48,653 nt of DNA, from IMG/VR virus record IMGVR_UViG_3300025009_000157, positions 1 through 48,653 of that record. One strand, written 5' to 3'. Below, piece after piece: positions 1 through 48,653 of this stretch; positions within the stretch are counted from its first letter, which is position 1, and the number at the start of each line of letters is the position of its first letter. A program made the translations under genes and the position numbers. The notes under the pieces are model-generated. The model saw only the letters and a list, made by a program, of their open reading frames with translations, searched no databases and was not told the origin of the DNA. The stretch comes from a virus.

Positions 1-31
1 CGCCGCCGGGCGGGAAAACTGTCCAAAGGGG

Positions 32-60
32 TTGACACGATTTGCGAAATGGTGTATAAT
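32..60 (+). promoter_or_regulatory. Consensus sigma-70 promoter, leftmost early promoter
   Basis: TTGACA at 32-37, a 17-nt spacer and TATAAT at 55-60 match the bacterial housekeeping consensus perfectly. Transcription would start near 67 and run rightwards through a leader of about 130 nt into the gene at 199. GTCCAA lies 5 nt before the -35 box, as it does at the 4443 promoter. The perfect match suggests strong immediate-early expression by host RNA polymerase. Confidence 0.93.
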
Positions 61-95
61 ATATCCGTTGGGTGAAGAAGATCAGCCCGGCACGG

Positions 96-115
96 ATTGC
101 CCCTCGGGGGGCAAT
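96..115 (+). promoter_or_regulatory. Leader hairpin (invertible-looking stem-loop)
   Basis: An 8-bp stem (ATTGCCCC pairing with GGGGCAAT) closes on a TCGG loop in the 5' leader of the first transcript. In the second terminal-repeat copy the same place reads almost exactly as the reverse complement, one base shorter, and still folds (7-bp stem). Keeping the fold while the strand sense flips suggests the hairpin is functional, perhaps protecting the mRNA 5' end. It may also be prone to replication-slip inversion. Confidence 0.7.
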
Positions 116-198
116 GGATCTTTGACAACGGGCACAGACGGTCAATGTTCTTAATGGCATTCATGCCAAATTATCCTATCACAAAAGGGAGAAATATC

Positions 199-804
199 AT
201 GAAGACATTCAAGGGTATTGATGGTGTTCAGAACATTACGGTAGACGGTGGTATTGTGCGAACAGGCGTTCTCTCCTTCACGACACGAAGGAAGGAATCC
301 CAGAAGGTCAAACTTGCTGGGGATAAGGGAGTGACGTATAATGTTGCTATTGATATCTCTGGAGTTCCTATGGCATGGTTGTTATATCATGCAGGGAAGG
401 ATTTGTTATCAGACTTTAACAATAATAACAAGGATGTTGAGACGCTGAAGGGATGGGGAGATACAACGCAGCATGTCCTGTATGCGGATAAGTACTCTCT
501 GAATGATGATAGAGAGCCTGTGCAGAAACGTGTTGTGCTCACAGCAACGCCGCAGCAACGGAGAATGTCTGCCTGCCAGAGGGTGATTATGTCTCTGCTT
601 GTGAAGAGCACACGGACAGACGAAGAGACACGTTCGCTGAGGAATGCACAATGCAGACTGTTCCTGGATGGCGGGATGCTGCCAGCAATGATTGCCCCTG
701 CACTCTCTATGAGCATGGAGGATGTATTGAAGCTGCAGGAGCAGAATACGCTGGAGGATAAACAGGGCCTTTCTACAAATACCACTGTTGCGCATGGTGC
801 ATGA
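199..804 (+). CDS. Unknown 201-aa early protein, absent from second repeat copy
   Basis: This is the first gene behind the leftmost promoter. The start at 199 follows an AAGGGAG ribosome site 8 nt upstream; an in-frame ATG at 97 lies in the leader hairpin and has no such site. The protein is soluble, with basic and beta-rich character in its first 60 residues and Q/R-rich helices in the middle (around 115-150). It ends in a Met- and Leu-rich helix and a Ser/Thr-rich tail. I see no signal peptide or known motif and do not recognise the family. A 638-bp deletion in the other repeat copy removes all but its first four codons, so at least part of the population seems to do without it. Its place under a perfect promoter fits an accessory takeover or anti-defence role, but that is inference only. 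Confidence 0.75.
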   Translation: MKTFKGIDGVQNITVDGGIVRTGVLSFTTRRKESQKVKLAGDKGVTYNVAIDISGVPMAWLLYHAGKDLLSDFNNNNKDVETLKGWGDTTQHVLYADKYSLNDDREPVQKRVVLTATPQQRRMSACQRVIMSLLVKSTRTDEETRSLRNAQCRLFLDGGMLPAMIAPALSMSMEDVLKLQEQNTLEDKQGLSTNTTVAHGA

Positions 805-914
805 CACTTGCGGTATGGCTGCTCTGCATACAGTAGAGCATGCCATTCAGAACATTGACCGGCAGGAGGACTGATCGGACAGGCATCTCTGACAAACGTC
901 GGGTTTCCCATTGT

Positions 915-1203
915 GAGGCGAGGCGCCTCGCATGCCTAATTGTAAGCCCCCCACCCCACCCCATTTTGACCACTTTCCCTTTGCTGCCCGCTCTTGCATG
1001 CTGGGCGGGGTAGGCTGGGCTGTTTGGTAGTATTGTTGTTATTTAGTTTATTAGAATATTTTTTTTTTTTAAAATATAGTAGTAAGAGAATGAAGGAAGG
1101 CTTCTCTTATAAGAGGCTGACCTCCTGTCCAGCACTGTATAAAGCGACCAAAAAGGGAGGGGGGAGGGGGCTTCCTTTTAGGCATGCGCCTCGCCTCGCC
1201 TCG
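915..1203. repeat. Imperfect 58-bp inverted repeat around an AT-rich core; non-coding, possible origin
   Basis: No gene with a credible start occupies 805-1294. The left arm (about 915-972) contains the palindrome GCGAGGCGCCTCGC, then GCATGCCTAA, a C-rich run and a TTTTGACCA-like end. The right arm (1147-1203) is its imperfect reverse complement, with GGCATGC, a G-rich run and GACCAAAAAGGG. The core of about 170 bp is AT-rich with a run of 12 T (1059-1070). GC-rich inverted arms around an AT-rich unwinding-type core resemble a replication origin, although a small MITE-like element or a packaging structure is also possible. A small hairpin (TGCTCT/AGAGCA, 820-840) follows the first gene. Confidence 0.6.
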
Positions 1204-1294
1204 GTTTTTGTGCGTTTGGCGGATATTGTGTATCATATTGTTACAGGCATACCAGACGGCTATGTCGTCATACCCTTATATAGAGGAGAAGAAC

Positions 1295-1555
1295 ATGATA
1301 GCAGGAACGATTGTACTAGAGGATATGAGTTTGAATTTTCTCGGGGGCCCGGATACTGTGAGCCTGTCCGCGGCAGACACTATCGACGGTGTAGGAGTGC
1401 CTGGTACGACAGAGTGCACGTTTGAGGAACTAGCATGTGTGCTGGCCCTTATGGACAGTGATGATTGGCCATCTGAGATAGAGAAGCACCTCATAGAGGT
1501 GGCGGAGCCGTATGTGCGCGCCTGGGCGTACGGCTTATTACATAGGGAGGAATAG
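1295..1555 (+). CDS. Unknown 86-aa acidic protein
   Basis: The start at 1295 is set by GAGGAG 6 nt upstream. Longer in-frame readings from 1184 would run back into the inverted repeat and have no ribosome site. The protein is small and acidic, with a hydrophobic beta start and a Leu/Ala-rich second half containing an FEELACVLALM helix. I recognise no family. It is the first of several tiny genes, each with its own Shine-Dalgarno site and a TATATAG-like stretch in front, typical of phage early host-takeover blocks. Confidence 0.7.
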   Translation: MIAGTIVLEDMSLNFLGGPDTVSLSAADTIDGVGVPGTTECTFEELACVLALMDSDDWPSEIEKHLIEVAEPYVRAWAYGLLHREE

Positions 1556-1562
1556 CGACGCT

Positions 1563-1587
1563 GCCCACTCTCGCATAGGGAGTGGGC
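1563..1587 (+). other. Intergenic hairpin
   Basis: An 8-bp perfect stem, GCCCACTC pairing with GAGTGGGC, has a 9-nt loop and lies 8 nt after the preceding stop codon. No U-run follows, so it is more likely an mRNA-stabilising or processing hairpin than a rho-independent terminator. Confidence 0.65.
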
Positions 1588-1637
1588 ATGGCCGCCAGTT
1601 CTCTTGGCGTATCCTATCATTGCAGAGGAGAAAGGAC

Positions 1638-1853
1638 ATGGCATATATAGCAGGAAATCCCAAAACAAAGAAGGACCTCAAGAGTTGGATAGCAGAAGGC
1701 CGCGTTGTGCGTGCCTTTCAGCCAAACGATATGTTTGGGGACGGCTCACTGGCGGACGGTGAGCATTGTGTGGAGGGTCCGCACTATCCGCAGCCTCATA
1801 GGTGGTATGCAGTCATTGTTATCGCGAATGGGCATGTCGTTAAGGTGCGGTGA
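1638..1853 (+). CDS. Unknown 71-aa basic protein
   Basis: The start at 1638 follows GAGGAGAAAGG at good spacing. The protein is short, with a Lys-rich amphipathic stretch (KTKKDLKSWI, residues 10-19), His/Pro/Trp-rich middle residues and a hydrophobic beta-strand end. No known motif is seen. The pre-ribosome-site stretch TATCCTATCA also occurs before the gene at 199, suggesting shared leader design among early genes. Confidence 0.65.
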   Translation: MAYIAGNPKTKKDLKSWIAEGRVVRAFQPNDMFGDGSLADGEHCVEGPHYPQPHRWYAVIVIANGHVVKVR

Positions 1854-1881
1854 GGTGGTGAGGGGCAGCAAAGGGGGACGT

Positions 1882-1910
1882 CAGGTCTGTTCAGAAACTG
1901 AACAAAACTG
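1882..1910. promoter_or_regulatory. 29-bp dyad element, copy 1 of 8
   Basis: CAG, gtct, GTTCAG, AAA, CTGAAC, aaaa, CTG. It lies 41 bp before the start at 1951 and sits inside a larger stem (GGGGG-A-CGTCAG before, CTGATG-CCCCC after, about 1873-1918). The outer CAG/CTG and inner CAG/CTG triplets are 10 bp apart, one helical turn. This pattern suggests a protein dimer or tetramer binding one face of the DNA. Confidence 0.85.
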
Positions 1911-1950
1911 ATGCCCCCCTCTACCTATATATAGAAGAGGAGACAGAAAC

Positions 1951-2256
1951 ATGCAGCTGAATATCGTAAGGATAACAGACGACATGGCCATTGAGGAAGG
2001 TGGATACTTTGTTATTCTACCTGGGACAATAGAGCAGGCCCTTATGGCAATGCGGAATATGGCATTTCCCGCCAGTACGGAGCAGGAGGCACAGGACGCC
2101 TTCTTTGTCCCTTTCTTTTGGGATACTGAGGAGCCAATAACCACCCAGCTCTTGTCAATAGAGGATGCCTGGGCAGATAGAACGCCCACAAAAGCAGAGC
2201 TCGCAGATCGCGGAACTATATATGTGACAAGAAGGGAGAAGGAGAAACATGATTGA
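1951..2256 (+). CDS. Unknown 101-aa acidic protein
   Basis: The ATG at 1951 follows GAGGAG 8 nt upstream, downstream of dyad copy 1. The protein is acidic, with a beta-rich start, a central helix and an FFVPFFW hydrophobic stretch (about residues 51-57); its last residues are charged. I recognise no family. Its end overlaps the next gene by 8 nt, which implies coupled translation. Confidence 0.7.
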   Translation: MQLNIVRITDDMAIEEGGYFVILPGTIEQALMAMRNMAFPASTEQEAQDAFFVPFFWDTEEPITTQLLSIEDAWADRTPTKAELADRGTIYVTRREKEKHD

Positions 2257-2446
2257 CTATCAGAAGGTAAAGTACGTCGTTGCCCCTATGGCAACAGACA
2301 CAGGGGATGATATTGTCCTCTATGAGACGTTAGAGGAGGCTACTAAGCGCTTCCACACACTGATCGACGCAGGACAGGAGCCTCTCCTCCTCAAGGTAGA
2401 GCCACTCATGTGGCTGTCTGTACCAGGGAAGGAGAGCGCCCAATGA
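2249..2446 (+). CDS. Unknown 65-aa protein
   Basis: It starts inside the end of the preceding gene and has a strong AGGGAGAAGGAG site. The pattern of beta strand (VKYVVAPM), acidic helix with TLEEATKRFHTL, then strand (LLLKVEPL) resembles a small alpha/beta fold. The same pattern recurs in the next gene (VFLILSDEED, then ALDIARSL), so the two may be distant paralogues. Function unknown. Confidence 0.65.
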   Translation: MIDYQKVKYVVAPMATDTGDDIVLYETLEEATKRFHTLIDAGQEPLLLKVEPLMWLSVPGKESAQ

Positions 2447-2472
2447 CCATAGAAGAAGAAGGGAGACAGAAC

Positions 2473-2664
2473 ATGGACCTTGTACCTGAGAAAGTATTCC
2501 TTATCCTCTCTGATGAGGAAGATGAGCCTCCCCTAATCTTCAGGGACATTGCATTGGCCCTGGATATTGCCCGCAGCCTCATGTACTTTGGGGCAACTGC
2601 GGAGGTATACGAATGTGTTCTGATAAAGACATATAGAGTGGGGCAACAGAAAGAAGAAGCATAG
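2473..2664 (+). CDS. Unknown 63-aa acidic protein
   Basis: I chose the start at 2473 because GGGAGACAGAAC in front of it closely copies the leader of the gene at 1951. An alternative ATG at 2443 overlaps the preceding stop codon as ATGA and would add 10 residues. The protein is acidic, with strand, acidic loop, helix and strand, weakly like its upstream neighbour. Function unknown. Confidence 0.6.
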   Translation: MDLVPEKVFLILSDEEDEPPLIFRDIALALDIARSLMYFGATAEVYECVLIKTYRVGQQKEEA

Positions 2665-2747
2665 ACATGGGGCGGCCCAACATGCGGCTGGGCAGTCCTA
2701 GCCTATCCTTCTTGGACAGGACATATATAGGGCAAAGGAGAAATAGC

Positions 2748-2777
2748 ATGGACGAGTTTAGCATGGACGAGTTTAGC
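2748..2777 (+). repeat. 15-bp tandem duplication at a start codon
   Basis: ATGGACGAGTTTAGC occurs twice in a row and is followed by a third ATG. The duplication repeats the start codon with the first five codons. It may be a recent slip event that gives alternative start positions. Confidence 0.9.
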
Positions 2778-3341
2778 ATGATGTTACTACGGGCACTGCT
2801 GGAGGACCGGGAAATGCGGGAACTGCTGGACAAAGAGCACAAAGCCGAAGGGCACTGGCAGGTATTTACCCTTGAGGAGCAGCAAAGGATACTTCCAAAG
2901 ATACGAGGGTGGAATGCCCATGAAAGGGGGAGAGACGGCTCTCACTGCAATAGCCAGCTGGCAGCAGAAATAGCAAAGAGCACAACGAACACGATAGACA
3001 CTAGCATGACACTGCATAGAAGTCTCGACGAACTAAACGTGGCCCTGGTTAACCTAGAACAAGATAGGCACATACCTGTGGACCTACGGAGAGACAGCAT
3101 CGTTGCCCTTACTGACATGCGTGAGCATATTCTCACTGTTATCGATGCGCTTCTGGACTATCAGGAACACATGCTCGCGCAGGCAAAGAGTGCCCTACGT
3201 GAGGAGCAACGGGAACAGAGCATAGAATGTGACGAGAATCTGTATGAGGACACACAGGGGGAGCCTGAAGAAACAGAAGCATATCATGCGGGACCTGCTA
3301 TTGGAGGACCAGGAGCGGGCAGACCTAGCGCAGGATGCTGA
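2748..3341 (+). CDS. Unknown 197-aa helical protein with duplicated start
   Basis: The start at 2748 follows AAAGGAG 7 nt upstream; in-frame codons upstream from 2667 lack a site. The first ten residues are a perfect repeat (MDEFS twice), so a second in-frame ATG lies 15 nt later. The protein is mostly helical, rich in Glu, Arg and Leu, with coiled-coil-like segments at about 10-40 and 85-160. Its tail is Gly/Pro-rich and looks disordered. No catalytic motif is visible. A role as a scaffold or protein-binding factor is a guess. Confidence 0.65.
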   Translation: MDEFSMDEFSMMLLRALLEDREMRELLDKEHKAEGHWQVFTLEEQQRILPKIRGWNAHERGRDGSHCNSQLAAEIAKSTTNTIDTSMTLHRSLDELNVALVNLEQDRHIPVDLRRDSIVALTDMREHILTVIDALLDYQEHMLAQAKSALREEQREQSIECDENLYEDTQGEPEETEAYHAGPAIGGPGAGRPSAGC

Positions 3342-3361
3342 CCCTCTGTAAGAGTATAAAG

Positions 3362-3392
3362 GGGGAGACACTCACACATAGGGTGTCTCCCC
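3362..3392 (+). terminator. Strong hairpin, possible terminator or processing site
   Basis: A 10-bp perfect stem, GGGGAGACAC with GTGTCTCCCC, has an 11-nt loop in the 78-nt gap between two genes. The sequence after it is TATGCATAG rather than a U-run. Termination would therefore be weak and RNA stabilisation is equally likely. Confidence 0.55.
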
Positions 3393-3419
3393 TATGCATA
3401 GTATAGAAAGGAGCATATC

Positions 3420-3827
3420 ATGCGAATAGCAAGAAGAACAAACGCCCTAAAGGCAATACAGGCCCTGGATATCTTTGCCTGTTCCTCTGCCCAAGTATGG
3501 CTCTCGGATAAGTCTATACAGGAAGCATGGGATACATGCCCATCTGTTGGCTGGATGTCTCTGATAATAGCCGACCTCTTTGCTGAAGATAGCCCTACTT
3601 GTCGGCAAGCCCAGAAGATATTCCGCGAGACCATGCGTATTTCTATAGAAGAGCAAGAGGCACTCGCATATCCACTTGACTTCACAACATGCTGTATGCG
3701 ACAGGCCAATAAGGTACGTGCCCTCCTGCCCTTAGAAGAACTCATAAGGATATGCAACACTAAGGGCGCATGGCAGAAGGAGGCAACATGCAAACAACCA
3801 ACAAGAAGAGATACTACTTCCTCATAG
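3420..3827 (+). CDS. Unknown 135-aa protein, paralogue A
   Basis: The start has AAAGGAG 7 nt upstream. The core motif, a short acidic lead followed by EAWDTCPSVGW (residues about 35-45), is shared with the gene at 4003 (REAWDTCTRPQW). Spacing from the start and the following hydrophobic helix are also alike, so the two are diverged tandem paralogues separated by one small gene. The protein is helical with several cysteines. Family and function not recognised. It may represent a phage-specific module duplicated for diversification. Confidence 0.7.
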   Translation: MRIARRTNALKAIQALDIFACSSAQVWLSDKSIQEAWDTCPSVGWMSLIIADLFAEDSPTCRQAQKIFRETMRISIEEQEALAYPLDFTTCCMRQANKVRALLPLEELIRICNTKGAWQKEATCKQPTRRDTTSS

Positions 3828-4015
3828 TATACGATCGGAAGAAGCACAGAATGCGCCTCTTTGGGCGTAGCCTTGTCAGTCGAGCACACATAGAACAGTG
3901 GATACGTGTGGCAGAGGCTTGGGGACACCTACGGCCAATGTTATACAGTCGCTATATATCGCCGGACGCTGTTCGAGTAGAAAGAGAAAGGATAGGAGAG
4001 ACATGGAGACGCTAA
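3788..4015 (+). CDS. Unknown 75-aa very basic protein
   Basis: It starts at 3788 with AGGAGG 4 nt before the ATG, inside the last 40 nt of the preceding gene. The protein is rich in Arg, Lys, Tyr and Trp, with a hydrophobic strand YYFLIVYD near the start and a cluster of Arg at the end. Its charge would suit nucleic-acid binding, but I see no known DNA-binding fold. It lies between two paralogues and overlaps both. Confidence 0.65.
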   Translation: MQTTNKKRYYFLIVYDRKKHRMRLFGRSLVSRAHIEQWIRVAEAWGHLRPMLYSRYISPDAVRVERERIGETWRR

Positions 4016-4398
4016 CAAGACAAGAACTTGCGGACATGCGCGCAATGAAGGCAATGAATCTTCTCAAGGATAGCCTAAATCTCCCATATAGGCCCTGCCA
4101 AAAGGCAGAGGACTGGCTCATAATGGAAGACAAGACAGTACGTGAAGCGTGGGATACTTGCACACGCCCACAGTGGATGCACAGTATCTTGTATACTATA
4201 GCACATGACACCTTATGGCCAGAGGCTATCAACAAAGTCTTCGACACCTATGACTATGTGCGCGTTACAAGTGCCCATAGCACAGAAGAAGACCCAGAGA
4301 TAGCAGACACAGTGCGAGCAGTAGTCCCAACAGACCTGTTTCTCTCTGCCCTCCTACGCGCCATAACACAGGAGGAGGTGGGCATGCCAAATTTGTAA
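4003..4398 (+). CDS. Unknown 131-aa protein, paralogue B
   Basis: The start at 4003 has GATAGGAGAG close upstream and overlaps the end of the preceding gene by 13 nt. The protein is helical and shares the EAWDTC core and following Trp with the gene at 3420, so it is a diverged paralogue. Its second half (about 75-131) contains an acidic linker and a Leu-rich helix, and ends in MPNL. It is the last gene before a gap holding the next promoter. Function unknown. Confidence 0.7.
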   Translation: METLTRQELADMRAMKAMNLLKDSLNLPYRPCQKAEDWLIMEDKTVREAWDTCTRPQWMHSILYTIAHDTLWPEAINKVFDTYDYVRVTSAHSTEEDPEIADTVRAVVPTDLFLSALLRAITQEEVGMPNL

Positions 4399-4442
4399 CA
4401 CCCTGTTACGTAAAATAAATCAATAAATATCGTCCAATGACC

Positions 4443-4471
4443 TTGACAAACCCAATGGAGGATGATATAAT
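4443..4471 (+). promoter_or_regulatory. Consensus sigma-70 promoter
   Basis: TTGACA at 4443-4448, a 17-nt spacer and TATAAT at 4466-4471. The start point would be near 4478, leaving a leader of under 20 nt before the ATG at 4496. The upstream 4420-4431 stretch is AT-rich, like an UP element. GTCCAA precedes the -35 by 5 nt, exactly as at the 32-60 promoter. Confidence 0.92.
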
Positions 4472-4495
4472 TCGCGTACGAAATGGATAAATAGC

Positions 4496-4876
4496 ATGGG
4501 CAGCATAAGAGGAAAGAAGGTTATCGTAACAGCGCGGCTGGACCCTATCTTGCTCGCGCAGGTGCTAGACTTCTATGCCCGCCAAGGCGCACGCATTCCT
4601 TCTCTCTCCTTCTTGGTAGGAAGAAGTATAGGAGACCTTACTGCTCTGCTGGGAAAGCACGGCCTCCTCCCGCCAGCCCGCACATATGAGGAGGCGCTCA
4701 TGCGGTTGCAGAAGGGAGCAGAGCCAAGGGACACGGCGAGCAGTGTCATAAGGGAATTGTCACCTGCAAGTATAGACTTCCCAGAACCAGCAAGCGCCAC
4801 TATCGAGGATATTGCGCGGCTCCTCGCAGAGCAAGCGGCAGAGGAGCAAGCGGCAGAGGAGGAGGGCACAACATGA
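4496..4876 (+). CDS. Small protein with a possible ribbon-helix-helix start
   Basis: The 126-aa protein has its own perfect promoter. The N-terminus reads as a strand (KVIVTARLD) followed by two helices (about 17-30 and 38-53), like ribbon-helix-helix DNA-binding proteins. That reading is an inference from pattern only. The second half is a disordered-looking linker and an acidic helix ending in a small repeat (EEQAA twice, from a 15-bp tandem repeat near 4837-4866). A strongly promoted small DNA-binding protein would be a candidate regulator for the dyad elements. The stop overlaps the next start (ATGA). Confidence 0.6.
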   Translation: MGSIRGKKVIVTARLDPILLAQVLDFYARQGARIPSLSFLVGRSIGDLTALLGKHGLLPPARTYEEALMRLQKGAEPRDTASSVIRELSPASIDFPEPASATIEDIARLLAEQAAEEQAAEEEGTT

Positions 4877-5172
4877 TAGTATCGGGCACGCACTTCTCCA
4901 TATTCATGAGGGATAGCAAGGTTGCCCTGGAGATAGAGGAGCCTGACTTTGCCCTCCTTCGAGAGGACCCTGACTTCTATAGGTTCTTCATACAAGAGGT
5001 GGCAAAACATACCAGTCTAGCAAAGAAAAGAATTCGAGAGATTGCGTATGAAGATGGCTATGCCGATGCCCTGAAGCATTATGGCATATCCCAGGAACAA
5101 ATAAACAGTATCGCGAAACAGGTAGATGGGGAGAGTATGCAGCTTATGCTCTTTCCCCTGGAAGAAGAGTAG
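4873..5172 (+). CDS. Unknown 99-aa acidic protein
   Basis: It starts in the ATGA overlap with the preceding gene, which is co-transcribed and probably translationally coupled. The protein is acidic, with two helical parts and a conserved-looking middle around KKRIREIAYEDGYADAL. Family unknown. Its pairing with the ribbon-helix-helix-like gene in one small operon could mean a partner or co-regulator, but nothing in the sequence proves that. Confidence 0.65.
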   Translation: MIVSGTHFSIFMRDSKVALEIEEPDFALLREDPDFYRFFIQEVAKHTSLAKKRIREIAYEDGYADALKHYGISQEQINSIAKQVDGESMQLMLFPLEEE

Positions 5173-5186
5173 CAAGACCAGCAACC

Positions 5187-5215
5187 CAGGTTTGTTCAGA
5201 AACTGAACAGACCTA
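5187..5215. promoter_or_regulatory. 29-bp dyad element, copy 2 of 8
   Basis: CAG, gttt, GTTCAG, AAA, CTGAAC, agac, CTA, in the 81-nt gap before the gene at 5254. Here the inner stem extends through the 4-nt arms (AGGTTT with AGACCT, one wobble), so the transcript could fold into a 12-bp hairpin with an AAA loop. Confidence 0.85.
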
Positions 5216-5253
5216 CACAATAGCCCAGATGGGCGAAACAAAGGAGACTTACA

Positions 5254-5661
5254 ATGTCAGAGCAACTGTTGGAACAAGAAGTGCAGAATGGGCAGGAAGA
5301 AGTTACAGATGGCACTATCGAAGTATCGGTGTCTTCTCCTAGTAAGGGTATCCAGCCCTTCTCCTTCACATTGAACTTTGGCGCCACGCTTGCGGAGAAA
5401 GTGGAGCGCATTGGCGAGAGTGTGGTCAACAAGTTGTGCGAACGTATGATTCGCACAGACGCCAGAAACAAAGCGGCCGCCTCCCTCACAGACGGCGATA
5501 CGCAGGAGGCCGTCCTAGCGGAAATGCAGACCTGGACTCCTGGCGTCATTGCGCAACGTGAGAAGGGTGAAACCCTCAAGGGCCTGAAGAGCAAGCTCGC
5601 CTCATTCGCCAGTGCGGAAGAGAAGAGAGCTTATCTCCGCGAGATGGGCCTGATCGACTAG
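5254..5661 (+). CDS. Unknown 135-aa protein
   Basis: The start at 5254 follows AAAGGAG, 39 bp after dyad copy 2. The N-terminal 30 residues are acidic and Gln-rich. Next comes a strand pair (IQPFSFTLNFG), then helices with charged residues and an Ala/Glu/Lys-rich end. The layout of acidic tail, beta hairpin and helical bundle would suit a DNA-mimic or ssDNA-associated protein, but I cannot assign a family. It is followed by a good terminator-like hairpin, so it may form its own transcription unit. Confidence 0.7.
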   Translation: MSEQLLEQEVQNGQEEVTDGTIEVSVSSPSKGIQPFSFTLNFGATLAEKVERIGESVVNKLCERMIRTDARNKAAASLTDGDTQEAVLAEMQTWTPGVIAQREKGETLKGLKSKLASFASAEEKRAYLREMGLID

Positions 5662-5677
5662 CATATATGCATGTACA

Positions 5678-5700
5678 GGGCAGGGCTAACAACCCTGCCC
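5678..5700 (+). terminator. Probable terminator
   Basis: An 8-bp perfect stem, GGGCAGGG with CCCTGCCC, has a 7-nt loop and is followed by TCTCTTCT. It lies 16 nt after the stop codon at 5661. The U-tract is interrupted, so termination may be partial. Confidence 0.6.
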
Positions 5701-5757
5701 TCTCTTCTGCCAATAATGGCCAGTCAGAACAAGTTCCGCACAAACAGGGGAAGCGCC

Positions 5758-5949
5758 ATGAAGAGTAGGATAACAGAGCAGAGCCTAGCCATAAACAGGC
5801 ACGTTGCAAAGAATATTCAGCGTATGCGTAAGGCTCGTGGCATGACAGCCAGGGAGACCGCAGAGCTCCTTGGCATAACAAAGGAGATAACAAAGGGCGC
5901 ATTGGAGGTATATAGAACATGGCAGATTTCATCACCCCACAAGGACTAG
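5758..5949 (+). CDS. Short XRE-like helix-turn-helix protein
   Basis: The 63-aa protein contains the first half of an XRE/Cro-type domain: about residues 13-45 read as NIQRMRKARGMTARETAELL followed by GIT, matching the usual helix 1 and helix 2. The recognition-helix part that normally follows is replaced by an unrelated tail. It may be a truncated or degraded regulator. The start at 5758 has only a weak GGGGAAG site. It overlaps the next gene by 31 nt. Confidence 0.5.
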   Translation: MKSRITEQSLAINRHVAKNIQRMRKARGMTARETAELLGITKEITKGALEVYRTWQISSPHKD

Positions 5950-6101
5950 ACGCGCTGGAGCAAGAGATAACAAACGCCCCAGGAGACACAGTACCAAAGG
6001 CAGTCGCCTTGCTTCTTATCCGCCTACTTCGAGAGAGTGAAGCAGACGTTGCCAAGGGAGCAAGAGCGATAGAGCAACTGCACAGGCTATTAGGAGCATA
6101 A
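5919..6101 (+). CDS. Unknown 60-aa helical protein
   Basis: The ATG at 5919 follows TTGGAGG 9 nt upstream and lies inside the end of the HTH-like gene. The protein is small and mostly helical, with a Leu-rich stretch VALLLIRLLRE in the middle and a helical end. No known motif. It ends one base before the ligase gene and appears co-translated with it. Confidence 0.6.
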   Translation: MADFITPQGLDALEQEITNAPGDTVPKAVALLLIRLLRESEADVAKGARAIEQLHRLLGA

Positions 6102-6102
6102 G

Positions 6103-6969
6103 ATGGCAAAGCGTACAGGCATAATGTTAGCATACCCATACGATGCGCGCCGCTTGCAGAAGTGGCTCTGTGAAGGACCAGTACTAATACAGCCAAAGCT
6201 CAATGGGCACAGGGCAATATGGGACGTACAGGAAGGTTGTCTGCGCTCTTCTCAAGGAAATGTAACAAAGAGTGTTCCGCACATAACGCTTGGCATAGAG
6301 CAGTCAATGCTCCGAGACCTTCCCCTTGACGGGGAGCTATATGTACATGATATGCCCTTTCAAGAGATAACAAGTATTGTCTCGCGAGATGTTACTCTAC
6401 ATGACAAGCATCGCGAGATAGAATATCATGTATATGACCTAATACTAACAAGTGTCGGCACATATATGTTCGATAGGACAGCCATTCTGGAGAGCCACCT
6501 TTCTAGGCACTGCCAGGACATACCGGCAAGCATCCGTCTCGTCCCCACGCATACTGTGCATACACAACAGGAAATGGAAGAACTTCTCAGCATATACATA
6601 GCCCAAGGATATGAGGGCATCATCATGAGGAATCCCCTTGGCAGGTATGAGAAGAAGAGAAGCACAAACATGATGAAGCTCAAGCCACGGAGTTCCGACT
6701 GGTATCTAGTCTGTGGTGTTCAGCAGGAGTATACCATACAGGGAGAGCCAAAGGAAGCCGCAGGAAGTCTAATCTGTCGCGATCCCGAAGGCAATTACTT
6801 CAAGGTAGGAAGTGGTCCAATGCTTACTCATACTATGCGTGAGGAACTCTGGCAGTATAAGGAACGTGCAATTGGGAAGTGGGCTCACATATACTATCCG
6901 GAGAAGACAGAGAGAGGCGTACCGTTTCACCCTATCATAAAAGAACTAGCAGAGGAGCCAGGAGAATGA
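6103..6969 (+). CDS. ATP-dependent DNA ligase
   Basis: It seals nicks in DNA, joining Okazaki fragments and repaired strands. The 288-aa length is near the minimum for phage ligases. Motif I is KLNGHR at 32-37, so the adenylated lysine is K32; the usual KxDG has N34 in place of D. Motif III is DGE at 76-78, motif IV EGIIMR at 171-176 and motif V MKLKPR at 191-196. Residues from about 200 form the OB-fold. AGGAG lies 6 nt before the start. It begins a long tight run of genes with ATGA or few-base junctions reaching 8966. Confidence 0.9.
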   Translation: MAKRTGIMLAYPYDARRLQKWLCEGPVLIQPKLNGHRAIWDVQEGCLRSSQGNVTKSVPHITLGIEQSMLRDLPLDGELYVHDMPFQEITSIVSRDVTLHDKHREIEYHVYDLILTSVGTYMFDRTAILESHLSRHCQDIPASIRLVPTHTVHTQQEMEELLSIYIAQGYEGIIMRNPLGRYEKKRSTNMMKLKPRSSDWYLVCGVQQEYTIQGEPKEAAGSLICRDPEGNYFKVGSGPMLTHTMREELWQYKERAIGKWAHIYYPEKTERGVPFHPIIKELAEEPGE

Positions 6970-7313
6970 CCACCCCATATAACACACGCATTAGACAGAG
7001 TGCCCGCATAGACATGCGTTCCTTCGCAGAGAATTGGCGGGCCCTCCTCCCCTATGAGAGACAGTATCAGCAGGCACTCTTCGCCCTTGGGGAGTTCGAG
7101 CAGGAATATCATGAGAAGCTGGGCACACTTGGCATATCCTCCCCTACCCATACGGAGAGGAGTACAGACCTTATCTGTGAATATGTTGCCTTGAAGTATG
7201 CCCTACTGACAAATCTCCAGCATAGGATACAAGAAGTCTGTACACACATGGAGACCTTTGTGCAAGTCAAGCAGCAGGTAATTGAGGACAATCCAGAAGG
7301 AGACACACAATGA
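6966..7313 (+). CDS. Unknown 115-aa helical protein
   Basis: It starts in the ATGA overlap with the ligase stop, with GAGGAG upstream. The protein is alpha-helical throughout, with many Gln, Glu and Tyr residues and probable coiled-coil stretches at about 25-50 and 80-110. No enzyme motif. Its position between ligase and a zinc-ribbon protein suggests a structural or adaptor part of the replication or recombination machinery. This is inferred from context only. Confidence 0.65.
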   Translation: MTTPYNTRIRQSARIDMRSFAENWRALLPYERQYQQALFALGEFEQEYHEKLGTLGISSPTHTERSTDLICEYVALKYALLTNLQHRIQEVCTHMETFVQVKQQVIEDNPEGDTQ

Positions 7314-7783
7314 ATAACCTACCCCGCATAGTATACATGAATGAAAACGAGACAATGCGCATAGTCCAGACAGAAGACGACATACATATTGAGGAGCTGA
7401 ACGGGCTCGATGCAATGGGGCGCGCCCGCTGGACCCCTTATACTCACCCAGTGCAGATCATTAAGGCACTCAAGCGCGGCTATAGGAATGCAATAGAGAC
7501 ATATGAGGCGGCCACCCGGCAGCTGAAAGAGAAGCAGTCCCTGATAGACCAACTGCAGGAATTCCCTCCCTCCGTCATAGATCGCAAGCAGATAAAGTGT
7601 TCTTGCTGTGATACAACGACAGAAACCCTCATGTCCCTCTACAATGGGCTAATATGCCCTATATGCAGTAGAGAGGTCCTCCTTATGTTGGTTAAGTCAC
7701 CACAAGAAGAGCCTATAAGCACATGGATCATCCAATGCATGGCAGCCCGGCATAAAATGCTGCACAAGGAGGACGCAGAATGA
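7310..7783 (+). CDS. Zinc-ribbon protein of unknown function
   Basis: The 157-aa protein has two CxxC pairs, C97/C100 and C116/C119, spaced as in a small zinc ribbon. A helical region (about 45-85) precedes them and a helical tail follows. Such ribbons mediate DNA or protein binding in phage replication proteins. The ATG lies in the end of the preceding gene (AAGGAG upstream), and the stop overlaps the nuclease start, so this gene and the nuclease are probably made together. Confidence 0.7.
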   Translation: MNNLPRIVYMNENETMRIVQTEDDIHIEELNGLDAMGRARWTPYTHPVQIIKALKRGYRNAIETYEAATRQLKEKQSLIDQLQEFPPSVIDRKQIKCSCCDTTTETLMSLYNGLICPICSREVLLMLVKSPQEEPISTWIIQCMAARHKMLHKEDAE

Positions 7784-8766
7784 CCCAGTATGGCCTCCCT
7801 CTCCATTCAACATGCAGCATGCATGATAGCACCAAGCTACAGACATACATGGTCTGTCCCCGCAAGTATTTCTATCAATATGTGGTGGGCTGGGATATAG
7901 ACGTTCCAAACGTCCACCTCGAATTTGGTAGTGCCTGGCACCTCACGATGGAGCATCTCCTCATATATGGCTATGAAAGAGCCAGCATCGACGCAGCATA
8001 TACAAAGTTCTGCGACCACTACAATGCGCACTTTAGCATGGAGCAAGATATGCAAAATGGTGCGAAGAACAAAGAGAACGCATACCTTGCCTTGCTACAG
8101 TATGCTAGCCTATACAAGCATAGGGACACCTTTGATGTTCTGCAGACAGAGATAGCTGGCGACGTTACCCTTGGCGACAACAGGAAGGTATCCTTCAAAA
8201 TAGACGCGGTGTGCTCCTCTCCAGAGCGGGGAATATTCTGCCTCGAGCATAAGACAACTGGCGGCCTCACCACCCTTTGGCAAGCAGAGTGGCAGCTTAA
8301 AATGCAGATACATGTATATACGCATGTGCTGCGCCTTTGCTATCCTCCGGAAGAAGTATACGGGGTGGAGATCAACGCTACGTGCTTCCGTAGCATGCCC
8401 CGCCTAAAGAAAGACGGCACGCCCTACGCGTCAGACCGAGGAAATGAGTTCCTGCGCCTCCCAATAAGGAAGACAACCGCCGCGATGCAGATCTGGTTCG
8501 AGCATATACATGAGCTGTTCGACCGCTTGGAGTATGACTTCTCCCTGCTAGCACAGACCACCCATGACACTCCCGTGATGCGCGCGTTCAGCATGAACAC
8601 AGAGAGCTGCACGAAGTACGGTGTCTGCCCCTTCCATCAGATATGTTGCAACACCCTGTATGCAAACCCCCTGCCATATTGTGATAGCATTCCTCTAGGA
8701 TATGCGGAGAAGCGCTGGGACCCAAGGGAGAAGGAACAAACCGCAAAGAAGGTGATACACGTATGA
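7780..8766 (+). CDS. PD-(D/E)XK nuclease, Cas4/RecB-like, with Fe-S cysteines
   Basis: Probable DNA exonuclease for recombination or end processing. The 328-aa protein has the RecB-family core: FKIDAV with D142, CLEHKTT with E156 and K158, then a QLKMQ helix. Four cysteines, C26 (CPRKYFYQY) and C277, C283 and C289 near the end, are placed as in Cas4/AddB-type nucleases that hold a 4Fe-4S cluster. H54 matches the usual helical histidine. It shares the left arm with a Sak4-like ATPase and an ssDNA-binding-type protein, the usual partners in a phage recombination set. Confidence 0.85.
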   Translation: MTQYGLPLHSTCSMHDSTKLQTYMVCPRKYFYQYVVGWDIDVPNVHLEFGSAWHLTMEHLLIYGYERASIDAAYTKFCDHYNAHFSMEQDMQNGAKNKENAYLALLQYASLYKHRDTFDVLQTEIAGDVTLGDNRKVSFKIDAVCSSPERGIFCLEHKTTGGLTTLWQAEWQLKMQIHVYTHVLRLCYPPEEVYGVEINATCFRSMPRLKKDGTPYASDRGNEFLRLPIRKTTAAMQIWFEHIHELFDRLEYDFSLLAQTTHDTPVMRAFSMNTESCTKYGVCPFHQICCNTLYANPLPYCDSIPLGYAEKRWDPREKEQTAKKVIHV

Positions 8767-8966
8767 CACCTGAACTAAAAGAACTCCTATGTACAATAAC
8801 CAACTGTATAATGCTATCTGCCCACACAACAGAGAAGAATCCGCATTGCCGCAGTTGTGATACACCAGATTGGGGCAAACACGCTGAGACCTGTGAATAC
8901 CTTTCTCTCGTAAGGCAGATCAATAAACTCTGCTCAAACAGACCGGAAAGCAGGGAATACCCGTAG
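8763..8966 (+). CDS. Small Cys/His-rich protein
   Basis: The 67-aa protein starts in the ATGA overlap with the nuclease stop. It has a possible zinc knuckle in its middle: CRSC, then GKHAETC, giving C-x2-C and H-x3-C ligands. It may be an accessory subunit of the upstream nuclease. No family recognised. It ends the tight gene run; a 37-nt gap follows. Confidence 0.6.
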   Translation: MTPELKELLCTITNCIMLSAHTTEKNPHCRSCDTPDWGKHAETCEYLSLVRQINKLCSNRPESREYP

Positions 8967-9003
8967 GACAGAACGTTGTAACATAATAATAGGAGGAAAA
9001 ACA

Positions 9004-9504
9004 ATGTTTCACACCGTAACAGAACGTAGCATAGGGATAGTAACCATATATCTAGGAGGCCCCATCGACGGGCTCCCTATAATAAAGGCAACCGCATGGC
9101 GCAACTATCTGACAGGCAAGCTAGAACAGCTCGCGCCCGGTAGAGTCGCCACTCATGCGTTCCGTGTCCTCGACCCTCTGCGGGGCTTTCTCCTCCCAGA
9201 GGCCCTCGGTACAGACATCATAGCAGTAGGCGCCACGACCACACCCCTCGTAAACAGTTGCAATGTAGTTGGCCGTGCCCTACAGGACATCAACAAGGCC
9301 GACATTTTGATATTCCATGCTCCGGAAGGTCATGTGTTCGGCCCCGGTAGCAACTTCGAGTTCGGCTATGCATGTGCCCAGAAAAAGACATGCCTAGTGG
9401 TTGGAGACTGGGCGTCTCTCCCCCTTTTCATGAAGGAACTCTGCGCCTACTGTGTGCCTAACTTGGGACAAGTCATCCCGCTTATCCAAACCTTGATAGC
9501 ATAG
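9004..9504 (+). CDS. Nucleoside 2-deoxyribosyltransferase-like protein
   Basis: This superfamily cleaves or transfers the base of (deoxy)nucleosides or nucleotides. The 166-aa protein opens with a strand and GGPIDG (residues 18-23), has the ADILIF strand at 99-104, then GPGSNFEFGYA, in which E119 is at the place of the catalytic glutamate. Phages use such enzymes in nucleotide pool salvage or to make or remove modified bases. A strong AGGAGG site starts it. Whether it acts as a transferase or a hydrolase cannot be told from sequence. Confidence 0.8.
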   Translation: MFHTVTERSIGIVTIYLGGPIDGLPIIKATAWRNYLTGKLEQLAPGRVATHAFRVLDPLRGFLLPEALGTDIIAVGATTTPLVNSCNVVGRALQDINKADILIFHAPEGHVFGPGSNFEFGYACAQKKTCLVVGDWASLPLFMKELCAYCVPNLGQVIPLIQTLIA

Positions 9505-9517
9505 AAGGAGAAACAAA

Positions 9518-10330
9518 ATGGTAGAGCTTAGACCGAATGAGCTAGCATTCCTGGAGACACAACTCACGGACCTCCGAAAGTTGTACAAGCCCACGCCCAG
9601 CTTCAACACTCTGATATATGGAAAGCCGAAGACTGGAAAAACAACCCTTATCAGCACAGCACGCCTTCCGATCCTCATAGACTCCTTTGACGCCAAGGGC
9701 ACAGATGTTGAGGCTCTCAAGGCCCTAAAGGAAAAAGGGGAGTGCATCGTAGACGGTCGCTATGAAGCAGAAGACTTCCGCTCCCCTACTGCCTTCGCCC
9801 TCTGGGAGCACACCTTCGATCAGCGTAAGCGCAATGGGTTCTTTAACTCCTTCGCCACCTATGTTATAGACAGTATGACAACATGGGCGCAGGCCATGAT
9901 GAACCAAATCAATGCAGCTGCTAAGAGACCGGGACAGCCCGCTATACAAGACTACGGCATACAGCAGAGAACCGCACAGATGTACTATAACATGTGGGCA
10001 GAACTTCCCTGCGATGTCTTCCTATTGGCGCATGTCGACATACAGAGAGACGAAGTATCCGGGAAGATGGAGACAGGCCTCCTCGTGCCTGGAAAGCTTA
10101 GCCCCCTGACACAGAACTTCTTCAGCAATGTATTCCTCACACAGAAGACAAACACTCCTAGTGGACCGCAGTACAGCCTGATGTGCCTAGGAGATGGCTT
10201 CTATGTGGCAGGGAGTAGGGACGCGGGCAAGGTACTAACAAACAATGAGCCAACCAATATCAAGGCAATTATAAAGAAGGCCGGTCTCTCTGATGCTGAC
10301 CTTCCACCCCTTCCAGGCGTAACAAGGTAA
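9518..10330 (+). CDS. Sak4-like RecA-fold ATPase (AAA_24 type)
   Basis: Probable single-strand annealing or recombination ATPase. The 270-aa protein has Walker A GKPKTGKTT at 35-43 and a Walker B-like strand ATYVIDS with D118. The fold order fits the short RecA-core proteins known as Sak4 in phages. The next gene is an ssDNA-binding-type protein, the usual Sak4 partner. AAGGAG lies 6 nt before the start, and it begins 13 nt after the deoxyribosyltransferase-like gene. Confidence 0.8.
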   Translation: MVELRPNELAFLETQLTDLRKLYKPTPSFNTLIYGKPKTGKTTLISTARLPILIDSFDAKGTDVEALKALKEKGECIVDGRYEAEDFRSPTAFALWEHTFDQRKRNGFFNSFATYVIDSMTTWAQAMMNQINAAAKRPGQPAIQDYGIQQRTAQMYYNMWAELPCDVFLLAHVDIQRDEVSGKMETGLLVPGKLSPLTQNFFSNVFLTQKTNTPSGPQYSLMCLGDGFYVAGSRDAGKVLTNNEPTNIKAIIKKAGLSDADLPPLPGVTR

Positions 10331-10386
10331 CAAGGGCCACGAGCCCACATCATAACAAGTGCCTCATGGCACAAAGGAGCATAACG

Positions 10387-10797
10387 ATGGGTATTCTAGA
10401 CTTCAACATGAACAACGTATTCGACTTGGAGAAACTGCCAGACAACACCACGCTTGAGCTGCGCATCGAGCGAGTGGAACCAAAGACAGCGAAGAGTGGC
10501 CGACCTATGCTTCTCGTCATCCTCTCCGACCCCACGAATGATAAGGCCGAAGAGATCTTTGAGAATATGCTGTTCCCAGCCAGCACCGACACCCCCAAGC
10601 AGGCGAACCGTTACCTCAGCGATTTCCGCAACTTCTGCACAGCCTTCGGCACCCAGATCGACGAGATCACCGATGAATCTGTCACCCAGCTAGTAGGGCA
10701 GAAGGGCTGGGTAACGCTCACAACAGAACCAGCTGACCCAAAAGTAGCAAACAGTAAAGAGAGACAACAAATTGCCAGCGTTATAAAGCCACGCTAG
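10387..10797 (+). CDS. Putative ssDNA-binding protein partner of the Sak4-like ATPase
   Basis: The 136-aa start at 10387 follows AAAGGAG; an in-frame ATG at 10366 would include the ribosome site. The pattern is LELRIERVEPKTAKSG, GRPMLLVILSD, then LFPAS and a C-terminal strand GWVTLTTE. It resembles the DUF669-type OB-fold proteins that sit beside phage recombinases, which bind single-stranded DNA. The tail is basic rather than acidic. The assignment rests on pattern and gene order. A strong terminator follows it. Confidence 0.65.
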   Translation: MGILDFNMNNVFDLEKLPDNTTLELRIERVEPKTAKSGRPMLLVILSDPTNDKAEEIFENMLFPASTDTPKQANRYLSDFRNFCTAFGTQIDEITDESVTQLVGQKGWVTLTTEPADPKVANSKERQQIASVIKPR

Positions 10798-10840
10798 GCA
10801 AGACACAGTAGGCCGTTCCCCACGGCTTATCTTTCGCATA

Positions 10841-10914
10841 GGCAGGGCGTAGTATATTCCAGGACAAAACCCAACAAAGGTTCGCAATGAACCGCTACGC
10901 CCTGCCACTTTTTT
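10841..10914 (+). terminator. Rho-independent terminator with nested hairpin
   Basis: A perfect 12-bp stem, GGCAGGGCGTAG (10841-10852) with CTACGCCCTGCC (10895-10906), is followed by AC and six T. The 42-nt loop holds a second stem, GGTTC/GAACC at 10879-10893. It lies 43 nt after the preceding stop. It is the clearest terminator of the left arm, and the two-stem form is unusual. Confidence 0.85.
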
Positions 10915-10944
10915 ACCTTATACACGCTGCAGAAGGAGAACACC

Positions 10945-11208
10945 ATGCAAGTATACAACAATAAGGATACGCGTATGCACCTCTCTGTTCACATAGACAC
11001 AGAGCATAGGCAAATCCTGAACAAGATTCCGCACGGTCTCCAGCGTCGCGTGATACTATCATATATTGAGAAGTTGGGGAAGATGCTGGACGAACACGGG
11101 ATAGAGATAATTCCTGTGCTCATAGACCCCGACATCCCGCTAGATAGTATCATGCGTGTCTGGCAGAAAATAAATAGGAAGGAATCCCAAACAGATGCAA
11201 CTCAATAA
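10945..11208 (+). CDS. Unknown 87-aa protein
   Basis: It is the first gene after the terminator at 10841-10914, with AAGGAG before the start. The layout of N-terminal strand (MHLSVHID), helix (QILNKIPHGLQRRVILSYIEKL) and strand (IEIIPVLID) resembles a small dimerising or DNA-binding fold, but I cannot name it. No promoter is obvious in front, so it may rely on read-through. Confidence 0.65.
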   Translation: MQVYNNKDTRMHLSVHIDTEHRQILNKIPHGLQRRVILSYIEKLGKMLDEHGIEIIPVLIDPDIPLDSIMRVWQKINRKESQTDATQ

Positions 11209-11404
11209 CCTATTGAAGAGCGTATCTGAAATGTCCGACGATGAACTGGAGGCAATACTGGCAGCGATCCGCCAGAACCGTTTCCGCCCTCAGGAGACAG
11301 TCAAGGTAAAGACAAAGGAAAAGAAAACCATGAAGCAGAAATGCGCAACCCTCACGGCAGAGCAGAAGGCGAAACTCCTCAAGGACCTAGGCATCGAGAT
11401 ATAG
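11195..11404 (+). CDS. Unknown 69-aa basic protein
   Basis: It overlaps the preceding gene by 14 nt. The start has GGAAGGA 11 nt upstream. The protein has two helical segments (ELEAILAAIRQ and LTAEQKAKLLKDLG) joined by a Lys-rich linker, KVKTKEKKTMKQK. An internal ATG follows that linker. No recognised motif. It lies directly before a mini membrane protein. Confidence 0.6.
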   Translation: MQLNNLLKSVSEMSDDELEAILAAIRQNRFRPQETVKVKTKEKKTMKQKCATLTAEQKAKLLKDLGIEI

Positions 11405-11405
11405 A

Positions 11406-11516
11406 ATGCTATACACCATAGTTGTGGGAAGTATCCTCCTTATAGCAACCAGTATCGGTGCATTCATTCTTGGGTGTGCCTATTTCTACAGCAGGGAAAG
11501 GAACAAGCATGAATAA
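11406..11516 (+). CDS. 36-aa single-span membrane peptide
   Basis: The reading frame begins 1 nt after the preceding stop, and its end overlaps the start of the ParB-methyltransferase gene by 8 nt. It encodes one hydrophobic span (VVGSILLIATSIGAFILGCA, residues 6-25) followed by a charged tail SRERNKHE. The ribosome site is weak, so coupled translation is likely. Small membrane peptides in phage middle operons often act in lysis timing or exclusion; here that is only a possibility. Confidence 0.5.
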   Translation: MLYTIVVGSILLIATSIGAFILGCAYFYSRERNKHE

Positions 11517-12921
11517 GATAAAGGAAATTCCCCTCGCACACATTGTGTACGCTGGGGAACGTGAGGCCCATAAGGACCTAGACGGTCTGGTAGCGGCTAT
11601 GCAAGCTCGCGGGCAACTGCAGCCTATTGGCGTCTATCATAAGGAGAACGCATACCATATCCTCTATGGGAGGCGGCGCTTCTTGGCCGCACAGCGTCTA
11701 GCATGGGAAGCCATAGCTGCCACGATATATCCTGCGGAGAAACTCGACGAGTATGACGCCCTTGAGATCGAACTCATGGAAAATGTACAGAGAGAAGACC
11801 TGACATGGCACGAGCGTGATGTCTCCGTAGCCCGTCTTGACAAACTCATGCGGGCGAAGCGCATGGGGACAGGCGACAGTTGGAGCATGCGTAAGACCGC
11901 TGAGCTGATGGGCATGGCCTTAGGAAGCGTTGCAACTGCTATAAAGATGGCTGAGAGTGTAGAAGCATTCCCCCGCCTTCGAGAAGCGAAGACACGTAGT
12001 GAGGCAGAGCGCACCCTGAACACAATAGTGGAAGCCGCCGTGCTTGCCGAGAGTGCGCAGCGTGCCAGGGCAAGGGTAGACACACCCCTCACTATACAGG
12101 AACAGCAACAAGTTCTCACCGACAGCGTAGCGGGGATTCCACAACCGACAGCTTCCCAAATCGTTAGCGATAAGCAATGTGCTGCCCAACGCCGCCTGAT
12201 AAACGCATACCTAGTGAGTGATCTATCAGAGGCTCTGTCAAAAGTAGATGACAATTCCTTCCACCTTATCGAATACGATCCTCCGTATGCAATTGATCTA
12301 CGGAATGTAGTGACGCTGGATGAACAGCAAAGGGCAGACCTCATGTCAGCTGCAATATCAGAGAAGGAGTATCGTCCATTCCTCGCTAACATATTCCATA
12401 CAGCGCATAGCAAGCTGCGGCCAAACGGTTGGCTGCTCGTATGGATAGCCTTCGGCAAGTGGCAAAACATGGCGATAGAAGAACTGAGGGACGCCGGCTT
12501 TGAGGTGAACCCATTCCCTGCTATATGGGTGAAGCTATATGGGAACAGTCGTTCCCCTTCCACTACGCTCGCCCCTGCATATGAGTGCTTCCTCTATGCC
12601 CGCAAGGGGCAGGCGATCCTGGCGAAGCCTGGCAGAGACAACACCTTCATATACAAAGCGCTGCATGCTAGTGCCAAGGTACACCCCACAGAGAAACCGA
12701 TCGAGCTATATGAAGAGATCCTGCGCACATTCTGCTTCGAAGGAAACAGTGTGTGTACAGGGTTTGCTGGATCGGGCAACTTCATGCTGGCTGCCGCGAA
12801 CTGTAAACTCCCTGTAATTGGGATCGATAAGGCAGATCGATACAAGGACGCATATACCATGAAAGTAGTTAGCGGTGTGCCTGGAACATACAAGAGCCCG
12901 AATAGGAAAGGAGACCGATGA
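11509..12921 (+). CDS. ParB-like domain fused to a DNA methyltransferase
   Basis: The 470-aa protein starts at 11509 with AAAGGAAC upstream. Residues 1-100 form a ParB/Srx N-terminal domain, with YGRRRFLA at 53-60 in place of the usual GxRR box and ENVQREDL at 91-98. Helices at about 100-160 include an HTH-like MRKTAELMG. The second half is an amino-methyltransferase: motif IV DPPY at 257-260 and motif I FAGSG at 419-423, in that order, as in permuted N4-cytosine or N6-adenine enzymes. It likely methylates phage DNA at sites chosen through the ParB/HTH part, perhaps to evade restriction. Target unknown. Confidence 0.85.
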   Translation: MNKIKEIPLAHIVYAGEREAHKDLDGLVAAMQARGQLQPIGVYHKENAYHILYGRRRFLAAQRLAWEAIAATIYPAEKLDEYDALEIELMENVQREDLTWHERDVSVARLDKLMRAKRMGTGDSWSMRKTAELMGMALGSVATAIKMAESVEAFPRLREAKTRSEAERTLNTIVEAAVLAESAQRARARVDTPLTIQEQQQVLTDSVAGIPQPTASQIVSDKQCAAQRRLINAYLVSDLSEALSKVDDNSFHLIEYDPPYAIDLRNVVTLDEQQRADLMSAAISEKEYRPFLANIFHTAHSKLRPNGWLLVWIAFGKWQNMAIEELRDAGFEVNPFPAIWVKLYGNSRSPSTTLAPAYECFLYARKGQAILAKPGRDNTFIYKALHASAKVHPTEKPIELYEEILRTFCFEGNSVCTGFAGSGNFMLAAANCKLPVIGIDKADRYKDAYTMKVVSGVPGTYKSPNRKGDR

Positions 12922-13157
12922 TGATGAACAACCCGAAGCCCATGACTTGTCAAGAGCGAGACGATTTTATTTGTCGAGAAATGGAACTGAAGAAAGAGAT
13001 TGTCTTCTACCAAAAGTCTTTTGAGCGAATAGCAAACGCCTTGGGCATTGAATGTGAGTTTCAACTTTATAAATATGTAAAAAATAATGAACAGACTTAT
13101 GTCGATTTGTTGCTTGAACACATCCATGCAGTTTTACCCGTAAAGGAGAAATCATGA
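12918..13157 (+). CDS. Unknown 79-aa helical protein
   Basis: Its start overlaps the preceding stop; three ATG codons in a row follow AAAGGAG. The protein is charged and helical, with a coiled-coil stretch ERDDFICREMELKKEIVFYQ. Base and codon use differ from the neighbours: AT-richer, hardly any ATA or AGG codons, and many TTT, AAA and GAA codons. This suggests recent gain together with the next gene. Function unknown. Confidence 0.65.
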   Translation: MMMNNPKPMTCQERDDFICREMELKKEIVFYQKSFERIANALGIECEFQLYKYVKNNEQTYVDLLLEHIHAVLPVKEKS

Positions 13158-13480
13158 GTAAATTTTTGAAGTGGTACGTGAAAGAAGTGCAAGGAATTAC
13201 CCAGACGCGATATGACGTCAGGGATGCAAATGACGATGTATTATTTAGTTATTGGAATAGAGAAAAAGCCGAGCGGCGTTGCTGTGAGCACAATGCCTTC
13301 CCGCTGTTGGTGGAGGCGTTGGAGACCTGCGTTAAGGAGATTGGGTTCTTGGCGTGTTGTTGTCATTCGGGTGAATCACTCAACGAGAAAGACGAGCATG
13401 AGTTATATGAACGCATGAACGCTGCTAGGGCCGCCTTGTCTGCGGCCAAGCACCAAGAGGAGAAATCATGCCCACACTGA
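13154..13480 (+). CDS. Conserved-type phage protein of unknown function
   Basis: The 108-aa protein starts in an overlap with its neighbour. It has a beta-rich start (YDVRDANDDVLFSYW), a helix with LLVEALETC (about residues 51-59), a CCC cluster and an RAALSAAK end. The LVEAL helix and RAAL tail resemble a common but uncharacterised class of small phage proteins. Codon choice (CGG, GCG, GTG) differs from most of this genome, supporting acquisition as an island with the upstream gene. Confidence 0.65.
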   Translation: MSKFLKWYVKEVQGITQTRYDVRDANDDVLFSYWNREKAERRCCEHNAFPLLVEALETCVKEIGFLACCCHSGESLNEKDEHELYERMNAARAALSAAKHQEEKSCPH

Positions 13481-13554
13481 CCGCCCTCATAATCCTCGCC
13501 CTCTTCCTCCTATGTATCGCCACTCTCATAATGCGCTTTGGTGGAGGAGAATAA
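13468..13554 (+). CDS. 28-aa single-span membrane peptide
   Basis: It starts at 13468 with AGAGGAG 6 nt upstream, overlapping the end of the preceding gene by 13 nt. The peptide is nearly all one hydrophobic helix (LTALIILALFLLCIATLIM, residues 4-22) with a short RFGGGE tail. The tail codons double as the ribosome site for the next gene. It is a second mini membrane protein in the left arm. Role unknown. Confidence 0.55.
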   Translation: MPTLTALIILALFLLCIATLIMRFGGGE

Positions 13555-13555
13555 C

Positions 13556-13912
13556 ATGTGTCAGCATACCCCACAAGAATTCTTGCACAACCTATGGCAG
13601 GACGCTGTGTATGGGACAGACATGAATGCGGACATGCAGACGACTGTCGGGCAAGAGCTGTACCCATACCTTCGTCTGATGCTCAATCGTCTAACAATGG
13701 GGCACTTCCGATATGGTCCGCTTGGACAAAAGAAGGCACAGTTCGACAGAGTATCTGACATGCATGAACGCCTTGACGAATATGAGAAGACAGGAAACCT
13801 AGAATGCCTCATAGACGTTAGCAACCTAGCGTTCTGTGAATTCGTAGAAGGGGAGCACCCATTCGCACACTTTGCAGCAAAGCATGACGGCGCACATACA
13901 AGGAGGAAATAA
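13556..13912 (+). CDS. Conserved phage protein, possible nucleotide pyrophosphohydrolase relative
   Basis: The 118-aa protein starts at 13556 with GGAGGAG 6 nt upstream. The second half, with FDRVSDMHERLDEYEKTGNL then LIDVSNLAFCEFVEGEHP, matches from memory a widespread phage protein type often found near polymerases. That protein type has an acidic helix pair reminiscent of the MazG group. I see no full catalytic EExxE...ExxD set, so the enzymatic role is doubtful. It lies directly before an HTH-MazG fusion. Confidence 0.65.
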   Translation: MCQHTPQEFLHNLWQDAVYGTDMNADMQTTVGQELYPYLRLMLNRLTMGHFRYGPLGQKKAQFDRVSDMHERLDEYEKTGNLECLIDVSNLAFCEFVEGEHPFAHFAAKHDGAHTRRK

Positions 13913-13914
13913 CA

Positions 13915-14481
13915 ATGGCTATGCCGCGTAAGAAATCCATGCAGACACTATTTCGAGAACGGCTACACATCCGTATGGAGGAACTTGGCTTCACACAGAC
14001 AGACTTAGCCAACAGCATAGGCATACACCCGTCTCATGTCAATCACTTCGTAAAGGCCAGACGAGTGCCAAGCCTATACACCTTTAGGGAGATTTGTAAC
14101 GCGTTAGCCTGCAGTGCAGATTGGCTATTAGGCTTACGAGATTTGACAGAAAAGGAGAACACAATGTTACTCAAAGAGCTACAGAAAGAAGTGGGCCAGT
14201 GGTCCCTACACAACTTTGGAACACAAGCATCATATCGCCCTCTGCTAGGAGCAGTAGAGGAACTCGGAGAACTCGCGCATGCACACCTAAAGCAGGAGCA
14301 GGGCATCCGGCCTTCGGACCATTTCGCAGACAAGTGTGATGCTATTGGGGATATAATAATATACATATTGGACTATTGTAGCAAGGAGGGGATCGACGTA
14401 GAGGAGGAACTCGCCGTAACATGGGCAAAGGTAAAGCAGCGCGACTGGCGGCAGTTCCCAAAGAATGGCATAACGGAATAA
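13915..14481 (+). CDS. XRE helix-turn-helix fused to a MazG-like pyrophosphohydrolase
   Basis: The 188-aa protein has two parts. Residues 10-75 are a full XRE domain (ERLHIRMEELGFTQTDLANS, then a recognition helix with HPSHVNHFVKARRVPS and SADWLLGL). Residues 84-188 are a MazG-like all-helical part: EELGEL at about 116-121 and KCDAIGDIIIYILDY provide the metal-binding acidic pattern. MazG proteins remove pyrophosphate from NTPs/dNTPs or lower (p)ppGpp. An internal ATG at 14164 with its own AAGGAG would give the MazG part alone. The HTH could make the enzyme a nucleotide-sensing regulator. Confidence 0.8.
   Translation: MAMPRKKSMQTLFRERLHIRMEELGFTQTDLANSIGIHPSHVNHFVKARRVPSLYTFREICNALACSADWLLGLRDLTEKENTMLLKELQKEVGQWSLHNFGTQASYRPLLGAVEELGELAHAHLKQEQGIRPSDHFADKCDAIGDIIIYILDYCSKEGIDVEEELAVTWAKVKQRDWRQFPKNGITE
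14152..14166 (+). promoter_or_regulatory. Internal ribosome site and start inside the HTH-MazG gene
   Basis: AAGGAG at 14152-14157 lies 6 nt before an in-frame ATG at 14164, exactly at the domain border (residue 84). The pattern is as good as any gene start in this arm. Two products, full-length and MazG alone, are therefore expected. The site may be the relic of two separate genes joined by loss of a stop codon. Confidence 0.7.
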
Positions 14482-14482
14482 T

Positions 14483-14511
14483 CAGGAGCGTTCAGAAACT
14501 GAACAAAACTG
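14483..14511. promoter_or_regulatory. 29-bp dyad element, copy 3 of 8
   Basis: CAG, gagc, GTTCAG, AAA, CTGAAC, aaaa, CTG. It starts one base after the preceding stop codon and ends 18 bp before the M15 peptidase start, just ahead of that gene's AAGGAG site. Confidence 0.85.
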
Positions 14512-14529
14512 TACAACAAGGAGCCTTAC

Positions 14530-15012
14530 ATGAACGACAACGAAAGGACTTCTAGCATGTCCCTCACTACACACTTCCAAGAATATGAAGTAAAATGCCG
14601 CTGCTGCGGAGGGATGCCCACAAAGAGTAGGAAGTTCGACTACACGGATCTTGCACATAGTCTGGAGGACCTCCGGGAGCTCTGTGACAACAAGCCTATA
14701 CACGTTATCAGCTGGTATCGTTGCCCCCTGCATAACAAAGCCGTCGGGGGTAGCGAAAACAGTAAGCACACACAGGGCACAGCGGCAGACATCGTAGTGC
14801 CTACCCTACACCCTTACGAACTATATAAGCTCGCGCATCAGAGCAATCAGTTCGCCGCAATGGGCATATATCCTGCGAAGGGCATTGTCCACCTGCACAT
14901 AGCAGAGGATAAAGAGACCTCTCTATTCTGGCTCTGGACACCTCGCGATGGCTATCAGTACGGAACATATCCAGCAGTATGCAAGGCGGCAAGAAGGGAG
15001 TATCAACTGTGA
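14530..15012 (+). CDS. M15 peptidase, likely endolysin
   Basis: A zinc peptidase that would cut the peptide part of peptidoglycan (D-Ala-D-Ala or L-Ala-D-Glu type). In its 160 residues it has SKHTQGTAADIVV with ligands H80 and D87, and VHLHI with H121/H123, the M15 pattern. SWYRCP at 61-66 matches the usual SGYR-like motif. It has no signal peptide, so it needs a holin for release. It is unusual in lying in the early/middle arm, far from the late-strand membrane genes, and it has dyad copy 3 in front. AAGGAG lies 6 nt before the ATG. Confidence 0.85.
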   Translation: MNDNERTSSMSLTTHFQEYEVKCRCCGGMPTKSRKFDYTDLAHSLEDLRELCDNKPIHVISWYRCPLHNKAVGGSENSKHTQGTAADIVVPTLHPYELYKLAHQSNQFAAMGIYPAKGIVHLHIAEDKETSLFWLWTPRDGYQYGTYPAVCKAARREYQL

Positions 15013-17441
15013 ACCTCCGCCCTTACAGTGAAGGTCCTCTCGATGCAAGCATATGTATCATAGGAGAGGCGCCCGGCGAACTGGAGGCTGCCATCAAGCG
15101 CCCCTTTGTGGGACATGCAGGCAAGCTCCTCGACCAGTGTCTCGCTAGTGCCGGCGTTCTTCGTAGTGCATGCCGCATCGAGAACGTCTTCCAATTCAGA
15201 CCACCGAGCAACAACATAACACCCTACCTGTCCTTCTCCCTCAAGGGAGTGCGAGAGAGCGAGGAGTATAAGGGCCAACGGGCAGCCCTAAAGGAAGCCC
15301 TACAAGCATGCAGCGCAAGTGTGTTCGTGCCCCTTGGGAATACTGCCCTATATAGCCTCACAGGGAAGACAAGCATAACAAAGTGGCGAGGTTCTCTCCT
15401 AGAGAGTATCCTCCTCCCCGGTAGGAAGTGTGTTCCCAGTATACATCCTGCTGCTGCCCTGCGCAACTACCTAGACCGCTTCCTCATCGCACATGACCTT
15501 GTAGTGGCAAAGGAAGAGAGTGTGTTCCCTGAGTATAGCGTGCCACAACGCGTGCTCATAACATATCCTTCCTTTAACGAATGTCTGGAATATATAGAGC
15601 GCTGTCGGCAAGCGCCACTAGTCGCATTCGATATCGAGGTCATGAACGAGGAGGTGTCCTGTATCTCCTTTGCGCTAGCAGGAGACGACGCCATATGCAT
15701 CCCCTTCACGACAAAGGGGCAGCTCTACTTCACCCCTCCTCAGGAGCGCACCATCTGGCGGCATATCACAGACCTTCTGGAAGACGAAACCGTTAGAAAG
15801 CTCGGCCAAAACCTGGCATTCGACACTTGTTTCCTCTATAGGAAACTCGGCATTCGCGTCCGCCCTATAGACGATACAATGGTAGGACAAGCCATAGCCT
15901 TCCCTGACTTCGACAAGGGACTTGGCTTCATAACATCCATGTATACTCGCCAGCCCTATTATAAGGACGACGGTAAGCAGTGGTTCAAGCGTATGCCTGG
16001 CGGTAGTGAGAAAGGGTTCTTCGAGTACAACGCTCTCGACAGTGCTGTGTGCATGGAAGCATTTCCAAAGATCCTTCAGGAACTAGAGAGCCAACGCAAT
16101 GCAAACACTTACGTTAACCAGGTACTCCTCATAGAACCGCTGACATTTATTGCTAGTAAGGGTATCCGGATGGACCTAGAGAATATCCATAAATCTGCAA
16201 AGGAGGAGAACGAAGAGATAGCAAGGTTAGAAGCTGACCTTTCCCAACTAGTAGGACCCAAGTACAACAGTAAGTTTGTCGGCTCTTCTAAGCAGCTACA
16301 ACAATACTTCTACGTAGAGAAGCGGTACAAGGCAATAACCTACAAGGGAAGAGTAACCTGTGATGAGAAAGCCCTGAAGAAGCTTGCCGCCAAGGGCAGT
16401 AAGGAAGCCCGCTTGATAATGGCAATACGCAAGCGCAAGAAGCTTGTCTCGACATACTACAATATGACCTTCGATGCAGACGGGCGCCTTCGTTGCTCGT
16501 ATAATCCTGTAGGAACCAGTCAAGGCCGTATCAGTAGCAGCAAGACAATATTTGGTACAGGCGGGAACCTACAGAACCAACCGCCTGCCATGAAGCGGTA
16601 CATGCTCGCAGATGACGGAATGTTCATGCTCAACATGGACCTTTCCCAGGCAGAGAATAGAGTAGTTGGATATGTCAGTGGCGAAGAGAGGATGATCTAT
16701 GCATTCGAATCAGGAAAAGATATACACCGCCTTACAGCCAGTCTCATATTCGGAGTTCCGCCAGAGCAGATTTCTGACGAAAAGGGAAGTTGCCCCATTG
16801 GTAGTGGCAGAGATAGCCAGCGCGATTGGGGAAAGAGAGCGAATCATAGCCTCAACTATGATATCGGACCTTCTCAGTTTGCCGCATACTATGAGATACC
16901 CATCAAAGATGCCGAGTTCCTCATTAACGCCTACCATGCTGCGTACCCTTCTGTACGCCAATGGCATACGCGAGTGCGGGATCAGCTCAACAAGGATAGA
17001 ACCCTCACCAATTGCATGGGCCGCCGCAGGATATTCCGTGATAGGTGGGATACAGAGCTATTCAAACTGGCGTATAGCTTTATCCCCCAGTCCACCGTTG
17101 CGGATAAGCTCAACCGTGATGGCCTTGCCTATGCGTACTACAACATGGACGCATGTAAAGATGTGTGCCTAATAAACCAGGTGCATGATAGTATAGTATG
17201 GGAATATCCGATAGACAATGGCCCAGAGGCACTCGCCCGCACCATATTGGCGATAAAGGGTAGCTTGGAAAGCCCCATATACTGGCAAGGCCGCGCATTT
17301 CGCATACCGAGTGACTGTACAATAGGCTTCAACCTAGGCAAGTATCATATAGAAAAAAACCCTAAAGGCCAGAGGGAGGTAAAGGTAAATGCAGCAGAGA
17401 CGTGTGACGAACTGGCTCGACGGCTACATGATCTATACTGA
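15009..17441 (+). CDS. Uracil-DNA-glycosylase-like domain fused to family A DNA polymerase
   Basis: The replicative polymerase, 810 aa, from a GTG at 15009 that overlaps the peptidase stop and has AGGGAG 8 nt upstream. Residues about 10-165 are UDG family 4/5-like (GEAPGELE near 20, GHAGKLLD, and SIHPAAALRN). The 3'-5' exonuclease begins with FDIE (D208, E210). The polymerase has motif A DLSQAENR (D544), motif B RDWGKRANHSLNYD (K609, H613, Y617) and motif C QVHDS (H726, D727). H613 stands where E. coli Pol I has F762. UDG-PolA fusions are, as I recall, known in SPO1-like phages. Confidence 0.92.
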   Translation: MNLRPYSEGPLDASICIIGEAPGELEAAIKRPFVGHAGKLLDQCLASAGVLRSACRIENVFQFRPPSNNITPYLSFSLKGVRESEEYKGQRAALKEALQACSASVFVPLGNTALYSLTGKTSITKWRGSLLESILLPGRKCVPSIHPAAALRNYLDRFLIAHDLVVAKEESVFPEYSVPQRVLITYPSFNECLEYIERCRQAPLVAFDIEVMNEEVSCISFALAGDDAICIPFTTKGQLYFTPPQERTIWRHITDLLEDETVRKLGQNLAFDTCFLYRKLGIRVRPIDDTMVGQAIAFPDFDKGLGFITSMYTRQPYYKDDGKQWFKRMPGGSEKGFFEYNALDSAVCMEAFPKILQELESQRNANTYVNQVLLIEPLTFIASKGIRMDLENIHKSAKEENEEIARLEADLSQLVGPKYNSKFVGSSKQLQQYFYVEKRYKAITYKGRVTCDEKALKKLAAKGSKEARLIMAIRKRKKLVSTYYNMTFDADGRLRCSYNPVGTSQGRISSSKTIFGTGGNLQNQPPAMKRYMLADDGMFMLNMDLSQAENRVVGYVSGEERMIYAFESGKDIHRLTASLIFGVPPEQISDEKGSCPIGSGRDSQRDWGKRANHSLNYDIGPSQFAAYYEIPIKDAEFLINAYHAAYPSVRQWHTRVRDQLNKDRTLTNCMGRRRIFRDRWDTELFKLAYSFIPQSTVADKLNRDGLAYAYYNMDACKDVCLINQVHDSIVWEYPIDNGPEALARTILAIKGSLESPIYWQGRAFRIPSDCTIGFNLGKYHIEKNPKGQREVKVNAAETCDELARRLHDLY

Positions 17442-18603
17442 GGAGACAGAAGCCCCTCGGCGCTATAGACTATGGTCTGCCATCTCCTGTATCGCCGCCT
17501 GTCTACAGAGGAAGTGTTGGCTCTCCTGGGGCATGGACACACTGTATCCTAACCTGTATATAGTGTTAGTTGGCCCTAGCGGAGCCCGAAAGGGAACGGC
17601 CATGACGCCTGTGCAAAAGTTATTGCAAGAGATAGGCATAGAGGTAACGGCACAGGCAACGACGCGCCAGGCTATTATCAAGAAACTCCTGGAGATAGGC
17701 GCTGTACAGGTGCAACAGCAGAAAGGGCAGATCGCAAGTATACAATCTCATAGTAGTATAACGATCTTCTCTGAGGAACTCACCGTCTTCCTGGGCTTCG
17801 AGAACAGGGATATGATCTCTGTCCTCTGTGATTGGTACGAATGCAAAGACCCCTGGACAAATGCGACTGTCGGCAGGGGCGAGGAGGTGGTAAGAAACAT
17901 ATGGGTGAATATGCTAGGCGCCACGACGCCTGGCTTTCTTCAAGGATCCATGCCGTCAGAGGCCGTATCTGGCGGCCTCACAGGACGTATAGTATTTGTC
18001 TACGCGGAGCGAAAGGGCAAGACAGTCCCTCTTCCTTTCCTGAGCAAGGAACAGCAACTCCTTCGGGAAGCCTTAAAGAAGGACCTAGAAATTATCAGTC
18101 ACATGTCTGGGCAGTTCAAACCGACACCGGAATATCTAGAAGTCTGGAAGCATTGGTATGAGGAGGACGAAAAGAATCCACCCTTCTCCCACCCGAAACT
18201 AGATCCCTACTGTGGCCGTCGCAGTGTGCAACTCAGGAAGGTATCTCTGATATGCTATGCTTCCCGAAACAAGGGCCTACAGGATAGTGAGGGCGCCTTC
18301 CTTTTAGAGGAGCAAGACATCAGGAAGGCCATCGAATATCTGCAAGATGTCGAGAAAGTCATGCCCCATGTATACACAGGGGTAGGCGCTAACCCACTCG
18401 CTCCTATACAGACCGCTCTCATGGCGATGGTCCGCAGTAAGGGAACAGTAAGTATGCAGGAGATAGTACGCGCCTTTGCATCTGAGGCAAGTATCAATGA
18501 CATATCGACAATGCTTGCAACATTGGAGGCCGCTGGCTACCTCCGCATAGATAAGACAGGCAAGTGTATACACCATATAGGAGGGAAGAATGACAGAAAC
18601 TAA
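17389..18603 (+). CDS. DUF3987-like primase/helicase-type ATPase
   Basis: The 404-aa start lies inside the end of the polymerase gene (53-nt overlap), with AGGGAGG upstream. A Walker A-like loop GPSGARKGT is at 62-70, and ITIFSEEL (about 123-130) is the likely Walker B. The arrangement, with RRYRLWSAISCIAA before it, resembles phage DUF3987 proteins, which are thought to act as replication helicases. The last 80 residues look like a winged helix (VSMQEIVRAFA, then MLATLEAAGYLRI). No separate DnaB helicase or primase gene is visible, so this protein probably supplies that function. Confidence 0.75.
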   Translation: MQQRRVTNWLDGYMIYTEETEAPRRYRLWSAISCIAACLQRKCWLSWGMDTLYPNLYIVLVGPSGARKGTAMTPVQKLLQEIGIEVTAQATTRQAIIKKLLEIGAVQVQQQKGQIASIQSHSSITIFSEELTVFLGFENRDMISVLCDWYECKDPWTNATVGRGEEVVRNIWVNMLGATTPGFLQGSMPSEAVSGGLTGRIVFVYAERKGKTVPLPFLSKEQQLLREALKKDLEIISHMSGQFKPTPEYLEVWKHWYEEDEKNPPFSHPKLDPYCGRRSVQLRKVSLICYASRNKGLQDSEGAFLLEEQDIRKAIEYLQDVEKVMPHVYTGVGANPLAPIQTALMAMVRSKGTVSMQEIVRAFASEASINDISTMLATLEAAGYLRIDKTGKCIHHIGGKNDRN

Positions 18604-19249
18604 CAGTACCAGTAAAATAATAGAAATGCTCATTGATCGTGGCATGGTTACGAAGGCCCAAATTGCTGCCCTAAAGTACCAGCTAGATCGTAACAGTCCA
18701 GAGAACAGGCTAGCAACAGACCGCTTCGTATACCTTGTTGCCGACCATGCACATAAGGTAGAGTATGAAGTAGAGGCGGCAGAGCCCAACCCCTGGGAAA
18801 GACCGGCACACCGGGTGTGGATCAGTCGATACTTAACCTTTCGAGATCATTGTCTTGCCTCCCAGGATACAATGCGCCGGGCTACCGCTCGCGCGTATGG
18901 CATGATGCGCAATAGCATGCATACAAAAGAAGACCAGCTCGCAATGGAACTGGTCATTCTTGCATACTTCTCTGAGCAGATAAACTGGGAGGACTACCCA
19001 TATGAGGAGCCTATAGTGCTCTCTCTGTCTCCACCAACCCCTGTCTTATCAAAGGGCGAACTCTCCGGATGGCGTTTGCCCTGGAGCTATCGCGAACGCG
19101 GCTCAGCACCCTTGATAGAAGACGTGCCCGCACATACGGGTCTTGTATCCTCTGATACGCAGGAGACCCTATCAGAGTCTGAAGACGACGTTTTGCTAGA
19201 GCCCCGAAGTGGATTCGATACTCTCGATAGAGATCATCAGGAAGTGTGA
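18590..19249 (+). CDS. Unknown 219-aa protein, last gene of left arm
   Basis: The start at 18590 has AGGAGGGAAG upstream and overlaps the ATPase gene by 14 nt. Residues 1-50 are helical (IIEMLIDRGMVTKAQIAALKY), the middle is charged with several Trp and His, and the last 60 residues are acidic and disordered. Its final 239 nt run antisense to the end of the giant ejection-protein gene. Both frames are intact, so the overlap seems real. No terminator separates the two arms. Function unknown. Confidence 0.7.
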   Translation: MTETNSTSKIIEMLIDRGMVTKAQIAALKYQLDRNSPENRLATDRFVYLVADHAHKVEYEVEAAEPNPWERPAHRVWISRYLTFRDHCLASQDTMRRATARAYGMMRNSMHTKEDQLAMELVILAYFSEQINWEDYPYEEPIVLSLSPPTPVLSKGELSGWRLPWSYRERGSAPLIEDVPAHTGLVSSDTQETLSESEDDVLLEPRSGFDTLDRDHQEV

Positions 19250-22200
19250 TTTTCTGCTGCCCTATCTCAAGGGTGGCACTCGGATGAGCTGGAGCAATTG
19301 GGGCGCCTATATCCTTCCCTAGTTGCTCCAGTTCTATTTCTACAAGGTCTGTACTAGGCTCGGATGCCCTATACGGTATCCATTGCTGGAACAGGTCCCT
19401 TGAAATAACAATAGGCTCTCCCCATACAGTCAACCTATCCTCCTGCAGCTTGTCAAGGCCAGGAACAACCTGTGCCATCTGATACAAGAGGCCATGCCCC
19501 TCCTTTGCCTTGAGTTCTCCCGCGTCTGCAATTTCCAAGCTCTTCGTCATAACTCGCCAGAAGCCTGACATCCAAACAAAGTTAGCAGGAAGCCTAGACA
19601 GCGTTCGAGAAAGCCCTACATCGTTGTCGATAGCGCCGCGTAAGTTATCTAGCCAACTAGAGGACAGCAGATAGTTCGTGAGAACAGACGCAGTATAGGC
19701 GAACTTGTCTGTCAGGTTCTCCTTGTCGATACCCTCCCGTGCGGCATCAATAAGGGTTGCCATCGCACCAAGAGGGAAGGAGAACGGTTCCAACCTACTA
19801 TACTGATACCACTCACCACCAACGCGGACTGCCCAGGGGATCTTCCCTTGTCGGAAGAAGGCTTCCCGCCGCGCAGGATTAGTAGGAACAGCCCCCGTTA
19901 TCGAGTCATCATCATCGAGAATACTGGCCAGTATCAGCGTAAGCGCCAAGCCCTCCACCTGCTTCGCTACAGTTTCTACGACAAACTTCTTCGTTATGCG
20001 TTGCCCTGAGATAGTTTTATACGCAGGCTTTACTAGACCGAGTCCTGGAGTCATCTCTATCCCTCTATTGAGGATATTCGTGAGCGTATTGATAAATGGT
20101 ACTATAAGGCGCATGCCCGGAACACTATAGCGTAGAGCGATCGCCGCCTTACCCATGCGCCCAGGAGTGTCCGTAAAGGTTGCATAGCGGCCAAAGTCAG
20201 CGGCCTCCTTCAGCATCTTCTCATCAGCATTCAACAATATATCATGCATCCTCTCCTCTATATTCTCTGCCCCTTCGTTGACCGCCCTTCTATAGGCAAT
20301 CCCCTGTAGCTTGGCGTCATAGGCTGCCGTATTGAAGATCACGTCAACAGCGCGCATGACACGAGAGGGCATGGACACAAGGGGCGCAACCTGCCGGGCC
20401 ATCCTACCCCACTTGGTATTAATCGGCGCCTGCTCAAAGGCATTCACCATGCTGGCCATTTCCCTATCATACTTGTTCTCCTCGAATACGTCCAGAGGAG
20501 GGCGCCCTGTCTTCAGTATGTCCTTCGCAGAGGGGACCGCACTTTTGAAGCCCTTCCGCATACCTGCCCACATGGGCACTAGCTCGCCAAGGAGAAAGTC
20601 TCTCTCCTTCCCTGACACTGCGGAGATACCGGAGTCTATGAAACTCTCCAGGGCGTGGTGCGGGAACTGAAAGCCAAGCCACACCGTGTTGCCCCCAAGG
20701 TTCGCCGCTTGGGTAGTAGGGGCAGACAGTATTGAGTTATACCACCACTGATATACAAAGTCAGCAAACTTTGGCTCCTTCGACAGGAGCTCTGCCAGTT
20801 CAGAAATCTTCTTCGAGTTCGACCAGTCAGCGGTCTCGATGATCTTCCTAGCGGTAGCATCCTTTGCAACCTGCACAAGAGCATCAATGTTCGAGGATCC
20901 CCATAACTTCATAGCTTGCAAGGCCTGCCCTGTAACGGTTCCCGCCTTTGTCGTTACACTCAGCTTCGCAACAGCTTTCTCCTGATGCTCCTTTATCAAG
21001 CGGTCCTTCTCCTCCTGTGAAAAGTTCATGTTCGTGCTAATGCTCGCAACGTCCATGAACAAGTTCCGCTGTATGGCATCACTTAACGCCTTCATAGCCG
21101 CGCTCTCGGCGGCTGCCCGCTTGCCACTCATGCCGTCTATCTTGTTCAAGAGTGCGCTTCTCTTCTTAGGATCCTTCAAGAGAGCAAGCGCCTGTTCCGA
21201 AGTTGTCTTATTCTCCACGCGGACCTTCTGCTCTTCTAACATTGTCATAGCTTCATTGAGGATATTCTCTGCGAACGTCTCATCATCCTCGTTAAGGGGA
21301 CTGACGTTCTGGTATTCTACGAATGAACTAAGATCGGTGCCCCCCTGCCTACTATTATTATAGAAGTCCTGTACAAAAGTGTCTATTTCTGCTACACTAA
21401 CCGCAGCGGACGTTGAGCGAGGACCAGTAAGGTCTGTAAGGTCTAGCCAAAGCTTAGATAGCCCATGCCGTTCTGCAAATTTTACGATACTATCAAGCTG
21501 CGCCGCAGTAGGTCTGGCGCGAAACTCTATTGTATCCCTCGCAGATACCCTACCAAAGCCCTTACTTAGAAGGTCAGTCAATGCCGTTGGGTCTGCCTTA
21601 TCTCGCCCGTAAAGACGAGAGGCTTCATACTGATGTGTCAGGGACTGAATGGAATAGGATTGCCCATCGGGTAGGAGAAAACTTTGCGAGACCCATTGCC
21701 CAGGCGCCTTAAAGTTGCCTTCATTTTGCATGGCCGCAAGGAGGCTCTTCTGTGTATGTGTTATCTCTCCGGACTTTTTTGGCCGTAACCGCTCGAATGC
21801 TTGCCGTGCTGTTTCTCGCTTCTGATATTCACTCTGCGTATGCCGCAATGCAATCTCATAGTCCTTTTTGGACACAGGGGGCCTCTTCACATCGCCGCCC
21901 TTGAACGTCAGCATCTCTCCTGCCAGTGCATTAACAATGTCTTGCTGTGTTTGTGCCACGCCGAACGTGTCCTTGACTGCTCGCCAGAACCGCTGGAGCC
22001 AATCCACAAGCCGTTCCCGCAGAGCGCGGGGCAGAGCACGGGCGGCATACACATCGCCTACGGCATCTGCCAGCCGCTCCATATCCCAGTCAAACATCTT
22101 CAGTCCCTCTTGCACAAGAGGATGCGCACGACCAAACTTCTTCACAAGAGCGTGGAAGCCCTCATGCCCTATCGTGTTCATGTTGATATTTGGGGACAGC

Positions 22201-24923
22201 ACAACAGTACCGTCTGGCGTTATCAGGGCATTGACGGGCAGGCCGGTCTGAGGGTTCACGAGCTGTGTATTCGACTGTAGGACATTCGTAACAAGGCCGC
22301 TCTCTATCAGTGTCCGCGCAAGAATCTTCCGCTGTTCTGTAGCAATGCGCTCCTGTACAGGAACCCCTTGATACTCCACCCCCTCGTCCTGTACAGGGTC
22401 ATACAACTCCTGTGTAGAGGAAAGGCCGCTCTCCTCAGCGGCCCCTCTTGTCTCTCCTATATTTCCTGTTGGCCCCTCCAGGGGAGTGTTATACTGTTTC
22501 CTTAACTTCTCCACAGCCGCTCTGTTCGTTCCTGGCGCGGGCGGCTCAGGCCCTCTCCCCCCAGCAATATCCTCCGCCCGTGCTATGAGGTTATTCAGTG
22601 CCTTTACCGCTGTGATAATGCGTGCCGCTTGCTCTATCTGCTCCTGCTCTTCCTTGTCCAGCCCCTTCAGTTGGTTCTTAGTAGTGCCCGGCCGCACACT
22701 CTTCAACAGGGCAGGGTCCACCGCCACAGCCTTCTCAGGTAGGAACTTCAGTATGCCCTTGATAGCTGCCTCAACATTCATAAAAGCATCAGAGTTGTGA
22801 AGGTTCTCCAGGAGGGGCGCAAGATGATCAGCCGCACTCTTGAAGTCTTTTCCAAAGCGGATACCCCGTACCCACAGCGCCCGCAAGTCCTTCCGAATAG
22901 CATCAGCCGGATATGCTTTTACCTGCTTTGTACTATTCTCCTTCGCTTGTTCCTGTTGTTCCTGCTGTTCCTGTGCTGCCAGCTCTTCTGGTGTCTGCTC
23001 TTTTCCTCTAGGGCGCTTTACCTTCCTCGTAGGCTTCGCAACAACAGGCTCCTGCGCATTGACAAGCTCCTCCTCAATACCCTGCATATCGAACAGGAGT
23101 TCTTGCAGGCGCCGATCCATGTCGGTCTCATTACCCGTGATCTCAGTACCCTTATTGCTATATGTCGCCTCGTACTTATTTGACCCAGGCTCAATGCCCA
23201 TGTCCTTGATAATGCGCTGTCCTGTCTTGTCAGTAACTGTCGCAGGAGTACGGTATGGGAAGGGCAGCACTTGTTGTCCAGCACGTAGGTCTTGTCTGCT
23301 ACTTTGTTGCCCAGAGGTGTTCAGATTCTGAACAGAACTGCCCTGTTCGATTCCTAGATCCCACATGTTCTGTTGTGCCGGGCCAGCCACTGTCGGGAAT
23401 GGAGGAGGAGGTGCCTGAGGTGCGCGAGGGCCTGTCGGTCCCTGTGCAGTAACGCCAAGAGCGGGCACTGGCGCAGGTGGGGCTGGCCGTGTGGCTCCCT
23501 GTGCGGTCATGCCTACTTGCCCTACGTTCTGTGGAACGCCAGGCAACCCTGGTAATATGGGCGGTGCAGGAAGCTGCGTTCCCTGTACCTGTGGGCCTCG
23601 TTGCTGTGCTCGAAGTTCTGCCCCTGTATAGGGAGCAGTGGGAAACAGCGTCTCCTGTTGCTGTGCAGCTTGAGGAGACGCGGTCATACCATTCTGGGGC
23701 GCTCCTAGCTCAACAGGGAACATCATCTGCTGCTGGCCGAGCATAGGGGGCTGCATGTGCAAGAGGTTCCCGTTACCTCCCAGCACTTGTGGCATTCCAG
23801 GAGGCATAAGGGGCTGCTGCACAGGAGCTTGCTGTTGCACGGGCGCTTGTGAAGGAGTACTAATATTCTCTGGCTCCCTACCAAAGCCTGCGGCATCCGG
23901 GAACATCTGGTCCCGCGACATGTCCTCTACCCAAGGCTCATGTTGGCGTTGATACCCCTGCCCACGCTTCTCAGCAAAATAGCGGTCGGTAGCACTAAGA
24001 CCCGCATAGGGGTCAGCCATTGGCGGTCCTTGTGGCTGCAGGGCAGCATTCCTATCAATCGTTGCAGAGTCCTGTATATTAAAGGGCTGCTGTAGCATAG
24101 CCGCCGTTTGCTGTAGTGCCTGTGCTACAGAGGCATAATCTCCGTTCTCTATTGCCCTGGCCAGGAGAGGATCATCGAGGAGCTGTACCCCCAGGCCTTT
24201 GAGAGCATCGCGCGCTTGTTGCTTCTTCTGCCTGTCTTGATAAGCCTCAATACCATACTGGACACCACCGCCGATAGGGCCACCTATTGCGCCTGCCAAC
24301 ATGGAGCTTCCCATACCTTCGGTAATAGGCCGTGTAGGATCATATGTCTGGCTAGCACCAATGTTATGCCCTGCCTGTGTTACACCTTCTTCAAAGGCGT
24401 TCTGTGCAGCGCCAACGCCCATTGTTCCCAATAGGCCAAGCCCCTGTGTAGGCAACGCTTTCAAGAGCTTCGCGCCAAGGAGTTCTGGTATTGCCTCACT
24501 AGCCGCACCCACTCCCATTGCGCCCAGCTCTTGAAGGCCCGATACAATCTGCCCGGCAAGGCGTCTCTTGTATATCTCCTCACGCTCTTGTCCAGCCCCG
24601 CTCGCCGCAAATCCTGCCCCTAAAGCACCCCAACCAGCAGGCCCCGCAAACAATAGAGGAACGGTGGCAGCGCCTTGTCCGACAGCACCTCCTATGAACT
24701 CCGGCCAACTCCCCTGATCGGTAGGCAGTGCCTGCTGCATGGCTTCATTCAGGTTGATGCCTGTCTGTGGACTAACAAGAGAGATAGCACTTGTGCCAAT
24801 TCCTCCAACACCCTTCACACCGCCATACAGAAGGTCTTGCCACATAGGAACGTTGTTCTGCTGCTGAGGAGTGCCGGGAATGGGCTGCATAGCCGCTTGC
24901 TTTAGTTCTGCAAAACTAGGCAT
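19011..24923 (-). CDS. Giant ejection/internal virion protein with HExxH motif (T7 gp16 position)
   Basis: 1970 aa, the last gene of the late arm. Residues about 30-215 are Gly/Ala-rich and membrane-seeking. Residues 240-560 are a Gln/Pro-rich linker, in which dyad copy 4 encodes SVQNLN. Residues 905-935 hold a zinc-metalloprotease motif, HEGFH at 920-924. The remaining kilobase and more of C-terminal sequence is helical with hydrophobic patches such as GMRLIVPFINTLTNI and LALTLILASILDD. It follows GNAT-like, glycine-rich and Gln-rich genes in the order of T7 13-16, so it is most likely injected to span the host envelope. The ATG follows GGAGG and overlaps the upstream stop (TAATG). Confidence 0.8.
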   Translation of the reverse strand: MPSFAELKQAAMQPIPGTPQQQNNVPMWQDLLYGGVKGVGGIGTSAISLVSPQTGINLNEAMQQALPTDQGSWPEFIGGAVGQGAATVPLLFAGPAGWGALGAGFAASGAGQEREEIYKRRLAGQIVSGLQELGAMGVGAASEAIPELLGAKLLKALPTQGLGLLGTMGVGAAQNAFEEGVTQAGHNIGASQTYDPTRPITEGMGSSMLAGAIGGPIGGGVQYGIEAYQDRQKKQQARDALKGLGVQLLDDPLLARAIENGDYASVAQALQQTAAMLQQPFNIQDSATIDRNAALQPQGPPMADPYAGLSATDRYFAEKRGQGYQRQHEPWVEDMSRDQMFPDAAGFGREPENISTPSQAPVQQQAPVQQPLMPPGMPQVLGGNGNLLHMQPPMLGQQQMMFPVELGAPQNGMTASPQAAQQQETLFPTAPYTGAELRAQQRGPQVQGTQLPAPPILPGLPGVPQNVGQVGMTAQGATRPAPPAPVPALGVTAQGPTGPRAPQAPPPPFPTVAGPAQQNMWDLGIEQGSSVQNLNTSGQQSSRQDLRAGQQVLPFPYRTPATVTDKTGQRIIKDMGIEPGSNKYEATYSNKGTEITGNETDMDRRLQELLFDMQGIEEELVNAQEPVVAKPTRKVKRPRGKEQTPEELAAQEQQEQQEQAKENSTKQVKAYPADAIRKDLRALWVRGIRFGKDFKSAADHLAPLLENLHNSDAFMNVEAAIKGILKFLPEKAVAVDPALLKSVRPGTTKNQLKGLDKEEQEQIEQAARIITAVKALNNLIARAEDIAGGRGPEPPAPGTNRAAVEKLRKQYNTPLEGPTGNIGETRGAAEESGLSSTQELYDPVQDEGVEYQGVPVQERIATEQRKILARTLIESGLVTNVLQSNTQLVNPQTGLPVNALITPDGTVVLSPNINMNTIGHEGFHALVKKFGRAHPLVQEGLKMFDWDMERLADAVGDVYAARALPRALRERLVDWLQRFWRAVKDTFGVAQTQQDIVNALAGEMLTFKGGDVKRPPVSKKDYEIALRHTQSEYQKRETARQAFERLRPKKSGEITHTQKSLLAAMQNEGNFKAPGQWVSQSFLLPDGQSYSIQSLTHQYEASRLYGRDKADPTALTDLLSKGFGRVSARDTIEFRARPTAAQLDSIVKFAERHGLSKLWLDLTDLTGPRSTSAAVSVAEIDTFVQDFYNNSRQGGTDLSSFVEYQNVSPLNEDDETFAENILNEAMTMLEEQKVRVENKTTSEQALALLKDPKKRSALLNKIDGMSGKRAAAESAAMKALSDAIQRNLFMDVASISTNMNFSQEEKDRLIKEHQEKAVAKLSVTTKAGTVTGQALQAMKLWGSSNIDALVQVAKDATARKIIETADWSNSKKISELAELLSKEPKFADFVYQWWYNSILSAPTTQAANLGGNTVWLGFQFPHHALESFIDSGISAVSGKERDFLLGELVPMWAGMRKGFKSAVPSAKDILKTGRPPLDVFEENKYDREMASMVNAFEQAPINTKWGRMARQVAPLVSMPSRVMRAVDVIFNTAAYDAKLQGIAYRRAVNEGAENIEERMHDILLNADEKMLKEAADFGRYATFTDTPGRMGKAAIALRYSVPGMRLIVPFINTLTNILNRGIEMTPGLGLVKPAYKTISGQRITKKFVVETVAKQVEGLALTLILASILDDDDSITGAVPTNPARREAFFRQGKIPWAVRVGGEWYQYSRLEPFSFPLGAMATLIDAAREGIDKENLTDKFAYTASVLTNYLLSSSWLDNLRGAIDNDVGLSRTLSRLPANFVWMSGFWRVMTKSLEIADAGELKAKEGHGLLYQMAQVVPGLDKLQEDRLTVWGEPIVISRDLFQQWIPYRASEPSTDLVEIELEQLGKDIGAPIAPAHPSATLEIGQQKITLPDDLYREYRIHFGALAKRRLQTLIGSPAYQRIQDPYVRARLLSRVLSRVRDSSRANAIRRVRPLIRQGLVETERAL
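23312..23340. promoter_or_regulatory. 29-bp dyad element, copy 4 of 8 (inside a gene)
   Basis: CAG, aggt, GTTCAG, ATT, CTGAAC, agaa, CTG. It is the only copy deep inside a gene, in the flexible Gln/Pro linker of the ejection protein, read there as SVQNLN. A site tolerated in a linker suggests that position on the genome, rather than promoter control, matters for at least this copy. Confidence 0.85.
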
Positions 24924-26326
24924 TATTGTACCTCCACGAAGGCATCTTTATGCGTTAGGGGTAAGCCTGTTCGCTGGTAATTCTTTCCATTGGCAGTATA
25001 TATTGCACCAGTACGCAAATCAAGTTCATTTGCAGGAATAGGAGGATATGCCTGTACACTGGTAGAAGGTCCTGTCTGTACAGGAGCACCTGCCGATGGC
25101 GTCCAGCTAGGGGGCGCCACTTGGTCAGTACCTGGCACAATTCCAGCGCGTGGCCTATCTAGCATCGTCTGTCCATTACTATAATTCTGCTGTATCTTAT
25201 CCATTTGCCCTTGCCCCCAATTCCAGAGACCCGACATATCAGGTATAAGAGGGGTAGTTGAAATATTGGCGCTACGAGCATCATATACTGGAGCATTGCC
25301 CATAGGCATTGGTGCAGTATTTACATTGTTAGTGAAGACAGGCATCGCAGCGGGAGGAGAGGCCGCTGCACCTGCCGGAGGAGGCGTCCCCACCGCCTGG
25401 GGAGCATTCGCCGCAGCATATGTAGTAAGGCTATCAAGTAACTCTTGCTTATCTACAGCACCCTCTAGCAAGCGGCCATACATAGCATATGCAGCTTGTG
25501 GAGTCATGGCAGGGCGGCCTGTTTCAAGGTCAGGAACAACCGCCGCATGTACAACGCCAAGAAGATCAGCACGCGCCTTGGCCATTTCAGTATTACCTAG
25601 TTTGTCCTGCAGTTCAAATTGCATCTTCTGCATGTTCTGCTGTGCCGCCCAACGAGCACTATCTGCTTGCGCACGTGCAGCGTCTGCCTTCTGCGCTTCT
25701 ATACGCATTTGATTCAATGTGTTTGTCTGCTGTTGCTGTCCTTGCTGCATTAGTGTTCTATACTGATTGTCTGCATCTTGCCCTTGTTGCTGCAATTGCA
25801 AGGTTTGCGTAAACTGTGTATTCTGGTTGTTCGCCTGCTGTTGTGCCAACTCCAGTTGTTTGTCCAACCGCATGTCCTGGCGTCCTGCCATACGCTGGTT
25901 CATAAGACCTGTCTGTTGCTCAGGAGATAGGAAGGAGGGCATGAGTGCGTTAGGGTTATTCGCGGCATCGGCGTATGCCCGCTGTTGGATCATGCCGCCA
26001 ACGGCCTGTCCTGCTCGTGCTATCCCACTATCCTTCGGCGCAAGAGCAGCCCCAAGTTGTGCGAGGGCAAAGTACAAGCCATTCATGTCCTTCCCGCCTG
26101 CGGGAGCGATGGGCTGTGCTATAGGAGCTACCGGGAACGGGGATGCATTCGTCCCAAAGGGAGTAGTTGTTGCAGGCATTCGAGGAAGTGCGCTCTGTTG
26201 GGCCTGTGGCGTACTGGAAGGCTGCATGTTCGCCTGAGGTGAAGCAGGGAAGGATGTCGAAGACTGCCCTCCCATGATAGAGAGAGGATTCTTTGTTTGT
26301 TGATCTAGGTAAGGGAAAGGAATCAT
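24923..26326 (-). CDS. Gln-rich internal virion protein (T7 gp15 position)
   Basis: 467 aa. The N-terminal 70 residues are Pro/Gln/Ser-rich and disordered. Residues about 75-110 are hydrophobic and Ala/Gly-rich. Residues 130-260 are a long Gln/Ala helix rich in QQ runs, likely a coiled coil, and the last third is Pro/Ala-rich again. No enzyme motif. It lies between the glycine-rich membrane-like protein and the giant ejection protein, where T7 has gene 15, so a part of the internal core or ejection tube is the natural reading. The stop and next start overlap (TAATG). Confidence 0.7.
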   Translation of the reverse strand: MIPFPYLDQQTKNPLSIMGGQSSTSFPASPQANMQPSSTPQAQQSALPRMPATTTPFGTNASPFPVAPIAQPIAPAGGKDMNGLYFALAQLGAALAPKDSGIARAGQAVGGMIQQRAYADAANNPNALMPSFLSPEQQTGLMNQRMAGRQDMRLDKQLELAQQQANNQNTQFTQTLQLQQQGQDADNQYRTLMQQGQQQQTNTLNQMRIEAQKADAARAQADSARWAAQQNMQKMQFELQDKLGNTEMAKARADLLGVVHAAVVPDLETGRPAMTPQAAYAMYGRLLEGAVDKQELLDSLTTYAAANAPQAVGTPPPAGAAASPPAAMPVFTNNVNTAPMPMGNAPVYDARSANISTTPLIPDMSGLWNWGQGQMDKIQQNYSNGQTMLDRPRAGIVPGTDQVAPPSWTPSAGAPVQTGPSTSVQAYPPIPANELDLRTGAIYTANGKNYQRTGLPLTHKDAFVEVQ

Positions 26327-26335
26327 TTGTTTCTC

Positions 26336-27340
26336 CTATTGTAAGAGGCCAGCAAGAAGGCCAACACCAGCACCTACTGCCATGCCAATTGGGCCAGCTG
26401 CCGCCCCTGCAGCAGTAAAGTTCGCGGCCATGTATCCACCAGCCGCAGCCCCCACCGCCATTCCTGCAACGCCAGACACTATCTTGTTGCCCTCCTTGTC
26501 ATTATGCGCCACACCTCCCTGCACAGAGGCGATGAAGTTACCAGCACTACGAAAGATCTCCATGTCCCATAAGGTATCCTTCACATTATGGTCTATCACG
26601 AGGTTATAGTAATCATTCATTGCTGTAATGGCCACGCGACTATTGTCCATCTCCATGCCTACTAGGGAGCGATACCAGTCTACCTGTGCCATCTGCAGAG
26701 CGAGGTTCTGCTGTATATGATTGGCGATAAGGCGTTGCCTATTGTCTTCCCGGGCTAACTTCACCTTCTGCCGAAAGGTCGATATGTCTCGATACCGCCG
26801 ACCTTCCATATCCGCCATACCCCATATAAAGGCAGTACTGGACACGGCTCCTATGTCTGCTATCGAGGCGGCAAAGCGCCCCACACTCTGCAGATATTCT
26901 GTCCTACTCTCTGCCTCATACGCCGACACAGTATCGTCTATAAAGTCATCGTCCACGGCGTCAGAAGCATCAACAGCAGCTATCGCAGCGGTAAGCATAC
27001 CACTGATAGTTGTGCCGGGCGTAATACTCATTTTTGCAAGGGCTGCTGTTATGCGCGTATCAATATTGCCCAGGTCTGTTGTGGGGTCGTACTCCCATAC
27101 AGGGGATCCATCAGGGTCAAGGTTAGCATCAGAATAGGGACTATCTGTCGATAGTAGGGTGGACACAATAGCCGTCATTGTGTAGTTCGCATCCATTGCA
27201 AAAGGATGTGCTTCGCCACTAGCAATGGTGTATACATTATCCCCGTCTATGCCCCGTCCCGCGATAAATTGTCCATGAATTTCTCCCTGATATTGTGGAA
27301 CAATAACGCGTCCTTGTTGTCCTCCGCCTCCGCCGCCCAT
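26336..27340 (-). CDS. Glycine-rich internal virion protein (T7 gp14 position)
   Basis: 334 aa. After a Gly-rich start (GGGGGGQQG) the body is helical. The last 45 residues are almost all Gly and Ala (VAGMAVGAAAGGYMAANFTA and onwards), typical of membrane-inserting segments in phage ejection proteins such as T7 gp14, which forms the outer-membrane pore. The start overlaps the stop of the GNAT-like gene, with AAGGAG upstream, and dyad copy 5 ends 16 bp before the ATG. Assignment is by gene order and composition. Confidence 0.7.
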   Translation of the reverse strand: MGGGGGGQQGRVIVPQYQGEIHGQFIAGRGIDGDNVYTIASGEAHPFAMDANYTMTAIVSTLLSTDSPYSDANLDPDGSPVWEYDPTTDLGNIDTRITAALAKMSITPGTTISGMLTAAIAAVDASDAVDDDFIDDTVSAYEAESRTEYLQSVGRFAASIADIGAVSSTAFIWGMADMEGRRYRDISTFRQKVKLAREDNRQRLIANHIQQNLALQMAQVDWYRSLVGMEMDNSRVAITAMNDYYNLVIDHNVKDTLWDMEIFRSAGNFIASVQGGVAHNDKEGNKIVSGVAGMAVGAAAGGYMAANFTAAGAAAGPIGMAVGAGVGLLAGLLQ

Positions 27341-27822
27341 TACTCTTCTCCTTCCTCAGTTTTGTTCAGAATCTGAACAGATCTGACCGGCAACTCTGCA
27401 TACGCCCGAACCGTGCCGCCAAGAGTGCGTACTGTTTCGGCAACTGAGCGCTGCTCTGTATATGCTACAATACTCGCGCATCCCTGTTGTATAGCGAACT
27501 GCCCTAACGCTATATATCCCTGGCGAAAAGCCTCTTCCCCAAAGGGGACTAGCCCCTTCTTTTCGTCAAACTTCGCCAGGGCGAATATCAACAACTGCTT
27601 GATACCAAACAGATTCGTTATGACCATTGTGATGCATAGGCCAGTACATTTGTTGTCATTTTCTAGGACTGCCCACACCTGTATCTCATCCTTCAACAAG
27701 CGCGCAAGTACCTCTGTCTCATTCAGGAGAGGAAGTTCCTCCTTCGAGAGGCTACGCTTAACAGTATCGCGAATGAGGGGCCAGTGTGTGGATACCTGAT
27801 GACTAAGTACGCGCAAAAGCAT
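27340..27822 (-). CDS. GNAT-like protein (T7 gp13 position)
   Basis: 160 aa. The pattern QVWAVLENDNKCTGLCITMVIT (about 48-69), then LLIFALAKFDE and QGYIALGQFAIQQGCASIVAYTE, with VAETVRTLGG near the end, fits a GNAT acetyltransferase fold, although the acetyl-CoA loop is not clear. T7 gp13 also has a GNAT-related fold and begins the internal-protein genes, so this is probably its counterpart. Its last codons carry dyad copy 5 (SVQILN). It overlaps its upstream neighbour by 20 nt. Confidence 0.65.
   Translation of the reverse strand: MLLRVLSHQVSTHWPLIRDTVKRSLSKEELPLLNETEVLARLLKDEIQVWAVLENDNKCTGLCITMVITNLFGIKQLLIFALAKFDEKKGLVPFGEEAFRQGYIALGQFAIQQGCASIVAYTEQRSVAETVRTLGGTVRAYAELPVRSVQILNKTEEGEE
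27357..27385. promoter_or_regulatory. 29-bp dyad element, copy 5 of 8
   Basis: Read on +: CAG, tttt, GTTCAG, AAT, CTGAAC, agat, CTG. It overlaps the last codons of the GNAT-like gene and lies 16 bp before the start of the gp14-like gene, directly ahead of its AAGGAG site. Confidence 0.85.
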
Positions 27823-29359
27823 AGGGGCTCACCTTATTTCTTTTGTCGATAGCCGCATAGTGGATAATTATATCCTGTATAGACAGCGTTGTGTTGCTAC
27901 TTGATACAACGACCTGGAACTCCTTAGCATCCACATTGAAGTCTGCCGTGCCGCGACTGGTCAGGGTCATTGCCCGTGAGGACATACTTGCTGTGGAGTC
28001 CATTCTCCAAGAAAGGGAGAGTGTAATGGCGTCTGTCCCTGTCTGCGAATAGAGGACCTCAATGTCTCGCACTTTCTTCAGCCCAGAGGAATTGAAGTCG
28101 AGGACAAGGGAGGCAACAGAGCGCGAGCTACTGCTCGCCGTGTATGTCCGGAAGGCAGTCCCGGCTTCTGTTGAGACTATCGCGCATACAGGGATATTTG
28201 TCCGGGACATTCCTTGCCCTGGCGTATATATCACGTTATAGGCAGCGTCAGAATTATACGAACTTATGTATAGATCAAATGTCTCAGGGTGCAGGGACAT
28301 AGTGTACACAGTGGTATTCGTTGTCTCTAACTGTGTGCGATACCCTAACCTATGTACGCCCTCCTCTGTAATTGTCCATAGCTCCTGATCTGGCGAGATG
28401 AAATAGTGTATGTGCTTACTTCCCACAACAGCGGAGCGTCCATAGACACCGGGGCAGGATAGCCTACGTGCGCCATAAGTAGGGACAGGGGAAGCGTATG
28501 CTGTCAACAGAACAACACCGTCATCACAATAGGCAACGACCTTGTCGTCTCCCAAGGGATAGAGAGCACGTACTGTGCCCCGCACAGGCAGGGCCATAAA
28601 GCCCATATCACCACGGCGCATCATGTTGAGGAAGTACGGGTCTTCCCCTGGGCTATTCGGGCTCTCAGACAAGTGGCCGGTCATATAGAGGGCAGGGTAG
28701 AACAGTAGAAGAGCATCCATGCCAATATTACTCCACATGACAAAGTTGCTCTCCAGGCCAGCAATATCAGAGAAGGTAGTGAGAGTGTTCTCCTTCCAGG
28801 CGTTGAAGATATCCTGCCACTCCTGCTTCCAGAAGGCAGAAGGATCGAAACCGCCATACACGAGGCGTCCCCGATGGGCACAGCCTGTTGTGATCTGTAT
28901 GTCATTTGCCACAAGAAGGTTCCCTGAATATCCTGTCTTCATGAGCACGTTCTCATTGTTGAACAGGAAATAACTCTCCTCAAAGTCGGCGGCATGCCAC
29001 ATACCGCCCCCTGTTGTGATACCCTTTGGCGTGCTGGTATCATACGCGTCATAGATAGTATAGCCAGAGACAGTAAGAGGATATGTATATCCGGGGGTCA
29101 ACGAATAGATAGCAGTATCATCCATTTCCACAAGAGCAGCTTTAATGGGAATGGTCTGGTAGAAGGGCCAGCTAGTTGCCTGTGAGCTCTTTGTAGCGCT
29201 AGTCGGTTGTGTCATCGTGGGAAGGGCTGCGAGACCCTCCCTTCTTACCAGAAAGTTTGTGCAACTCGACAGAAAGGGTTGATTCTTCACAGCCTGCCAA
29301 CTCTCTGAGGGCAGACCCGATTGTAGTGCTTTCTTTAGGCTGTACTCTTGCCAGAACAT
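27803..29359 (-). CDS. Tail/nozzle-type structural protein
   Basis: 518 aa, rich in beta-strands, aromatic residues, Ser and Thr. Repeated short strand motifs such as DDKVVAYCDDGVVLL and SPDQELWTITEEGVHRLGY look like propeller blades. It sits between the adaptor and the ejection proteins, where podoviruses keep the tail tube or nozzle protein (T7 gp12, P22 gp10). That is the likely role. The ATG at 29359 has GGGAGG upstream. Its first 161 nt overlap another frame (29199-29417). Confidence 0.7.
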   Translation of the reverse strand: MFWQEYSLKKALQSGLPSESWQAVKNQPFLSSCTNFLVRREGLAALPTMTQPTSATKSSQATSWPFYQTIPIKAALVEMDDTAIYSLTPGYTYPLTVSGYTIYDAYDTSTPKGITTGGGMWHAADFEESYFLFNNENVLMKTGYSGNLLVANDIQITTGCAHRGRLVYGGFDPSAFWKQEWQDIFNAWKENTLTTFSDIAGLESNFVMWSNIGMDALLLFYPALYMTGHLSESPNSPGEDPYFLNMMRRGDMGFMALPVRGTVRALYPLGDDKVVAYCDDGVVLLTAYASPVPTYGARRLSCPGVYGRSAVVGSKHIHYFISPDQELWTITEEGVHRLGYRTQLETTNTTVYTMSLHPETFDLYISSYNSDAAYNVIYTPGQGMSRTNIPVCAIVSTEAGTAFRTYTASSSSRSVASLVLDFNSSGLKKVRDIEVLYSQTGTDAITLSLSWRMDSTASMSSRAMTLTSRGTADFNVDAKEFQVVVSSSNTTLSIQDIIIHYAAIDKRNKVSPYAFART

Positions 29360-29417
29360 TCTTTCGCGCCTCCCTATCTATACTCTTCCTTTTGGGTAAC
29401 GGATCGCTCTTGCTCAT
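29199..29417 (-). CDS. Small basic protein in an overlapping frame
   Basis: The 72-aa frame begins with ATG at 29417, with GGAGG 5 nt upstream, directly after the adaptor gene. It runs 161 nt into the start of the nozzle gene in another frame. The product is polar: Lys/Arg-rich at the start (DPLPKRKSIDREARK), with a short helix and a Ser/Gly/Asp tail. A strong ribosome site argues that it is translated. Alternatively the site may serve only to load ribosomes for the nozzle gene. Confidence 0.5.
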   Translation of the reverse strand: MSKSDPLPKRKSIDREARKNVLARVQPKESTTIGSALRELAGCEESTLSVELHKLSGKKGGSRSPSHDDTTD

Positions 29418-29418
29418 A

Positions 29419-30132
29419 TTAGCCTCCCATAACGCCAGTACTTTTTGTCGCTTCCCTCATGATTTGTTCACGCTCTATGTCAAGGATATACATGTCCATG
29501 ATGACCTTCCAATGGGTCATGCTCTCTTTGTCTTCATACTCTTGTTTAATATACCATATACAGGCGGCAATCAGCAGATCGGGATGATATACGGTCCAGT
29601 AGTTCGTGTTTGTTGTTGTGCTGTTTGACAGCGAATAATCTATGCCCTTACCATATACGCTGACCGTATATGTATCGTCAAGGGGAGGCATGATATAGAG
29701 ACGCTCAGTGCGATACTGCCCCTTCTGGGCCTCTGTAGGAGTATCTGCCGTAAGATAGAGAGGCCACACCCCTACTGTCCAATAAGCGGGTTCGTCTTGA
29801 TCACTGTTCCCAAACTCAGGATACTTTGCTAGCAACGCATCGAATGCTTTATATGTGAGTGGTACCTCCTCGCCGTCAGTATTCGTATAGTATACGCGGG
29901 AGATAGTGTGTAGTGTTGTACCCCATGTGCCCGCCCCTAAGTCGGCTGCTGTTATTTCATACGTGCCGGCAACGCAGGATACACTCTTCGCCATATTCTG
30001 CTTATAGTGCCCTTGAAGGCGCCTATCCAGATAACGGGAGGACATATTGATGATTTGCTCAAAGGTAGTACCTGTAATATCAGACCGCCCGGACCTGTTC
30101 TGTACTAGGGTAATTATCTCAGAATATTCCAT
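29419..30132 (-). CDS. Head-tail adaptor-type protein
   Basis: 237 aa. The start YSEIITLVQNRSGR followed by FEQIINMSSRYLDRRL is typical of podovirus adaptor (tail tubular A/gp4-like) proteins. The rest is strand-rich (RLYIMPPLDDTYTVSVYG), then HPDLLIAACIWYIKQEYEDKE and a helical end. It follows the capsid and precedes the nozzle, matching that role. GGAGG lies 11 nt before the start. It is the first gene beyond the terminator at 30151-30197. Confidence 0.75.
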   Translation of the reverse strand: MEYSEIITLVQNRSGRSDITGTTFEQIINMSSRYLDRRLQGHYKQNMAKSVSCVAGTYEITAADLGAGTWGTTLHTISRVYYTNTDGEEVPLTYKAFDALLAKYPEFGNSDQDEPAYWTVGVWPLYLTADTPTEAQKGQYRTERLYIMPPLDDTYTVSVYGKGIDYSLSNSTTTNTNYWTVYHPDLLIAACIWYIKQEYEDKESMTHWKVIMDMYILDIEREQIMREATKSTGVMGG

Positions 30133-30150
30133 GCTATGCTATGCCTCCAA

Positions 30151-30197
30151 GAAAAGAAAAAAGGGGAGGAGCGAGCCATTAACCCTCGCCCCTCCCT
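30151..30197 (-). terminator. Rho-independent terminator in the late arm
   Basis: Read on -, GGGAGGGGCGAG (30185-30196) pairs with CTCGCTCCTCCC (30164-30175), one wobble, around a 9-nt loop. TTTTTTCTTTTC follows (30151-30162). It sits after the capsid and exported-protein genes, and would cap the abundant capsid message and lower expression of adaptor, tail and ejection genes. Confidence 0.88.
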
Positions 30198-30235
30198 GAA
30201 CGGGAATGAGTCATCCATCCGGGAGGAAGGATTCT

Positions 30236-30838
30236 TTATTTCTTATGCATACCATAGACAACGATAAGGTCTGTTACGTTGGATACCACACTGCCCCCTA
30301 CCATAGCCGTGCCCTCAACATTCCACTGGTACGAACCAAAGTTACTAATACGCATCTTGTAGAAATTTGTTGCGGAGGAGACAGCATCTCCAACAAGGGG
30401 CATCAAGGGAGACAACTCCTCTGTTGCTCCTTGCACTGTAAAGGAGGCGGCCTGTATGCTCCCATACGAGGCAACAGAATAGGCTTCGTCTCGGGAAGAC
30501 GCAGAGAGATAATAATATCCACCCATTTCGGCAGACTGATAGCGGACAATCTCATCATCGTCTGCGCTGGAGCCTAGCCCTAACAAAGACACTGTTACCT
30601 GCCCTATGTTCTCTGTGGTGATAGGCGCAAGATCAATCGTGGCAGTGGCCGCTGCGATAAAATAGAGGGCGTACTTATTCCCTCCTGTATCCTCTAACTC
30701 TAGAGGATATAAACGATCAAGATCGTCGAAGTACGCTTGCTGTGTACGAAAACTTGTCCAATCGTCTGCCGAGGCGAGACTAAAGGCAGCAAGTAAACAG
30801 ACCAGCGCAGCTACATGGATACTAAGTAATCGCTTCAT
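30236..30838 (-). CDS. Exported 200-aa protein behind the capsid gene
   Basis: A clear Sec signal peptide starts it: MKR, a hydrophobic core (LLSIHVAALVCLLAAF), then SLASA before D25. The mature part is strand-rich with Tyr and Ser (GGNKYALYFIAAATATIDLA; EMGGYYYLSASSRDE) and looks like a small beta-sandwich. It has a strong AGGAGG site 10 nt after the capsid stop and is the last gene before the terminator, so it should be made in large amounts. A signal peptide on a highly expressed late protein is odd. It may coat or alter the host envelope. Confidence 0.75.
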   Translation of the reverse strand: MKRLLSIHVAALVCLLAAFSLASADDWTSFRTQQAYFDDLDRLYPLELEDTGGNKYALYFIAAATATIDLAPITTENIGQVTVSLLGLGSSADDDEIVRYQSAEMGGYYYLSASSRDEAYSVASYGSIQAASFTVQGATEELSPLMPLVGDAVSSATNFYKMRISNFGSYQWNVEGTAMVGGSVVSNVTDLIVVYGMHKK

Positions 30839-30847
30839 GATACCTCC

Positions 30848-32224
30848 TTATGCGGCAATCGCATTGTCTAGGCCAACACCATTCAGCATCCCAAATTCAT
30901 TAGGATGATGAATTTCATAGCCACCCTCTGTGAGCCATTCTTCCTCGATACCATCCACGCCCTCCTCGTTGTCGAGCTCCTTACGAACGATAGGCTTGGT
31001 GTCTGTGATATAACGCCAGTCAAAGTTCTTGGGGTCTATGATGAGCATCGAATTACGCGACGTTGTTTCATGGCTGAAGAGTTTATGTGTAGTAAGGTAG
31101 ATTTCTCCAAAGGGAGTAATCCATGTTCGATAGTTGATACCGAAGGCTCGCTGTGTGGAAGAGATCTCATAACGGGTATTGCTCATGGACATGATCAACT
31201 TCTGGAGGCCGAGCAGTGCACCGTTCCCGCAAACTGCCATCTTGCGGCTCGCCCCATAGCAGAAGAGCACTTCGAGCTTCTCATTGAGCCAGTCAGCGCC
31301 AGCAACAGTCCAGGCTTTGCTATTAAAGTCCGTATCACTGTCATTGGCGTAATCGAAGATGTTGTCGCTTGCGTGCTGCCGAATAAAGGAGATAATGCCG
31401 TCGCTACTTCTAACGGGGTGTCCATTATCCCCTACACGAGTACTCTTCTTCCCAAAGATAAGACTCTTCTCCATCTCCATACCATGCAGACGGTAGACAT
31501 CGCGGCGAGCTTTCTTCCGCGCCTCTTCAGTGCGAAGACGAGTGGCAAGGGCAGTGCGGGTGATAGACAGCGTGTTGCGGAAGATCTGCACTTGGTTGGA
31601 TACTTCCGTGGGCACGTAGACGATACTGCCGGGCATCGTTCCACCTTCAGCGTTGACATTGCCGATGATCAGGATTGTGTCAGCATCACTGATGTCATGG
31701 CTCCGATCGGTAGCCGTATCTGTCTCAAGCAACTCCACCGCAATGTAGGAGGAAGCACCATTAGCGCTAACAGAAGTGACAACAGCGTTCTTATCTACGT
31801 CGTAGTCAGTAGAGCATCGCAGCAGTACTTGATGCCCCGGACGAAATTGCTTAGTCTGATTCGCCGCCGTTTCGCTATTCTCGCCAGTGTTGAGTTTGAC
31901 ATACAGGATGTCGCCAGCCGCACCGCCAGAAGTGTACGCAGTCGTAAGCGTGCCCTCTGTATACACACCAGCAATGTTAGCTCGTTGGTTTGGAAGGGTC
32001 TCTGTGAACCAGTGGAACACAGGGTCATCTGTCTTACTACCAGACATCTGGCTCAGAATGCCCGTAAGGGGCATATCGCCATTGATGTCCTGGAACAGAA
32101 TACCCTGACGCCAGTTCTCAGGCCGTACGGTATAGCGAGTCGTACCTTCATAGCCAGTATTGAGGCCAGATACGGTAGTATCGCCAGTATGGATACTATT
32201 CAGAAAGGGATAGTCAGCAGGCAT
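30848..32224 (-). CDS. Major capsid protein (DUF5309/SU10-like)
   Basis: 458 aa. NWRQGILFQDING near residue 37, RTEEARKKARRDVYRLHGMEMEKSLIFG-type sequence around 230-257 and a C-terminal WLTEGGYEIHHPNEFGML stretch resemble the DUF5309 capsid family of SU10-like podoviruses, which has the HK97 fold. It lies after scaffold and decoration genes as expected. AGGAGG lies 9 nt before the start. It forms the shell of the head. Confidence 0.82.
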   Translation of the reverse strand: MPADYPFLNSIHTGDTTVSGLNTGYEGTTRYTVRPENWRQGILFQDINGDMPLTGILSQMSGSKTDDPVFHWFTETLPNQRANIAGVYTEGTLTTAYTSGGAAGDILYVKLNTGENSETAANQTKQFRPGHQVLLRCSTDYDVDKNAVVTSVSANGASSYIAVELLETDTATDRSHDISDADTILIIGNVNAEGGTMPGSIVYVPTEVSNQVQIFRNTLSITRTALATRLRTEEARKKARRDVYRLHGMEMEKSLIFGKKSTRVGDNGHPVRSSDGIISFIRQHASDNIFDYANDSDTDFNSKAWTVAGADWLNEKLEVLFCYGASRKMAVCGNGALLGLQKLIMSMSNTRYEISSTQRAFGINYRTWITPFGEIYLTTHKLFSHETTSRNSMLIIDPKNFDWRYITDTKPIVRKELDNEEGVDGIEEEWLTEGGYEIHHPNEFGMLNGVGLDNAIAA

Positions 32225-32237
32225 CTTTAGTTACCTC

Positions 32238-32591
32238 CTATGCGGCTAGATCGACGCCAATGCCGATCCAGTGCTCGCCTGTGCTAATGAGTACTGCGAA
32301 GGCGCCAATGTCCGTGAGGACCACAGATGCGCCGCTAAAGGCTCCATTATACGAAATGGTGGAATCGGTATTGTCTGGAGAGATCGTAACATTGTCTGCA
32401 GTCGTGCTGCGGATAACAAACATTCCACCTGTACATTTACTAACAGGCGGAAGGGTGATTGTTGCCGTAGCACTTGCAATAACAATGCGCTCATATACCT
32501 GTAATGTTGCACTTTCAGCAACATACTTTACGCGACTGCGAGGGTCAACTTGCCCTGCTTCCGCGCTCGATACGTCAATAGGGGTAAACAT
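32238..32591 (-). CDS. Head decoration-type protein
   Basis: 117 aa, strand-rich, with TPPV/TLPPV turns: residues 30-60 (YERIVIASATATITLPPVSK), then GGMFVIRSTTADNVTIS, ending in GEHWIGIGVDLAA. The pattern is like small phage beta-tulip or decoration proteins that bind the capsid surface. Its place between scaffold and capsid supports this. It also resembles the protein encoded at 37239-37622 in style. AGGAG starts it. Confidence 0.65.
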   Translation of the reverse strand: MFTPIDVSSAEAGQVDPRSRVKYVAESATLQVYERIVIASATATITLPPVSKCTGGMFVIRSTTADNVTISPDNTDSTISYNGAFSGASVVLTDIGAFAVLISTGEHWIGIGVDLAA

Positions 32592-32600
32592 ATCGGTCTC

Positions 32601-33449
32601 CTATCCGAGTGTTTCTTTATATATCTGTGCGAAACTTTTCTTTCCAGGCTGGGCCTGATTGGATGAGGCAACGCGAGTCTTAGGGGCGGCAACAGGGGCG
32701 GGCCTTTGAGCAGCTTGCTCGCGGCTTGGGAGTGCTCTAGCCGGCGCACTGTTAGTCTTGGATATGCCGAGAATTCTTCGTACCTCCTGTTCGGTTCTTG
32801 ACAGAATTTCGTGATATGGGATACCAGGGTTCTTAGCCTGGATCTCATTAGCTTTCTGGCTTATGAATTCAGCACGCGCTACGCGAGCACTGTCATCTGC
32901 TATATTCACTGTGTATAGGTCTTGATTGTCTGCATAGAAGGTCTGTGCCGCTTGCTGTACAGTCTGCTGCTGTGTTACCTGATTATTGATGACCTGGGGC
33001 ATGTTCTGCATAACGGCTTGCGCAGCATGGTTGAAGGCGGTAGCATATACCTTGTTCAGTACCTTGTTGAACGCCTTCGGGTCTGTAATAGCCGCTTCGT
33101 ACTCCTCCTCAGAGACGAACGGCAGTTCCTGATAGGCAACAGCCTGTTGCTGTACAGGCTGTTCCTGCGGAGGCTGTTGCTGTTGCCTATCGCGCAGGGC
33201 AGCAATGTCTGCTTCCAGGGCTGCGATCCGTGCATCACGGGGGTCAGGAGTGGGCTGCTCGACCTGCGGCTCAGCGGGTACTTCCGGAGCTTCCGGCTCG
33301 GCAGAAGGCTCAGCAGCCCGTACTTCTTCCTCTATCTCTTCGGCATATGACGTGCCAAGAATATCGTTGAACGCCTCTATGAAGGTCGGCCCTACTGCTG
33401 TGGTCTGTTCTGTTTGCTCTGGCTGTACTGGCTGTACTGGATCAGGCAT
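32601..33449 (-). CDS. Scaffolding protein
   Basis: 282 aa, starting at 33449 with AAGGAG 7 nt upstream; longer in-frame readings lack a site. The N-terminus is acidic, rich in Pro, Glu and Gln. A coiled coil (RDARIAALEADIAALRDRQQ, about 90-110) and Q-rich helices follow. The C-terminal end is basic and helical (GKKSFAQIYKETLG), the usual capsid-binding end of scaffolds. Position directly before decoration and capsid genes fits. It would guide procapsid assembly and be absent from the mature head. Confidence 0.8.
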   Translation of the reverse strand: MPDPVQPVQPEQTEQTTAVGPTFIEAFNDILGTSYAEEIEEEVRAAEPSAEPEAPEVPAEPQVEQPTPDPRDARIAALEADIAALRDRQQQQPPQEQPVQQQAVAYQELPFVSEEEYEAAITDPKAFNKVLNKVYATAFNHAAQAVMQNMPQVINNQVTQQQTVQQAAQTFYADNQDLYTVNIADDSARVARAEFISQKANEIQAKNPGIPYHEILSRTEQEVRRILGISKTNSAPARALPSREQAAQRPAPVAAPKTRVASSNQAQPGKKSFAQIYKETLG

Positions 33450-33756
33450 TGTTATTCTCCTTAGCTCTCTGTATTTGTTCAGCTCGTATGAGATGGGGCA
33501 TAGCGAGTATTTGCTTCGCTGCCCTAATTTCTGCTTGTAGCGCAAGGAATTGTGCCTGCTCACCTGCGACATCCATTTCGTCGTAGCCATTCTGGATGTA
33601 TAACTGTATCTGTGTTTCTATGTCCTTCCAGGCAGTGCTCTCCAGAAGGATGTCCATGTCGCCCGGACTGCTATGGAAGAGGTTCTCGGAGAAGTACTGC
33701 CGAATATCGCGAGTACGGCCGTCGGCATGTAACTTGCTAATATAGTCATTAGGCAC
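33442..33756 (-). CDS. Small helical protein between portal and scaffold
   Basis: The GTG at 33756 has AGGAG 7 nt upstream, inside the last codons of the portal gene; the longer reading from 33780 would start on TTG with no site. The 104-aa product has a Tyr/Asp-rich start (PNDYISKLHADGRTRDIRQYF) and a long helix (AGEQAQFLALQAEIRAAKQI). Its end overlaps the scaffold start. Possible portal or scaffold accessory factor. Family not recognised. Confidence 0.6.
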   Translation of the reverse strand: MPNDYISKLHADGRTRDIRQYFSENLFHSSPGDMDILLESTAWKDIETQIQLYIQNGYDEMDVAGEQAQFLALQAEIRAAKQILAMPHLIRAEQIQRAKENNNA

Positions 33757-35725
33757 TAGCGTACTCCTGTAGGGGCACAATATTCCCCGCCTGTTGTTGC
33801 TGCTCGACCTGCTGCATGGGCATTTGCATGGGGTTTATTCCTGCGGTGTTCCGCACAAAGTCGAAGACATTCTTCGCTCCTGCGAGTTTGGCACTATATG
33901 TGAAGAGCTTGAAGATGTCCATTTGCTGTCGGAGCTCAGGGTCCTGCATTGCTACCTGGAGGAGACCATTCCAGAATTGCGGGTCTACACTATTTGGGAG
34001 GCTACCTGAGGAAGCTTGTACGTCGTAAGAGATGTCGAGGTCTAATGGACTTACGGGCAGGAATTGCCCTCCTCCAGCTAGCATTTGTAGGTCCATACTG
34101 TGACGGCCTGCTATCTTAACATAGGTCTCTTGGGACATGTACTGTTGCGTTTGTGCTGCGAGCATATATGCGAGGTCGCTCATGGTCATGATGCCCACGA
34201 GGATAGTGCTCTTTTCTATCCTGGTGAGAGCGCCCATCTGGGCATTTCTGCTATGCGTAGCGGAGATCCGCTCACTGCTATTCTGCAGAATGCCTTGCAT
34301 GCTATTTGATGCCCCTGAGACCCTCTGAATCTGCTCTTCAAGGAAGTTGCTATCCGTGATGTGGGACTGTGTCACGTCAGACACAGGGAACTGCATGATG
34401 GCATCCTTAACGCCACGCCCCCACACAGGAGGCCTTGTGCGGATAAGCTTTCCAGGCTCAGGATTCTCCATGTCATTAGGGTTGATCCACATAGGATCAT
34501 ATACAAACATGTCATTGAGGGCCTTCCTGACATTTGCTATCCTTGTACTGTATAGCCAGTCCATGGTATGCTGCATGGGATAGATGATCTCAAGGCGGCT
34601 CTGTGGCGTGGCGCTATACCCGTCTGTGTCAGGAGCACACACCACCACAGGGAACATATTATGCTCGAGTTCGAGGGGCTGTGCCTGCAGAATTACACTA
34701 TCGGATGCTATTGTGAAGACCCACTTTTCTGGATATTTGTAGGAGCCAAGTTCCCACTCGTTGGGGATCAGGTCAACAAAGAGGGTGATCTTGTCTATTG
34801 TGTTAGTGATACCACGAATGCCTTCGGTGGATATTCCTTCCTTCTCATTCCTAGCGTCTTCTTCTGTGAATAGGATACTGCGGCCATCGCCTATATGCTC
34901 CAGGTAACGCGCGTTAAAGATCGCGCCTTCACTCAGCAATTCGTCGGTAAGGATACTATATCGATTACTTCTATCTACCCAGCCAAAGAACTCTCCGTCC
35001 TGTAGACGATGTATAGGAACATTGGGATCGGGGAGGGACATATATGGGTCTATGTTCTGCAGATCATTTCCTTCACATAGGATAGATGGGCGCGCTTCTG
35101 GCTGGCCACTATCTATCATTGTGTTCTCTACTTGGAGGGTAAAGGGGTCTATTGTCGGAAGGCGTTTCTTTCCGCCCTTGCGAAGGCCAGTCTTCTGTGC
35201 CCAAAGAGGTGTGGCGAGGCCGAAGCCATATGTGTAGGCGTCTGCCCACTGTGTATGCAAGGCAAGACCATGCTTGAACTTTCGCGCCTGCTGGTCTACT
35301 ACATGCTCGAGGAGCATCGCCCCCACGACATCTTCCGGACCAACAGGCTCATATCGATATATAGGATGTTCTAGAAACGCTGCGACCATGTATGTGAGAA
35401 GAGTCTCACGCACGGCATAGGACACAGGGACAACGATGCTGAGGGGGCGCCTCGCGTCTGTGTTCTTTAGGTTCTGCTCTGCATCGCTCAGGGGAACATA
35501 CGCGGTGAGAGTGCGATCTAACTTATTCCAGCTCTCAAAGCGTTGACTGATAACATTCCTACTAGCAATTGCCATCTCCATGAGGCGCTGTAGCAGCTTA
35601 TCATGAGACTCACTACCGGGCTTCAGCTTCAGGTTGCCGGGATAGGAATATTTATAGTCAATATCACGTATATCTCGGAGGTTCCGCCGAGTACGTGCAA
35701 CTTCATCTGTGACAAGGATAGGCAT
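33749..35725 (-). CDS. Portal protein
   Basis: 658 aa, the usual length of podovirus portals of the SU10/Bpp-like group. It has DKLLQRLMEMAIASRN near residue 40, SIVVPVSYAVRETLLTYMVA near 95-115, a long domain with strands, NSMQGILQNSSERISATHSR around 480 and a helical, Gln-rich C-terminus (QMPMQQVEQQQQAG). It forms the ring at the head vertex for DNA passage. Dyad copy 6 lies 10 bp upstream, and its CTG merges into the GGAGAG ribosome site (CTGGAGAG). Confidence 0.85.
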   Translation of the reverse strand: MPILVTDEVARTRRNLRDIRDIDYKYSYPGNLKLKPGSESHDKLLQRLMEMAIASRNVISQRFESWNKLDRTLTAYVPLSDAEQNLKNTDARRPLSIVVPVSYAVRETLLTYMVAAFLEHPIYRYEPVGPEDVVGAMLLEHVVDQQARKFKHGLALHTQWADAYTYGFGLATPLWAQKTGLRKGGKKRLPTIDPFTLQVENTMIDSGQPEARPSILCEGNDLQNIDPYMSLPDPNVPIHRLQDGEFFGWVDRSNRYSILTDELLSEGAIFNARYLEHIGDGRSILFTEEDARNEKEGISTEGIRGITNTIDKITLFVDLIPNEWELGSYKYPEKWVFTIASDSVILQAQPLELEHNMFPVVVCAPDTDGYSATPQSRLEIIYPMQHTMDWLYSTRIANVRKALNDMFVYDPMWINPNDMENPEPGKLIRTRPPVWGRGVKDAIMQFPVSDVTQSHITDSNFLEEQIQRVSGASNSMQGILQNSSERISATHSRNAQMGALTRIEKSTILVGIMTMSDLAYMLAAQTQQYMSQETYVKIAGRHSMDLQMLAGGGQFLPVSPLDLDISYDVQASSGSLPNSVDPQFWNGLLQVAMQDPELRQQMDIFKLFTYSAKLAGAKNVFDFVRNTAGINPMQMPMQQVEQQQQAGNIVPLQEYASA

Positions 35726-35735
35726 TCTTTCTCTC

Positions 35736-35764
35736 CAGTTTTGTTCAGAATCTGAACAACACTA
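35736..35764. promoter_or_regulatory. 29-bp dyad element, copy 6 of 8
   Basis: Read on +: CAG, tttt, GTTCAG, AAT, CTGAAC, aaca, CTA. It spans the gap between terminase and portal genes, overlapping the terminase stop and touching the portal ribosome site. If it folds in RNA it could affect portal translation. Confidence 0.85.
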
Positions 35765-37237
35765 TGCAATTCTCCAGCTTCTCTTTTTCTCCTGCAAGAA
35801 ACCCTCACTCTGTCTCTTCAGTTGCTCGAACTCTACCAGTTCCCGCTTGTCGCATAGCATTGTGGGAGACCAAAAATATTTCTTCAGTTCTTCCATGACA
35901 GGCAGGACATGGGCAGTAGCGTCTATTGTGTCCCAATACCTACTGCGGGGAAATGATAGGAGGGCCATTTCCAGCCCGGCACATGCTTGCTTATTATGCC
36001 AAATAAGGCCCTGCCGATATGGTGTTATGAGAGCAGCTGCTCGCACTTCCTTCTTATCACGGGGCTTTATTTCGATGATATTGTAGAACTTCCCTGCCTC
36101 AGCGATCTTGTTCTGTAGGGGCCACATGATATACTCATTGAGGCCCGTTACTTCTATGCCGAACGTACTGGCCTGAAGGCGCTCGGCCATTGCGATTCCA
36201 CTATCTAGGTACTCAGCAGGTGTCATTCGCCCAGCGACAATGTCACGAATATATATCGCCTGCGTTCGCATGTTGATACTTGCGCCAACCCAGGCACTCT
36301 CACAGCTATGTACGGTGTGGGTCTTAGCAGGGTCGCCAAGGATAACAGTGAGAATGTCGAGATCAGCGAACTTGGTTGTCTCTGTGTCATAGTATTTGAA
36401 GTAGGTCTTCTTGAATTTGCTATCAGTGGCGCTTATCGGCATGTTGCGATATTCACGAGCGAAGACATCCTGCTCGCCTGCGCTCGCATAAGTATCGTAA
36501 AGGGCGCGTACTTGCATATCTGTGAAGACTTCGGGCCAGTTACTATGAAACAGATCGTCACATATTTCTAAGCGAACACTTTCCCAGCTAGAGTCTTCCA
36601 GCAGATTAGCGAGGAGACTATCCTCATGTAGGAGGGTCCCTATCACCACGATCTTGTGGTTAGTTGCATATGGGTCGATGCTATTGCAGACAGCCCCAAG
36701 GAACCATTGCTTTAATTTGCGGCGTTGCTCCTCTTGCATGACATTTTCATCGTTCTCAACGTCGTCAAGGATAATGAGGTCAGGCCGCTGTGCCTTCCTT
36801 CTACGGCCACGAATCTTCTGGCCAGAGCCGCGAGGAAGGACAGTAACGCCATTCGATAGGCGCCAGTGATTCTTGGCCCAAACTGCGGACTTCATTTCAG
36901 GCCAGACATCCGTAATCTTATCACATTCGAGAATCATATCCTTTACGTTCTCAGTGTGTTCGACTGCGGTCTCCTCACTGGCACCTATCGGGACTATGTA
37001 TCGGAACTCCTCGAAGAGGGCACACTTTATCGTATAGGCAGCTGCTATGCTTGATTTGCCGTAGCCTCGAGGAGCGGCGATTACTACTCTCTTCTTGGTA
37101 GGGTCGTCGAGAAGGGAGAATATATGGCGATGCTGCGCGGAGAAGGGTCTAGGGAAGTATTCCTTATAGAATACTTTACAGAACATCTCTGTGCTAGCAC
37201 AGCACTCTACCAAAGTATTGCGAAGGTTAAGGTCCAT
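35762..37237 (-). CDS. terL: Terminase large subunit
   Basis: The packaging motor, 491 aa. Walker A APRGYGKSS (55-63, K61) and Walker B LIILDDVE (154-161, D158/D159, E161) form the ATPase. The nuclease part has GDPAKT with D301, FGIEVTGLNEY with E361, and DTIDATAHV with D435/D438. No Shine-Dalgarno site precedes the ATG; it begins 1 nt after the upstream stop (TAATATG), so translation probably depends on coupling to that gene. Its small partner is far away, at 46854-47495. Confidence 0.92.
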   Translation of the reverse strand: MDLNLRNTLVECCASTEMFCKVFYKEYFPRPFSAQHRHIFSLLDDPTKKRVVIAAPRGYGKSSIAAAYTIKCALFEEFRYIVPIGASEETAVEHTENVKDMILECDKITDVWPEMKSAVWAKNHWRLSNGVTVLPRGSGQKIRGRRRKAQRPDLIILDDVENDENVMQEEQRRKLKQWFLGAVCNSIDPYATNHKIVVIGTLLHEDSLLANLLEDSSWESVRLEICDDLFHSNWPEVFTDMQVRALYDTYASAGEQDVFAREYRNMPISATDSKFKKTYFKYYDTETTKFADLDILTVILGDPAKTHTVHSCESAWVGASINMRTQAIYIRDIVAGRMTPAEYLDSGIAMAERLQASTFGIEVTGLNEYIMWPLQNKIAEAGKFYNIIEIKPRDKKEVRAAALITPYRQGLIWHNKQACAGLEMALLSFPRSRYWDTIDATAHVLPVMEELKKYFWSPTMLCDKRELVEFEQLKRQSEGFLQEKKRSWRIA

Positions 37238-37238
37238 A

Positions 37239-37622
37239 TTAGGGGAGTCTATATACCAGAGTCTTCAAGGTAGATACGCTTGTGAGGAAGACCACCTTAC
37301 CTGTGCTGTCTGCCCAGCCTTTTGTGTCCGGGAAGTAGAATGCCGCAAACTCAGTATCGCCTACAGAATAGTCTGTTATTTCCTCATTGCGAAAGCGTGT
37401 GTCATTGTTGCTGAAGATTGTAACAGTAGCAGCGCCGCCCGAAGCATTGTAGAACATCAGCAGATAGCGTTGTGGACTACTGCTGAAGTAGTTCCCATTT
37501 GTGGCATCCGTTGCGCTGAAGGCAATGTCCAGGTCGTTCGCGTCGTCCTGGCTATCTGTTAGCGTGGGGCCTATCGGTAGCACGGGCGTAATCGCCACAG
37601 GATTACTTGGCAGCGCTGGCAC
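37239..37622 (-). CDS. Small beta-rich structural protein
   Basis: 127 aa from a GTG at 37622 (AGGAG 7 nt upstream) inside the last codons of the holin-like gene. It is strand-rich, with YLLMFYNASGGAATVTIFSN (about 53-72) and TEFAAFYFPDTKGW. The fold looks like a phage head-decoration or fibre-binding sandwich, in the style of the 32238-32591 protein. It lies between a holin-like gene and the large terminase. Role uncertain. Confidence 0.65.
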   Translation of the reverse strand: MPALPSNPVAITPVLPIGPTLTDSQDDANDLDIAFSATDATNGNYFSSSPQRYLLMFYNASGGAATVTIFSNNDTRFRNEEITDYSVGDTEFAAFYFPDTKGWADSTGKVVFLTSVSTLKTLVYRLP

Positions 37623-37797
37623 TATTCTGCTCCTTCTTGGTGTCTATGAAGGACTGCCCTGTTATGTATGCAGCAGCGACACCCGCGATAGCCAGGATAT
37701 CGTTCTCACTGAGGTCCAGGCCGATCTTCTTGTTTAGCGCTATTGTTATGATGCTGACGATAGCCGTGATGAGTTTCTTTGAAAGTACCATGTCCAT
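37603..37797 (-). CDS. Holin-like small membrane protein
   Basis: 64 aa with two hydrophobic spans (LITAIVSIITIALNKK at 8-23 and DILAIAGVAAAYITGQSF at 33-50) and a charged C-terminal tail, the layout of small class II-type phage holins. It is first in the operon of the late promoter at 37817-37845. The message would start at or just before its GAGAGG site, giving a leader of about 15 nt. An alternative ATG lies two codons on. Confidence 0.7.
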   Translation of the reverse strand: MDMVLSKKLITAIVSIITIALNKKIGLDLSENDILAIAGVAAAYITGQSFIDTKKEQNSASAAK

Positions 37798-37816
37798 GTC
37801 TTTATACCTCTCTGCT

Positions 37817-37845
37817 ATTATATGTATACTGGCACGTTATGTCAA
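37817..37845 (-). promoter_or_regulatory. Late sigma-70 promoter for the packaging and head operon
   Basis: Read on -: TTGACA (37840-37845), a 17-nt spacer and TATAAT (37817-37822). It drives the holin-like gene, terminase, portal, head and tail genes. A block from the -35 box back to 37863 (GGATG-T-CCA-C-TTCCCT-A-C-TTGACA) matches the promoter at 47948-47975 in 21 of 24 positions, hinting at a shared late activator. Dyad copy 7 lies 41 bp further upstream. Confidence 0.92.
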
Positions 37846-37885
37846 GTAGGGAAGTGGACATCCCTCTCTCAGCGCTGCGGATCGG

Positions 37886-37914
37886 CAGGAGCGTTCAGTT
37901 TCTGAACACCACTA
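37886..37914. promoter_or_regulatory. 29-bp dyad element, copy 7 of 8
   Basis: CAG, gagc, GTTCAG, TTT, CTGAAC, acca, CTA, between the late promoter and the end of the tail-fibre gene. It sits 41 bp upstream of the -35 box, a distance suited to an activator or looping site. Confidence 0.85.
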
Positions 37915-37934
37915 CCCATTATGAGAGTACTTAT

Positions 37935-40900
37935 TCATTTTGCTTCCAGCCCCTTGATGCGTAGTTCATGGTCGGGAACCTTGCTCTTCTCCAGCACGGA
38001 TACTCGCGCCTCTAGGTCCTTCAGTTCCGCGATGGCTTCAAAGAACATCAGCGAGAACTTAACTGAAGTTCCATCCTGGTATTCCGGCGGCAAATCTTCC
38101 ATTACCACGCCAAATTCCTGGGGCTTATTAATGTGATGCTGGTACCACTTGGCATGGTCACGTTCGAGTTGCGCTCGGGCGTCCAGTTTGATTTCGCTGG
38201 TCGTGACCTGGATTTCTCCATTGATTTCCTCCGCGACATAGACCGTCTCGGTGACATCTGGTACCTGTTCCGTTGCGGAGAATATATATTTGCTCTCCAC
38301 GGGCTCCGGCCAATCGTTGCGGGTATAGCGTTGCAGTTTCACACTGCGGATGCGACTGGCTCGATCTGTAAGTTGCGGAGTGGCCTCCTCCACGATAAAA
38401 GATTTTCCGTTGCCGGCGTACTTACTGGAATTGATGTTGTAGAAGTCACCACCATACCCACCAGTACCGGCCTTGCCCTTGATTAGGTACGTGGTCGTTG
38501 TGGCGGCAGGAATCTCTCCACCAAGCCACAGTTGCCCGCTTTGGCTTACGTAAATGGGCACTGTCCCGCCGCGAGCAAAAATCCTGTCAGTCGCAATCTC
38601 GTTGAACTGATTGCTTTGTTTCATGGCTTCATGCAGGGCTTCGAGAAGGGACACCTGATTCCGTTCCAATAACACATAATCAGTGGTAGTGTCCACTCCG
38701 ATTATTAATCCGCCCGGAGCCTCCGCGGTCGCGCTGCGCGGAATCCCGTAGGCCGCCACTGCGGTAATATCGGATGCGGAGAGCACGTTGTTAACATTCC
38801 ACACCCGCAGCACTCCGGCATCGGGGTTGTATTGGAGAAGGCCCGCTGTGTTGGTGCCGATTAATAGATCGTTGTCGCCAGTCAAGGCGATGGAGTTGAC
38901 TTGGGAATCTGTACCCTGCGCTAATGTTTGCAGGGTGTGCGCATTGGATAGGCCGTTGGGTGCGGTGTGATTATTCAGAGCCGCCAAGCCCTGTTCGTAC
39001 ACATATTTGATTTGAGAGGCGGTGAGGGCTTCGGCTGTGATGGTGAGTTGGTCCATCTTGCCATTGGAGAAAAATCTAGACGACGCCCCCTTATCCGACC
39101 CAATTGCTAGGTGGGTGGAAAGATTTTCCATCGCCGTGTAAGACCCGGAATTATAATCAGTATTGTCCGATTCTATTCCATTCACATAGAGGTCTATCCC
39201 CGAACTGGCAGAGGTTCCACGGTACACGGCACATACATGGTACCATTGTCCAGCAGATATAGTTCCATCGGATAGTCGGCCAATCCGAGTATTGGCTGAT
39301 TCATCGTACAGGATAACATACAGATCTCCGGAAGAAACAAAGAAATCGTACTCGCGCAACTCTGAGCCTGTTGTAGCGTCATATTTGCTGACAATAGGCG
39401 CATAAGTAACGGAATCTAAATAAATCCATGCGCTAACAGAGAATGCACTGTCCGTCGAACCATCTCCAAAGGAATAATCGTTCTTGTCATAACTCCACAA
39501 ATAATCGTCGGTGCCGTCGAAATCAATCGCCGTATTGGTCTCTCCCGCCGCGTAGGCCATGCCGGTACCGTTGGCATTGCTGGCCGTAAATGTCGCGGCT
39601 TTCACGCTGCGGTCACTAATCACCGTACCGCTGACGATGCCGATTAATCCCGCCGTGGTGTCCAGTGGGAGCGCAAGGCGAATGTCACCAATCATGGGGC
39701 CGGTGTTGTATGCGTTGGTGATGTATGTTCCTGCACCGTTGGTTTCGTCCGCTCGCTTGTTGTCAAGCGCAACCATTCCACTGGAATGTCCAAACAGAAT
39801 CCGGCTGGATAGATTATTCAGGAAAGAACCGCTTTCCAACACATTCAGCGCGCCCGCAAAAGTCGGCACAGTAACCGCGCTCGGCCACAGGGCCGGAGTG
39901 GAAGATTCATCCCATACCTTATCCGGCGTCCCGTTGGCCTCATCGGCTGAATCGGTAGCGACGTTATACCAAGTCTCCACTTGCGCCTGAGTTTCGTTGC
40001 CCACGATTAAATAACCGTCCTGCGTGATATAGCATTGGTTGTAGTCGTCGTTAGTTACGTCGCTGTAATCGTAAACCGTCTGATTAGTCCAATTGATTAC
40101 GCTCACCCCGCCATCGGTCGCGGCGGCGAAATAGAGTTTGTTATTGACGATTTGGGCATGAACATCGTTGACTACATTATTTACCAGCACTAGGTTTGTA
40201 GTTAACACAGAAAAGCCCATACCTGTAGAAGACAAGTTTCCGTTATACTTATAGACTTGTAGTGCTGTTATCAAGTAAGAAACATCATTAGTAAAATCCA
40301 GCACGAATACCCCATATCCACCTTGGGCACCAACACATAAAATACCATCTCTTGCAGAAAGGCACTTACTTGATACCGTAGAAGGGCCTATTAAATTTGA
40401 TGTTGAGGGGAAGGTGCCACCCTCCGAATATGTCTTCCAAAGTGTGCCATCTGGCTTATAGATGCTCACCAAGGAGGCAGTTGCATAAATATAAGCCGGT
40501 ACTGGGAACGGCCCGGATTCTGTATACCAGGAAGCATATTGATTGTGCGTCCACTCCCCACCGTCGGTATCGAGCCTTGGGTCATAGATAAATACATCAT
40601 TTACCGATGCCGCGCTGATCGTGGTCTGCGTGGTGCCAGGGATGAGCGCATCGGCGGAGATGGTTGTTAGTCCCTCAACATCGAAATTCCCCAGGGAGCC
40701 TACATTTGTGCCATCGTCATAGAGGCTACTGGCGCTGAATGCGCTCGTGCCGTTCCCCTTGGGGATACGGTTCGCCGTGAGGGTTGTTAGCCCTGTGCCG
40801 CCATCCTCAACGTCCAGGGGAGAGACAGAGGTAATTTCAATACCGGCAACTTGCAGCTGCTTCAGTATCCAGAAATCCCCGTTGAAGAAGAACTTCGCCA

Positions 40901-41027
40901 AGTCGGTTCCGTCAGTCGCCTCGATTATCTTTCCTGCTGTGCCTATCCGCGTGGTGCTGTAGTCTTCGTTCTGCCCCTGCGCCCATACGGGGAACAGTAA
41001 TACTAATAAGCATAAGTATCGTTGCAT
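37935..41027 (-). CDS. Exported tail fibre with LamG-like domain and S74-type chaperone end
   Basis: 1030 aa. It opens with a Sec-type signal (MQRYLCLLVLLFPVWAQG). Residues 25-130 are fibre-like (GGTGLTTLTANRIPKGNG), 130-470 hold NHL/propeller-like repeats (YLIVGNETQAQVETWYN), and 490-690 form a LamG-like sandwich (GIDLYVNGIESDN; MDQLTITAEALTASQ). The C-terminal 130 residues (HINKPQEFGVVMEDLPPEYQ, then SLMFFEAIAELKDLEARVSVLE) fit an intramolecular chaperone of peptidase S74 type, the hallmark of trimeric fibres. Codon use differs sharply from the genome (GCG, CCG and ATT rather than ATA). GGAG lies 6 nt before the ATG. Confidence 0.82.
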   Translation of the reverse strand: MQRYLCLLVLLFPVWAQGQNEDYSTTRIGTAGKIIEATDGTDLAKFFFNGDFWILKQLQVAGIEITSVSPLDVEDGGTGLTTLTANRIPKGNGTSAFSASSLYDDGTNVGSLGNFDVEGLTTISADALIPGTTQTTISAASVNDVFIYDPRLDTDGGEWTHNQYASWYTESGPFPVPAYIYATASLVSIYKPDGTLWKTYSEGGTFPSTSNLIGPSTVSSKCLSARDGILCVGAQGGYGVFVLDFTNDVSYLITALQVYKYNGNLSSTGMGFSVLTTNLVLVNNVVNDVHAQIVNNKLYFAAATDGGVSVINWTNQTVYDYSDVTNDDYNQCYITQDGYLIVGNETQAQVETWYNVATDSADEANGTPDKVWDESSTPALWPSAVTVPTFAGALNVLESGSFLNNLSSRILFGHSSGMVALDNKRADETNGAGTYITNAYNTGPMIGDIRLALPLDTTAGLIGIVSGTVISDRSVKAATFTASNANGTGMAYAAGETNTAIDFDGTDDYLWSYDKNDYSFGDGSTDSAFSVSAWIYLDSVTYAPIVSKYDATTGSELREYDFFVSSGDLYVILYDESANTRIGRLSDGTISAGQWYHVCAVYRGTSASSGIDLYVNGIESDNTDYNSGSYTAMENLSTHLAIGSDKGASSRFFSNGKMDQLTITAEALTASQIKYVYEQGLAALNNHTAPNGLSNAHTLQTLAQGTDSQVNSIALTGDNDLLIGTNTAGLLQYNPDAGVLRVWNVNNVLSASDITAVAAYGIPRSATAEAPGGLIIGVDTTTDYVLLERNQVSLLEALHEAMKQSNQFNEIATDRIFARGGTVPIYVSQSGQLWLGGEIPAATTTTYLIKGKAGTGGYGGDFYNINSSKYAGNGKSFIVEEATPQLTDRASRIRSVKLQRYTRNDWPEPVESKYIFSATEQVPDVTETVYVAEEINGEIQVTTSEIKLDARAQLERDHAKWYQHHINKPQEFGVVMEDLPPEYQDGTSVKFSLMFFEAIAELKDLEARVSVLEKSKVPDHELRIKGLEAK

Positions 41028-41036
41028 GGTGTGCTC

Positions 41037-43184
41037 CTAATATACGGCCGTAGCCGGAATATATCCTAGTTCACCAAAGAGAAGGCCCCATATGCCTATG
41101 CTCTTTGGTGTTGGTGTGTATGTTGGCGTTGCTGTTGGGGTGGCAGTGTATGTGGGCGTGGGAGTATCCTCCGGTGTGGGCGTTGGCGTTAGCGTGGGAA
41201 GGTCTGTAGGTGTCGGTGTTGGCGTATTTGTATGTGTAGCCGTCGGAGTTGCTGTATGTGTATTGGTAGGCGTATGTGTTGGTGTCCTTGTTGGTGTATA
41301 CGTTGGAGTGTGCGTAGGCGTGTGTGTAGGAGTCTTGGTATGTGTTGGCGTTGGCGTATTCGTATGCGTATGCGTTACAGTCGGCGTATTTGTAGGCGTA
41401 TGCGTGGCGGTATATGTATGTGTTGGCGTATGTGTGTACGTAGGCGTATTTGTCGGAGTATATGTTGGGGTATGCGTATATGTGTGCGTAGGCGTATATG
41501 TATGTGTCGGCGTACTTGTAGGCTCGGCAGGTTGCAGCGTCGGCGTGTGCGTCGGCGTATGGGTACGCGTAGCAGTTGGAGTATTCGTAGCCGTTGCTGT
41601 ATACGTAGGTGTGTGGGTAAACGTATGCGTTGGCGTATTTGTCGGAGTATGTGTATGCGTATGCGTAAAGGTAGGAGTCATCGTGAAAGTGTGCGTAGGT
41701 GTACGTGTAGGAGTCGCCGTGCGGGTCGATGTGTTTGTAGGTGTAGGCGTCGCCGATGGACCAGGGGTAGGCGTTTGTGTCGGAGACGGCGTGCTTGTAG
41801 GGGTCGGTGTGTTCGTAGGCGTGTATGTATTCGTGAAAGTTGGTGTATGAGTATGCGTTGCCGTAGCCGTCGCTGTTGGCGTATTTGTTGGCGTGTATGT
41901 GGGGTATGCGATAGAGCGGAAGTTATAGACACTGTCACTTCTCCAGACGCTATTGTCTCCTTCTGCCTTTGCCCACAGCTTGAAACTTCTTCCTGGTGTT
42001 GGATAGGGAACTGCATTTCCTAAGGCACCTCCTGTACTGTTGTTTGTTATGAAGGATGGCTGTATGGGACTGCCTGGCATCTCGACCAGGGGAGAGGCGT
42101 CCGTATCCTGTGTATATATGTGCATGCTTGTCCAGCCTGTGAAGGATGGGAGCAAATCATAGCCGTAGCCATATGGGCTAAGGAGGGAGTCCTGTCGTAT
42201 GTAGAAGCGCCAAGCATAGGGAACACCGGGGTTTAACTGTATGAAGGGCTGTGGGAGAGGCCAGTAAGTGGGCGTCGCCGTTGGAGTGTTGGTAGGCGTA
42301 TGCGTGTTGGTAGCCGTTGGCGTGTTCGTAAAAGTGCTTGTCGGCAGTGGCGTGCGTGTTGGAGTCTTTGTGTAGGTTGCTGTGTTTGTATGAGTTGGCG
42401 TTATGGTAGGCGTCCTTGTTGGCGTTGGCGTCTTTGTATAGGTATGTGTGGGTGTATACGTACGGGTAGGAGTATGCGTATGTGTGTACGTAGGTGTATT
42501 TGTAGCAACTGGAACAGGCGTCGGTGTGACGCCAGTATCTATCTCCCCTGTGTCTATTGTTATAGAGGAGGTGCCATTCACCTTCCAGCGAATTTTAACA
42601 GGGTTATCGCCACCAGTATATTGCATGTCATCATAGCGGAGGACGAACGCGAGGCGTTTCTGTGTGTAACTATAGGCTCCTGTAGTATATGTCTCGGAGC
42701 AGGCAACGTCCCACTCTCCTATAGGATAGCCATATGTAGCGTTGAACTCTAGACTTATAGTAGTATTGACATTGCTAGGATATGCGCCATTGTCTACAAA
42801 GAGGTCTACCGAGACGCCTACACTATATGCATATCGCGGACCGCTAGGAGAACGCGTATCATCCCCTTGGATTGCATAAAACTGTGCGGAGGTCATAGTA
42901 TAGGCTTCCGCATTACTTATCCATGCCCAGACATCCTTATCACCTACTGTGCCGTCTTCGTAGACGCGACCACCAAGCACAGTCAGGGGAGCTGTTAGCA
43001 AGTCCCGAAAGCTATTACTAGAATCAAAGCTGCCATCATATACGTCTGTATGCTTCTGTACTGTGCCATCAGCGCTACCTGCGGGCATAGCAAAGTCGTT
43101 ATATAGACGCTCATTAAAGAGGTATACTGTCTGTGCATTCGCGCTTCCTGCCAGCACGCAGAGGAATAGGAGGATATATATCAT
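41037..43184 (-). CDS. Exported Thr-Pro repeat protein A
   Basis: 715 aa from an ATG at 43184 in the overlap (ATGA) with the upstream stop; a longer reading adds four residues. A Sec signal ([17 protein letters not shown]) precedes Q18. Residues 18-225 are a beta domain with [15 protein letters not shown] and a strand-rich end. Two stretches of TPT-N/H/Y/K-TPT repeats flank a Tyr/Pro-rich domain (about 310-435). The second stretch runs to about 690, and the C-terminus is hydrophobic ([15 protein letters not shown]). Rigid Thr-Pro rods are used as cell-surface stalks. Role in the virion or on the host surface is unknown. Confidence 0.75.
41097..41900 (-). repeat. Thr-Pro codon repeat tract
   Basis: About 800 bp built from ACN-CCN-ACN triplets with one variable codon per four or so. 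The reverse strand shows GTNGGNGTN runs. Shorter tracts lie at about 42250-42520, 43500-43620 and 45660-45800. Synonymous positions vary widely, so the protein rod, not the DNA, is what is conserved. Such tracts are open to recombination and length change. Confidence 0.9.
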
Positions 43185-45898
43185 GGCTCCCACCATTCTA
43201 CATACTTTAGGTCCCCTTCATCCTCTATGGCGAACACATATTGTTTGCCCGGTACTATGCTAGAGGCCAGCAACTGCACACGCAGCTCACCGTTGTACAG
43301 GCCACCGAGGTAGGATACTGGGCCACCATTAGGCTTCCAGAAGACAAAGTCCCCCTCTTGTAAGCTGGCCTTGAGAGTAGCACTGTCTGCTGTTGTATTT
43401 GGAATGAAGCGTAGAACGCGAAGTTCTACCACACTGGCGTCTGTTATGCTTTCTCCTGCCGCTTGCATCTCTCCTTCGAGGGAGTCTCCCGCTACCGCGT
43501 AGTATCGTGGGTCAAGTGTGGGTGTTGTTACCGGCGTCGTGGTAGGCGTACTTGTCGGGGTGCTCGTAGGAGTGCTAGTAGGAGTTGCAGTATACGTTGG
43601 CGTGATCGTAGGTGTATGTATGCTGAGTTCTGGGCGGCCATTGCTACCCATTGTTTCAGAGAGGCCAAAGCCAGCATCGACGGTGTCTCCTTTATATTCA
43701 TTGGCTACCATTATTATACGCTCATTGCCATGTACGCCAGACATGAGTTCTCTATTTGCGCCGTCTAGCCGAACATATGTATTGTCTGCCTCTGATAGGT
43801 TATAGGCGGCCCCTACCGCGTATGCGAGGATGAACTCGTCTGTCGTAGGAGTTATGTTAAAGGAGGCTACTATGCTAGACAGTGTAGGGTAGGAGATCGC
43901 CGCTTGGGTACGCCGACTGCCGGTACGGTACAGTCTGGCGATTGCCGGGAGTTCGGGGGCATTCGTAACACTGAAGGAGGTAGCAGCGCCATTGCCTAAA
44001 GACTGTGTTGCATAGGCTTTCTTTGTGTTAATGCGAACGGCGCCCGGCGGACTGCTAAAGGTCAGCAGTGTTGTGTTGGCGTCTATATATGTTTCGTCAC
44101 TCTGTACTAGCCCCTTCTCACTGTCTGTCCTCTGTACCTGGCTGATAACATAGGAGTTCTGGCCGTGGGAAACTGTGTATGTTGTACTGCTTATTGTCGT
44201 CGAGACACTGTAGTCAACACTGAAGATGCGCGCTTCTAGATATGCAGCGGGCAACGCTTGAGAGACTATCACAGTAAGGCTATCGTCGTCCGGGAACTGG
44301 AAGCCTACGAATGCCTGTGTGCTAGTACTCTTCACAATAGCGTCTGCAATTATGGCAGCTCCTCGGTTGTGCTGCACTGTGAAGGTCTGGCCATGTGGAT
44401 CGCCAATATCAACCTGTAGGCCATAGGGCGTAGGCGTATTTGTGTTGGTCGGCGTGGGCGTTGGAGTGCTGGTAGGAGGATCATACACAAGGTTGGCACT
44501 ATTCGGACCATTAGGTGTAACATAGATAGGCGGAGTGGCTATTATATTTAGGGTAGGGAAGAGATTGCTGCCTACCGCGCCCGATATGCCACAGACAATG
44601 CGGATAACATTGCTTCCTAAGGCAGCGTCAGCATATGCAGTGCAGTAGTTGATATCCGCGTACGCTACGGATAGGGAGGTGCCGAATGTTGTCCCTACAT
44701 TGTACATAGTTATGGAGGGATACTGTATGCCAAAGTTATGCTGGATATGGAAAGGCCCCGTTCCTGAGGCGTCATATATATAATAGCTGCCCGTTGCGAG
44801 CCCTGTGACGTCTACTATATAGGAGGCAGGCTCTGTACCAGGCAGAACATATACATTTCCGCTAGGACCTGCTACGACAGAGAAGGGGGTAGGCGTATTT
44901 ATAGTAGGAACATATGTTGGAATGAGCCCTGTTACTGTGGCTATGAGGGCGGCCTGTGCTACGGGGGTGAGACTGTCTGCACTGTCCGCATAACGGGCAC
45001 GCTCTACATAGAGGTTGTCTGTATATACATCTACTGCGTTGGGGCCTATATAGAAGGGGGCCTTGGCTGTCAGGGGCGCGACATTCAGTTGGTCGAATAG
45101 GTAGGAATGTAGAGTGCCTAACGCCATGCGGGAGACGCCATCGACATATAGGTATATTTGGTCCGAGTCGCCTCGGAAGACATCGCCTGTGCCTGTCTTT
45201 AGAATGACCTCGCCAACGCCTGTACCTAGGCGGTCCGCGACGAACTCGATATCCCTATTGGCATAGTATATGGGGAGTGTTATAGCGCCACTTGTTACGA
45301 ACTGCCAGAAGTGATCTGCGTCGAGTACTAGGGGGTAGCCAGTACTCCCCATGTTTGTGAAGTCTGCACCCTGTGTACTCTGGTTTATTGTGCCGTCAGT
45401 GCGGAACGTGTCGTCGTCTGTGGCAAGGCCTGCCCACTTTACAAAGGGCTCCCAGACGTTGTCTATGTATATATAGGCATGCGTGGCGTCCTGCACCAGG
45501 CCAATGTCGCCCTCACGGAAGGTGTAGGTAACACCGTCAATAGTAGCGGTTGCTGCACTGGGGACAGCCGCGAACTCGTGGGACACAGATAGGATATTGG
45601 CCCGTGCCCTTCCTAGCAAGGCTGGTCCTGGCCATACTACCCTCTCCTCTGCGCTGTTTGTATATGCAGGAGGGACATAAGTGGGCGTTCTGGTGGGAGT
45701 AGGTGTACTTGTGTTAGCCGCGGTATATGTAGGGGTGGCAGTACGCGTAGGCGTACGAGTACGGGTAGGCGTCTTTGTAGGAGTGTTTGTCTGTGCAATA
45801 GAAAGGTTAGTCGTAAGAAGGAGAAACGCGATAGAATACAGCAAACTGCACAGTTTCATCGAATACTGTGCGGGGTATAAGGCCGGTGACGATGCCAT
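43181..45898 (-). CDS. Exported Thr-Pro repeat protein B, possible receptor-binding or fibre protein
   Basis: About 905 aa from an ATG at 45898 with AGGAGG 9 nt upstream; an ATG at 45859 starts directly on the signal sequence (MKLCSLLYSIAFLLLTTNLS, cut before QT). Thr-Pro repeats follow at once, then WPGPALLGRARANIL and strand-rich, fibre-like domains. Two short Thr-Pro hinges lie near residue 490 and near residue 780. The C-terminus is compact ([19 protein letters not shown]). It overlaps the preceding gene by 92 nt. It looks like a modular stalk-and-domain adhesin. Function inferred. Confidence 0.72.
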   Translation of the reverse strand: MASSPALYPAQYSMKLCSLLYSIAFLLLTTNLSIAQTNTPTKTPTRTRTPTRTATPTYTAANTSTPTPTRTPTYVPPAYTNSAEERVVWPGPALLGRARANILSVSHEFAAVPSAATATIDGVTYTFREGDIGLVQDATHAYIYIDNVWEPFVKWAGLATDDDTFRTDGTINQSTQGADFTNMGSTGYPLVLDADHFWQFVTSGAITLPIYYANRDIEFVADRLGTGVGEVILKTGTGDVFRGDSDQIYLYVDGVSRMALGTLHSYLFDQLNVAPLTAKAPFYIGPNAVDVYTDNLYVERARYADSADSLTPVAQAALIATVTGLIPTYVPTINTPTPFSVVAGPSGNVYVLPGTEPASYIVDVTGLATGSYYIYDASGTGPFHIQHNFGIQYPSITMYNVGTTFGTSLSVAYADINYCTAYADAALGSNVIRIVCGISGAVGSNLFPTLNIIATPPIYVTPNGPNSANLVYDPPTSTPTPTPTNTNTPTPYGLQVDIGDPHGQTFTVQHNRGAAIIADAIVKSTSTQAFVGFQFPDDDSLTVIVSQALPAAYLEARIFSVDYSVSTTISSTTYTVSHGQNSYVISQVQRTDSEKGLVQSDETYIDANTTLLTFSSPPGAVRINTKKAYATQSLGNGAATSFSVTNAPELPAIARLYRTGSRRTQAAISYPTLSSIVASFNITPTTDEFILAYAVGAAYNLSEADNTYVRLDGANRELMSGVHGNERIIMVANEYKGDTVDAGFGLSETMGSNGRPELSIHTPTITPTYTATPTSTPTSTPTSTPTTTPVTTPTLDPRYYAVAGDSLEGEMQAAGESITDASVVELRVLRFIPNTTADSATLKASLQEGDFVFWKPNGGPVSYLGGLYNGELRVQLLASSIVPGKQYVFAIEDEGDLKYVEWWEP

Positions 45899-46229
45899 CA
45901 GATATTTCCTCCTCATATTGCCAGAGGGTAGTCCCTTCGTTGTTTGCGGTCTTTCTGAGCCACTCTTTGGTGCCGGCAGAGAAGGGGTCAGCGTTGGCGA
46001 GAAGACGCATACTGCCTATCACGGCAGGCTTGTTTGCAGGAAGCGCCACGACTGCATTATTTCCGCTGCCTGTGAAATAGTAGTCGTATTCTGCTTCTCG
46101 GATGTATTCTTTGTCGTCTGTGCTCTGGTCAGTACTCGCACTGCGTAGTGTGCCGTTTAGGAGCGTGAGGTTTCCCTCGATCGCGACATCGCCCACATAT
46201 ATGATGTTAAGGTTGCGGCTCTCTGACAT
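45807..46229 (-). CDS. Unknown 140-aa beta-rich protein
   Basis: Start with GGAG 7 nt upstream. The protein is strand-rich, with IIYVGDVAIEGNLTLLNGTLRSAS at residues 9-32, a GSGNNAVVALP turn, WLRKTANNEGTTLWQYEEEI and an aromatic end (FAVFYRVSPSYD). It resembles small phage fibre-foot or decoration proteins. It directly precedes the Thr-Pro adhesin-like gene and overlaps its start, which suggests the two work together. No signal peptide is seen. Confidence 0.6.
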   Translation of the reverse strand: MSESRNLNIIYVGDVAIEGNLTLLNGTLRSASTDQSTDDKEYIREAEYDYYFTGSGNNAVVALPANKPAVIGSMRLLANADPFSAGTKEWLRKTANNEGTTLWQYEEEISDGIVTGLIPRTVFDETVQFAVFYRVSPSYD

Positions 46230-46536
46230 TGTACTTCTCCTTACTGAGAACGATAAAGAGCTCCACTATGAACAGCTTTACAAGGTGACCTACCGCGTCC
46301 TGGAGAGCCTTGCAGAGGATATACTGACCGTGTATTCCTGCGGCGACACCGTAATTGGCAAGTTGCGCAGAGATCTGGCGAAGGGCAGGCTTGGCGTCCT
46401 CTGCGGTGAGGATACCGGGAAGCCTGTGCGCAATGCGTGTTATTGCTTCGACTGCCTCAGGAGGGATAGTGTTATCGGCATGTACTGCCCGAAGGGCCTT
46501 ATCCACGGCGTCTATCAGGATACTTTTATCACTCAT
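46207..46536 (-). CDS. Unknown 109-aa helical protein with hydrophobic end
   Basis: Start overlaps the lipoprotein stop (ATGAGTGA) with GGAG 6 nt upstream. The first 70 residues are amphipathic helices (ILIDAVDKALRAVHADNTIP; AEDAKPALRQISAQLANYG). The last 40 are more hydrophobic (GHLVKLFIVELFIVLS), possibly a membrane-associated segment. It sits among lysis-type genes, so a holin or antiholin role is possible but unproven. Confidence 0.6.
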   Translation of the reverse strand: MSDKSILIDAVDKALRAVHADNTIPPEAVEAITRIAHRLPGILTAEDAKPALRQISAQLANYGVAAGIHGQYILCKALQDAVGHLVKLFIVELFIVLSKEKYNVREPQP

Positions 46537-46861
46537 GGATTTCTCCTAACTGGCTACCTTGTATGTCCTTCTGGGGCCAACGGCCATACTTGGCGCTTTC
46601 TACCCTTGTTTTCCAACTGATAAGGGTCTCAAGGGCGTTCTCTTTTGCCATGCTGCTCTCCGCAGATACAAAGATGCCATGCCGCGTATATGCCTCAAGA
46701 GCGTTGTAGGTGCGCATGTCTGCCTCTATATATGCGGCTCCTGGATGCAGTGTGCTGCAGCCTGTGGCGAATAGCAACAGGATATATAGCCCTAATAGGA
46801 GGAGCACATACGCCCCATTTGCCTGCGGCCAGGCGGCCCGCCTCTTCCAAACCTCATACAT
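46529..46861 (-). CDS. Lipoprotein, spanin-like
   Basis: 110 aa starting at 46861, overlapping the terminase stop, with GGAG 7 nt upstream. A long hydrophobic stretch (YVLLLLGLYILLLFATGC) ends in a lipobox-like ATGC, after which the mature lipoprotein begins with CSTLHPG. The outer part (YIEADMRTYNALEAYTRHG) is helical and resembles small phage lipoproteins found in lysis clusters. Outer-membrane anchoring would let it act as a spanin subunit. No inner-membrane partner is obvious. Confidence 0.65.
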   Translation of the reverse strand: MYEVWKRRAAWPQANGAYVLLLLGLYILLLFATGCSTLHPGAAYIEADMRTYNALEAYTRHGIFVSAESSMAKENALETLISWKTRVESAKYGRWPQKDIQGSQLGEIHE

Positions 46862-47495
46862 TTTTCTTCTCCTTTTCAGTGGTAGAAAGGCTAGCCTGTG
46901 CACTGTACGTCTCCACAGAAGGAGCCTCACAAGAAGGAGTCTCACTTGCGCAACTACGTTGCTGCGAACTAGTCTCAATTATCTCCGCCTCTTCGATAGG
47001 CTCCGCCAAAACGCGCTGTATCCTCTCCCGATATGCGCGAGCCTCTTGCACTATCTCCTTGCAGGTCTCCCCCTTCAGGGTGACTTCTCCCTCATGGACG
47101 ACTGTGGCTGCACTCTTCTGCACCGCGCCATGTCCTGCCATCTCTAGCAGGTCCTTGGCGACCTTTGCCCGGAGGCGTATATCATTCACGGCCTCGTCAC
47201 CGTCCACTATCTTCTGTAGGAGCCGTAGACTGCGCGGAGCGTACTCTTGTATGTCCCTAGCGATGTCAACAGTCTCCGCGTCACGCGCCATCTGGAGGGT
47301 AGCAATACGTTCTCGCACCAGAGGATTATCATATATTCTGTCTATATGTGCGATAGTATATCCGGTAATGCCTGCGATCTCGGTCTTCGTGTATCCTAGC
47401 ACAAAGAGCCGAATTATCTCCAGGTGGCTTTCGTAGAGCTCCTTGACCGAGCGCTCCTTAGCCTTCTCGCTACACTGCTGCACAATGGTCTGCAT
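46854..47495 (-). CDS. terS: Terminase small subunit
   Basis: 213 aa. Residues 20-65 contain a helix-turn-helix (LYESHLEIIRLFVLGYTKTE, then GITGYTIAHIDRIYDNPLVRERIA), the usual DNA-recognition part of small terminases. A helical oligomer region follows (about 80-165) and a Ser/Glu-rich disordered tail. GAGGAA lies 7 nt before the start. It lies in the first late operon, roughly 9.6 kb away from the large subunit, an uncommon separation. It would select the packaging start site. Confidence 0.75.
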   Translation of the reverse strand: MQTIVQQCSEKAKERSVKELYESHLEIIRLFVLGYTKTEIAGITGYTIAHIDRIYDNPLVRERIATLQMARDAETVDIARDIQEYAPRSLRLLQKIVDGDEAVNDIRLRAKVAKDLLEMAGHGAVQKSAATVVHEGEVTLKGETCKEIVQEARAYRERIQRVLAEPIEEAEIIETSSQQRSCASETPSCEAPSVETYSAQASLSTTEKEKKNV

Positions 47496-47541
47496 GTTCT
47501 TATTCCTCTTTCTTGGAGATTGTCATTCCCACAGGATAACA

Positions 47542-47880
47542 TTATACGCCAGTTATGAATTTGTACAGGGTGAAGACAACGCCCGCACAAGCAGAGAATG
47601 CTCCGATACTCATGAGCATGACCTTTATGCCTTCTAGGATGCTACTTCTCGCACTGGCAGATATTGCACTCTCTGTCTCTAGGTCTCCTACGCGCTCTTC
47701 CACACGGCCTTGCGCCTGTGTAAGGGTGTCTAACTTTGTCTGTATGATACCGACAAGAACAGAGGTCTCACTCTGCTTCTGTAACAACTGCTTGATGTCT
47801 TCTTGTATACTGCTTATAAGGTCATAGAGCATATCGGGTGTTACCGTTCGCGCTATGGCGGCAGAGGTATAGTCTGACAT
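47542..47880 (-). CDS. XhlA/holin-like membrane protein with coiled coil
   Basis: 112 aa from 47880 with GGAG 9 nt upstream; the longer reading from 47991 runs through the promoter and is rejected. Residues 15-75 form a coiled coil (DLISSIQEDIKQLLQKQSET, VGIIQTKLDTLTQAQGRVEE). One membrane span ends it (VMLMSIGAFSACAGVVFTLYK, about 86-106). That is the plan of XhlA-type lysis proteins. It is the first gene of the first late transcript. Confidence 0.7.
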   Translation of the reverse strand: MSDYTSAAIARTVTPDMLYDLISSIQEDIKQLLQKQSETSVLVGIIQTKLDTLTQAQGRVEERVGDLETESAISASARSSILEGIKVMLMSIGAFSACAGVVFTLYKFITGV

Positions 47881-47947
47881 GGGAAAAGGCTCCGAGCAAA
47901 GCGGACATCGTGTGGGCAGCAGGGCATATCGCGCCCATCTGTCTTCC

Positions 47948-47975
47948 ATTATACATGCTCCCAGACATGTGTCAA
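47948..47975 (-). promoter_or_regulatory. Late sigma-70 promoter, right end
   Basis: Read on -: TTGACA (47970-47975), a 16-nt spacer and TATAAT (47948-47953). It drives the lysis-type genes, small terminase and exported fibre genes. It shares its 24-bp upstream block (47970-47993) with the 37817-37845 promoter. Leader to the first gene about 60 nt. Confidence 0.92.
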
Positions 47976-48063
47976 GAAGGGAAATGGCCATCCATGCATG
48001 GGCCTCCTCACGCCCTGTGCGCGCACTGTATAGGCTGGGGCAAGCGCGGACGCCCTTTGTGCC

Positions 48064-48092
48064 CAGCAGCGTTCAGATTCTGAACAAACCTA
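48064..48092. promoter_or_regulatory. 29-bp dyad element, copy 8 of 8
   Basis: CAG, cagc, GTTCAG, ATT, CTGAAC, aaac, CTA, in the non-coding stretch 47881-48312 between the divergent late and early promoters, 89 bp upstream of the late -35 box. Apart from this dyad, the late promoter and the hairpin at 48277, I see no gene in that stretch. Confidence 0.85.
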
Positions 48093-48276
48093 CCCACAAG
48101 GGCAGGGGCGCAGCCCCATGCTGAGGGAAGACAAGTTTTGGCTATCCATTAATAGTCTGCGCATACTGAAAACCTGGTACCGAGCGCAGCAAGCGCTCGC
48201 CTACCCCCCAGGCCGCCCCTCTTTGTGGTCAGGGCGCCCGCGCCGCCTCCTGTGTGCGGGCAAGTGGCCTGGCGGA

Positions 48277-48311
48277 GCGCCCATGCTCTTATGTTCTGCA
48301 GCATAGGGCGC
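48277..48311. other. GC-rich hairpin at the border of the terminal repeat
   Basis: GCGCCCATGCT (48277-48287) pairs with AGCATAGGGCGC (48300-48311) with one bulged base and a 12-nt loop. It ends two bases before the right repeat copy begins. Upstream (48170-48276) is GC-rich with more short inverted repeats. A packaging, recombination or replication structure is possible. Confidence 0.6.
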
Positions 48312-48343
48312 TCGCCGCCGGGCGGGAAAACTGTCCAAAGGGG

Positions 48344-48372
48344 TTGACACGATTTGCGAAATGGTGTATAAT
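48344..48372 (+). promoter_or_regulatory. Second copy of the leftmost early promoter
   Basis: TTGACA 48344-48349, 17-nt spacer, TATAAT 48367-48372, identical to 32-60. It would transcribe rightwards out of the window, which in a circular or concatemeric genome means back into the left arm. Confidence 0.92.
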
Positions 48373-48509
48373 ATATCCGTTGGGTGAAGAAGATCAGCCC
48401 GGCACGGATTGCCCCCCGAGGGCAATGGATCTTTGACAACGGGCACAGACGGTCAATGTTCTTAATGGCATTCATGCCAAATTATCCTATCACAAAAGGG
48501 AGAAATATC

Positions 48510-48653
48510 ATGAAGACATTCAGAACATTGACCGGCAGGAGGACGTATCGGACAGGCATCTCTGACAAACGTCGGGTTTCCCATTGTGAGGCGAGGCGCC
48601 TCGCATGCCTAATTGTAAGCCCCCCACCCCACCCCATTTTGACCACTTTCCCT
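48510..48653 (+). pseudogene. Deletion remnant of the first early gene
   Basis: The start codon and ribosome site match those at 199. After MKTF the frame runs into the sequence that follows the first gene elsewhere, reading RTLTGRRTYRTGISDK and then Arg- and Pro-rich residues to the window end. Joined to the left arm at 981 it would stop after ten more codons (a total near 58). It is the product of the 638-bp deletion, not a conserved gene. Confidence 0.75.

Follow-up and report, generated by a model that had tools for sequence, protein, structure and literature searches.

The roles of boxA and of the leader-trailer helix in rRNA have been described (PMC10250234). In the pre-16S rRNA leader, a boxA-like element has the 5′ arm of a stem close behind it, the body lies in a long loop and the 3′ arm follows the body; the sequences of the arms vary while their pairing is kept. 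Lambdoid phages carry nut sites (boxA/boxB with the N protein) in their early leaders, with a hairpin near the boxA element. In hok and aapA type I toxin mRNAs the ends of a single mRNA pair with each other, and aapA mRNAs are silenced through this 5′-3′ interaction (PMC6733600). Gene loss by deletion has been recorded for the T7 early region, where gene 0.3 and its neighbours were deleted in adaptation experiments (PMC6042481), and for the S-PM2d cyanophage, in which an ORFan deletion arose in a laboratory lineage and its fitness was measured (PMC4503421).

The locus analysed here lies in a viral DNA of 48,653 nucleotides (IMG/VR record IMGVR_UViG_3300025009_000157; hereafter, the window). 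It shares with the pre-16S rRNA leader all of the features listed above and differs from it in that the body is one protein-coding ORF, with no 16S, and that Nus binding and RNase III cutting are putative. As in the lambdoid nut sites, the early leader of a phage carries a boxA-like element close to a hairpin; unlike in those systems, the hairpin precedes boxA (as it does in rrn operons), a leader-trailer stem is added, and no N-like protein was identified. As in the T7 early region, deletion has removed an early gene that is dispensable and stands behind a strong early promoter; the two show no homology. In both this locus and S-PM2d, part of a phage population has lost ORFans, but the S-PM2d deletion is far larger and belongs to a laboratory lineage. 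In the literature searched, coverage of which was partial, we found no description of a phage unit of this kind. Overall, we consider it probable that the locus exists as two alleles on a circular map and that its early slot forms an RNA unit similar in build to a pre-16S rRNA operon.

Alignment of the two ends of the window identified the same locus with and without its first early gene. The right end (48313–48653, plus strand) corresponds to left positions 1–205 joined to 844–980, and the intervening 638 bp (206–843) are missing, with CATTCA at both borders (206–211 and 844–849). This is the junction described in the original prediction, which was also right that the right copy keeps the promoter, leader and ribosome site. 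The two copies show two further differences, unmentioned at that stage like the bracketing inverted repeat and the boxA-like leader described below: the hairpin loop at 96–115 reads ATTGCCCCTCGGGGGGCAAT in the left copy and ATTGCCCCCCGAGGGCAAT in the right, and TG at 872–873 is changed to GT. At their outer edges the copies are identical over 103 bp (start) and 107 bp (end); no exact repeat longer than the latter, which links the two ends, was found in the window. An explanation of these edges as an exact k-mer effect was toned down because the two lengths are unequal, which leaves the k-mer signature approximate only.

The window record is classed as linear in IMG/VR, and its ends had been read as terminal repeats. 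Relatives gathered through their DNA polymerase (80 of the 207 matched were taken) do not bear out this reading. The ends of near-complete IMG/VR relatives overlap exactly by 114, 127 or 141 bp, and they do so at differing map positions; the Desulfofustis phage OP947158, deposited as circular, has a 127-bp end overlap. Closure can be imperfect in these phages as it is in the window: in G015, 127 identical bases are followed by one mismatch, and the end overlaps of G004 and G016 are imperfect too. The varied positions of the overlaps indicate that this phage family has a circular map and that the window ends are two alleles. Fixed direct terminal repeats are at odds with copies that differ at three places and with relatives whose contigs open at a variety of map positions. 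When the window is closed into a circle, the relatives’ gene order (terS, promoter, first gene, inverted repeat, early genes) is regained with a single copy of the locus. Based on these comparisons, we interpret the window as a single genome with a circular map, which belongs to an uncultured tailed phage and was closed at a point where two alleles differ.

The same deletion is carried by L009, a separate contig in IMG/VR that matches the window right end with zero mismatch across 9372 bp. It runs past the deletion through left positions 844–1080 and then into a 99-bp tail absent from the window; it is the sole match in IMG/VR to the exact leader pattern, which has none in GTDB genomes. As the deleted allele in L009 continues into the post-gene sequence, the two window ends appear to be coexisting alleles of a single locus, with and without the first early gene. 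The prediction that two genome variants coexist thus gained an independent deleted haplotype, and the proposal of an accessory gene is in line with a gene that is dispensable in at least one variant, the deleted allele recurring in L009. We regard as quite improbable the alternative that one genome holds both copies, as a fixed and diverged duplication of the promoter/leader locus with one copy lacking the gene. Such a second locus would account for L009 departing at 1080 from the left sequence and ending in 99 bp foreign to the window, but circle closure, by restoring the family gene order with one copy, argues against it. The L009 tail (its positions 1–99), which has no match among phages or other IMG/VR contigs, is AT-rich and joins the window sequence within the AT-rich core of the large inverted repeat at 915–1202. 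A chimeric read would look like this, and the tail is probably such a read. It is highly improbable that the deletion is itself a library or assembly artefact produced by polymerase jumping across an inverted repeat. Inverted arms and a 6-bp direct repeat at the breakpoints are the classic setting for template switching, but the deletion has a linked difference on either side, and L009 contains the entire haplotype free of mismatches. For users of assemblies, the two-allele reading means that “terminal repeats” of imperfect identity can represent two alleles that meet where a circle was closed.

The left allele begins with a sigma-70 promoter, TTGACA-17-TATAAT (32–60, plus strand; 12/12 consensus match), retained in the deleted allele at 48344–48372. 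The original prediction had placed the lost 201-aa gene under the strongest promoter; the gene is indeed lost, whereas the existence of other 12/12 promoters makes this one of the strongest. These further perfect consensus promoters lie at 4443–4471, 37817 (minus strand) and 47948–47975 (minus strand). In the relatives L166, L167 and L170, such promoters are found 211–298 nt ahead of the first gene. The leader continues with the GC hairpin (96–115, plus strand), located just upstream of boxA and paired in the RNA folds of both alleles, so that either sequence is able to form it. The ribosome-binding site (187–191, plus strand) falls within the loop that the bracket stem would close.

The first early gene (199–804, plus strand; P0001, 201 aa) is present in the left allele only. 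Its ORF looks coding, with a codon score of 0.13 that is similar to those of other phage genes; shuffles score −0.155 ± 0.053. We found no homologue of P0001 in IMG/VR, GTDB genomes, phage records, 49 relatives, PHROGs, PADLOC or PDB, and family and PADLOC searches revealed no homology to known defence or anti-defence families, so that the suggestion of a costly or anti-defence factor gained no support. The AlphaFold2 model of P0001 alone was unusable (pLDDT 37) and gave no fold match. The equivalent slot of relatives is also filled by a gene, and many of the products form a fast-diverging family; the AlphaFold2 model of this family (pLDDT 73.5) had no significant fold match in BFVD or PDB. 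Against the slot-family profile, P0001 scores best of the 90 window ORFs and above 150 of 150 shuffles, in a match that is weak, with an hhalign probability of 3–6% and a few decoys scoring equally high. Its setting follows that of the relatives, with early promoter, leader, gene and large inverted repeat in this order, and it is mainly by position that P0001 can be tentatively placed in the slot family. P0001 shows no similarity to the first protein of the Desulfofustis phage. In G006 and G016, other small ORFs lie inside the bracket, so the content of the slot varies. A second small-protein family, weakly similar to the first-slot family, is located just upstream of ligase/exonuclease genes (G016 11119–11484, G013 5070–5519 and G005 2337–2771, polA-forward coordinates).

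Downstream of the leader hairpin we identified a boxA-like motif, ATCTTTGACAA (118–128, plus strand), as a candidate NusB/S10 site. The shared core TTCTTTGACAA, with at most one mismatch, is present in 8 of 20 first-gene leaders compared with 5 of 1062 control ORFs (p 3e-12); one of these five, G006, is in fact a first early gene whose assignment was wrong at the time of counting. The remaining 12 of the 20 leaders lack boxA as first defined. In seven of the eight boxA-bearing leaders, the 5′ arm of the bracket stem overlaps boxA or begins no more than 10 nt past its end. The same analysis applied to E. coli rrnB gave a boxA two mismatches from the shared core and a leader/trailer stem of 28.5 starting at boxA. 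Scanning 115 sequences on both strands for the combination of boxA, ORF and stem returned 10 units, each from a different genome and each located at the early-gene slot. By its resemblance to known elements, TTCTTTGACAA is a candidate for the boxA of the hosts of these phages.

The gene is bracketed by a 22-nt inverted repeat, with a 5′ arm (139–160, plus strand) upstream of the ribosome site and a 3′ arm (840–861, plus strand) 36 nt past the stop codon; 21 of the 22 positions are paired. In relatives, inverted repeats also occupy these two positions, and their arms are mostly unrelated in sequence. Defined as a Watson-Crick-only stem with a score of at least 10 in fixed windows, a closing stem was found for 13 of 20 first early genes, the window included, and for 23 of 1059 control ORFs of the same genomes (Fisher p 4e-16); the windows were picked after the signal had been noticed and were applied identically to the controls. 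First-gene start codons in some relatives were assigned by hand, and the formal count of 13 of 20 becomes 15 of 20 once G006 and G016 are re-assigned. Even then, the stem is absent from the first genes of G012, G023, G025, G026 and the Desulfofustis phage and from four further loci. In a clade of five relatives (L169, L163, L162, L164 and L165), the first-slot protein is well conserved and neither the bracket stem nor boxA is present.

The pairs that depart from Watson-Crick rules indicate which molecule was under selection. A repeat kept as DNA is expected to contain GU and AC pairs equally often. The first-gene stems contain 27 GU, 3 AC and 9 other such pairs, compared with 10, 10 and 13 in control stems, and this excess of GU over AC points to the sense RNA of the bracket stem as the selected molecule. 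The arms could alternatively be DNA elements, namely protein-binding operators, a cruciform or the transposon-like ends of a gene cassette, as might be suspected of sequences that flank a gene present in one allele and absent from the other. We consider this very unlikely given the strand-specific RNA signature and the fact that both arms stay in the deleted allele, unlike those of an excised element.

An RNA-level role could also consist of translational control by 5′-3′ long-distance pairing as in the type I toxin mRNAs, with a host-toxic product. This alternative fits a stem that closes the mRNA in the manner of the interaction that silences aapA mRNAs (PMC6733600), and the 5′ arm in the window is also able to pair with the start-codon region. 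The ribosome site, however, lies in the loop and outside the stem, no consistent occlusion is predicted, and partition-function calculations on the 20 phages showed predicted ribosome-site accessibility with and without the 3′ arm shifting inconsistently, which tends to speak against toxin-like silencing. As it also leaves the association with boxA unexplained, we regard toxin-type control as unlikely. The preferred reading is that of a unit working like an rRNA transcription unit without being one, since its body appears to be an ORF; Rfam gave zero matches in the window. The order of its parts is strong promoter, boxA-like element, 5′ arm, ribosome site, ORF and 3′ arm. In this unit, boxA would recruit host Nus factors, and these would make the early RNA polymerase termination-resistant. 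The 5′ arm may be held near the exit channel and pair with the 3′ arm as the latter emerges, looping in the mRNA. The resulting stem, 22–40 bp in the stronger cases, may stabilise the mRNA or undergo cutting by RNase III.

The deletion takes the ORF and spares the promoter, hairpin, boxA (48429–48439), 5′ arm (48450–48467), ribosome site and 18 nt of the 3′ arm (48517–48534), all on the plus strand. The residual 3′ arm pairs with the 5′ arm, and together they form a compact predicted hairpin (−34.2 kcal/mol, z −7.3) with the ribosome site in its loop. Because the promoter, boxA and stem survive, a phage with the deleted allele would be expected to express the downstream early genes still. The junction joins two segments that are each complementary to the same leader arm. 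The inverted arms and CATTCA repeats may have promoted the deletion, and strand switching templated by the leader arm and aided by CATTCA is its likely origin.

Beyond the bracket, the region 915–1202 contains a large inverted repeat with 62-nt arms (77%) around a T12 tract. It is the best inverted repeat of the window (DNA fold z −5.9), and in 14 of the 20 phages whose first gene was assigned, the genome likewise has its strongest inverted repeat about 0.5–1.3 kb past the start of that gene. This element is a candidate replication origin or terminator. Elsewhere in the window, positions 11458–12921 encode a single protein with ParB-like and DNA methyltransferase domains, and a ParB homologue occupies the same position in relatives.

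We see about even chances that the reading extends to the family as a whole, namely that widespread uncultured tailed phages express their first early protein from an mRNA built like an rRNA precursor, borrowing, as infection begins, the machinery with which the host transcribes and processes its rRNA, and that this unit outlasts the gene it carries. The deletion allele represents a natural experiment in this respect, with the ORF gone and the RNA unit retained. If the model is true, a leader-trailer architecture known from rRNA would extend to a phage protein-coding gene, and a simple capture of Nus factors by a phage without its own N protein would be suggested. The unit would also provide a structural marker for locating the first early gene, likely one of host takeover, where the protein has diverged beyond sequence recognition.
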